In this document: positions 1 to 41,650 of the stretch, in pieces | Position numbering within the stretch: the first letter of the stretch is position 1 | Layout of the letters: every line of letters begins with the position of its first letter | Origin: Steroidobacteraceae bacterium | GTDB taxonomy: Bacteria; Pseudomonadota; Gammaproteobacteria; Steroidobacterales; Steroidobacteraceae | Assembly: GCA_017853175.1 (NCBI GenBank) | Contig: JAFMKA010000002.1 | Coordinates: forward strand, 1-41,650 | DNA: 41,650 nt | Direction: 5' to 3' | Made by a program: the position numbers and the translations under genes | Notes under the pieces: generated by a model | Told to the model about the DNA's origin: nothing | Database searches by the model: none | Seen by the model: the letters and a program-made list of their open reading frames with translations, nothing else

Positions 1-36
1 CTCATGTGCTATCTCCTTTGGGAACATAACACCTGA

Positions 37-315
37 GCAGGAAATCAGTGGGTCATTACAACCACGCAGAAGAACGCAAGACGCGGCTTCAGTCCGAACA
101 CACTCGCAGGTCATTTCTGTACCTTGATGCGTGAAGCGAACATAGAAGGGGGCAGTTCCCACTCAATGCGCCGTAGTTTCATCACAAGTCTTGCTGATAA
201 GGGAGTGTCAGTTCGTGTTCTTCAGGAACTAGCGGGACACGCGAACTTACAGACCACAGCACGATATATCGCTGTGAATGACGCCGTGATGCGCCGCGCC
301 GTTGAGCTACTGTAA
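37..315 (+). pseudogene. Tyrosine recombinase, C-terminal remnant
   Basis: Only the last part of a phage-type integrase is readable. The frame is open from 37 to the stop at 313-315, preceded by an in-frame TGA at 34-36. The catalytic-domain end is intact: the H-x-x-R box appears as HSMRRSF, followed by the LAGH box with its histidine and by ARYI with the nucleophilic tyrosine. The ending resembles integrases that finish in VNDxMxRRAVELL. The N-terminal core-binding domain and the first catalytic arginine are missing upstream of the stop, so this is most likely a broken gene. A frameshifted or edge-truncated gene is possible, because only 36 bases lie to its left. It is not closely related to the integrase at 1537-2892. 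Confidence 0.7.
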
Positions 316-330
316 GCTCGTTGCTTAGGT

Positions 331-364
331 AAAAAAACACCCCGCCTATGCGGGGTGCTCTTTC
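331..364. terminator. Bidirectional intrinsic terminator
   Basis: An 8-bp perfect stem (338-345 CACCCCGC paired with 350-357) encloses a 4-base loop. On the minus strand it is followed directly by seven T residues (331-337 read in reverse), the classic form, so it can end the lipoprotein transcript. On the plus strand it is followed by a weaker pyrimidine run and can end the integrase remnant. Confidence 0.85.
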
Positions 365-439
365 ATCTCTATTCAGCGAAATCTCTTTAAAAAATTTGAA
401 TGAGGGCTACTTCTTAAATTTTTAACTGTTTTAAAACGC

Positions 440-1018
440 TCAATGAGTAAGTAAGACCGTACCATCGTTTTTAATTAGAATTCCGCTGACATTTCCCCAA
501 AGTGATTCGGAGATTGTAGATCCCTCATACATGCCTGAATATTCGACTTGGAGTTTACATCGTCCCCAGTCTTTCGACTGATCCTCCTCCCACTTCGTAG
601 CTATAAACGAAGCACCTCCGTTTCGAGCCACATGTAATAGGGCGTCCTCTGAGTTATTTGACTCACCCACCATTCCCGCAGCTTTAGCAGGTATCTCGAG
701 TAAGTCTTTCAGTACACTCTCAGCGGCGGCACAAAGAACTTTCCAATCATTTACATTATTCACGCATACAGCCTGATCGCCCCAACCCGACACTCGTTTA
801 AAGAGATCGCAAGTCTCATCGGTAATAGGGTTTTCTCGGACCAAGATCAATACCTTATCGCGCGGATACTCTTCCGCTAAGTTATCCAACGAGCTACCGC
901 CACTCGACGAAGCCGAAGAATCCGACTCGTGAGTTCCTGTGGGATTTGACCCTCCACAGGCGCTAAGAACAAGAAGGGCGGAGGATATAAAAATAATCCT
1001 CGCTGCTCGATTAAGCAT
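440..1018 (-). CDS. Putative lipoprotein of unknown function
   Basis: This is a 192-residue protein with a clear lipoprotein signal. A basic start (MLNRAAR) is followed by a hydrophobic stretch and the lipobox LSAC, with the acylated cysteine at residue 21. A Ser/Gly-rich linker covers about residues 24-45. The mature part carries several cysteines (in DETCDLF, QAVCVNN, VLCAAAE and GRCKLQ) that could form disulfides. The second residue after the lipid cysteine is Gly, not Asp, so outer-membrane sorting is expected. GGGGAG lies eight to ten bases before the ATG. The gene ends into the strong terminator at 331-357. I do not recognise the family. It is island cargo, divergent from the small basic protein gene. 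Confidence 0.75.
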   Translation of the reverse strand: MLNRAARIIFISSALLVLSACGGSNPTGTHESDSSASSSGGSSLDNLAEEYPRDKVLILVRENPITDETCDLFKRVSGWGDQAVCVNNVNDWKVLCAAAESVLKDLLEIPAKAAGMVGESNNSEDALLHVARNGGASFIATKWEEDQSKDWGRCKLQVEYSGMYEGSTISESLWGNVSGILIKNDGTVLLTH

Positions 1019-1040
1019 TTCTCACTCCCCTAACAAAACT

Positions 1041-1070
1041 ATTCTAATAAGTTTTTTGTGGTCATCTTAA
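1041..1070 (-). promoter_or_regulatory. Possible sigma-70 promoter of the lipoprotein gene
   Basis: Read on the minus strand, TTAAGA (1065-1070) and TAGAAT (1041-1046) are separated by 18 bases. They lie 23 bases upstream of the lipoprotein start. The match is moderate and rests on sequence alone. Confidence 0.35.
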
Positions 1071-1122
1071 AAGGTGATATCCGTTTCTAAAGATATCCAA
1101 GCTTTTGCTTAAATACAATGTG

Positions 1123-1515
1123 ATGCGCTTCAACGAGTTCAAATCACCCAACCTTCGTCCTTACCGTATCACAGTCGTATTGAGCGACAATAGTTCAGCA
1201 CAGACACTCATCTACGCAGATACATCGGAGAACGCTTGGCTGATCGCTAGTAAGCAGTATGGGGCGAATAACATCGTCGGCGTCAATGACCCAAGAGCGC
1301 CGAAAGCGACGAAGCCTGTCGATAAGCCAAGTGCCATACAGTTTTGGGCTAATCGCTTTCGTAAGTACGCACGGCTAGCCAAGCCTAAGCCTAAGCCTAA
1401 GCCTATCGAGTTCGCAGATCAGGTAGATGACTATCTAAAACGACAGGACGACAGGCAGTTGGCTAAGGTGAAGGCTAAAAAGGCTAAGTGGCATTCGAGG
1501 GTCGCACGATCTTGA
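1123..1515 (+). CDS. Small basic protein with a Lys-Pro repeat, unknown function
   Basis: The protein has about 130 residues, starting MRFNEFK at the ATG at 1123. An in-frame TTG at 1105 is an alternative start, and neither has a good ribosome site. The N-terminal half (about residues 10-50) alternates like a small beta-beta-alpha domain, with the segments RITVVLSD, TLIYAD and AWLIASKQYG. The C-terminal half is strongly basic, with a (Lys-Pro)x4 stretch coded by a perfect 6-bp tandem repeat and a Lys/Ala-rich tail. From memory, MRFNEF-starting small proteins turn up in marine phage-related sequences; I offer that as a weak inference only. It sits between the lipoprotein and the integrase within the island. 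Confidence 0.6.
   Translation: MRFNEFKSPNLRPYRITVVLSDNSSAQTLIYADTSENAWLIASKQYGANNIVGVNDPRAPKATKPVDKPSAIQFWANRFRKYARLAKPKPKPKPIEFADQVDDYLKRQDDRQLAKVKAKKAKWHSRVARS
1381..1404 (+). repeat. Tandem 6-bp repeat (AAGCCT)x4
   Basis: Four perfect in-frame copies of AAGCCT encode Lys-Pro-Lys-Pro-Lys-Pro-Lys-Pro inside the small basic protein. Such a run could expand or contract by slippage without breaking the frame. Confidence 0.9.
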
Positions 1516-1536
1516 CTGACGAAGTGTCGGTTCAAC

Positions 1537-2892
1537 CTACACCTTGCTGACATTCATCCTCTCAATCGTCTTGGTTAGACCCTCGATCGTCTTCTGTAGG
1601 TTCTTGATCATGGCGCGGGCTTCTTCGAGTTCAGTCTTTTGCTTCGCTGCTTTCCGTCGTCGTTTGACCGCCAATCCACTGAAATCAGCCGCACGATCTT
1701 CCACCTTGAACTTGCTGTAGTGTTTTTCGAGCATTACCCGACTTGTACCCATCTGTATCGCCAAATCATCCCAACTCACGCCATTGCGTAATTGCGTCGT
1801 AGCGTAGGTATGGCGAAGACTGTAGAGCGTTCGTTCCTGCCCCTCTGTGTCTTTCAGTAAGTCGTTCTGCTTAAGAAATATCTTGAAAGTCTTACAAAGT
1901 CTTTCGTGATGTGGCACATCGCCATTTTCTAAACGAAAGACATACTCATCACGCTTAAAGAGTTCTCTATCCGATAAGTCTTTCAGTTCTGGAAATCTAC
2001 TCTGTATGCGTTCAAGGGGTTTCGAGACATTGCCACCGACATCACGACAGATAAGTGTGCGTGGGCGTTTCTTACCCACCACTGAGAACTTTAAGATGTC
2101 GATCAGTTCTCGATTGGGCGATGTCTCATCATATTCTCTAGTGCGCTTGATCTGATTCCACTTCAGTTTGAGTGCTTCTTCGCCCGTACGCATGCCCGTA
2201 TTCGCCAAGATCAGTACATAGTCCCACATCATATCGCGCAGCATCTTGCTGTAGCCCTTATGTCCTGTGCCTGCGAACTCGCGTAGGTTTCGTGCGACAC
2301 GACGATAATCATCACGATCGAAGTAGGGGCGGGCTCGCGTGGGTCTGCCGCGATTCACAAGTTGTGGAATCTGTAATGGCAGTAAATACCCACGATCGAC
2401 TGCTGTCTTAAACACACGCCTTAGTGCGGCGTTATGCGTATTAATCGTGCTTTTATTCGGCTGTCTGCCAATCAACTTTACGCGAAAGGCGTCGAGTTCG
2501 ACTAACGCTTTGTGGTCAATGTGATTGATCTGATACTTACCTAATACGGGTATGAAATATCGTTGTATGACTTGCTTGTAGTCTCGATTGACGACCTTCC
2601 CCAAGCCCACATCGACTTCCGCATCCAAGTGCTTGATCGTGAGTTTGGCGACATCGCTAAATCTGCGACTGATATCCACCAAACCACTGCTCTGAGCATC
2701 ACGCAACTGATGCTGACGCTCCGTTGCTATCTTCTTCGCAGCGTCGAAATCACTCGACCCACACGACATCGAAAACCATTCGTTCGACGTCCTTCGTATT
2801 CTCGCTTGCCATCGGCTGCTGCGTGGGCGCTTGTAGAGATACAGCCCGTCGTTGATCTGTCGCTGAGTGAAGTCGTCGGCGATTTCGACCAT
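1537..2892 (-). CDS. Tyrosine recombinase / integrase, tRNA-Phe adjacent
   Basis: This is a site-specific recombinase of the phage integrase family, 451 residues from the ATG at 2892. The frame extends to a TTG at 2967, but the ATG has GAGGTG just upstream. Residues about 75-170 form the SAM-like core-binding domain. The catalytic domain shows Arg235 (in GMRTGEE), a lysine around 274, Arg360-His361 in LYSLRHTYAT, and nucleophile Tyr392 in EKHYSKF. The first box histidine is Tyr here and the usual second-His box is replaced by MGTS, as in some phage integrases. The last 40 residues are a charged coiled coil. The start lies about 145 bp from the tRNA-Phe 3' end, which is its likely attachment site. 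It is probably functional. Confidence 0.88.
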   Translation of the reverse strand: MVEIADDFTQRQINDGLYLYKRPRSSRWQARIRRTSNEWFSMSCGSSDFDAAKKIATERQHQLRDAQSSGLVDISRRFSDVAKLTIKHLDAEVDVGLGKVVNRDYKQVIQRYFIPVLGKYQINHIDHKALVELDAFRVKLIGRQPNKSTINTHNAALRRVFKTAVDRGYLLPLQIPQLVNRGRPTRARPYFDRDDYRRVARNLREFAGTGHKGYSKMLRDMMWDYVLILANTGMRTGEEALKLKWNQIKRTREYDETSPNRELIDILKFSVVGKKRPRTLICRDVGGNVSKPLERIQSRFPELKDLSDRELFKRDEYVFRLENGDVPHHERLCKTFKIFLKQNDLLKDTEGQERTLYSLRHTYATTQLRNGVSWDDLAIQMGTSRVMLEKHYSKFKVEDRAADFSGLAVKRRRKAAKQKTELEEARAMIKNLQKTIEGLTKTIERMNVSKV

Positions 2893-3037
2893 ACCCACCT
2901 CGAAAGACAGTCCACTCAGTCGCACCGAGCCACGATGCTTCTCGCAAGTGTAGTCCCTTTTTCCCAAGTGCTACACAAGTGCGACAGACTTTTTCGATGG
3001 CAGAGATTCCAGGAAATACTGAAATTCTCGAAGAAAG

Positions 3038-3060
3038 TGGTGGCCGGAGTCGGAATCGAA
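3038..3060 (-). other. Predicted attachment-site core (tRNA-Phe 3' end)
   Basis: The T-arm 3' strand, acceptor stem and CCA of tRNA-Phe lie directly beside the integrase gene, which is the usual crossover location for such recombinases. No duplicate was found in the window, so the exact core is inferred. Confidence 0.3.
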
Positions 3061-3113
3061 CCAACGACACGCGGATTTTCAATCCGCTGCTCTACCAACT
3101 GAGCTATCCGGCC
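3038..3113 (-). tRNA. tRNA-Phe (GAA)
   Basis: The 76-nt cloverleaf begins GGCCGGATAGCTCAG and ends in an encoded CCA (3038-3040). The acceptor stem GGCCGGA pairs with TCCGGCC, the D-arm is standard, and the anticodon loop in GGATTGAAAATCC gives GAA. The T-arm contains GGTTCGATTCC. It closely follows the enterobacterial tRNA-Phe pattern. It serves as the boundary between the island and the core genome. Confidence 0.97.
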
Positions 3114-3147
3114 ACGGTTACGAGCGTAACCCCGAATGGGGACGCGC

Positions 3148-3176
3148 ATTGGAGCAGACCCCTAGGCGTCCGTCAA
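3148..3176 (-). promoter_or_regulatory. Sigma-70 promoter of tRNA-Phe
   Basis: On the minus strand, TTGACG (3171-3176) and TCCAAT (3148-3153) are 17 bases apart. A GC-rich discriminator (GCGCGTCCCC region) follows, as is typical of stringently controlled stable-RNA promoters. The start would fall about 28 bases before the mature tRNA. Confidence 0.6.
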
Positions 3177-3186
3177 GCACGGAAGA

Positions 3187-3217
3187 TCGCAACCCGTTGA
3201 TCCGAAAGGGTTTGCGA
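3187..3217. repeat. Inverted repeat downstream of yggX
   Basis: TCGCAACCC (3187-3195) pairs with GGGTTTGCGA (3208-3217) with one bulged base. It lies seven bases past the yggX stop on the minus strand. It could be a weak transcription stop for mutY-yggX, but it has no real T-run. Confidence 0.35.
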
Positions 3218-3223
3218 TTCGGA

Positions 3224-3508
3224 TTATGGAGGGGCGACGTAACCCTCGGGCTTGGCGGCGCCGTCGCTGAACAGAAATTTTTCCATCTCGGCTTCGAGAA
3301 ACTTTCGGGCCTTGGGCTCGATGGGCACGAGTCGATATTCGTTGATCAGCATGGTCTGGTGCGCAACCCAACGCTGCCACCCTTCTTTAGACACGTTCTT
3401 CCAAATGCGCGCGCCGAGCTCGCCTGGGTACACCGGTCGCTCGAGGCCTGGCGCTTCTTTTTTGAGTACGACGCACTGAACCATGCGCACGGCGGGAGTA
3501 TCGGTCAT
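3224..3508 (-). CDS. yggX: Fe(2+)-trafficking / oxidative damage protection protein YggX
   Basis: A 94-residue cytoplasmic protein of the YggX family, linked to iron trafficking and protection of Fe-S clusters from oxidation. The family hallmarks are visible: a single N-terminal cysteine (Cys12, in MVQCVVLKKEAPGLE), the YPGELGARIW segment, the KEGWQRWVAHQTMLINE helix region and EAEMEKFLF near the end. Length matches the roughly 90-residue family. The ATG at 3508 starts one base after the mutY TGA (TGACATG), so it is cotranscribed and probably translationally coupled. An internal ATG at 3484 would place the cysteine too close to the N-terminus. The mutY-yggX pairing is conserved in E. coli and relatives and fits a shared oxidative-damage role, since MutY is itself an Fe-S enzyme. 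Confidence 0.95.
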   Translation of the reverse strand: MTDTPAVRMVQCVVLKKEAPGLERPVYPGELGARIWKNVSKEGWQRWVAHQTMLINEYRLVPIEPKARKFLEAEMEKFLFSDGAAKPEGYVAPP

Positions 3509-3509
3509 G

Positions 3510-4607
3510 TCAAATGTGTCCTGCGGTGAGTCCGTCGAGTAATTCCTTGACCGGTGCAGGCAAGCCTACTCGCGCCGCACCTTCGGGGTGACGCGCGTTA
3601 TACCAGAGCGATTGCTGCGACTCCATCACGACAGTCGGTGTGCAGCCTCTCACTCGTACCGGAAAAATCTCGAGATCGAAATGCGTGAAAGCATGTTTGA
3701 CGGATCCGAGAAACTCGAACGATTGATCACGCTGCAATCGAAAATGATTTCTCGCATACGCGAGACATGCCGACTCACTCTTAAACTCGGGCGGACACCA
3801 TAGCCCACCCCAAATTCCACGCTCGGGTCGACGCTCGAGAAATACCGCACCGTCCGAGTTTTCGGCAAGCAGCATCCAACATCGATCGGCACGGCGAAGC
3901 GCGCGTGGTTTACGGAGCTTCGGCGCGGGAATCTCGTGCTGTCGTCCGCTCTGCCTCGCGATACACCCCTCCGTAAGCGGGCACACGACGCAGGCCGGAC
4001 GGCGGCGAGTGCATAGGGTAGCCCCAAGATCCATGATGGCTTGCGTATAGACGGCAGAGCCTTGTGACGGCGTGCACGCCTCGGCCAGTTGCCACAACTG
4101 TTGCTCCACGCGTCGCTCTGCGGGGCTGCCGTCGATTCCGAAGACGCGCGAGAGCACACGCTTCACGTTGCCATCGAGAATGGCATGCCGTTCATCGAGC
4201 GATAAAGAAAGAATAGCTCCGGCTGTCGAACGTCCGATACCGGGCAGGCTCGTCACGGCCTCGAACTCGGTCGGAAACTTGCCACTAAAATCATCGCGGA
4301 TGCGCTTCGCCGCCGAGTGAAGATTGCGGGCTCGCGCGTAGTAACCGAGACCCGTCCAAAGATGCAGCACCTCGTCGATCGGTGCATTGGCGAGTGCCAT
4401 CACATCGGGAAAGCGTTGCATGAAACGCTCGAAGTAAGGAATCACCGTCGAGACCTGCGTCTGCTGCAGCATGATTTCCGAAACCCACACGCGATACGGC
4501 GTGCGATCGTGTTGCCAGGGGAGATCGTGTCGACCGCTCTTCGCATGCCATGCGATGAGTGCGGGACCGATCTCGGCAGGCTGCAGCTGTTCGTCAGGGT
4601 CGGGCAT
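3510..4607 (-). CDS. mutY: A/G-specific adenine glycosylase MutY
   Basis: MutY removes adenine mispaired with 8-oxoguanine in base excision repair. All key parts are present in the 365 residues: catalytic Glu44 in [10 protein letters not shown], the helix-hairpin-helix [10 protein letters not shown] at about 121-130, and catalytic Asp145 in LDGNVKRVL. The [4Fe-4S] loop is Cys199-x6-Cys206-x2-Cys209-x5-Cys215. A C-terminal NUDIX-like domain, which recognises 8-oxoG, occupies about 235-360. It is first in the mutY-yggX operon. The ATG at 4607 has no strong Shine-Dalgarno sequence. With MutM (17198-18016) it makes up the GO repair system in this window. Confidence 0.97.
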
Positions 4608-4735
4608 CGCTCACATTGTAGATGTCCGACCTGAGGTCAGACCATCGCGACGACGCCGACAGAGTCAAGGCCGAAGGGCAATCGCCGTGACGCTGCGTGC
4701 TAGGCTAACTCGGCTTTTTCAGGGGGTTTACGACG

Positions 4736-5413
4736 ATGGAAGAGATCACACTCGCCCACGGGATATTTAAATATCTTCATATCCTGCTGTTCGTTTATTG
4801 GCTAGGCGGCGATGCCGGCGTGTTCTACTCGAGCACGTTCGTCACCAACACGAAACTCTCCCGTGAGTCTCGTCTGACGGCATTCAAGATTTTCATCAAC
4901 CTCGACATGTTGCCGCGTTACTGCCTGGCGCTCATGCTCACCGTGGGCGGCATCCTCGCGGAGTTCATCGGCTATGAGCATCCGCTTTGGCAGACCATCG
5001 CAATCGTCGCCCTCGGCCCGGTCTGGGTTTGGGTCGTACACACCATCCACGTGAAAGAAGGCACCGAGTTCGGCAAGACGCTCGCATTGTGGGACAAGCG
5101 CTTCCGCGTCTTCATGATCGTCGCACTCGTGTCGTCGGTCGCATACCACTGGGTCACGGGGCCGCTGCAGCCTTATCCGTGGCTTGCCGCCAAACTCCTC
5201 ATCTTCGCGTTTCTCATCTTCTGCGGCTTCATGATCCGGCTGAAGATTCCGCCGTTCATCGAAGGCTTCAAAGTAATGGCCTCGACTGGCCCGACACCCG
5301 AGAGCGATCAAAAAATGATCGACGGCATGGGTGCGTGCCGCCCGTACGTGCTGCTCATTTGGGCGGGCGTCGCGATCTCGGCGCTGATCGGCGTACTGAA
5401 GCCGGGCGGCTGA
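4736..5413 (+). CDS. CopD-like integral membrane protein
   Basis: The 225-residue protein has about five to six membrane segments, around residues 12-30, 55-77, 84-104, 123-142, 150-170 and 203-220. The opening KYLHILLFVYWLGGDAGVFY resembles the first helix of CopD/DUF2269-type proteins, where a histidine followed by a W-x-G-G motif sits in the membrane. Further histidines occur near helix ends (VVHTIHVKE, AYHWVTG) and could bind heme or metal, but that is inference. AGGGGGT about nine bases upstream supports the ATG. It stands alone between mutY (divergent) and the quinone oxidoreductase (convergent). The substrate is unknown. Confidence 0.8.
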   Translation: MEEITLAHGIFKYLHILLFVYWLGGDAGVFYSSTFVTNTKLSRESRLTAFKIFINLDMLPRYCLALMLTVGGILAEFIGYEHPLWQTIAIVALGPVWVWVVHTIHVKEGTEFGKTLALWDKRFRVFMIVALVSSVAYHWVTGPLQPYPWLAAKLLIFAFLIFCGFMIRLKIPPFIEGFKVMASTGPTPESDQKMIDGMGACRPYVLLIWAGVAISALIGVLKPGG

Positions 5414-5436
5414 TCGCCGTCTAAGGAATGAGTCCG

Positions 5437-6411
5437 TTAGGGTATGAGTAAGGTCGAGCCCGTGGTCTTGCGGGCCTCGAGATCGCGGTGCGCCTGAGCG
5501 GCCTCGGCGAGCGGATAACGCTGACCGATGTGCAGGCGCACCTTCTTCGATGAAATCATCGAGAACAACGCCCTCGCTGCCCCATCGAGATCTTCGCGCT
5601 TGGCGATGTACGCAAAGAGCGACGGACGAGTCAGGAACAGCGACCCTCGCTTCGATAGTTCGAGCGGCGAGATCGCAGGTGGCGGCCCCGAGGCGTTGCC
5701 GTAACTGACCATCATGCCGAGCGGCGCGAGGCAATCGAGTGAATCGATGAACGTGTCTTTGCCTACCGAGTCGTAGACCACCTTCACTCCCGCACCTTTG
5801 GTGATTTTTTTGACGGACTCGACGAGCGGATCTTTCCCCATGACGAGCACGTGCTTGCAGCCGTTCTTCTTGGCGAGCGCCGCTTTCGCCTGGCTGCCCA
5901 CCACGCCGATGACCTGCGCGCCGATGGCCTTGGCCCACTGGCACAGCAGCAGGCCCACACCACCGACTGCTGCATGTACCAGAATGAAATCGCCTCGCTG
6001 CACGCGATAGGTTCGTCGCAGAAGGTACTCGGCCGTCAGCCCCTTGAGCATGATGGCCGCAGCCTGCTCGTCGCTGATGGCTCGGGGTAACTTGACGAGT
6101 CGTGCGGCGGGAATATTTCGCAGTTCGCTGTAACTGCCGGTCACGGTGTGCACATAGGCAACCCGATCACCGATGCGAAAATTTTTGACCTTACGGCCGA
6201 TCGCCGTGATGACACCCGCCGCCTCGCGTCCGAGCCCCGCCGGCATAGGCATGGGATAGAGCCCGGTGCGATCGTAGACGTCGATGTAGTTGAGCCCGAT
6301 GGCGGTGTGACGCACCTGTACCTCGCCTTCTCCAGGCGCGGGCACGTCAACCTCTTCGAGACGCATCTCCTCGGGCCCGCCGGCCCGATGGATACGGATA
6401 GCCTTCGACAC
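5437..6411 (-). CDS. NADPH:quinone oxidoreductase (zeta-crystallin/QOR family)
   Basis: A 324-residue medium-chain dehydrogenase/reductase of the zinc-free quinone reductase type. It has an N-terminal GroES-like fold (NYIDVYDRTGLYP at about 42-54) and a Rossmann nucleotide site in HAAVGGVGLLLCQWAKA (about 145-161). The QOR-type ending SGPPPAISPLELSKRGSLFLTRPSL lies at about 243-267. The structural and catalytic zinc cysteines of alcohol dehydrogenases are absent, as expected. It starts with GTG immediately after the glnK stop (TAA-GTG), so it is cotranscribed with glnK, an uncommon partner. It may instead reduce other enones. The name is family-level. Confidence 0.9.
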   Translation of the reverse strand: MSKAIRIHRAGGPEEMRLEEVDVPAPGEGEVQVRHTAIGLNYIDVYDRTGLYPMPMPAGLGREAAGVITAIGRKVKNFRIGDRVAYVHTVTGSYSELRNIPAARLVKLPRAISDEQAAAIMLKGLTAEYLLRRTYRVQRGDFILVHAAVGGVGLLLCQWAKAIGAQVIGVVGSQAKAALAKKNGCKHVLVMGKDPLVESVKKITKGAGVKVVYDSVGKDTFIDSLDCLAPLGMMVSYGNASGPPPAISPLELSKRGSLFLTRPSLFAYIAKREDLDGAARALFSMISSKKVRLHIGQRYPLAEAAQAHRDLEARKTTGSTLLIP

Positions 6412-6762
<351 letters not shown>

Positions 6763-6805
6763 CTATGCGACCTATGCGAGGCGCCGACCGTCGGCGGATT
6801 GAGTA

Positions 6806-6822
6806 TTGCACCTTCCATGCCA
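6806..6822 (-). promoter_or_regulatory. Sigma-54 promoter of glnK
   Basis: The minus strand reads TGGCATG-N4-GTGCA. Against the consensus TGGCACG-N4-TTGCA it differs at two positions, and the GG and GC doublets keep their exact 10-base separation. The predicted start near 6797 leaves a leader of about 47 bases before glnK. Confidence 0.7.
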
Positions 6823-6884
6823 CGTCGGCGAGGCCCCGAATGGCCGGAATTTTCAGCCTCGTGACGGTTTTCGAGCGGCGGGGG

Positions 6885-6901
6885 CGCACCATTATGGCGC
6901 A
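6885..6901. promoter_or_regulatory. NtrC enhancer site upstream of glnK
   Basis: CGCACC-ATTAT-GGCGCA matches the NtrC operator TGCACC-N5-GGTGCA at all but two symmetric or near-symmetric positions. Its centre is about 96 bases upstream of the predicted sigma-54 start, a normal enhancer distance. A much weaker half-conserved site (6917-6933) is centred 32 bases further up, three helical turns away. Confidence 0.6.
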
Positions 6902-6963
6902 CTTCGGTCGGGGGCGCGCTCGTGAGTGGTGCGCTCAGGAGTTCGGCCCTATCCTTGCCGCCC

Positions 6964-8187
6964 ATGACGGAACGAGTCGTAATGATCGGAGCGGGTCAGG
7001 CCGCTATTCAATGTATCGAGACCCTGCGTAAAAAAGGTTTCGGCGGCCGCATCGACCTTGTCGGTGAAGAGATCCACCTGCCTTACCAGCGCCCTCCTCT
7101 TTCTAAAAAGTATCTCGCAGGCGAGCTCGCAGCCGATCGGCTGACCCTTCGTCACCCAAATTATTTTGACGAGCAGCGGATCACCCGCCATCTCGGGTGC
7201 CGCGCCGTATCGATCGATCGCTCAGCCTCAAAGGTCACCCTCGACGACGGGCAAACCTTGGAGTACGACGCCTTGGTTCTCGCGACCGGCAGCCTGCCTA
7301 GAAAACTGGGTCTACCGGGCAGCGACCTCGCCGGCGTTCACTCTCTCAAAGACATCGCAGATGCCGATCGTGTGCGCAGCGAGATCCACCCGGGTCGCCG
7401 TGCCGTGATCATCGGCGGGGGTTATATCGGTCTCGAAACGGCGGCGACGTTGCGACATCTCGGAATGGAAGTGACCGTGCTCGAGATGGCCGATCGGGTG
7501 ATGAATCGCGTGGTCGCCGAACCCGTCTCGCGTTACTTCGAGGCGGAACACGCCGGTCATGGCACTCAACTTTTGTTGCGCTGCAGCGTAACGGCCCTGC
7601 ACGGCGACGCCTCGGGCCGAGTGTGTGCGGTCGAAACCGCTGCAGGCCGCATCGAAGCACCGCTCGTGATCGTCGGTATCGGCGTGATCGCCAACGACAC
7701 GCTGGCGCGCAGCGCAGGTCTCGCCTGCGAGAACGGCATTATCGTCGACGAGTATTGCCGAACCTCCGACCCGGTGATTTACGCGATCGGTGACTGCAGC
7801 AATCATCCTTCGTTGCGTTACGGTCGCCGGGTTCGTCTGGAGTCCGTCGATAACGCCTTCGAACAAGGAACGACCGCGGCGCTCAACATTCTTGGTCAAA
7901 CGCAGCCGCACGATCGCGTGCCCTGGTTCTGGTCCGACCAATATCATCACAAGTTGCTGATCATCGGATTGTCGCAGGGACATGATCGGGTCGTGCTGCG
8001 CGGCAACCCCAAAGATCACGCGTTCTCATGCTGCTATTTGAAGAACGATGGTGAACTGCTGGCCATCGACACGGTGAATCAGGCCAAAGATCAGATGGCG
8101 GCACGCAAACTGATCGCGGCGAGAGCAAAGCTCGATGCCGACAGAGCGGCCGATATCTCTATTCCTCTCAAAGATTGCGTGCTGTGA
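6964..8187 (+). CDS. FAD-dependent ferredoxin/rubredoxin reductase
   Basis: A 407-residue NAD(P)H-dependent flavoprotein of the putidaredoxin/rubredoxin reductase class that passes electrons to a small redox protein, usually for a P450 or Rieske oxygenase. Visible features are the FAD-binding VVMIGAGQAA at the N-terminus, the family signature YQRPPLSKKYL at about 41-51 and the NAD-binding VIIGGGYIGLETA at about 146-158. The second FAD motif VYAIGDCS lies at about 275-282, followed by the C-terminal WFWSDQY characteristic of this class. No ferredoxin or oxygenase gene lies nearby, so its partner is elsewhere. The frame extends up to 6922, but the ATG at 6964 gives the normal N-terminus. No Shine-Dalgarno sequence is visible. 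Confidence 0.92.
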   Translation: MTERVVMIGAGQAAIQCIETLRKKGFGGRIDLVGEEIHLPYQRPPLSKKYLAGELAADRLTLRHPNYFDEQRITRHLGCRAVSIDRSASKVTLDDGQTLEYDALVLATGSLPRKLGLPGSDLAGVHSLKDIADADRVRSEIHPGRRAVIIGGGYIGLETAATLRHLGMEVTVLEMADRVMNRVVAEPVSRYFEAEHAGHGTQLLLRCSVTALHGDASGRVCAVETAAGRIEAPLVIVGIGVIANDTLARSAGLACENGIIVDEYCRTSDPVIYAIGDCSNHPSLRYGRRVRLESVDNAFEQGTTAALNILGQTQPHDRVPWFWSDQYHHKLLIIGLSQGHDRVVLRGNPKDHAFSCCYLKNDGELLAIDTVNQAKDQMAARKLIAARAKLDADRAADISIPLKDCVL

Positions 8188-8198
8188 GGTCGTTACTC

Positions 8199-9197
8199 GT
8201 GACACGTCTCGTCCAATTTTTCATGGTCACCGCTTTGGCTTTTACGATGGCGGACACCGCCGGGAGCAAGGAGCCCGAAAAAATGATTTCGATTGCGATT
8301 CATGGTGGAGCTGGCGTGATCTCGCGCGATCAACTCGGACCGGATGACGGGGCGGCCTACCGAACGGGTCTCGCGGAGGCGCTCGATGCCGGTTATGCCG
8401 TGCTCGAAGCCGGCGGAAGCAGTCTCGATGCCGTGACGACCGCGGTTCGCCTGCTCGAAGACAATCCACTCTTCAATGCGGGCAAGGGCGCAGTGCTCGC
8501 GCACGACGGCTATGCCGAACTCGACGCTTCGATCATGAATGGCCGCGATTTGGCAGCGGGTGCCGTCACCGGCTTGCGCCATGTCAAAAATCCGATTGAT
8601 CTCGCTCGACGGGTGATGGAGCAGTCACCCCACGTGTTTCTCTCGGGCGCCGGCGCTGAAGAGTTCGCCCTCTCTCAAGGCCTCAACTTGGTACCGAACG
8701 AATACTTCATCACCCCCACACGCAAGCGTCAGTTGCAGCGTGTGCTGCAGGGGCAGACTCAACCTAAGAACGAACTGTCGGGACTCGGCACCGTGGGCGC
8801 CGTCGCCGTGGACAAGAACGGTAACGTGGCGGCGGCCACATCGACGGGCGGCATGACCAACAAGCGCTGGGGTCGCATCGGCGATGCGCCTGTCATCGGA
8901 GCGGGTACCTATGCCAACAACGCGAGTTGTGCCGTCTCGTCGACCGGCCACGGTGAGTATTTCATTCGATCGGTCGTCGCCTACGACATCTGCGCGCTCG
9001 TCGAATATCGCGGCTGGTCTCTCGAGCGGGCGGCCAAGGCGGTCGTCCACGAAAAGCTCGTTCAACGAGGGGGCGAAGGCGGCGTCATCGCCGTCGATCC
9101 GAAAGGTAAGGTCGTGATGGAGTTCAACAGCCCCGGTATGTTCCGTGGCATGCGCGACTCGTCGGGTCAGCGCCAGATCGCGATTTACGAAAAATAA
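8199..9197 (+). CDS. Isoaspartyl peptidase / type 2 L-asparaginase, exported
   Basis: A threonine-nucleophile (Ntn) hydrolase that removes N-terminal isoaspartyl residues or hydrolyses asparagine. It is 332 residues from the GTG at 8199, which has GAGG about nine bases upstream; a TTG at 8175 overlapping the previous gene is less likely. The N-terminal 20 or so residues form a signal peptide, so a periplasmic location is expected. Family motifs are IAIHGGAG, FNAGKGAVL and ELDASIMNG. The autocleavage site is LSGLG|TVGAVAV with Thr198 as nucleophile, followed by AAATSTGG. The precursor would split into alpha and beta chains at that glycine-threonine bond. It may be cotranscribed with the ferredoxin reductase. 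It overlaps the convergent gshA end by 13 bases. Confidence 0.92.
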   Translation: MTRLVQFFMVTALAFTMADTAGSKEPEKMISIAIHGGAGVISRDQLGPDDGAAYRTGLAEALDAGYAVLEAGGSSLDAVTTAVRLLEDNPLFNAGKGAVLAHDGYAELDASIMNGRDLAAGAVTGLRHVKNPIDLARRVMEQSPHVFLSGAGAEEFALSQGLNLVPNEYFITPTRKRQLQRVLQGQTQPKNELSGLGTVGAVAVDKNGNVAAATSTGGMTNKRWGRIGDAPVIGAGTYANNASCAVSSTGHGEYFIRSVVAYDICALVEYRGWSLERAAKAVVHEKLVQRGGEGGVIAVDPKGKVVMEFNSPGMFRGMRDSSGQRQIAIYEK

Positions 9198-10765
9198 TCG
9201 GCGATAAAGACGTCGAAATCTTTTTGGGGGGCGCTGGCCATCGCCTCGGCCACCTCGAGCGACTCGGCCGCCTGAGCGGCGAACTCACGCAATCTCGCCT
9301 CGTTCGGCGCGTGCAAGTCGAGGAAATACCCTTTGTGTGTCGCCGAGGTGCGTAGCGCGAGATCGAAGAACGATTCGCCTGTCTCACCGATTTCTTTGAT
9401 GAGTCTTGCCGAGGGCGTGAGCGCCACGTCATCGAGTTTGGCGGCTTGCACGGCGAGCGCTGCGGCATAAGGCTTTTGCGGGTCACCCTCATCGAGTAAC
9501 TCGCAGATACCCTGCATCTGATCGATGATTTCGCGGGCCCACTGCAGCATCGGCACGTTACGACCGTCCCGAGTCAACATGAGATCGGGTTCGCGACCCC
9601 GTCGAGCTACCGTGACGTGATTGCCATCGAGAACTGCCTGTTCGTTGGCATCGATGAGCGGGCTCTCGCGCATCAGACACAAGGCCAGAAACGCCTCGAG
9701 AAATCGCAGCTTGTTCTGGTTGACCCCGACCGGATCGAACGCACTCACATCGAGTGCGCGCACTTCGACATACTCGACCCCGCGTCGCATCAAGGCCTTG
9801 GTGGGGCGCTCTCCCGATCGGGCGACGCGCTTCGGGCGAATGAACGCGTAGTACTCATTTTCGATTTGAAGCAGATTGGCGTTGAGCTGACGATAGGCTC
9901 CGTCAACCTTCACGCCGAGTCGCTCATACTCGGGGTGAGGCGTGCTGATCGCGCGAGTGAGATCGCGGACGTATTCGTCGAGACTATTGACCGAAACCTC
10001 GAGACTCGATTGGCTGCGGTTACGGTATCCCAGATCGCTCATGCGTAGTGACGTTGAATGCGGCTCCCAAGCGGTGCCGCGTCCGAACTCGGGCAGGGTT
10101 TCGCCACGAGCACGCAGAAACGACGTACAAACCATCGGCGAAACACCGAAGAGATAGAGCACGATCCAGCCAAACCGACGATAGTTGCGCAGCAGATCGA
10201 AGTAGCTCTCCGAAATGAAAGACTGCCCGGAAGTGCGCGACTCGCGGATCGCGGCCCAGACGGGCCACAAACGCTCGGGAAACGAATAATTGAAGTGAAC
10301 GCCAGAGATGGCCTGCATCACTCGACCGTAACGAATTCCGAGACCCTCGCGGTAAATCGTCTTCATTCGACCGACATTGGACGGACCAAATTGCGCGATC
10401 GGAATGCTGGCGTCACCATCGATGATGCAGGGCATGCTCGTCGCCCAGAGTAATTCGTCACCGAGGTGTCGGTAGACGAACTGATGTAGATCACAAAGAT
10501 ATTGCAACAACTCCCAGTTCGTCTTGAACGTCGGCGTGACGAGCTCGATCAAGGCTTCGGAGTAGTCGGTCGTGATGTGATCGTTGGTGAGAGCCGAGCC
10601 GAGCGCCATCGGGTGCGGCGTCGTGGCGATGCGTCCCGTCGGCGTAACACGCAAAGATTCTTTCTCGACGCCGCGGCGTCCGGCCTGCAAAGCGCCGCGC
10701 TCGCCGCTGTTGATGACGGCGGCGAGACGTTTTTCGAACGCGCGATCGATGCGGCTTGCGGGCAT
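9185..10765 (-). CDS. gshA: Glutamate-cysteine ligase (gamma-proteobacterial type)
   Basis: The first enzyme of glutathione synthesis, joining glutamate and cysteine with ATP. Its 526 residues match the type-1 GshA family, which is about 520 long. Characteristic segments are GVEKESLRV at about 32-40 (substrate/metal-binding glutamates), the HITTDYSEALIELVTP region at about 63-78 and GVHFNYSFPE at about 154-163. Further on are NRSQSSLEVSVNSL and VEYVEVRALDVSAFDP (about 347-362). It begins two bases after the stop of the Mpo1-like gene (TAG-CG-ATG), so the pair is an operon. gshB is not in the window. The fold and role are secure. Confidence 0.96.
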   Translation of the reverse strand: MPASRIDRAFEKRLAAVINSGERGALQAGRRGVEKESLRVTPTGRIATTPHPMALGSALTNDHITTDYSEALIELVTPTFKTNWELLQYLCDLHQFVYRHLGDELLWATSMPCIIDGDASIPIAQFGPSNVGRMKTIYREGLGIRYGRVMQAISGVHFNYSFPERLWPVWAAIRESRTSGQSFISESYFDLLRNYRRFGWIVLYLFGVSPMVCTSFLRARGETLPEFGRGTAWEPHSTSLRMSDLGYRNRSQSSLEVSVNSLDEYVRDLTRAISTPHPEYERLGVKVDGAYRQLNANLLQIENEYYAFIRPKRVARSGERPTKALMRRGVEYVEVRALDVSAFDPVGVNQNKLRFLEAFLALCLMRESPLIDANEQAVLDGNHVTVARRGREPDLMLTRDGRNVPMLQWAREIIDQMQGICELLDEGDPQKPYAAALAVQAAKLDDVALTPSARLIKEIGETGESFFDLALRTSATHKGYFLDLHAPNEARLREFAAQAAESLEVAEAMASAPQKDFDVFIADYFS

Positions 10766-10767
10766 CG

Positions 10768-11067
10768 CTACCAGGGAATTCGACCCGTGAGGACGTCACG
10801 GGCCATGGTGAAGTCGCCGCGCAGGCTGAAGAGCGGATATTTGAATGTCGCCGGAGTGTTCTTTTCGAAGAAATAGTGCCCCACCCAGGCAAAAGCGTAG
10901 CCCGTCACGAGGCCGCTCAAGATCAACCCGCCATAACCCGTGATCAGGGCGAGCGGCAGTTGCAGCACACCGAGGCTCGTGCCCACGACGTGAAGACGTC
11001 GCGACGTGCGATCGGCATGCTCACCCAGATAAAACGGGTAAAACTCTTGGAAGGTCTTGAAGGTCAT
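10768..11067 (-). CDS. Mpo1-like (DUF962) membrane protein
   Basis: A 99-residue protein from the ATG at 11067 (AGAGG four bases upstream); the open frame continues further up but without family sequence. It matches the DUF962/Mpo1 family, whose yeast member is an Fe(II) 2-hydroxy fatty acid dioxygenase. Conserved elements are FYPFYLGEHADRTSRRLHVVG at the N-terminus and the later GHYFFEKNTPATFKYPLFSLRGD, whose histidines are the expected metal ligands. Two hydrophobic segments (about 35-50 and 52-70) suggest membrane insertion. It sits directly upstream of gshA in one operon. A lipid alpha-oxidation role is inferred from the family only. Confidence 0.85.
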   Translation of the reverse strand: MTFKTFQEFYPFYLGEHADRTSRRLHVVGTSLGVLQLPLALITGYGGLILSGLVTGYAFAWVGHYFFEKNTPATFKYPLFSLRGDFTMARDVLTGRIPW

Positions 11068-11194
11068 CACGCCTCTTGAGCTGACGGGGTCGCGCCCTGC
11101 GCCCCGGTTGTCGTTCGACTCTCGTTCGGGCATCTTGCCGTGCCAACCTTTAAAGTTGCAACCGTAACGAAATCCAGCAGGGAGACTTTGCTGC

Positions 11195-12649
11195 ATGACT
11201 TCTCGCCGACCCCTGAACCTCGCGCTCGTCGCGAGCCTCTCGCTCGCCCTGGCGGCCTGCTCTGCCACAGGTCCCGTCAAAAGCTCCAAAGACTCGAAAG
11301 CGCCCGTCGCTGATGCCAAAGCGGTAGAGACGAGTACGGGCTCGCCCTACCCCTCGACCTATAAGCCCGCGCCCTCGACGCCGACACTCATCCGCGGCGC
11401 GACCGTGCTCGTCGGTAATGGCAAACGTCTGGACAATGCCGACGTACTGATACGCGACGGTTTGATCGCGGCAGTCGGTACACAAATCGAAGCGCCATCA
11501 GATGCGCGTATCGTGGAGGGTCAGGGCAAATGGGTCACGCCCGGACTCATCGACGTGCACTCGCATCTCGGCGTATATCCCTCGCCGGGTGTCGATGCAC
11601 ACTCCGACGGCAACGAAGCCACCGCTCCCTCGACAGCGCAGGTTTGGTCGGAACACTCGATATGGCCGCAAGACCCTGGCTTCGAAGCGGCGCTCGAAGG
11701 TGGGATCACGACCCTGCACGTACTGCCGGGTTCGGCGAATCTTTTCGGCGGTCGTTCGGTGACCGTCAAAAATATTTCGGCGGTGACTTATCAGTCGATG
11801 AAATTTCCCGATGCGCCGCATGGCCTCAAAATGGCGTGCGGTGAAAATCCGAAGCGGGTGTATGGCAATCGTCGTCAAATGCCCTCGACTCGCATGGGTA
11901 ACGTCGCCGGCTGGCGCGCGCAGTGGATCGAGGCACAAGAGTACGCGCGAGACTGGAAGCAGTACGAAACACGCAAGGCGGCAGGCGTCAAAGATCTCCG
12001 TCCGCCGAAACGCGATCTGCGTCTCGAAACGCTGGCTGCCGTGCTGCGCGGCGAAATTCTGGTTCAGCACCACTGCTATCGCGCCGACGAAATGGCCATC
12101 GTGATCGATATGTCGCGCGAGTTCGGTTACCGCGTCAGCGCCTTTCATCACGCCACCGAGGCCTACAAAATCTCCAACCTTCTCGCTGAGAACAACATCT
12201 GCGCGGCGGTCTGGGCCGACTGGTGGGGCTTCAAGATGGAGTCCTACGATGCGATTCCCGAGAACATGATCCTGGTCGATGCTGCACCGGGCGGCTGCGC
12301 CGTCGTGCACTCCGACTCTGCAGAAGGCATCCAGCGCCTCAATCAAGAAGCGGCCAAAGGCATGGCTCGCGCGCGCCGCATGGGGCTCGACATCACACCA
12401 GAGCACGCCATTACTTGGCTCACTCAAAATGCCGCGCGAGTCATCGGTCTCGACTCGAAAATCGGCACACTCGAAGTCGGCAAAATGGGGGATGTCGTCG
12501 TCTGGAACGGTAACCCGTTCAGCGTCTACGCACTCACCGAAAAGATCTATGTCGATGGCGCGCTACGCTTCGATCGCGCCGCGCCGCGCGCTCAACCTGA
12601 ATCTGACTTCCTGCTTGGCCAGCCTGCCTACGAGGGGGTGATCCGATGA
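11195..12649 (+). CDS. Amidohydrolase, lipoprotein, metal site intact
   Basis: A 484-residue metal-dependent hydrolase of the imidazolonepropionase-like amidohydrolase group. The N-terminus has a lipobox (LALAAC, Cys22), so it is anchored outside the cytoplasm. Metal ligands are all visible: His122 and His124 in LIDVHSHLG, a histidine in LVQHHCYRADE, a histidine in SAFHHATEAYK and an aspartate in VVHSDSAEG. The beta-sandwich returns at the C-terminus (GKMGDVVVWNGNPF). GGGAG lies ten bases before the ATG. It overlaps the next gene by four bases (ATGA), and that gene is a related but metal-site-deficient homologue. The substrate is unknown; a peptidase or cyclic amide role is possible. Confidence 0.88.
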   Translation: MTSRRPLNLALVASLSLALAACSATGPVKSSKDSKAPVADAKAVETSTGSPYPSTYKPAPSTPTLIRGATVLVGNGKRLDNADVLIRDGLIAAVGTQIEAPSDARIVEGQGKWVTPGLIDVHSHLGVYPSPGVDAHSDGNEATAPSTAQVWSEHSIWPQDPGFEAALEGGITTLHVLPGSANLFGGRSVTVKNISAVTYQSMKFPDAPHGLKMACGENPKRVYGNRRQMPSTRMGNVAGWRAQWIEAQEYARDWKQYETRKAAGVKDLRPPKRDLRLETLAAVLRGEILVQHHCYRADEMAIVIDMSREFGYRVSAFHHATEAYKISNLLAENNICAAVWADWWGFKMESYDAIPENMILVDAAPGGCAVVHSDSAEGIQRLNQEAAKGMARARRMGLDITPEHAITWLTQNAARVIGLDSKIGTLEVGKMGDVVVWNGNPFSVYALTEKIYVDGALRFDRAAPRAQPESDFLLGQPAYEGVIR

Positions 12650-13935
12650 ATATTTTGAACCGCACTTTGATCAGCCTCTTCATCGCAGGCTCACTCCAGC
12701 ACGGTGCTCTCGCCGACGATGCGGCTGCCGTGATGAGCGGTAGCACCTTGCTCGTCCGCAATGCCACGGTCTACACCATGACGCGCGACGCCACGGCACC
12801 CCTCAAAGGCACCGATGTGTTCGTGCAGGACGGTCGCATCGCCGCCATCGGTCAAAATTTGACCGCGCCCACAGGCACGACGGTGATCGATGCCAAGGGC
12901 CGCGCCCTCACACCCGGTGTATTCGGCGGACTCGGGCACATTGGCCTCGAGGAAATCGGCATCGAGCAAACGACTGGCGATTACGCGCAGCGACTCGGTC
13001 AAATGCGACCCGAGTTCGATGTGACGCTCGCCTACAACCCAGAGTCCATGACCGTCGGAGTCAACCTGGCCAATGGCATCACGTTCACCCTGCTGACACC
13101 CGCATCGGCGTCGGGCGGTAGCCTCGTTGCCGGGCTCGGCGCTCCGACCGGACTCGACGGTTCGGCGCCGCTACCCGCGCGCATCATGTTTGTCGATTTG
13201 GGTGGCGATGCGAACGACCTCTCGGGCGGCTCGCGCGCGGCACAGTTCATGTTGCTGCGGCAAGCCATCGTGGAAGCGCGCGCGCCCAATCTCGTGATGG
13301 TTCACGACGAGCGTTTGCTGTCGCCCTCGGGACGACAAGTGTTGCTCGAGTTCCTCAAGGGCGATGGCGTCTTCGTCTTCGACGTCGATCGCGCGGCCGA
13401 TATTCGCAACACGATCAAATTCGCTCGCGAAGAGAAGTTGAATGCGGTGATTCGCGGAGGTGCCGAGGCTTGGAGAGTCGCCGATGAGCTCGCCGCGGCG
13501 CGCATTCCGGTCATCGTCGACCCGCTGCACAACCTTCCCGACTCATTCGATGAAGTGGGTTCGACCTTACAAAACGCCGCCAAGCTTCGGGCAGCGGGCG
13601 TGACCGTCGCCATCTCGCTCGGGGACACCGACGTCGATGATGCCGGCAAAACCCGTCAGGCGGCCGGTAACGCCGTTGCGCATGGGATGCCGTGGATGGA
13701 CGCGCTCGCGTCGATCACCCGTACTCCGGCCGAAATCTTTGGTGCTGCCGATCGCTTCGGCAGCATCGAACGTGGAAGGCCGGCCGATCTCGTCTTGTGG
13801 TCGGGTGATCCGCTCGAGGTGTCGAGTCTTCCGGATCTCGTGGTCGCCGGCGGAAAAACTCAAAAACTCGAGTCACGCCACACGGCACTGCGCGATCGTC
13901 ATTACGAACGCGTGAAGTCGGGCGCGGCGCGCTAA
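12646..13935 (+). CDS. Amidohydrolase homologue lacking metal ligands, exported
   Basis: A 429-residue protein with a Sec signal peptide (cleavage near residue 23, after HGALA). It is clearly an amidohydrolase by its flanking beta-sandwich (LLVRNATVYTMT, DVFVQDGRIAAIG and the C-terminal GRPADLVLWSGDPLE). The metal-binding core is degenerate. Where its neighbour has D-V-H-S-H, this one reads G-G-L-G-H, keeping only His98. The HHATEA histidine is replaced in RGGAEAWRVADE, and the usual SDS aspartate site reads LGDTD. It is therefore probably a non-catalytic or altered partner of the upstream enzyme, with which it is translationally coupled. Such paired arrangements may be common; the function is not established here. 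Confidence 0.85.
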   Translation: MNILNRTLISLFIAGSLQHGALADDAAAVMSGSTLLVRNATVYTMTRDATAPLKGTDVFVQDGRIAAIGQNLTAPTGTTVIDAKGRALTPGVFGGLGHIGLEEIGIEQTTGDYAQRLGQMRPEFDVTLAYNPESMTVGVNLANGITFTLLTPASASGGSLVAGLGAPTGLDGSAPLPARIMFVDLGGDANDLSGGSRAAQFMLLRQAIVEARAPNLVMVHDERLLSPSGRQVLLEFLKGDGVFVFDVDRAADIRNTIKFAREEKLNAVIRGGAEAWRVADELAAARIPVIVDPLHNLPDSFDEVGSTLQNAAKLRAAGVTVAISLGDTDVDDAGKTRQAAGNAVAHGMPWMDALASITRTPAEIFGAADRFGSIERGRPADLVLWSGDPLEVSSLPDLVVAGGKTQKLESRHTALRDRHYERVKSGAAR

Positions 13936-13947
13936 GGAGAACGAAGC

Positions 13948-15240
13948 ATGCTGGTCGGATCGAACGTTCGTCGTGTCGCCATCATCGGCGGTGCTCGTAT
14001 CCCTTTTGCACGCGCTCACGGGGCGTACGCGCACGTCGGTAATCAGCAAATGCTGACGGCTGCCCTGCAGGGCGTCGTGTCGCGATTCAAACTCGACGGC
14101 AAACGACTCGGCGAAGTTGCCGCCGGTGCCGTCATCAAGCACTCACGAGATTTCAATCTCGCGCGCGAGAGCGTGCTCGGCACGACTCTCGACCCGCATA
14201 CGCCGGCCTACGACCTGCAGCGGGCCTGCGGCACGAGCCTCGAAGCGGCCATCAACGTCGCCAACAAAATCGCGCTGGGTCAAATCGACTGCGGTATCGC
14301 AGGCGGCGTCGACACGGTGAGTGATCCGCCCATTGTGTATCCGCGTAGTTATCAGCAAATTTTGATGCGAGCCTTTCGCGCCAAAAATCTCGCAGGTCGA
14401 CTCGCGCCGTTCTTGTCGCTGAGGCCGCATCATTTCAAGCCCATCATCCCGGGTGCGAACGAACCGCGTACCGGACTTTCCATGGGCGAGAGCTGCGAGC
14501 TCATGGCAAAGCGCTGGGGTATCAGTCGAGCAGCACAGGATGAACTCGCCTACGAAAGTCATCGACGCGCGGCCGCAGCCTGGCAGGCGGGCTTCTTCGC
14601 GGATCTCGTCGTGCCGTTCGAAGGTGTGTCACGCGATGACAATGTCCGCGCGGACTCGTCCAAAGAAAAACTCGCGAAGCTTAGGTCGAGCTTCGATCGC
14701 ACGAGCGCCGGAACCCTCACCGCCGGCAATAGCACGCCACTCACCGACGGCGCCTCGGCCGTGCTGCTCGCGAGCGAAGAGTGGGCGCGTGCGCAAGGAC
14801 TGCCCGTTCAGGCTTGGCTAACATTCGGAAAAGCCGCGGCGGTCGACTTCGTCGAGGGCGACGAGGGTCTACTGATGGCGCCCGCTTATGCGGTGCCCGC
14901 CATGCTCGACGATGCAGGACTCACGCTGCAGGACTTCGACTTCTATGAAATCCACGAAGCCTTCGCCGCGCAGGTGCTCTGCACACTCGCCGCATGGGAG
15001 TCCGATGAGTTCTGCCGGACCAAGCTCAAGCGCAGCGGTGCGCTCGGCAGCATCGATCGCGCGAAGCTCAACGTGAACGGAAGCAGTGTGGCGATCGGAC
15101 ATCCGTTCGCAGCAACAGGCGCACGCATTCTCGCAACGCTCGCAAAACTGCTGGCGACCACTCCGACCGCTCGTCGCGGCCTCATATCGGTGTGCACGGC
15201 GGGCGGCATGGGCGTCACGGCTATCGTCGAGCGCGCGTGA
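13948..15240 (+). CDS. Acetyl-CoA acyltransferase (FadI-like thiolase)
   Basis: A 430-residue thiolase that cleaves or forms 3-ketoacyl-CoA. The nucleophile is Cys94 in QRACGTSLEA. The active-site His385 lies in NVNGSSVAIGHPFAATGAR, and the second catalytic Cys416 lies in SVCTAGGMG. Stretches such as GLSMGESCELMAKRWGI, FDRTSAGTLTAGNSTPLTDGASAV and the large middle loop match FadI-type trifunctional thiolases rather than short PhaA-type enzymes. GGAG lies nine bases before the ATG. It follows the amidohydrolase pair by 12 bases, so it is probably in the same transcript even though the roles are not obviously linked. No fadJ partner is in the window. Confidence 0.9.
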   Translation: MLVGSNVRRVAIIGGARIPFARAHGAYAHVGNQQMLTAALQGVVSRFKLDGKRLGEVAAGAVIKHSRDFNLARESVLGTTLDPHTPAYDLQRACGTSLEAAINVANKIALGQIDCGIAGGVDTVSDPPIVYPRSYQQILMRAFRAKNLAGRLAPFLSLRPHHFKPIIPGANEPRTGLSMGESCELMAKRWGISRAAQDELAYESHRRAAAAWQAGFFADLVVPFEGVSRDDNVRADSSKEKLAKLRSSFDRTSAGTLTAGNSTPLTDGASAVLLASEEWARAQGLPVQAWLTFGKAAAVDFVEGDEGLLMAPAYAVPAMLDDAGLTLQDFDFYEIHEAFAAQVLCTLAAWESDEFCRTKLKRSGALGSIDRAKLNVNGSSVAIGHPFAATGARILATLAKLLATTPTARRGLISVCTAGGMGVTAIVERA

Positions 15241-15274
15241 CGCCGTTGCGTCACTGATCGGCGTATCAGCGCGG

Positions 15275-15736
15275 TCAGCGCGTGCCCGAGCTTCCGAATC
15301 CGCCCGAACCACGCGAAGTCGCGGTGAAATCTTCGACGACTTCGAGTTCGACCTGCACGACGGGCACGACGACGAGTTGTGCGATACGCTCACCGGGTTG
15401 AACCGTATACGCGGTGTTGCCGCGGTTCCAGCAAGACACCATCAACTGACCTTGGTAGTCGGAGTCGATGAGACCGACGAGATTGCCGAGCACGATGCCG
15501 TGCTTGTGGCCCAAGCCCGAGCGCGGCAGGATCACCGCAGCGAGCGCCGGATCAGCCACCCAGATCGCAAGACCCGTCGGCAGCAACTCGGCTTTGCCGG
15601 GCGCGAGCTCGAGCGGTGCATCGAGACAGGCGCGTAGATCGAGACCTGCGGAACCCTCGGTGGCATAAGCCGGCAAGGGAAACTCTTTGCCGATGCGCGG
15701 ATCGAGGACGCGGACCTTCAGGGCTCGCCGACTCAT
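15275..15736 (-). CDS. dut: Deoxyuridine triphosphatase (dUTPase)
   Basis: Dut hydrolyses dUTP to dUMP, keeping uracil out of DNA and feeding thymidylate synthesis. The 153-residue protein has all five motifs of the homotrimeric family. They are AGLDLRA (about 30-36), [10 protein letters not shown] (about 71-80), [14 protein letters not shown] with the catalytic aspartate (about 88-101), GERIAQLVV (about 115-123) and the glycine-rich C-terminal [15 protein letters not shown] lies eight bases before the ATG. It is divergent from radC and convergent with the thiolase gene. A coaBC neighbour, common in other gammaproteobacteria, is absent. Confidence 0.97.
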
Positions 15737-15894
15737 GTGAAGACTCCCGATGCTCTTTACGAATGACGTCGCATTATCCGCGAACGTCTCGTCGATTTGC
15801 GCGCATTAAATCGACTTTCATCTCTCGCTCGCGTCCGCCCTGTTCTTCGAGGCTTGCACCTCCTCATTTCCAGTCGATGCTGCAGGAGGTCTCG

Positions 15895-16584
15895 ATGTCC
15901 ACACGTTCTCTTCGTTTGCGCGAATGGCCCATGAGCGAGCGCCCGCGCGAAAAATTGCTCGAATGCGGCGCCTCGTCGCTCACCGACGCCGAGTTGATCG
16001 CCTTGCTGTTCGGCACGGGCATTCGCGGAACCAACGCCCTCGAGCTCGCGCGCACGTTGTTGCGAGAGCACGGCAGCTTGCGAAATCTGCTGTCGATCTC
16101 CACCGACAAAGCCTTGAGCTGCCGCGGTCTCGGGCCTGCACGCGTGGCCTCCCTGCGGGCCGCTCTCGAACTCGCTCGTCGGCACTACCTTTCCGCCTTG
16201 CGCGCAGGCGTGGCACTCGCCTCACCCTCCGATACCACCCGCTTCCTCGGCGCCCAGTTGCGGGACCGCCCCTACGAGGTGTTCTGCTGCCTTTATCTCG
16301 ACACCCGGCACCGTCTGATCGCCTTCGAAGAGATGTTCCGGGGCACCCTCGATGGCGCAAGCGTGCACCCCCGCGAGGTGCTTCGGCAGGCGCTCGCTCA
16401 TAACGCCGCAGCGGTCATCCTGGCCCATAATCATCCCTCGGGCGTGGCCGAGCCCAGTCGGGCGGACGAGCTCATTACGCTGCGCCTGCGCGACGCGCTG
16501 TCGCTCGTCGACATCCGGGTGCTCGACCACCTGATCGTCGCCGGACCCGATACCGTCTCCCTCGCCGAACGGGGTCTGCCGTGA
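15895..16584 (+). CDS. radC: RadC family JAB-domain protein
   Basis: A 229-residue protein. The N-terminal helix-hairpin-helix region (about 10-75) includes [15 protein letters not shown]. The C-terminal JAMM/MPN+ domain has the metalloprotease-like motif [15 protein letters not shown]. RadC was once called a repair protein, but its biochemical role is unresolved. The start is fixed by a perfect AGGAGGT seven bases before the ATG at 15895; the longer open frame upstream is not coding. The radC-rpmB-rpmG-mutM order is conserved in many proteobacteria. Confidence 0.95.
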
Positions 16585-16603
16585 GGGACAGATCGGGGGT
16601 GAG

Positions 16604-16632
16604 TTGCCACGGGTCGGCGGGACTGGTATAAA
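16604..16632 (+). promoter_or_regulatory. Sigma-70 promoter for rpmB-rpmG
   Basis: TTGCCA (16604-16609) and TATAAA (16627-16632) are exactly 17 bases apart, with an extended TGG just before the -10. This is the clearest housekeeping promoter in the window. The leader of about 65 bases before rpmB contains a small GC-rich hairpin (GGGGGCC/GTCCCC region). Confidence 0.85.
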
Positions 16633-16702
16633 AGCGGCCCTTTGCCCGGGGGCCAAGTCCCCAGGGCGAGTCCAACCCACTGATTTACAAAGGCTTCTCA
16701 AG

Positions 16703-16939
16703 ATGTCCCGCGTTTGCGAACTCACTGGAAAGCGCCCCACCACGGGTAACCGCGTCTCGCACGCGAACAACAAGAAGCGTCGCCGCTTCCTGCCGAACCT
16801 GCACACGCAGCGTTTCTGGCTCGAGGGCGAACAGCGCTGGGTCTCGCTGCGCGTCAGCACGAACGCCCTGCGTACCATCGAGAAGAATGGCCTCGACGCG
16901 GTGGTCGCCGACCTTCGCGCCAAGGGCATGAAGATCTAA
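16703..16939 (+). CDS. rpmB: 50S ribosomal protein L28
   Basis: A 78-residue, highly basic ribosomal protein with the unmistakable L28 opening [12 protein letters not shown], then [18 protein letters not shown] and [19 protein letters not shown]. Length equals that of the E. coli protein. The start is the ATG at 16703; the open frame extends upstream through the promoter but is not coding there. It is cotranscribed with rpmG, 18 bases downstream. The single zinc-type cysteine Cys5 is present without the other three zinc-ribbon cysteines, as in the usual C-minus proteobacterial form. Confidence 0.98.
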
Positions 16940-16957
16940 GCGACGGAGCACTCAGCC

Positions 16958-17113
16958 ATGCGCGAAAAAGTGAAACTGCTCTCCTCCGCCGGTACCGGTC
17001 ACTTCTACGTGGCCATGAAGAACAAGCGTCTTCATCCCGAGAAGATGGACGTGAAGAAGTACGATCCGGTCGTACGTAAGCACGTCTCCTACAAGGAAAC
17101 CAAAATCAAATAA
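16958..17113 (+). CDS. rpmG: 50S ribosomal protein L33
   Basis: A 51-residue ribosomal protein starting [17 protein letters not shown], continuing TAMKNKR-like ([20 protein letters not shown]) and ending [10 protein letters not shown], a textbook L33. It lacks the four zinc cysteines, so it is the C-minus form. CGGAG lies about nine bases upstream. It follows rpmB by 18 bases and is followed by a strong intrinsic terminator. Confidence 0.98.
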
Positions 17114-17151
17114 CTCCGCTCGCGTGCCTTCGGCACGCTGCTGCGGTTCGC

Positions 17152-17183
17152 AAAGGCCTGCCCTCGTGCAGGCCTTTTCGTTT
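17152..17183 (+). terminator. Intrinsic terminator of rpmB-rpmG
   Basis: A 10-bp perfect stem (AAAGGCCTGC at 17152-17161 with its complement at 17168-17177) and a 6-base loop are followed by TCGTTT. A second hairpin (17122-17138, 7-bp stem) lies between it and the rpmG stop. The mutM start is only 15 bases beyond, so mutM may be read by leak-through or from its own start. Confidence 0.85.
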
Positions 17184-17197
17184 AACGTGGCCGACGA

Positions 17198-18012
17198 ATG
17201 CCAGAGCTTCCCGAAGTCGAAACCACACGACGCGGCATCGAACCTCACGTCACGGGAAGACGTGTGGTCGAACTCGCGGTTCACGAGCCAAGACTGCGTT
17301 GGCCCGTGCGCGCGAACATCGCCTCAATTGTTCGTGACACGTCGATCGTCGGAGTGCGACGTCGCGCGAAATATTTGTTGATCGATCTCGATTGCGACTC
17401 ATCGCTCATCCTGCATCTCGGCATGTCGGGCAGTCTCCGTGTCTTGCCGGCCGACACCCCTCGACTGAAACACGATCACTTCGACCTAACCCTCGACTCG
17501 GGGCGCACCCTGCGTTTCAACGATCCACGGCGGTTCGGGTCCCTGCATCTCATCGAGGGAAATGCTCTCGAGCACCCGTTGCTCGCCTCGCTTGGTCCGG
17601 AACCTCTCGATAAGGCGTTCGATGCGGAATATCTTTGGCGAGTATCACGACAACGTAGAGTCGCCGTGAAACCGTTCTTGATGAACGCACAGATCGTCGT
17701 CGGCGTCGGCAACATTTATGCGAGCGAAGCGCTCTTCCGCGCGGGCGTGAGACCTGGGCGACAAGCCCGCCATCTCAAGCGCGAGGAAGTCGTGCGCATC
17801 GTCGAGTCGATCAAAGCCGTACTCGCACAAGCCATTAAGGTCGGCGGCACTACGCTGCGCGACTATGTTGGCGCTGACGGTACCCCGGGATATTTCCGAC
17901 AGAAGCTTTTCGTATACGAGCGTGAGAGGGAGCCCTGCCGACGCTGCGGTGATCTCATACGACATCGTGTGCAAGCACAGCGCTCGACGTACTGGTGCCA
18001 CACGTGCCAAAA

Positions 18013-18016
<4 letters not shown>
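17198..18016 (+). CDS. mutM: Formamidopyrimidine-DNA glycosylase MutM (Fpg)
   Basis: MutM excises 8-oxoguanine and formamidopyrimidines and cuts the backbone. The 272-residue protein starts MPELPEVE, giving the catalytic Pro2 and Glu3 after Met removal. Lys58 in RRAKYLL, the NIYASE segment and the C-terminal zinc finger (Cys247-x2-Cys250-x16-Cys267-x2-Cys270) are all intact. The helix-two-turn-helix is in the middle (about 155-215). It overlaps the following AlkA-like gene by four bases at a GTGA, so the two glycosylases are coupled. With MutY it covers oxidative guanine damage. Confidence 0.97.
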
Positions 18017-19796
<1,780 letters not shown>

Positions 19797-19830
19797 TTGC
19801 GGCGCAGGGTAGCCTAAAATCTGTCCCTAC

Positions 19831-20802
19831 ATGGCAAGCGAATCGAAGCCCGGCTTTTTCCAACGACTCAAAGATCGCCTAACCCGTCCGGGCGGTGGTC
19901 TCGGTTCGGGACTCGCTCGCTTGTTCGGCGCACGGCGTATCGATGCCACGGTGCTCGAAGAGCTCGAAACTCGATTGCTTGCCGCTGACGTCGGCGTGCC
20001 GGTGACCGAAGAGTTACTCGAGGGTTTGCGAGCACGTGTCGCCCGTCAGCAGCTCGATGACGTCGACGCCTTACTTGCCGCACTGCGCAGCGATATCACG
20101 ACGATGCTCACCCCCGTAGCGAAGCCATTGGTCATCGATCGCAACGCGAAGCCTTACACCATCCTGGTCGTCGGCGTGAACGGCTCGGGCAAGACTACGA
20201 CCATCGGCAAACTCGCGAACCGACTCGGCCAGCAAGGGCTCCGCGTCGTACTCGCCGCAGGCGATACGTTCCGCGCAGCCGCCGTTGAGCAAATCGGCAT
20301 TTGGGCGGGTCGTACCGGCGCGGAACTCATCGCGCAACAGACGGGCGCTGACCCGGCGGCCGTGGCCTTCGATGCCTTAAACGCTGCCCGCAGTCGCGGC
20401 GCCGATGTGCTCATCGCCGATACGGCAGGTCGACTGCAAGCGCAGTCGCACCTCATGGAAGAACTGCGAAAAATTCGCCGCGTGATGGGCAAGGTCGATC
20501 CGTCGGCTCCCCACGAAGTACTGCTGGTGCTCGATGCCAACCAAGGCCAGAATGCGCTCGCGCAAGCCGTACAGTTTCACGAGGCAGTCGGCGTGACAGG
20601 GCTCGTGCTCACCAAGCTCGACGGCACTGCTAAAGGCGGAATCGTCCTCGCCATCGCGAAACGTCTCGGCTTGCCGATACGGTTCATCGGTATCGGCGAA
20701 GGCGCAGAAGATTTTGGCGAGTTCGACGCGGCCGCCTTCGCCGCAGCACTCGTCGAAGGACGAAATTCGGAAGCCGTCTCGGCGGCGGGGAATGAGACAT
20801 GA
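19831..20802 (+). CDS. ftsY: Signal recognition particle receptor FtsY
   Basis: FtsY is the membrane-associated SRP receptor GTPase that docks ribosome-nascent chain complexes at SecYEG. The 323-residue protein comprises an N domain (about 15-95) and a G domain with the P-loop VGVNGSGKTTTIGK, DTAGRLQ and TKLDGTAKGG. The long acidic A domain of E. coli FtsY is missing; only a short basic amphipathic start (FFQRLKDRL) remains for membrane contact. No Shine-Dalgarno sequence precedes the ATG, and a TAAAAT hexamer lies 10 bases upstream, so a very short leader is possible. It overlaps ftsE by four bases. Confidence 0.97.
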   Translation: MASESKPGFFQRLKDRLTRPGGGLGSGLARLFGARRIDATVLEELETRLLAADVGVPVTEELLEGLRARVARQQLDDVDALLAALRSDITTMLTPVAKPLVIDRNAKPYTILVVGVNGSGKTTTIGKLANRLGQQGLRVVLAAGDTFRAAAVEQIGIWAGRTGAELIAQQTGADPAAVAFDALNAARSRGADVLIADTAGRLQAQSHLMEELRKIRRVMGKVDPSAPHEVLLVLDANQGQNALAQAVQFHEAVGVTGLVLTKLDGTAKGGIVLAIAKRLGLPIRFIGIGEGAEDFGEFDAAAFAAALVEGRNSEAVSAAGNET

Positions 20803-21512
20803 TTCGTTTCGATCACGTTTTTAAGCAGTATCCGAACGGACGCGAGGCGCTACACGACGTCTCCTTCGAGGTGAAAGCCGGTGAATTCGTATTCCTCACC
20901 GGGCGCTCGGGTGCCGGCAAGAGTTCGGTACTCAAACTGCTGACCCTCATCGAGCGCCCTACTCGCGGCACCGTCACCGTCAACGGACAAGAAACGAGCA
21001 CACTGCCCGCTCGTGCGATTCCCGCCTATCGCCGTCGGCTCGGTATCGTTTTTCAGGATCACCAGCTACTCATGGATCGACCCGTGTACGACAACGTCGC
21101 GTTGCCGCTCATGGTGTCGGACACTCGCTTTCGCGACATCGACAAACGCGTTCGCGCCGCACTCGATCAGGTCGGGCTACTCGGAAAAGAGCGAGTCTCA
21201 CCCGCCGAACTCTCTATTGGCGAGCAACAACGCATCGGCATCGCGCGCGCCGTCGTGGCACGACCCACCGTACTCATCGCAGATGAACCCACAGGAAATC
21301 TCGATCACGGCCTCGCGCGAGAAGTCATGAATTTATTCCGCAGATTTCAGGACGTCGGCGTGACGGTGCTCATCGCCACCCACGATATGGCGCTCGTCCG
21401 CGAATTCGCACAGCGTGAAATTCTCATCGACGACGGGCGTGTATTCAGCGCAACGCCCCCCGACCCGGGCTCGGGGGCGAGCCCCACCTCCGGAATGGGA
21501 GTCGTAGCATGA
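20799..21512 (+). CDS. ftsE: Cell division ATP-binding protein FtsE
   Basis: FtsE is the ABC ATPase that, with FtsX, activates cell-wall hydrolases at the septum. The 237-residue protein has Walker A (GRSGAGKSS, about 35-43), a Q-loop in VFQDHQLL, Walker B ([12 protein letters not shown]) and the switch histidine in IATHD. The ABC signature reads LSIGEQQ rather than LSGGEQQ; that position tolerates change in FtsE proteins. A Gly/Ser/Pro-rich extension of about 20 residues closes the protein. It overlaps both ftsY and ftsX by four bases (ATGA), so the three are translationally coupled. Confidence 0.97.
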
Positions 21513-22435
21513 TTTCGCCGGGCACTTATTTTTCGCGCCATGCTCAGGCGTTGCTATCGGCTTTCGGTCGATTGATCCGTCAACCGCTCGGCACGTTACT
21601 GACGATATTCGTGATCGCCATCGCGTTGGCGCTACCCTCGACGCTCTGGCTGGTCGTCAAAAATGCCCGCATCGCTGCGGGCGATGTGACGGACTCCATC
21701 GAGCTCTCCATCTTCTTCAAAACTGATGTGCCGCTCGAGAAGGCGGAGCAACTTACGGCAGCGGCGCGTCAGCGCCCCGGCGTGGGTGAAGTCACCCTCA
21801 TTCCGGCGGATGATGCGCTCGAAGAGTTCCGCCGCTACTCCGGATTCGGCGCGGCGCTCGATGCGTTGCAAGGCAATCCGTTGCCGCACGTCATCATCGT
21901 TCGTCCCGATACGGCTTATGCCAACCCCCAGGGCGTCGAGTCGCTGAAACGCTATCTCTCAGCGTGGCCGGAAGTGGAAACCGTGCAGTTCGACGGCGAG
22001 TGGGTACGCCGGCTGACCGCCATCCTCGATTTACTGCGCAACGTGTTTGCAGTGTTCGCGGTCGTACTCGGGGTGGGCGTGCTCGCAGTCGTGGGCAACG
22101 CGATCCGACTCGAAATTCGGGCCCGTCGCTCAGAGATCGAAGTGACCAAGCTCGTCGGCGGTACCAATGCGTTCGTACGCCGCCCGTTTCTATTCGAGGG
22201 GGTGATCTTCGGGCTGTTCGGCGGAGCCGCTGCCGTTGGGGTCGTAAGCCTCGCGGTGGCGAGTCTCATCGAGCCGGTCGGTCGTCTCGCCGCGCTCTAC
22301 GGGGGGCGATTCGCGCTCACAGGCCTCGAACCTCTCGAGGCGCTCGTGTTGATCTTCGGCGGCAGCCTACTCGGTGTATTGGGCGCATGGCTCGGCGCAG
22401 CCAGGTTGATCGCTCGAATCGAAGCCCGCGGTTAA
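21509..22435 (+). CDS. ftsX: Cell division protein FtsX
   Basis: FtsX is the membrane partner of FtsE. The 308-residue protein has four membrane segments (about 25-47, 172-196, 226-250 and 275-297). A periplasmic loop of about 120 residues between the first and second contacts EnvC/amidases in relatives. The loop holds the FtsX extracellular-domain pattern (SIELSIFFKTDVPLEKAEQL and the later EFRRYSGFGAALDAL). The C-terminal FtsX permease fold includes RSEIEVTKLVGGTNAFVRRPFLFEG. The order ftsYEX-rpoH is the gammaproteobacterial standard. Confidence 0.96.
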   Translation: MISPGTYFSRHAQALLSAFGRLIRQPLGTLLTIFVIAIALALPSTLWLVVKNARIAAGDVTDSIELSIFFKTDVPLEKAEQLTAAARQRPGVGEVTLIPADDALEEFRRYSGFGAALDALQGNPLPHVIIVRPDTAYANPQGVESLKRYLSAWPEVETVQFDGEWVRRLTAILDLLRNVFAVFAVVLGVGVLAVVGNAIRLEIRARRSEIEVTKLVGGTNAFVRRPFLFEGVIFGLFGGAAAVGVVSLAVASLIEPVGRLAALYGGRFALTGLEPLEALVLIFGGSLLGVLGAWLGAARLIARIEARG

Positions 22436-22512
22436 TTGAATCTTAAGTGAAACAATAAAGCTATTTTGAGGGATATTGATTTTCGCGCGAATCGAATGAA
22501 CCTCAGAGGGTA

Positions 22513-22539
22513 TTAGCACTCAAAAATGCCGAGTGCTAA
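22513..22539. promoter_or_regulatory. CIRCE operator (HrcA site) upstream of rpoH
   Basis: TTAGCACTC (22513-22521), a 9-base spacer and GAGTGCTAA (22531-22539) reproduce the CIRCE consensus without a mismatch. Symmetry continues two more bases on each side, giving 11-bp arms. It ends 25 bases before the rpoH start. HrcA binding here would repress rpoH at low temperature. Confidence 0.93.
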
Positions 22540-22564
22540 TATTTCGTTCGAGGTACACGCCCAA

Positions 22565-23446
22565 ATGACATCCCAAGTCCTCGCCCCGCGCTACTCCGAA
22601 CTCGCACTGACCGGCCCGCTCGGCAGTCTCGACGCGTATCTCGATCGCGTCTCGAAGGTGCCGGTGTTGTCTCGAGAAGACGAGCAAGACCTCGCGCGCC
22701 GCTTCCGCGATCACGGCGATGTCGACTCCGCTCGCGCCCTCGTGCTGTCGCATCTGCGCTTCGTGGTGCACATCGCCCGCGGTTACGCCGGTTACGGACT
22801 GCCGATGGGAGACATCGTTCAGGAAGGCAATCTCGGCCTGATGAAAGCGGTCAAACGGTTCGACCCCGATATCGGAGTCCGTCTCGTGTCGTTCGCGGTG
22901 CACTGGATCCGCGCCGAGATCCACGAATACGTGCTGCGTAACTGGCGCCTCGTGAAGGTCGCCACCACGAAAGCGCAGCGGAAGCTGTTCTTCAATCTGC
23001 GTCGCCTCAAGAAAAATCTCTCCTGGCTCTCTCCCGATGAGACCCGGGCCGTGGCGGCGGAGCTCGGCGTCTCAGAGCATGAGGTCGTCGAAATGGAGCG
23101 GCGCTTGTCCGCGCGGGATCTCTCTTTCGATCCGATGGCACTCGACTCGGAGGAAGATGAAGTCCACGCCCCTGCCGCGTATTTACCTGCCCCCGACGCC
23201 GACCCGGCCGACCAGGTCGAGAGCGAGGAATGGGAAGACGATCAGCACGCGCGTCTTATCTCGGCGATGCAGTCACTCGATGAGCGCAGCCGGGACATCG
23301 TGAAAAGCCGTTGGATGGCGGGCGAGGCCGAAAAAGCGACCTTGCACGATCTCGCCGCAAAATACGGCGTGTCGGCTGAGCGTGTCCGTCAGCTCGAAGC
23401 CAATGCCATTAAGAAGCTTCGTGGTCTGATGCTCGAGCCCGCCTGA
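22565..23446 (+). CDS. rpoH: RNA polymerase heat-shock sigma factor RpoH (sigma-32)
   Basis: RpoH directs transcription of heat-shock genes. The 293-residue protein matches sigma-32 throughout. Region 1.2/2.1 includes [20 protein letters not shown], and region 2.2-2.4 has [19 protein letters not shown] and the [18 protein letters not shown] stretch. The sigma-32-specific RpoH box is [13 protein letters not shown]. Region 4.2 is [20 protein letters not shown]. The ATG at 22565 is preferred because AGGT lies upstream and it gives the normal N-terminus. The in-frame ATG at 22526 falls inside the CIRCE spacer. It sits alone after ftsX, with a 129-bp regulatory gap. Confidence 0.97.
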
Positions 23447-23500
23447 GAAGGCTGACGCTGACGCTCACGCTCACTCGGGCGACCTCACCCTCTTTGATGA

Positions 23501-24046
23501 TCAGTCGACGCCAGTCTCGGGCGCGGGAGGCGTCGTCGCTCGACTATAGCCACGCGGTCTGATGGCTACCGTGTTGACGATACGGGTGCAGCGTCGCCCG
23601 TCACTCAAATAAAAACCATATTCGAATGACGGCGTCGCGCGCTGGTCTCGGGCAAGCGCGTCGCGAATGCTCGATTCGAGTTCGATGGGAAACTCGAATC
23701 TGAGCTCGAGGTCGGTGCTGCCGCCGAGTTCGAAGTCGACCGAGAGCCCTCGAGTCCAGGTCGAATAACCTGGAAAGATGCGCGCACAAGCGAGCGCTGC
23801 GATCGGGTCGGCCAGCGCTGCCTGAAACCCCCCGAACATCACCCCGCCCGGATTTCGAGAAATGCCGTTGAGTGGCAAACGAATGCGCACATGACGCCAG
23901 TCGCGGTCCATCTCGAGCACCTTGATGCGCATGAACCAGAACGGCGGATACAACTCGAGCATACGCGCGTCGGAGAGCACACGACGATCGGACATGAAGC
24001 GTAAGAAGCGCTGCATGAGACGAGGCTTCGATGCGGCTGCACTCAT
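23501..24046 (-). CDS. Hotdog-fold thioesterase (DUF4442 type)
   Basis: A 181-residue protein with hotdog thioesterase features. A long N-terminal helix and YPPFWFMRIKVLEMDRDWRHVRIRLPL are followed by GISRNPGGVMFGGFQAALADPIAALA, the N-x-x-G...F-G-G helix region that forms the acyl-CoA site. Beta strands then run to residue 165. This pattern fits the DUF4442/YiiD-C group; the substrate is unknown. The ATG at 24046 overlaps the stop of the deacetylase-like gene (ATGA), so the two are coupled. The upstream extension of the open frame is not coding. Confidence 0.82.
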   Translation of the reverse strand: MSAAASKPRLMQRFLRFMSDRRVLSDARMLELYPPFWFMRIKVLEMDRDWRHVRIRLPLNGISRNPGGVMFGGFQAALADPIAALACARIFPGYSTWTRGLSVDFELGGSTDLELRFEFPIELESSIRDALARDQRATPSFEYGFYLSDGRRCTRIVNTVAIRPRGYSRATTPPAPETGVD

Positions 24047-24933
24047 TTCATGGCCTCCTCGAATACGATGGTGTGAAGCATGGCTGTTCGTACTGCATTC
24101 GGCGAGTAGCCCCCGGCCAGCGTGATCGCGAGCGGCAGTCCGTGCCGCGCCGTCCACTCGATGACGCTGCGATCACGCGCGCGCACTCCCTCATCACTCA
24201 GATTGAAACGTCCATACCGGTCGCCTGCAGCCACATCGACGCCCGCAAGATAGAACACGATATCGGGATGACTCTTTTCGATGAGGCGAGGCAAGTGATC
24301 TTCGAGCGTCGAGAGATAAATATCGTCGCTGATGCCGTCAGGCAACCCGACATCGAGCGTCGACTTCATTTTCCGCGACGGGTAATTGCGCTCGCCATGC
24401 ATGGAAAACGTGAAAACCGAATCGTCGCCTTCGAAAATCGCAGCCGTGCCGTTACCTTGATGCACATCGAGATCAACGACGAGCGCCCGCGTGATTTGAC
24501 TCTCGCGCTGAAGTCGCCGGATCGCGATCGCGACGTCATTCAAGACGCAAAACCCTTCGCCGTGATCTCGGAACGCATGGTGAGTGCCGCCGGCCAGATT
24601 GCCGCCGCGCCCATCTTCGAGGGCGGCATGAGCTGCCAAGATCGTCCCCTGAACGGCAAGTCGCGAGCGACGCAGCAAACGCGGCGACCACGGAACACCG
24701 AGTGCGCGCTGCTCTTGCGCGCTCAAACCCTCACCGAAAAGGCGATCGAGATACTCCTGCGAATGGACAAGCTCGAGATCGGTACGAGAGGCTTCCTCGG
24801 GAAGCATGATGTTCTCGGCGGGCAATAGACCTGCCGCACGAAGCCGGTCGTACACCAACGTGTACTTGACCATCGGGAATGGATGTCCCTCGGGCAGCGG
24901 CAGGTAGTAGTCGGGATGATGACTGACTTTCAA
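24043..24933 (-). CDS. Histone deacetylase family protein (AcuC/HDAC-like)
   Basis: A zinc-dependent deacetylase-superfamily enzyme, about 296 residues from a TTG at 24933 that yields the typical start KVSHHPDYYLPLPEGHPFPM. Catalytic features are all there: the double histidine in GGTHHAF, GFCVLNDVAIA, the zinc ligands in VVDLDVHQGNG and the aspartate in AGVDVAAGDRYG, plus the GGY tyrosine near the C-terminus. Bacterial members act on acetylated lysines, polyamines or small amides. It is coupled to the downstream thioesterase and divergent from the MFS gene. The start codon is uncertain because no Shine-Dalgarno sequence is visible. Confidence 0.88.
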   Translation of the reverse strand: MKVSHHPDYYLPLPEGHPFPMVKYTLVYDRLRAAGLLPAENIMLPEEASRTDLELVHSQEYLDRLFGEGLSAQEQRALGVPWSPRLLRRSRLAVQGTILAAHAALEDGRGGNLAGGTHHAFRDHGEGFCVLNDVAIAIRRLQRESQITRALVVDLDVHQGNGTAAIFEGDDSVFTFSMHGERNYPSRKMKSTLDVGLPDGISDDIYLSTLEDHLPRLIEKSHPDIVFYLAGVDVAAGDRYGRFNLSDEGVRARDRSVIEWTARHGLPLAITLAGGYSPNAVRTAMLHTIVFEEAMK

Positions 24934-24988
24934 GTTGAGTCCGAATGAGCTAGAACTACGCGCGCCCTGGGGACCAAGAGGATGCCCG

Positions 24989-26353
24989 ATGTCGAGCCAT
25001 GACGCACCCACCAAAACGGTCCCGTACCCGCATCCTGCCTATGCCTGGTACGTCGTCGTCATTCTGCTGCTCGCCTACATCCTCGCGTTCATCGATCGCG
25101 AAATCATCGCCCTGCTCGTGCCCGATATCAAAGCGAGCCTGAAAATCAGCGACACACAAATGAGCTTGTTGCTCGGGGGCGCCTTCGCGGTGTTCTACAC
25201 CTTCTTCGGCGTGGCCATTGCCTGGCTTGCCGATCGCGGTAATCGTCGATGGCTTATTTTTTGGGGTATCGCGTTCTGGAGCGTCATGACTGCGGCCTGC
25301 GGATTTGCGACCTCTTACGCGGCGCTCTTCCTAGCCCGAGTCGGCGTCGGCGCAGGCGAGTCGGCGCTGAACCCCTCGGCCCTCTCATTGCTCAAAGATT
25401 ATTTTCCTCCTGAAAAAATCGGCCGTGCAATCGGTCTGTATACCGCGGGCGTTTCGAGCGGCAGCGGGCTCGCGTTTATTTTCGGCGGCGCGGTGTATCC
25501 GAAACTCAAAGAAATCGGGCCTGTCGAACTCCCCTTACTCGGATGGCATGAACCGTGGCAACTCATGTTCATCTATGTCGGGTTGCCCGGCCTCCTGATC
25601 GCAATGTTAGTGCTGACGATTCGCGAGCCGGTACGTAGAGAGTTCTTGGTCAGTGGTCTGAAGCCGATCGCCTCGCCCGTCAATAAAACCCTGGCGCATG
25701 TCGTCAGTCGCTGGCGTGCATTTCTCGTACTCTTCTTCGCGCTGTCGGGTCTAGCCATCATGGCCTACGGCATCGGCTTCTGGATTCCAGAATTCCTGCG
25801 TCGAACCTACGCGCTGACGCCCGAGCAACTTGGGTTCTGGATCCAATGGCGCGGAGTCATCACCATCGTGTTCGGGCTGATGGGCGTTCTGATCGGCGGC
25901 TGGATGAGCGACTATTTCCAGTCGCGCTATGAAGACGGCTATGTACGCGTCTGTCTGGTGTCGTTCGTGGTCATGGCGATCGGCTATTGCTCTTTCACCC
26001 TAATGCCTTCGCCGCTACTCGCCGTGCTTGCGCTCATTCCAGCGACACTCGGCGCGGCCGCCCCGACAGCAGCGGGCGCGGCAGCAGTCGTATCGATCTC
26101 GCCTCCTACGATGCGAGCTCAGGTAGTCGCGCTTTATTACTTCGTCTTGAACGCTGTCGGGTTTTTCATAGGCCCCACCGCGGTCGCCCTCGTCACGGAC
26201 TTCTATTTCGCCGACGAGTCGCAGTTGCGTTACTCCATGTTCGTCGTGGCGACGACGGTGTCATTGATCGGCGGCGCACTGCTCGTCTACAACTTGCCGC
26301 ATTTCCGCGCTGCGGCGCGTGAAGCGCGTCAGTGGACCCACGCTGCGGGCTGA
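24989..26353 (+). CDS. MFS transporter, spinster-like
   Basis: A 454-residue secondary transporter with twelve predicted membrane helices. The start region AWYVVVILLLAYILAFIDREII, the loop motif LADRGNRRWLI between helices 2 and 3, and RVGVGAGESALNPSALSLL in helix 4 are typical of spinster-like MFS proteins found in many gamma- and alphaproteobacteria. AGAGGA seven bases upstream fixes the ATG at 24989. It is followed after 36 bases by a gene of unknown function on the same strand, so a shared role is likely. The substrate cannot be read from sequence. Confidence 0.9.
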   Translation: MSSHDAPTKTVPYPHPAYAWYVVVILLLAYILAFIDREIIALLVPDIKASLKISDTQMSLLLGGAFAVFYTFFGVAIAWLADRGNRRWLIFWGIAFWSVMTAACGFATSYAALFLARVGVGAGESALNPSALSLLKDYFPPEKIGRAIGLYTAGVSSGSGLAFIFGGAVYPKLKEIGPVELPLLGWHEPWQLMFIYVGLPGLLIAMLVLTIREPVRREFLVSGLKPIASPVNKTLAHVVSRWRAFLVLFFALSGLAIMAYGIGFWIPEFLRRTYALTPEQLGFWIQWRGVITIVFGLMGVLIGGWMSDYFQSRYEDGYVRVCLVSFVVMAIGYCSFTLMPSPLLAVLALIPATLGAAAPTAAGAAAVVSISPPTMRAQVVALYYFVLNAVGFFIGPTAVALVTDFYFADESQLRYSMFVVATTVSLIGGALLVYNLPHFRAAAREARQWTHAAG

Positions 26354-26389
26354 GCTTTACAATTCCGACGAGTTTCAGAGGAATCACTC

Positions 26390-27160
26390 ATGGCCAATGC
26401 TCCCGTCGATCCGAAGCTTCCTATCCTGCAGCGAGACCATCGCAGCGTGATGGGCAAGGTGCTCTACACCAGCAAAAAGCCCGACCGTCTTAATCAAGAG
26501 CGAGGTCGCGAATACTTCAGAATCGACGTGCACGCGGACGGCACTCGCACCTGCACCGCCCACTGCGAAATCGACGATCGACCGTCGGTGATGCGCGATA
26601 TCACGTACTCGCTCGATGCAGACTGGATGCCCACCGATTGCTTTGTCCGACTTTCGGTCGGCAGTAAATTCATGGGTTCAGGCTGGTTCCGCTTCCATCC
26701 ACAGTACGCCGAGTGCGAGACCTGGACGTCGCTCGAGGGGCGGGTCTCCCAGCGTATGGATATCGCCACGCCCCTACTGACTTTTCAGAACCATGCGATC
26801 GCCTGCGACGCCTGGCATTTGCGTCTGATCGATCAGAAAAAACCCGGTGTGGTGCAGCGCATTCGGCAGATGCTGCTGTCCTCGCCCGACCACCGTGGTG
26901 CGACCGGACCGATGCTCTTTTCGATTGGCCTCAACATCGTTTTCGTAGGCCCGGAGAAAGTTACCGTCGGCGCAGGAACGTTCGATGCACTGCACTTTCA
27001 GTTCGTCGCGAACCCCGAACTGCCTCAGGAACATCCGCCCTATGACGTGTGGTGCACGGCCGATGGTGAGTACCTCTTCTTGAAGGGGCAGGTTGCAGGC
27101 TACATGCAGACCTACTACGAGCTCGTCGAGCTCTCGCGCGGTCCGCATTGGGGGAATTAA
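26390..27160 (+). CDS. Conserved-looking protein of unknown function, MFS partner
   Basis: A 256-residue soluble protein without signal peptide or membrane segment. AGAGGA about nine bases before the ATG and the 36-base gap from the MFS gene make an operon likely. The sequence is rich in aromatic residues and beta-strand patterns, for example YFRIDVHADGTRTCTAHCEI, GSGWFRFHPQYAECETW and the closing DVWCTADGEYLFLKGQVAGY. The overall pattern suggests a beta-sandwich or barrel that could hold a hydrophobic ligand. I do not recognise the family, and no catalytic motif stands out. Confidence 0.75.
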   Translation: MANAPVDPKLPILQRDHRSVMGKVLYTSKKPDRLNQERGREYFRIDVHADGTRTCTAHCEIDDRPSVMRDITYSLDADWMPTDCFVRLSVGSKFMGSGWFRFHPQYAECETWTSLEGRVSQRMDIATPLLTFQNHAIACDAWHLRLIDQKKPGVVQRIRQMLLSSPDHRGATGPMLFSIGLNIVFVGPEKVTVGAGTFDALHFQFVANPELPQEHPPYDVWCTADGEYLFLKGQVAGYMQTYYELVELSRGPHWGN

Positions 27161-27217
27161 TGGGTGAGTTGTGACGTGCGTCTCGAAACGCACACTTCCC
27201 GAAGCACAACTTCCGTG

Positions 27218-27223
27218 TATACT
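27218..27223 (+). promoter_or_regulatory. Candidate -10 element of the orphan RNA
   Basis: TATACT is a five-of-six match to the sigma-70 -10. No good -35 lies 16-18 bases upstream. It would place the RNA start near 27230. Confidence 0.35.
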
Positions 27224-27229
27224 CCGATT

Positions 27230-27487
27230 TGGCGTAGTCATTGAACAACACGTAAGTTGTTGATTTCAAATGCTGCGCTGGCTTTTGAGGTTTTTTCACC
27301 TCATCGCCCTGGCGGTCGGCGCGAGCACGGTCGGGTAGCGGTCTCATTTGGCGGCTCCCGGGAACCTCTCGAAGGTTCAAGCCGGAGACATTAGGCGCCC
27401 GCGTAGTCGCTCATTTGTAGCGGCTCACAGCGACCGACCCGGGAAGCCTCAACTTAGAAAAAACCCCGCGTAAGCGGGGTTTTTTTT
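27230..27487 (+). ncRNA. Candidate structured non-coding RNA, about 258 nt
   Basis: The 345-bp gap between the unknown gene and gltD contains no protein-length frame but many hairpins and ends in a strong terminator 300 bases after the last stop codon. Readable helices are AACAAC/GTTGTT (27244-27261) and GAACCT/AGGTTC, nested inside CGGCT/AGCCG and GTCTC/GAGAC to give one long irregular rod (about 27341-27390). Other helices are GTCGCT/AGCGAC (about 27405-27434) and long-range TTGAGG/CCTCAA and GGTCGG/CCGACC pairs. I compared it from memory with 6S, SRP, tmRNA and RNase P RNA: SRP, tmRNA and RNase P are excluded, 6S-like architecture is not. A 22-codon frame at 27270-27338 lies within it. Confidence 0.5.
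27458..27487. terminator. Strong bidirectional terminator between the orphan RNA and gltD
   Basis: CCCCGC (27464-27469), a GTAA loop and GCGGGG (27474-27479) are flanked by six A residues on the left and eight T residues on the right. It is therefore a good terminator for the plus-strand RNA and also for gltD, which ends at 27506 on the minus strand. Confidence 0.9.
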
Positions 27488-27505
27488 GACTTGAGAGGTT
27501 CGATG

Positions 27506-28990
27506 TCAGGGCAAATCCGTTCGCCCCATCAACCAACGATCGCATTCGCGGGCGACACCCCGACCCTCGTTGATGGCCCAGACGACGAGGCTCTGTCCGC
27601 GACGGCAGTCGCCTGCAGCAAACACTCCTGGAATGTTCGTTGAGTACTCACCGTAAGCCGCCTTCATATTGAGGCGATCATCGAGCTCCAGCCCGAGATC
27701 CTGAGGAAGGGAGGTTTCAGGACCCGTGAACCCCATGGCGAGCAGAACGAGCTGCGCTGGATGGGACTTTTCGGTGCCCGCCTGTTCGACCGGGACAAAC
27801 TGGCCTTTATCGTTCTTCTCCCAGCGAACTTCGACGGTGACAATTTCTTTGACGCGCCCACCGTCATCACCTACGAATTTTTTGATCGTCGTGAGATAGG
27901 CACGAGGGTCTTGGCCGAACCTCGCCGCCGCTTCTTCCTGCCCGTAGTCCATTTTGTAGACTCGAGGCCACTCCGGCCAAGGATTGTCGGCAGCACGCTC
28001 GGCCGGCGGCTTCGGCATGATTTCGAACTGAGTGAGCGTACGACAACTCTGACGCATTGCAGTGCCAACGCAATCGGTGCCTGTATCACCCCCTCCGATG
28101 ACGATGACATCGAGGCCCTTCGCATGAATCTTTGCTTTCGCAGGCCCTTTTCCGAGCATCGCCTGCGTCGCCCCCGTGAGGTAATCCATCGCAAAATGAA
28201 CACCGCCGAGTTTTCGGCCCTCAACGGGCAAATCACGCGGTTGCGAGGCACCCGTGCACAGCACGACGGCATCGAAGTCACGTCGCATCATCTGGGCTTC
28301 GTAGTTGTCTCCAACATTGGCATTGCAGATGAACTTGATGCCTTCCTGCTCGAGCAACTTGATGCGCCGCATCACGACGGCTTCTTTGTCGAGCTTCATA
28401 TTCGGAATGCCATACATGAGCAGGCCGCCGGGACGATCTGAGCGCTCGAGTACCGTGACGATATGGCCTGCTCGATTGAGTTGCTGAGCGGCTGCGAGTC
28501 CCGCGGGGCCCGAACCCACCACCACCACGCGCTTACCGGTACGAATCGACGGCGGCTCCGGTACGACCCACCCTTCCTCGAACCCTCGCTCGATGATCGC
28601 GTTCTCGATATTTTTGATGGTTACAGGGGGTGCGTTGATGCCGAGTACACAAGAACCCTCACAGGGCGCAGGACAAACCCGACCCGTAAACTCCGGAAAA
28701 TTGTTCGTCTTGTGCAATCGATCGAGCGCTTCGCGCCAAAGCCCGCGATAGACGAGATCGTTCCACTCGGGGATGAGATTGTTGACCGGGCAGCCTGATG
28801 CCCCGCCACTCATGAGTTTTCCGGTGTGGCAGAACGGTACACCGCAGTCCATGCAGCGTGCCGCCTGATTGCGCAAGCGTTTTTCGTCAAGGTCGTGATG
28901 GAACTCTTTCCAGTCCTTCACGCGCTCGAGCGGAGATCGATCGAGCGGGCTCTCTCGCAGATATTCGATGAATCCGGTCGGCTTGCCCAT
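27506..28990 (-). CDS. gltD: Glutamate synthase small subunit
   Basis: The NADPH-oxidising subunit of glutamate synthase, 494 residues. The N-terminal part carries two Fe-S cluster motifs ([10 protein letters not shown] at about 43-52 and [13 protein letters not shown] at about 106-118). Next come FAD binding ([17 protein letters not shown] at about 155-171) and NADPH binding ([15 protein letters not shown] near 300), and then the second FAD motif [12 protein letters not shown] near the end. It starts two bases after the gltB stop. Electrons pass from NADPH through this subunit to the GltB FMN. The full cluster ligand set appears intact. Confidence 0.97.
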
Positions 28991-28992
28991 GA

Positions 28993-31900
28993 TCAGTTGC
29001 CTCCCACACGAGCGAGGTCACGCGAGTTCTCTTCGAACGCCGCCATCGTTGCTTCGTCACCCGACAGACCCTGATCGTGCGCACGTTTGAGGCAGGCGAG
29101 GACTCGCTTGTAATCTTTGGGAATGACTCGCACGAATTTCGCGACTTGCGTAGGCCATGCAGCGAGGATGCGCTCCGCTACCGCGCTACCCGTAAGCTCG
29201 GCATGCCGCTCAATGAGTCGCCGCAAGCTTTCCGCCTCTTCGACATCCTCGACACGCCCCACTTCCACCATCTGCATGTTGATGCGAGGAGTGAACTGCG
29301 ACGCTTCGTCGAAGACGTAGGCCACTCCACCCGACATTCCGGCGCCGAAGTTTCGCCCCGTCGAACCCAGCACGACGACGCGCCCTCCGGTCATGTACTC
29401 ACAGCCGTGGTCACCGACCGCTTCGACGACCGTGTCGACACCGCTATTGCGCACTGCAAAGCGCTCGCCCGCCTGACCGCGAATGAACACCTCGCCGCCC
29501 GTCGCACCATAGAGCGCGACATTTCCGACAATCATGTTCTCTTCAGCCTTGAAGGTGGCCGCACGCGGCGGATGAACGACGATGCGCCCACCCGAGAGGC
29601 CCTTGCCTACATAATCGTTGGCATCGCCCTCGAGCGTAAAACTCATACCGCGTGGCATGAACGCGCCGAAACTTTGACCTGCCGAGCCAGTGAAAAGAAT
29701 TCGGATCGTATCGTCGGGCAGCCCGGCGCTACCCCACTTGCGGGTAATTTCGCTGCCGGTGATGGTGCCGACGACACGATGTACGTTTCGAATAGGCAGA
29801 CGCGCCTCGATACGCTCGCCACGCTCGATGGCCGGACGACACAGATCGAGCAGCGTCGTCACATCGAGTGACTTGTCGAGTCCATGATCTTGCTCGATGC
29901 TCTGGAATCGACCCACCTCGGGCCCCGAGTCGGGCTGATAAAGAATATTGCTGAAATCGAAGCCTTGCGCCTTCCAGTGGTTGATGGCGGCCGTCGGCTC
30001 GAGACGATCGACACGACCGATCATTTCATTGATCGTTCGGAACCCGAGCTCTGCCATGATTTCGCGCATCTGAGTGGCAACGAAACGCATGAAGTTGACA
30101 ACATGCTCTGGCTTGCCCGCAAAGCGCTCGCGCAACCGCGGGTCCTGCGTCGCAACACCTGCGGGACAGGTATTGAGATGACAGACGCGCATCATGATGC
30201 AACCCACTGTGACGAGCGGAGCGGTTGCGAATCCGAACTCCTCTGCGCCAAGTAATGCCGCAATCGCAACGTCTCGCCCCGTCTTCAGCTGGCCGTCGGT
30301 TTCAACGACGATGCGGCTCCGCAGGTTGTTGAGCACCAGCGTCTGATGCGTCTCGGCGAGCCCGAGTTCCCACGGCAAACCCGCATGAGCTGTCGAGGTG
30401 AGCGGTGAGGCGCCCGTCCCGCCGTCGTGACCACTGACGAGCACGACGTCGGCATGAGCCTTGGCCACGCCAGCGGCGATCGTGCCTACGCCCACCTCCG
30501 CCACGAGCTTGACGCTGACGCGCGCCTGACGGTTCGCATTTTTAAGATCGTGGATTAGCTGGGCGAGATCTTCGATGGAGTAGATATCGTGATGGGGCGG
30601 CGGCGAAATAAGACCCACACCTGGCGTGGTATGCCGAGCCTTCGCGATCCAGGGGTAAACCTTGGTTCCGGGAAGCTGACCGCCCTCGCCGGGCTTCGCA
30701 CCCTGCGCCATCTTGATCTGTATTTCTTTGGCCTGAACGAGGTACTCGCTCGTGACACCAAAGCGACCCGAGGCGACTTGCTTGATCGCCGAATTTTTCG
30801 AGTCGCCGTTCGGCATCGGCACATAACGGTCGGGATCCTCGCCGCCTTCGCCGGTGTTGCTCTTTCCGCCGATGCGGTTCATCGCGATGGCGAGCGTCTC
30901 GTGGGCTTCCTTGCTGATCGAGCCATAACTCATAGCGCCCGTCTTGAAGCGCTTCATGATGCTCTCGATCGATTCGACCTCGTCGATCGGAACCGACTCC
31001 CCTTTCTTGAAATCGAGGAGTCCACGCAAGGTCGAGAGATTCTTCGCGCGATCGTCGATCAGCTCGGCATACGATTTGAACGTTGCATAGCTACCCGTGC
31101 GTACGGCTTTTTGCAGGCGATGAATGCTCTCGGGGTTGAAGACGTGGAACTCACCATCGGCACGCCACTGATATTGCCCACCGGTCGGCAGTACTTGATC
31201 GCCGGCGGGTCGATCCGGGAATGCTGCGTTGTGACGCATCAGTACCTCGGCTGCGATCGTATCGAGCCCGATGCCACCGACGCGCGACGCCGTGCCGGTG
31301 AAATATTCGTCGATCACATCCTGACGCAGGCCGATCGCTTCGAACACTTGGGCGCCGTGATAGCTCTGCACCGCGGAGATACCCATCTTCGACATCACTT
31401 TGACCACGCCCTTGGTCGCTGCTTTGGCGAAGTTGGCGCAAGCGAGTGTGTGATCGACGTTAGGCAGCAGGTTGTCGCGGATCATGCCGTCGAGCGTTTC
31501 GAAGGCGAGATACGGATTAATCACGCTGCAGCCGTAACCGATGAGCAGTGCGAAGTGATGTACCTCGCGCGCTTCGCCGGTTTCGATGGCGAGCGAGACC
31601 CTCATTCTCAAACCTTCGCGGATGAGAAAATGATGAAGCGCAGAAACTGCCAGTAGCGACGGAATTGCCGCCATCTCGCGAGTCACTCCGCGATCGCTCA
31701 GAATGAGGATGTTGATCTCTTCCTCGGTGATGAGACGACGAGCCTCGGCGCGCATCTGCTCGATCGCCTTGGCGAGCCCCTCTTCACCGCGAGCCGCGCG
31801 AAACAATAACGGCACGGTTCCCACTTTGAGACCTGGCAGTGCGACTCGGCGGATCTTCGCGAATTCTTCGTTAGTCACGACCGGGGCTTTGAGTTCGATG

Positions 31901-33618
31901 CGTCGACAGTCCGTCGGCTTCGGATCGAGCAAGTTGCCCTCGGAACCGAGCCACACATCGGATGAAGTGATGATTTCCTCGCGAATGCTGTCGATCGGCG
32001 GATTCGTGACCTGCGCAAATAGCTGCTTGAAATAGTCGTAGATGAGACGCGGTCGCTTGGAGAGCACGGCCAGCGGCGTATCGTTTCCCATCGAGCCCAC
32101 CGCATCGACGCCATCGCGCGCCATGGGGGTCATCAAGACACGCTGATCTTCGAAGCTGTAGCCGAAAGCAACTTGTCTCGCGAGCAGCAAGTCGGGTTCC
32201 GGCGCCGGCAATTGCGGCGCAGCGGGTAAATCTTTGAGATAGACGAGGTGCTCGGCGAGCCAGTCGGCATAGGGCCACTCGTTGCAGACCGAGCGCTTGA
32301 TTTCCTCGTCTTCGACGATGCGTCCTTGATCGGTATCGACCAAAAACATGCGTCCTGGCTGCAGGCGGCCCTTTCTCTCGATCTGTTCCGCCGGAATGTC
32401 GAGTACGCCAGCTTCGGATGCGACGACCACCATGCCATCTTTGGTGACGTAGTAACGACCGGGACGCAAACCGTTACGGTCGAGCACTGCACCGATACGA
32501 ATGCCATCGGTAAAAGAAATGGCGGCGGGGCCGTCCCAGGGCTCCATCAAGCTCGAGTGGAACTGATAGAACGCCTTGCGAGCGGGATCCATCGACTCGT
32601 GCTTCGACCAAGGCTCCGGGATCATCATCATGATGGCGTGAGGCAGCGAGCGCCCCGAGAGCACCATGAGCTCGAGCACGTTGTCGAACATCGAGGAGTC
32701 GCTACCGTTCACGTTGACGATCGGCGCGAGTTTTCGAGTGTCGTCCCCGAACAACTGGGATTCGAGCAAGGCCTCGCGGGCACGCATCCAGTTGATGTTG
32801 CCGCGCAGTGTGTTGATCTCGCCGTTGTGCGCGATGTAGCGGTAAGGGTGAGCGCGATCCCAGCTCGGGAAGGTGTTGGTCGAAAAGCGCGAATGGACGA
32901 GCGCGATCGACGTCTCCATCAACGGGTGACGCAAGTCGGGGAAGTATTGATCGAGCTGCATCGTGAGCAGCATCCCCTTATAGACCAAAGTCTTGTGGGA
33001 GAGGCTCGCGACGTACCAATACTCTGCGCCGCCGATCGTCGAGACGCGAATCTCGTTATAGGCTCGCTTACGGATCACATAAAGCTTGCGCTCGAACTCG
33101 TCGGCATCGGCGGTGTCAGGCCCACGCTGTACGAACACCTGACGCATGAAGGGCTCGCTCACGCGAGCGGTTTCGCCGAGCATCGAGTTATCGGTCGGTA
33201 CCGTGCGACCGCCGAGATAGATCTGTCCTTCTGATTGCACGACGCGCGCGAATATTTCTTCGATGCGACGACGCTGGGTCGCATTGCGCGGCATGAAGAT
33301 GAGTCCGCAGGCGTAGTCGCCAGGCTCGGGCAAGGTGATGTGAGATTTCTTGGCCGCGTCTTTCAAGAAGGCGTGGGGCATCTGCATGAGTACGCCCGCA
33401 CCGTCTCCGGTGTTGACCTCGCACCCACAGGCACCTCGATGGTCGAGATTCTTGAGAACCTCGATCGCATCTCGCAGCACCTTGTTGGATTTACGGCCCT
33501 TGATGTCGACGACGAACCCGAAGCCGCAGGCATCGCGCTCGTTCTGGGGGTCGTACAAGCCCTGCTTGGCGGGCCGGGCAGATCGGGCGCGATGGCCCAG
33601 AATGTTTTGCGCTGTCAT
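28993..33618 (-). CDS. gltB: Glutamate synthase large subunit
   Basis: The catalytic subunit of NADPH glutamate synthase makes two glutamates from glutamine and 2-oxoglutarate, completing the GS-GOGAT cycle. At 1541 residues it is full length. The propeptide (residues 1-30) ends before nucleophile Cys31 in [10 protein letters not shown], the glutamine amidotransferase site. The FMN/2-oxoglutarate barrel includes [10 protein letters not shown] and [10 protein letters not shown]. The [3Fe-4S] cluster is [16 protein letters not shown], and the C-terminal beta-helix ([29 protein letters not shown]) is present. GGAGAG lies a few bases before the ATG. The gltBD operon is divergent from the VapBC genes. 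Confidence 0.98.
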
Positions 33619-33684
33619 GGTCTCTCCAAACCCCCGAGGCGACTATAACCACCCGTTCCGAATCGATAAATGACTTTTACTCAA

Positions 33685-33708
33685 TTTGACTCATGCTAAT
33701 GAGTCAAA
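33685..33708. promoter_or_regulatory. Palindromic operator upstream of vapBC
   Basis: Arms TTTGACTCAT (33685-33694) and ATGAGTCAAA (33699-33708) are perfect inverted repeats around GCTA. They end 12 bases before the antitoxin start. Toxin-antitoxin operons are normally autorepressed through such palindromes, so this is the probable ribbon-helix-helix binding site. It also lies in the gap shared with gltB. Confidence 0.75.
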
Positions 33709-33720
33709 CAAACTACTACC

Positions 33721-33999
33721 ATGACAAAACGACTCCAAGTTCTTTTCGATGATGGGGAATACGCCGCCTTGCAGGCGGCTGCGGCAAGCCGGGGCATGAC
33801 GGTCGCCGAGTGGGTGCGGCAAGCGCTGTCGGCCGCGCGCCGAGACGCGTCCACCGCCGATGTCGACCGGAAACTCGCCGCCATTCGCTCGGCCGTTCGC
33901 CATTCCGCCCCCACCGGTACGGTGGAACGACTGATCTCCGAAACCGAGCGGGGCTACGCGACCGGCGTCGATGCCGCTTCGGGAAACGGGGGCTACTGA
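33721..33999 (+). CDS. Antitoxin, ribbon-helix-helix (VapB-like)
   Basis: A 92-residue antitoxin. The first 45 residues fit a ribbon-helix-helix DNA-binding domain: the strand KRLQVLFDD, then helices DGEYAALQAAAASRG and TVAEWVRQALSAAR. The remainder is a charged, flexible tail suited to wrapping the toxin. The stop overlaps the toxin start (TGATG), the usual coupling that keeps antitoxin in excess. A perfect palindrome sits just upstream. It is named VapB-like by context, as the toxin has a PIN domain. Confidence 0.88.
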   Translation: MTKRLQVLFDDGEYAALQAAAASRGMTVAEWVRQALSAARRDASTADVDRKLAAIRSAVRHSAPTGTVERLISETERGYATGVDAASGNGGY

Positions 34000-34394
34000 T
34001 GGTTTTCATCGACACCAGCATCCCGATGTACCTCGTCGGGGTCGCGCACCCCAACAAGGCCGATGCCCAGCGCCGACTCGAAACCCTCGTCACCCAGCGC
34101 GTCCGCCTCGTCACCGACGCCGAAGTGCTGACGGAGATCCTGCACCGGTACACCTCGATTGAGCGCCGCGGCGGAATCCAGCCGGCGATCGATGCTCTAC
34201 TCGGTGTCGTCGACGACGTCGTCGCCGTCGATCGGGACACCGTCGAGCGAACCAAACAGTTGGTACTGCAATATCCGACCCTGCCGGTTCGGGCCGCGCT
34301 GCACGTCGCTACGATGCAGCGTCACGACATCGAGACGATCCTCAGTTTCGATCCAGCCTTCGATCGAGTGCCTGGCCTGACCCGCCTACGCTGA
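33999..34394 (+). CDS. PIN-domain toxin (VapC-like), one acidic residue replaced
   Basis: A 131-residue PIN-domain protein, a ribonuclease fold whose VapC members cleave tRNA or rRNA. The first acid Asp5 (FIDTS), Glu46 (EVLTEIL) and the last aspartates Asp118 and Asp122 (ILSFDPAFD) are present. At the third position, where VapC proteins read R-D-A-x-H, this one reads Arg98-Ala99-Ala100-Leu101-His102, so the aspartate appears to be Ala99. That could lower or abolish activity. The start is fixed by the TGATG overlap with the antitoxin. It ends directly at the convergent dehydrogenase gene. Confidence 0.87.
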   Translation: MVFIDTSIPMYLVGVAHPNKADAQRRLETLVTQRVRLVTDAEVLTEILHRYTSIERRGGIQPAIDALLGVVDDVVAVDRDTVERTKQLVLQYPTLPVRAALHVATMQRHDIETILSFDPAFDRVPGLTRLR

Positions 34395-35132
34395 TCAGAA
34401 CGGGATCGGCTGTCCGTCCCACGCCCAAAGCCGACCACTATCGGCGACGGTGAGGCGATCCACCACACCGAGCAGCGCGCGGGCCGACGTCGAGGGCGTG
34501 AAAAGCTTTCCCGGCGCGACGGCCGTCTGGAACGGTTTCGACAACCGGGTGTCGACGGTGCCGGGATGCAAGCCGACGCAGATGGCTTGCGGATTACGCT
34601 GACGCAACTCGATCGCGAAGTTCCGAATGAGCATGTTGAGAGCGGCTTTCGAGGCGCGATAGGCATGCCACCCGCCGAGCCGGTTGTCCTCGATCGACCC
34701 GACCCGTGCCGAAAGACACGCGAAAACCGACTTCGCATCACGGCGCAAAAGCCCGAGCGTGTGCTTGGCGATCAACGCAGGGCCGGTCGCATTGATGGCA
34801 AACGCCCGCGCCATCGCCGCCGGATCGAGACTGCGCCAACTTTTCTCGGGCTGCTGGTCGGCGGAATGAAGCATGCCGGTCGCGACGAGCACGAAATCGA
34901 GCGGGCCTTCAGCGCCCGCTGCAGCCGCCACGGCAGCGATAGACGCCTCGTCCTCGAGCTCGAAATGCCAAGGCGCCTCGGCACTGCGAGCGGCGGCGTA
35001 CACACGGGCCATGCGCGGATGGGCCGTCAAAATAGAGACGCAAGCGGCGCCGATTCCGCCGCCCGCACCGAACACCAGCGCTCGCATCGGTGTCGCAAAA
35101 CTCCCGAACTCGGGCGCGGTCTCGTTCGCCAT
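34395..35132 (-). CDS. Short-chain dehydrogenase/reductase
   Basis: A 245-residue SDR oxidoreductase. The nucleotide site is LVFGAGGGIGAACV (about 19-32), the catalytic serine lies in FACLSARVGSI, and Tyr and Lys are in WHAYRASKAALN. The C-terminal PGTVDTRLSKPF is common in C-factor/CsgA-like SDRs, which this protein resembles. The substrate is unknown. Its stop codon abuts the toxin stop. It is divergent from the 126-residue unknown gene, 94 bases away. Confidence 0.88.
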   Translation of the reverse strand: MANETAPEFGSFATPMRALVFGAGGGIGAACVSILTAHPRMARVYAAARSAEAPWHFELEDEASIAAVAAAAGAEGPLDFVLVATGMLHSADQQPEKSWRSLDPAAMARAFAINATGPALIAKHTLGLLRRDAKSVFACLSARVGSIEDNRLGGWHAYRASKAALNMLIRNFAIELRQRNPQAICVGLHPGTVDTRLSKPFQTAVAPGKLFTPSTSARALLGVVDRLTVADSGRLWAWDGQPIPF

Positions 35133-35226
35133 GCTTCAGCACTCCGAAAAAATTTTTCCAAAGGTATTGCACTTGAGGGCGGTGTGCCTTACTTTTCGCG
35201 CGCATTGCGAGGTGTAACAAGTAGAG

Positions 35227-35607
35227 ATGAAAAGACACGTAGCGTCGCAATCCGACGAACCTGGACCCCGTCTCCTCAAGGTCAATCAATACCTCGAGAA
35301 GAATTTTCCCGATTTTTTCGCGGAAGCCCGTTTCGACGTCGGTGACGACGACTATTTTCTCTACAGTCGTTTCGGCCAGTACCTCGCCCGTTCCATCGAA
35401 AATCGCCGCGCCCCGCGCTCCAAGATCTATCGCGGGTTCACCGTGCTCAACAAGATGGCTGCCGTGTCCCGCAAAGACCCGCAGGTCCGTCGCATGCTTG
35501 TGTCGGGTCCGCTCGAGCACCTGATCGACGCGCCGAAGGCCCGCGCTCTGGCCATGAAGCGTCTGTCGCCCGTCGCGCAGGGCTACCTCGAAAGCCTCTG
35601 CGAATGA
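35227..35607 (+). CDS. Protein of unknown function, first gene of a three-gene operon
   Basis: A 126-residue, mostly alpha-helical soluble protein. Patterns include VNQYLEKNFPDFFAEARFDVGDDDYFLYSRFGQYL, then FTVLNKMAAVSRKDPQVRRMLVSGPLEHL. The alternation of aromatic and charged residues and the VxGPLEHL ending of one helix suggest a small helical bundle like some immunity or adaptor proteins, but I cannot name the family. It overlaps the racemase-family gene by four bases (ATGA), so the three genes are translationally coupled. No clear Shine-Dalgarno sequence lies before the ATG, though GTAGAG is close by. Confidence 0.72.
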   Translation: MKRHVASQSDEPGPRLLKVNQYLEKNFPDFFAEARFDVGDDDYFLYSRFGQYLARSIENRRAPRSKIYRGFTVLNKMAAVSRKDPQVRRMLVSGPLEHLIDAPKARALAMKRLSPVAQGYLESLCE

Positions 35608-36326
35608 CACCGGACTACGGCGCTCACGCCCGGCTGGGTGTGGCAGTGCCGCAGGCCAATCCCACGGTTGAACCTGAACTGCGAGCCCTCTTGCCCGAGG
35701 GCATCGCGATCTACGCCACGCGGCTGTCTCACACGGCCCCGGATGTCGAGACTCGACTCGATCACTACATTCATCACATTCCCGAGTCGATGGCGACTTT
35801 CGGCCATCTTCGACTCGCCGCGTTCGGCTTCGGGTGTACCGGTTCGAGCTATAGAGCCGGGCCTGAGCTCGAAGACCGGCTGACCACCGAGGCGACCCAG
35901 CGAAACGGAACTCCCGTCATCACGGCCGCGCAGGCGATCCGGCGCGCGCTGCAAACGCTCGGCGCCCGACGAATCGCACTGGTCTCGCCTTATCCGGTAT
36001 CGCTCGCCGAGGCGGGCTACGACTACTGGGCACGTACGGGAATCGAGGTCGTCGCCAAGGTTCGCGTCGACCCGGCACTCACCGACACGCACGCGATCTA
36101 TGAAATGACGAGCGATCATGCGATCGAAGCAACCCGCGGTCTCGCGCTCGAAGGCGCCGAGGCTCTGGTGATGAGCGGCACCGGCATGCCGACGCTTCGA
36201 GCTCTGCGCGTCCTGCGCAACGAGCTGCCGATCCCGGTGCTGTCATCCAACCTCTGCCTCGCTTGGGGTTTACTGCAAATCTCCGCCCCAAACCTAATGC
36301 CTCCGCAACCTATCGGCCTGATCTGA
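35604..36326 (+). CDS. Asp/Glu racemase-superfamily enzyme (maleate isomerase / AMDase group)
   Basis: A 240-residue two-lobed enzyme related to maleate cis-trans isomerase and arylmalonate decarboxylase. The first-lobe cysteine is present: Cys78 in GFGCTGSSYRAG. In the second lobe, where arylmalonate decarboxylase has SCGGLLTL, this protein reads Ser191-Gly192-Thr-Gly-Met-Pro-Thr-Leu, so the second catalytic cysteine is glycine. It therefore has one cysteine, on the opposite side from the Bordetella decarboxylase. Another cysteine, Cys218, lies in VLSSNLCLAW. The gene overlaps both neighbours. The substrate is unknown; pairing with a nucleoside hydrolase hints at pyrimidine- or hydantoin-type breakdown products, an inference. 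Confidence 0.85.
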   Translation: MTPDYGAHARLGVAVPQANPTVEPELRALLPEGIAIYATRLSHTAPDVETRLDHYIHHIPESMATFGHLRLAAFGFGCTGSSYRAGPELEDRLTTEATQRNGTPVITAAQAIRRALQTLGARRIALVSPYPVSLAEAGYDYWARTGIEVVAKVRVDPALTDTHAIYEMTSDHAIEATRGLALEGAEALVMSGTGMPTLRALRVLRNELPIPVLSSNLCLAWGLLQISAPNLMPPQPIGLI

Positions 36327-37261
36327 TGAGCCAGCGAGTCATCTTCGATTGTGATCCCGGTGTCGACGATGGGGTTGCACTGCTGCTCGCGTTCTCGGCG
36401 AAGACGGAACTCGATTTGCTCGGTATCACCACCGTGGCGGGCAATGTCTCCGCGGAGTTGACGGCCCGAAACGCTTGCTTGATTCGTGATATCGCGGGCC
36501 GAACCGATGTTCCGGTGTTCGCCGGCTGTACCCGGCCGCTCGTACTTGAACCAATCGAGGCCGGGCACTTTCACGGCGAGTCGGGACTCGGCGATTTGCC
36601 CATCGGCACACCTACTCGAGGTGCAGCCCGCGAGCATGCCGTCGACTTCATCGTTCGAACGTTGTGCGATGCAGCGCCAGAGAGTATCTCTCTCGTCATC
36701 ACGGGCCCGATGACCAATGTCGCCACCGCCCTGTCTCGAGAGCCCCGATGTCTGAAGGGCATCAAAGATTTGATCATCATGGGTGGCGCACGTCGCGAGG
36801 GCGGAAATATCACCGCCTCGGCCGAGTACAACATTTATGCCGACCCCCACGCGGCTCAGGCCGTGTTCAATGCGGGTCCGCGAGTCTGGGCGTTCGGGCT
36901 CGATGCCACCCATCAGGTACGCGCCACTCCGGCTCGTACCGCAGCCATTTCGGCGATCGGCTCGCCGATCGCGCGCGCGGCAGCCCAGCTCATCGAATTT
37001 TCGAACGCACTCCCAGCGAACGGTCCGCGAGCTCAAGGCTCACCCTTGCACGATCCTTGTCCCATCGTATGGCTGCTCGAACCCGACTTGTTCGAGTTTC
37101 TTCCGTGTCATGTCGACGTGGAGACCGAATCGCGCCTCACTCTCGGGCATACGGCCGTCGAGTTTCGCGCAAGAGCCGATCGCGCACAGAACGTGCGATG
37201 GGCCGTACATGCCGAATCAGAGGGCGTTTTTTCTTTGATTAGTCGCGTCTTTCAGGCCTGA
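36326..37261 (+). CDS. Nucleoside hydrolase (IUNH family)
   Basis: A 311-residue enzyme that hydrolyses ribonucleosides to base and ribose. The calcium-binding signature is near the N-terminus in IFDCDPGVDDGVAL. HGESGLGD, VITGPMTNVATAL, IIMGGARREGGNITASAEYN and the C-terminal SPLHDPCPIVWLL histidine-aspartate motif complete the active site. The ATG at 36326 overlaps the racemase-family stop (TGATG); an open frame from 36263 is not coding. The 3' end overlaps the convergent ATPase gene by 10 bases. It probably works with the two upstream genes in salvage or breakdown of a nucleoside-like compound. Confidence 0.93.
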   Translation: MSQRVIFDCDPGVDDGVALLLAFSAKTELDLLGITTVAGNVSAELTARNACLIRDIAGRTDVPVFAGCTRPLVLEPIEAGHFHGESGLGDLPIGTPTRGAAREHAVDFIVRTLCDAAPESISLVITGPMTNVATALSREPRCLKGIKDLIIMGGARREGGNITASAEYNIYADPHAAQAVFNAGPRVWAFGLDATHQVRATPARTAAISAIGSPIARAAAQLIEFSNALPANGPRAQGSPLHDPCPIVWLLEPDLFEFLPCHVDVETESRLTLGHTAVEFRARADRAQNVRWAVHAESEGVFSLISRVFQA

Positions 37262-38151
37262 AGCCAGAGCGTTGCACTAATGGCGATCACGATCGCCGTC
37301 GACACGACGGCGAGCCAAAACCATCGACGACTTCTGGGCTCGACACCCGACACCTCGGCGGCGGCCGCACGAACGAGAGCCGGTGTGACTTCGTGACGAT
37401 CTTTGGCATAGGCGCCTAGCATCGCGCGATCTGCAATGACGTTGATCAGTCTCGGCAGGCCTCCAGCCTGTCGATGCAGTTCACGTAAGGCGCGAGGCGT
37501 GAAGATTTCTTGCGTGGCGCCTGCGACCCTCAGCCGGTGTCTGACATAAGCCGCCGTTTCGCTCGCAGAGAGCGAATCGAGATGTAAACGCCCGGTGATT
37601 CGCTGCGCAACCTGACGCATATCTTCTCGCGCTAAGAGCTCGCGTAACTCGGGCTGGCCGATCAGGATGACCTGCAGCAACTTTCGGGTGGCGGTTTCGA
37701 TGTTGGTGAGCAACCGGACCTGCTCGAGTACGTCGCGCTCGAGCAGGTGAGCCTCGTCGATGAGCACCGCGACACGCCGACCGGCAGCATGGGCTTCGAG
37801 TAATCTGGCCGTCAACGCATCGACCAAAGCCTTCACGCTCGATTTGGATTCGGCCATCAGCGATACGCCGAGCTCCTCGCAAATGGTCTGTAGAAACTCG
37901 GTGACGGTCAGTCTCGGGTTAAGAATGAGCGCGATATCGACGTCGGCGGGCTCTCGTGCCAGCAAAGACCGCACGACCGTCGTCTTGCCGGTACCGACTT
38001 CACCCGTCAACTGAATGAACCCTCCGGCAGCGCTGACGCCATAAAAAAGATGGCCGATGGCCTCGACGTGGCGGCTGCTCGGAAAGAGGTAACGCGGATC
38101 AGGTGTGATCGAGAAGGGCGGCTCGGTCAGTCCAAAGAAATGTTCGTACAT
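37252..38151 (-). CDS. ExeA/GspA-like ATPase, membrane-anchored
   Basis: A 299-residue AAA-type ATPase of the ExeA group. It starts MYEHFFGLTEPPFSITPDPRYL, the classic opening, followed by Walker A (GEVGTGKTT, about 50-58), Walker B (VAVLIDEAHLL, Asp132-Glu133), sensor IGQPEL and a C-terminal lid domain. A single membrane helix (about 276-296) ends the protein. The peptidoglycan-binding domain found after that helix in full-length ExeA is missing. The preceding gene encodes an outer-membrane SPOR lipoprotein that could supply the murein contact. It is last of a minus-strand run; no secretin gene is nearby. Confidence 0.9.
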   Translation of the reverse strand: MYEHFFGLTEPPFSITPDPRYLFPSSRHVEAIGHLFYGVSAAGGFIQLTGEVGTGKTTVVRSLLAREPADVDIALILNPRLTVTEFLQTICEELGVSLMAESKSSVKALVDALTARLLEAHAAGRRVAVLIDEAHLLERDVLEQVRLLTNIETATRKLLQVILIGQPELRELLAREDMRQVAQRITGRLHLDSLSASETAAYVRHRLRVAGATQEIFTPRALRELHRQAGGLPRLINVIADRAMLGAYAKDRHEVTPALVRAAAAEVSGVEPRSRRWFWLAVVSTAIVIAISATLWLQA

Positions 38152-38181
38152 GACGAGGGAGCCGCTCGAGGCGAACCCGTC

Positions 38182-38937
38182 TCACCGACCCGGCGGAACG
38201 TAAACACAGCCCTGACGGTCGGCCACCAGCACGCGACACACTTCGCGGGCACGCTCTTCGCTCGCAACGCTGGCCTGCAGCCGGTAGATGTCGACCTGGC
38301 CGTTGGAGCCGACGATCACCTGAGACACGAGGCCTTGCAGCTCCGTATGTCGGGTTCGGGCCTCGCGCCAGGCTTCGAGTGCCTTGGTTCGACTCGTGTA
38401 GGCGCCCAACTGAATTCGATGGGTGACCGGCGCCGGCTCGACCAAAGTGGCGGGCGCAGGCTGTGGGCTGCCACTTGCGGCGGGCGCCTCATCGGGACTT
38501 GGCACCGCGACGGGCGACATGTCGTCTGATTCCGCATCCGACGGCATCGGAACGGGCTCCTCCGGCAGCATCGCCGGTGGAGGCTCGGCGGGTTCGAGTG
38601 CGGCGGGACCGAGTACTCCGGGGGTCGTCAAAAAATTCTGTAGGCGCACTCTCGCTTCGCGAGTCCAACGACCTTTCGGATGGGCGTTGATAAAGGCCCG
38701 ATAGCCCTCGGCAGTGTCCGACTCGGTGGCGATCAGCCAATCGCGCTGTTCGACGAGATCGGTGAGGCGACGCTGCGCCACCGGAACATACTGACTTTGC
38801 GGGTAGCGGGCGACGAACGATTCGTAGGCCTCAAGGGTGTCGGTGCGCTGTGTGCTGCGCCAATCCTGTAACTCGCCGCAGCCGCCGAGAACGGCGAGCA
38901 TCAGCAAAAGTGCAACGGTGATCGGATGGCGAAGCAT
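38182..38937 (-). CDS. SPOR-domain lipoprotein with duplicated helical repeat
   Basis: A 251-residue lipoprotein with lipobox VLGGC (Cys20) and no Asp at +2, so outer-membrane sorting is expected. Two similar helical repeats follow (about 33-61 and 74-102), both reading DT-x-E-x-Y-x-x-F-x-x-x-x-P near the start, a TPR-like internal duplication. A Pro/Ala/Glu-rich linker (about 105-170) leads to a SPOR domain (about 172-247; HRIQLGAYTSRTKALEAW and DIYRLQASV), which binds denuded peptidoglycan. It is followed after 30 bases by the ExeA-like ATPase. It is likely a cell-envelope partner of that ATPase. Confidence 0.88.
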   Translation of the reverse strand: MLRHPITVALLLMLAVLGGCGELQDWRSTQRTDTLEAYESFVARYPQSQYVPVAQRRLTDLVEQRDWLIATESDTAEGYRAFINAHPKGRWTREARVRLQNFLTTPGVLGPAALEPAEPPPAMLPEEPVPMPSDAESDDMSPVAVPSPDEAPAASGSPQPAPATLVEPAPVTHRIQLGAYTSRTKALEAWREARTRHTELQGLVSQVIVGSNGQVDIYRLQASVASEERAREVCRVLVADRQGCVYVPPGR

Positions 38938-38951
38938 GTCTCGATTCTAGG

Positions 38952-39944
38952 TCATGCCGCAGCGGACTGCTGCAACTCGCGCAGTATCAGCCGATCCGCC
39001 CAGCCCGGACCCGTCAGGGAATCGAAAAATCCGCAATGACCACCGGTCTCGGTGACGATCACGCGCAGGGCGGGTGGTCTCGCGAGTCGCGACAAATCGC
39101 TCGCGGGAATGATCGGATCGTCGAGGGCCGTGATCAGGGTCGAGGGAACGACGAGATCGGCCAGCCGGCTCTCGGTGATCGCATATCCGCGGAAGTAGTC
39201 TTCGACATCGTCATAGCCAGCGTGCCGCAACACGAGCTCCCGCGTCATCTCGCGCAAGTTACGCGAGGCGATGAACTCGTCGAACTCGAAATGCCCAGGC
39301 CATACACGCTGCTTGCGCTTGAGCGATCGCAGCCACTTGCGGACGAAATAGTCATGATAGAGCGACCATCCGCGCTCCATGGCATCGAGACAGTTCGCCG
39401 GATCGAGCACGGGTGACACACCGATCGCATGGGCGACGTTGATGCGAGCATTGGGGGCCTCGGCCGCTACCCGCAGCATGAAATTTCCACCCAAAGAAAA
39501 ACCCGCCAGCATCAGCCGATACGACGGAAACAAAAACTGAAGTCGGCGTATCGCGCCGACCACTTCGGGTAAACGACAGGAGTGGAAGAGATCTCGATTT
39601 AGGTGATGGGTGTCGCCATGGTCACGCAGATTGAGTCGAACGACATCGAATCCGTTTTCATATAGGGTCTGACCTAAAGAGAGCACATAGAGCGACTGCG
39701 CACTCCCCTCCCATCCGTGCAGCAGAACCACCAACGCCCGCCTCTGCTCCTGCCCGTCTGGGGCTGGGGAGAAAAGCGCTTGCAAACGAACACCGTCCCC
39801 ACAATCGAGCAGCAGCTCACGGCTTGACGAAATCAGTGATCTCGCGCGACGCTCGACGATCACTCGCCTCAACGGCAGGCTTGGCAAGATCGATTGAACA
39901 TGCGCGCCGCGCAACCAGCGCGGTGGAGTGAATTCCTCGTGCAC
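38952..39944 (-). CDS. Alpha/beta hydrolase (YheT/EMB8-like)
   Basis: A 330-residue hydrolase of the COG0429 type. It has the family opening FTPPRWLRGAHVQSILPSL, the oxyanion-region LLHGWEGSAQSLY (about 74-86) and RLNLRDHGDTHHLN (about 103-116). The nucleophile elbow is AGFSLGGNFMLR with Ser150. An acid lies in LITALDDPIIP and the catalytic histidine in TGGHCGFFD. E. coli YheT is the nearest known relative; its substrate is not established. It begins six bases after the permease stop and is probably in the same operon. Confidence 0.92.
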   Translation of the reverse strand: MHEEFTPPRWLRGAHVQSILPSLPLRRVIVERRARSLISSSRELLLDCGDGVRLQALFSPAPDGQEQRRALVVLLHGWEGSAQSLYVLSLGQTLYENGFDVVRLNLRDHGDTHHLNRDLFHSCRLPEVVGAIRRLQFLFPSYRLMLAGFSLGGNFMLRVAAEAPNARINVAHAIGVSPVLDPANCLDAMERGWSLYHDYFVRKWLRSLKRKQRVWPGHFEFDEFIASRNLREMTRELVLRHAGYDDVEDYFRGYAITESRLADLVVPSTLITALDDPIIPASDLSRLARPPALRVIVTETGGHCGFFDSLTGPGWADRLILRELQQSAAA

Positions 39945-39950
39945 GGCTCT

Positions 39951-40733
39951 TCAATCGCGCATGCCGGTGCCGCGCTTCATCAACCAGAGCGCGATGACAA
40001 ATAGCACCAGCGCCGAGAGTGTCATGATGGCAAAGGCGAACCCTACATGAACGTCGGCACGGCCGAGAAAGCCATACCGAAAAGCGTTCACCATGTGTAG
40101 CACGGGATTCGCAAAAGAGAGAGCGCGCGCCCAATCGGGTAAGAGATTGATCGAATAAAACACGCCACCGAAATAAGTGAGCGGCGTGAGGATGAACGTC
40201 GGGATCCAATTCACCTGATCGAAATTCTTCGCAAAGACACCGTTGATGAATCCGGCCAGTGAGAAGATGACGGCGGTGAGTAAAACCGCGGCGAGGGTCA
40301 GGAACAGGTGATGGATCGGCAGATGCGTGAAGATCAGCGAGATCACCGTGACCGCGAGCCCGACCAACAAGCCGCGCAGCACCCCGCCCCCGACATACCC
40401 GGCGATGATCACCCAATTAGGCTGAGGCGAGACACTGATTTCTTCGAGAAAACGCTGAAACTTCGCGCCGAAGAAAGATGACGATACGTTGGCATAGGCG
40501 TTGGTGATCACCGCCATCATGATGAGTCCCGGCGCGATGTACTGCATATAATCGACGCCATCCATTTGTCCGATACGTCGACCGATCAGACTGCCGAAGA
40601 TCACGAAATAGAGCGCCGCTGTCACGGCAGAGGGGACGATCGTCTGGCCCCAAATGCGCAGGATGCGCCCGAACTCGCGCATCACGATGGTCTGAAAGCC
40701 TATCCAGCGTACGCTCGCGAATCCTGCGCTCAT
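39951..40733 (-). CDS. yadH: ABC-2 type transporter permease YadH
   Basis: A 260-residue membrane subunit with six predicted helices of the ABC-2 permease fold. Segments YFVIFGSLIGRRIG, MQYIAPGLIMMAVITNAYANV, SSFFGAKFQRFLEEISVSP and FILTPLTYFGGVFYSINLLP match E. coli YadH closely. It overlaps the upstream ATPase gene by four bases. The exported compound is not known. Together with the ATPase it forms a YadGH-type exporter. Confidence 0.95.
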   Translation of the reverse strand: MSAGFASVRWIGFQTIVMREFGRILRIWGQTIVPSAVTAALYFVIFGSLIGRRIGQMDGVDYMQYIAPGLIMMAVITNAYANVSSSFFGAKFQRFLEEISVSPQPNWVIIAGYVGGGVLRGLLVGLAVTVISLIFTHLPIHHLFLTLAAVLLTAVIFSLAGFINGVFAKNFDQVNWIPTFILTPLTYFGGVFYSINLLPDWARALSFANPVLHMVNAFRYGFLGRADVHVGFAFAIMTLSALVLFVIALWLMKRGTGMRD

Positions 40734-41650
40734 GCGGCCGCTCCCGACTTGTCGACGAGTCGCATGAAAATTTCTTCGAGGCGATTGACCTTGTTGCGCA
40801 TCGTGATCACGTGAACACCATCGGCGGAGAGTCGCGCAAAGAGGTCGTTGAGATCGCGATCTTTGCTCACCTCAACTTCTAAGGTGTGCGGGTCGAGCAA
40901 GCGCAGGTCGTAACCCGGTACCGAAGGCACAACACTAGTAGTCTCGCGAAGACTGAGCACGAACGACTCCGTATGCAGCTTGAGAAGCAGTCGGTCCATG
41001 CGATCGGACTCAGCGATACGGCCTCGATCGATGATCGCGATGTTCCTGCAGAGGCTCTCGGCTTCTTCGAGATAGTGCGTCGTCAAAATAATGGTAGTGC
41101 CTGCGGCATTCAGTTCGCGTAGGAACTCCCACATCGAACGACGAATTTCGATGTCTACGCCGGCGGTCGGCTCATCGAGGATGAGTAGACGCGGCTCGTG
41201 CACGAGCGCGCGCGCAATCATCAGTCGGCGCTTCATGCCGCCCGAGAGCGTTCGAGTCATCTTGTTGCGCTTGTCCCAGAGCGACAATTTCGTCAGATAT
41301 TTTTCAGCGCGCTCGCGGGCGACTCGCCTCGGGATGCCATAGAACCCCGCTTGATTGACGACGATGGTCTCGGGCGTTTCGAACTGGTTGAGGTTCAGTT
41401 CCTGTGGCACGACGCCGATGCAGGCTTTTGCCGCCTCGAGGTCGGAATCGAGATCGTGGCCAAAAACGCTAACGGAACCTGCCGTTTTGGTGACGAGCGA
41501 CGTACAGATGCCGATCAGGGTGCTCTTGCCGGCACCGTTCGGACCGAGCAGCGCGAAGAAGTCGCCCTCGTGAACATCGAGGTCGACCCCCTTCAGGGCT
41601 TCAACACCGTTTTTGTATCGCTTGACGAGACCGCGAACCGCGAGCGCTTC
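40730..41650 (-). CDS. yadG: ABC transporter ATP-binding protein YadG (5' end outside the window)
   Basis: The frame is open to the window edge on the minus strand, so the first residues are missing. Visible are GLVKRYKNGVEALKGVDLDV, Walker A (GPNGAGKST), the Q-loop in VVPQELNLNQ, the signature LSGGMKRR, Walker B (LLILDEPTAGVDIE) and the switch histidine in LTTHYLEEAE. A shorter start at a GTG (41410) would drop Walker A and is wrong. The ending overlaps yadH by four bases. It is the ATPase of the YadGH-type exporter. Confidence 0.95.
   Translation of the reverse strand, partial: EALAVRGLVKRYKNGVEALKGVDLDVHEGDFFALLGPNGAGKSTLIGICTSLVTKTAGSVSVFGHDLDSDLEAAKACIGVVPQELNLNQFETPETIVVNQAGFYGIPRRVARERAEKYLTKLSLWDKRNKMTRTLSGGMKRRLMIARALVHEPRLLILDEPTAGVDIEIRRSMWEFLRELNAAGTTIILTTHYLEEAESLCRNIAIIDRGRIAESDRMDRLLLKLHTESFVLSLRETTSVVPSVPGYDLRLLDPHTLEVEVSKDRDLNDLFARLSADGVHVITMRNKVNRLEEIFMRLVDKSGAAA

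Follow-up and report, generated by a model that had tools for sequence, protein, structure and literature searches.

Control of the heat-shock factor sigma-32 is taught from Escherichia coli, in which most of the regulation of rpoH is post-transcriptional. The stretch of Steroidobacteraceae DNA analyzed here (the window, 41,650 nucleotides) raises the question of whether rpoH transcription is held by a repressor in this lineage. A first-pass annotation, made from the letters of the window, had placed a perfect CIRCE, the operator of HrcA, in front of rpoH and had proposed that HrcA limits the synthesis of sigma-32.

A perfect CIRCE in the ftsX-rpoH gap

A mismatch-free CIRCE, TTAGCACTC-AAAAATGCC-GAGTGCTAA, was found at positions 22513-22539, in agreement with the annotation. 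The site lies within the ftsX-rpoH gap, and the distance of 25 bases to the rpoH ATG (22565) was likewise confirmed from the window sequence. It was the sole match in the window at up to three mismatches, the mean expected by chance being 0.01 matches, as calculated from 100 dinucleotide-preserving shuffles of the window. The features of the locus are as follows.

21509 to 22435, plus strand: ftsX, the gene upstream of rpoH (TIGR00439, 319.6 bits)
22511 to 22541, no strand: extended 11-bp arms (22511-22521 and 22531-22541 in the window sequence)
22513 to 22539, no strand: CIRCE, the HrcA operator (TTAGCACTC-N9-GAGTGCTAA), mismatch-free; CIRCE is present before rpoH in 92 of the 99 hrcA-bearing genomes of the class sample
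22550 to 22554, plus strand: GAGGT, probable ribosome-binding site (window sequence; identical in the closest relative)
22565 to 23446, plus strand: rpoH, sigma-32 (TIGR02392, 400.4 bits; cut-off, 323.1)

The genes preceding rpoH are, in order, ftsY, ftsE, and ftsX. An alternative in-frame ATG is present at 22526, within the CIRCE spacer; however, the start codon of rpoH is likely that at 22565, given that the RpoH match of the closest relatives starts at residue 1 of the reading frame opening there and that the CIRCE spacer is variable among relatives. The arms do reach 11 bp in the window, as the annotation had stated, but the two outer pairs are poorly kept: 59 of 80 related sites lack any outer pair.

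The assembly of the source genome comprises 128 contigs (1.92 Mb) and is 81% complete, so additional CIRCE sites may be absent from it. The search for hrcA in the rest of the genome, which the annotation had called for, yielded a single full-length gene located ahead of grpE and dnaK (TIGR00331, 330.6 bits). A genome scan for other CIRCE sites, also suggested there, revealed a second one before groES-groEL, with two mismatches (contig C62:41569-41595). A third CIRCE-like place, with three mismatches (contig C100 at 61322), was discarded as chance level, since a reversed control pattern likewise yields one match.

Conservation of the operator among near relatives

The CIRCE arms are identical in the closest relative, and one spacer base is changed. 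From the 55 relatives having rpoH, 29 rpoH loci were read, and CIRCE was found ahead of the gene in every one of them, with no more than two mismatches. The nearest rpoH loci on named contigs gave a similar result, CIRCE being present at up to three mismatches in 80/80 (54 perfect, 18 with one mismatch, 7 with two, and 1 with three). This set represents near relatives only, as it was chosen as the best 80 of at least 578 by RpoH sequence. When 20 genomes out of this set were tested, hrcA was present in 18. Steroidobacter agaridevorans and Thioalkalivibrio sp. XN8, two cultured environmental relatives, have CIRCE at rpoH with one mismatch and with none, respectively, and both possess hrcA. The annotation had let its case depend on the presence of hrcA and on the persistence of the palindrome in relatives; the gene is present and the palindrome is kept, so that both checks speak for the site.

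Two further observations were made on rpoH loci. One locus (L228, from genome G069) carries a tandem CIRCE before rpoH, consisting of a one-mismatch copy followed by a perfect copy five bases further on. In addition, three metagenome records (L040, L071, and L113), which bear the titles Klebsiella pneumoniae, Janthinobacterium lividum, and Rhodospirillales, contain an RpoH near that of the source lineage, and their titles look wrong.

CIRCE at rpoH follows hrcA across the class

The class draw consisted of 151 genomes, one per family and two from the source's own family, and hrcA was found in 108 of them. rpoH was found in 139; the 12 genomes without an rpoH match at E 1e-45 were excluded. CIRCE was scored at up to three mismatches in about 500 bases before rpoH in most genomes, the shortest region being 218 bases. 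The operator preceded rpoH in 92 of the 99 genomes with hrcA versus 10 of the 40 without it (Fisher's P = 1.8e-15, which is only a guide because families share ancestry). When genomes at least 90% complete were considered, the values were 83/90 and 5/32, respectively, while base-shuffled regions upstream of rpoH rendered CIRCE in 0 of 2760 cases. The exceptions were thus the 7 genomes of 99 having hrcA and no CIRCE at rpoH, and the 10 with CIRCE and no detected hrcA, 5 of which were less than 90% complete and 5 were not (G153, G187, G134, G194, and G075). One genome (G091) contains two rpoH copies, one with an upstream CIRCE with one mismatch (L186 and L224 being the two loci) and the other without; it was scored once, as CIRCE positive.

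The annotation had concluded that this organism links the two heat-shock circuits. The link itself is supported, whereas the special status given to the organism is not, since the arrangement is spread over the class; with such a proportion of hrcA-bearing genomes carrying CIRCE at rpoH, it is better described as a link found in most sampled families having HrcA. The earlier interpretation is therefore right in its core and wrong on special status, and it missed the overlap with the putative promoter elements described below.

The ten genomes that retain the site without a detected hrcA would fit a decaying relic, that is, an operator through which HrcA acted on rpoH in the past and no longer does. 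We regard this explanation as highly improbable for the source genome, whose site is perfect and whose hrcA is full-length. It is also at odds with the alignment to the closest relative, in which 7 of 100 columns differ from 22500 on versus 25 of 76 just upstream, and with the quality of the operators in the loci read (source included), where at most one mismatch was observed in 29/30 rpoH sites versus 6/30 groESL sites.

Predicted promoter elements overlapping the operator

Inspection of the region around CIRCE revealed the following putative promoter elements.

22497 to 22503, plus strand: TGAACCT, sigma-E type -35, 9 bases before CIRCE and at -16 relative to it
22513 to 22518, plus strand: TTAGCA, possible weak sigma-70 -35 in the outer left arm, 4/6 to TTGACA
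22520 to 22524, plus strand: TCAAA, sigma-E type -10, composed of the two bases that end the left arm and the three that open the spacer
22534 to 22542, plus strand: TGC-TAATAT, extended -10, formed by the right CIRCE arm and three flanking bases

The sigma-E consensus is GGAACTT, about 16 bases, and TCnnA. The stretch TGAACCT-N16-TCAAA at 22497-22524 is an imperfect match to it, with a sigma-E score of 8/10. For its part, TGCTAAnAT, composed of the right arm plus the T at position 29 (22542; CIRCE base 0 being its first), is read as a candidate extended -10 from its pattern alone, and TTAGCA is separated from TAATAT by 18 bases. A plain sigma-70 consensus scan gave no site at its thresholds and left the extended -10 unflagged. 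The leader predicted from this element is estimated at only about 15 bases. By the customary spacing, transcripts would begin near 22531 from the sigma-E type promoter and near 22549 from the extended -10.

When the 80 near-relative loci were aligned on CIRCE base 0, information peaks were observed at columns -16 to -11 (GGAACT), 10-11 (AA), and 27-29 (nAT), all other columns outside CIRCE showing at most 0.33 bits. A two-part sigma-E motif (score of at least 8/10, within 70 bases before CIRCE) was present in 73/79 near-relative sites, one of the 80 being omitted because of too little upstream DNA, and in 79/100 class sites from other families; shuffling the DNA upstream lowered the latter figure to 7.3 per 100. 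The spacing between -35 and -10 was 16 in 66 of the 79 motif-bearing class sites. In 65 of these 79 the -35 box lay at -17 to -15 and in 14 elsewhere; 11 of those 14 have a -10 that ends before CIRCE, so that the motif is wholly upstream. Given these 14 sites at other offsets and the 21/100 class sites from which the motif is missing at a score of 8, the exact overlap, though common, does not hold for every site. The varied placement hints that the sigma-E motif and CIRCE may have come together more than once. Perfect sigma-E motifs entirely upstream of the rpoH CIRCE, an alternative layout of these two parts, were seen in L194, L147, L156, L179, and others.

Among survey genomes devoid of CIRCE, the sigma-E motif exceeded the 95% shuffle level in only 6/37; hence, the sigma-E box does not generally persist where CIRCE has been lost. 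The composite pattern was also looked for in a draw of 200 genomes from the phylum and matched 10, the source included, with 8 of the 10 places lying beside an rpoH motif, all 8 in the class. It matched only 7/50 of the other class genomes of that draw, in which a few families are heavily represented and genomes are counted irrespective of hrcA.

Promoter bases versus HrcA recognition and RNA folding

The likeness to promoters could be accidental, arising in a working CIRCE operator from the CIRCE sequence itself plus selection on outer contacts of HrcA. Indeed, both the TC that closes the left arm and the TGCTAA within the right arm are CIRCE letters, and the flanking bases could conceivably be read by HrcA. 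The CIRCE sites of groESL (source plus 29 relatives) were used as an internal control. The T at position 29 occurs in 80/80 near-relative and 90/100 class rpoH sites, but in 0/30 groESL sites, and the A at spacer position 11 occurs in only 4/30 of the latter. Moreover, A11 is tied to the -35 box lying some distance away: where this box stood at -17 to -15, A11 was found in 59 of 65 sites, versus 13 of 35 without it (P = 2.6e-8), while T29 was independent of the box (59/65 and 31/35, respectively). Since A11 is linked to the -35 box and the groESL operators lack T29 and mostly A11, the extra conserved bases at the rpoH CIRCE more likely belong to rpoH promoters than to HrcA recognition. The 11 class sites with the motif wholly upstream, and E. 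coli, which has the motif and no CIRCE, also argue against an accident, which we consider unlikely.

The inverted repeat lies a short distance from the ATG in the source genome and might act mainly as an RNA hairpin by the ribosome-binding site, either as a thermometer or as a stability element of the rpoH mRNA; E. coli rpoH has an RNA thermosensor. In silico, the repeat folds in the predicted transcript (z-score of -1.97, with 5/200 shuffles folding as well), although this is to be expected, because any palindrome would fold. The pattern of substitutions points the other way. Changes in one arm outnumber changes in both arms by 35 to 0 in the 80 loci and by 60 to 3 in 98 class sites, and arm changes being mostly one-sided, base pairing is not the conserved feature. 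Furthermore, the distance from CIRCE to the start codon ranges from -4 to 175 bases, the exact letters and the spacing to the promoter boxes are conserved, and no Rfam match was obtained in 22400-22900 at E values up to 1. An RNA hairpin was consequently rejected as the main function on the basis of the mostly uncompensated arm changes, and we hold it to be quite improbable.

The predicted sigma-E and extended -10 elements thus overlap the operator, with a fixed geometry and linked variation. We consider it probable, from the sequence comparisons above, that HrcA uses the palindrome as a functional operator placed inside the rpoH promoter region, where polymerase with sigma-E or sigma-70 would transcribe rpoH only when HrcA is off.

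A proposed regulatory loop through groESL

In the mechanism that we propose for the HrcA operator, RNA polymerase containing sigma-E, the envelope stress factor, would start rpoH from a -10 situated in the left half of the operator and the spacer, and sigma-70 polymerase would provide basal transcription via the extended -10 in the right half. HrcA, kept active by free GroE, would cover both promoters and block polymerase. Heat or misfolding would titrate GroE, releasing HrcA and allowing transcription of rpoH and groESL; the ensuing rise in sigma-32 would give more GroE via a sigma-32 promoter of groESL, and GroE would then restore HrcA activity and shut rpoH again, closing a negative loop. 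HrcA binding, promoter use, and start sites are what we infer in this scheme, and the GroE loop is taken from other bacteria. In the source genome, rseA and rseB come after an rpoE gene (284.6 bits; cut-off, 236.15).

The annotation had envisaged a different loop, in which sigma-32 would read hrcA. It found no sequence support in the source genome: at the hrcA-grpE-dnaK locus no CIRCE was found and no sigma-32 promoter was recognized by the scan, and hrcA was rejected as a target of either. The block before hrcA looks closer to TTGACG...TTAGTT. Of 31 hrcA loci, 21 were read in a first pass (L298 and L299 were left out of the second). Within these 21, CIRCE preceded hrcA in 2, both from other families of the order (L286, with three mismatches, and L287, with one), and a weak sigma-32 match was also found in 2 (L287 and L295). 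A CTTGAC...TAGC block recurs ahead of hrcA at many of these loci (L004 and L286-L315).

By comparison, a CTTGA, the sigma-32 type of -35, was found 18 to 40 bases upstream of the groESL CIRCE in 29/30 loci. As groESL has this box in addition to CIRCE, and GroE activates HrcA in other bacteria, the feedback more likely closes through groESL than through hrcA. The groESL operators of the source and its relatives showed two mismatches in 22/30 cases and three in 2/30, with a left arm that is degenerate yet recurrent (TTAGCAGCC and similar) and a perfect right arm. This weakening of the left arm, set against the near-perfect operators of rpoH, suggests that HrcA may hold rpoH more tightly than groESL in Steroidobacteraceae.

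Comparison with known systems

Geobacter sulfurreducens belongs to a different phylum in current taxonomy. A study of RpoH in Geobacter reportedly appeared in 2007, and Permina and Gelfand are said to have described in 2003 the heat-shock regulons of beta-, gamma-, and epsilon-proteobacteria; the latter, by its title a comparative study of CIRCE and sigma-32 that includes the same class, may already list a CIRCE at rpoH in some genomes. For G. sulfurreducens, a CIRCE before rpoH is a published prediction (Table 8 of PMC545781). In that paper, the site is mismatch-free, as it is here, and is located at -51, the first base being at -52 in the source genome; groESL is another CIRCE target in both organisms (PMC545781). 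There are also differences: the hrcA-grpE-dnaK-dnaJ cluster of G. sulfurreducens has a mismatch-free CIRCE, whereas the source hrcA has none, and the excerpted text does not mention an overlap with sigma-E at rpoH (PMC545781).

The ftsX-rpoH gap of E. coli contains TGAACTT-N16-TCTGA, the same geometry as the TGAACCT-N16-TCAAA of the source. This sigma-E promoter of E. coli rpoH is known as P3. No CIRCE was found in the DNA upstream of E. coli rpoH, the best match having seven mismatches, and E. coli, which was among the control genomes, is absent from the seven genomes that matched HrcA. Sigma-E binding at rpoH has been described in Salmonella (PMC4577112) and Vibrio alginolyticus (PMC4890791). 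As to the repressor, a review indicates that in Bacillus and Helicobacter it is GroE that maintains HrcA in an active state; in Helicobacter pylori, GroE stimulates HrcA, which binds over core promoter elements and the start site (PMC6032397), an arrangement resembling the one predicted here.

CIRCE at rpoH is thus already known as a prediction, and the composite of CIRCE and promoter was not found in print. No account of a sigma-E promoter of rpoH under the action of HrcA was found in the open-access literature, subscription journals being mostly uncovered, and because this negative result is mostly an open-access one, the novelty of the composite is a weak claim.

We tentatively put forward, at somewhat less than even confidence, that an HrcA operator fused to sigma-E and basal promoters of rpoH represents the ancestral state in the class and was lost together with hrcA in E. 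coli-like lineages. If so, the E. coli scheme of sigma-E promoter, RNA thermosensor, and protein turnover would be what remained after a transcriptional gate was removed, which suggests that heat-shock control in E. coli may be a simplified version. If rpoH is under HrcA control in most families bearing hrcA, the repressor circuit would stand above the sigma-factor circuit and not beside it. GroE would then be a main thermostat, acting through HrcA, and the envelope stress input by sigma-E would raise sigma-32 only once HrcA had been released.

Elsewhere in the window, at 27506-33618 on the minus strand, two adjacent genes have Pfam domains consistent with the two glutamate synthase subunits, small and large.
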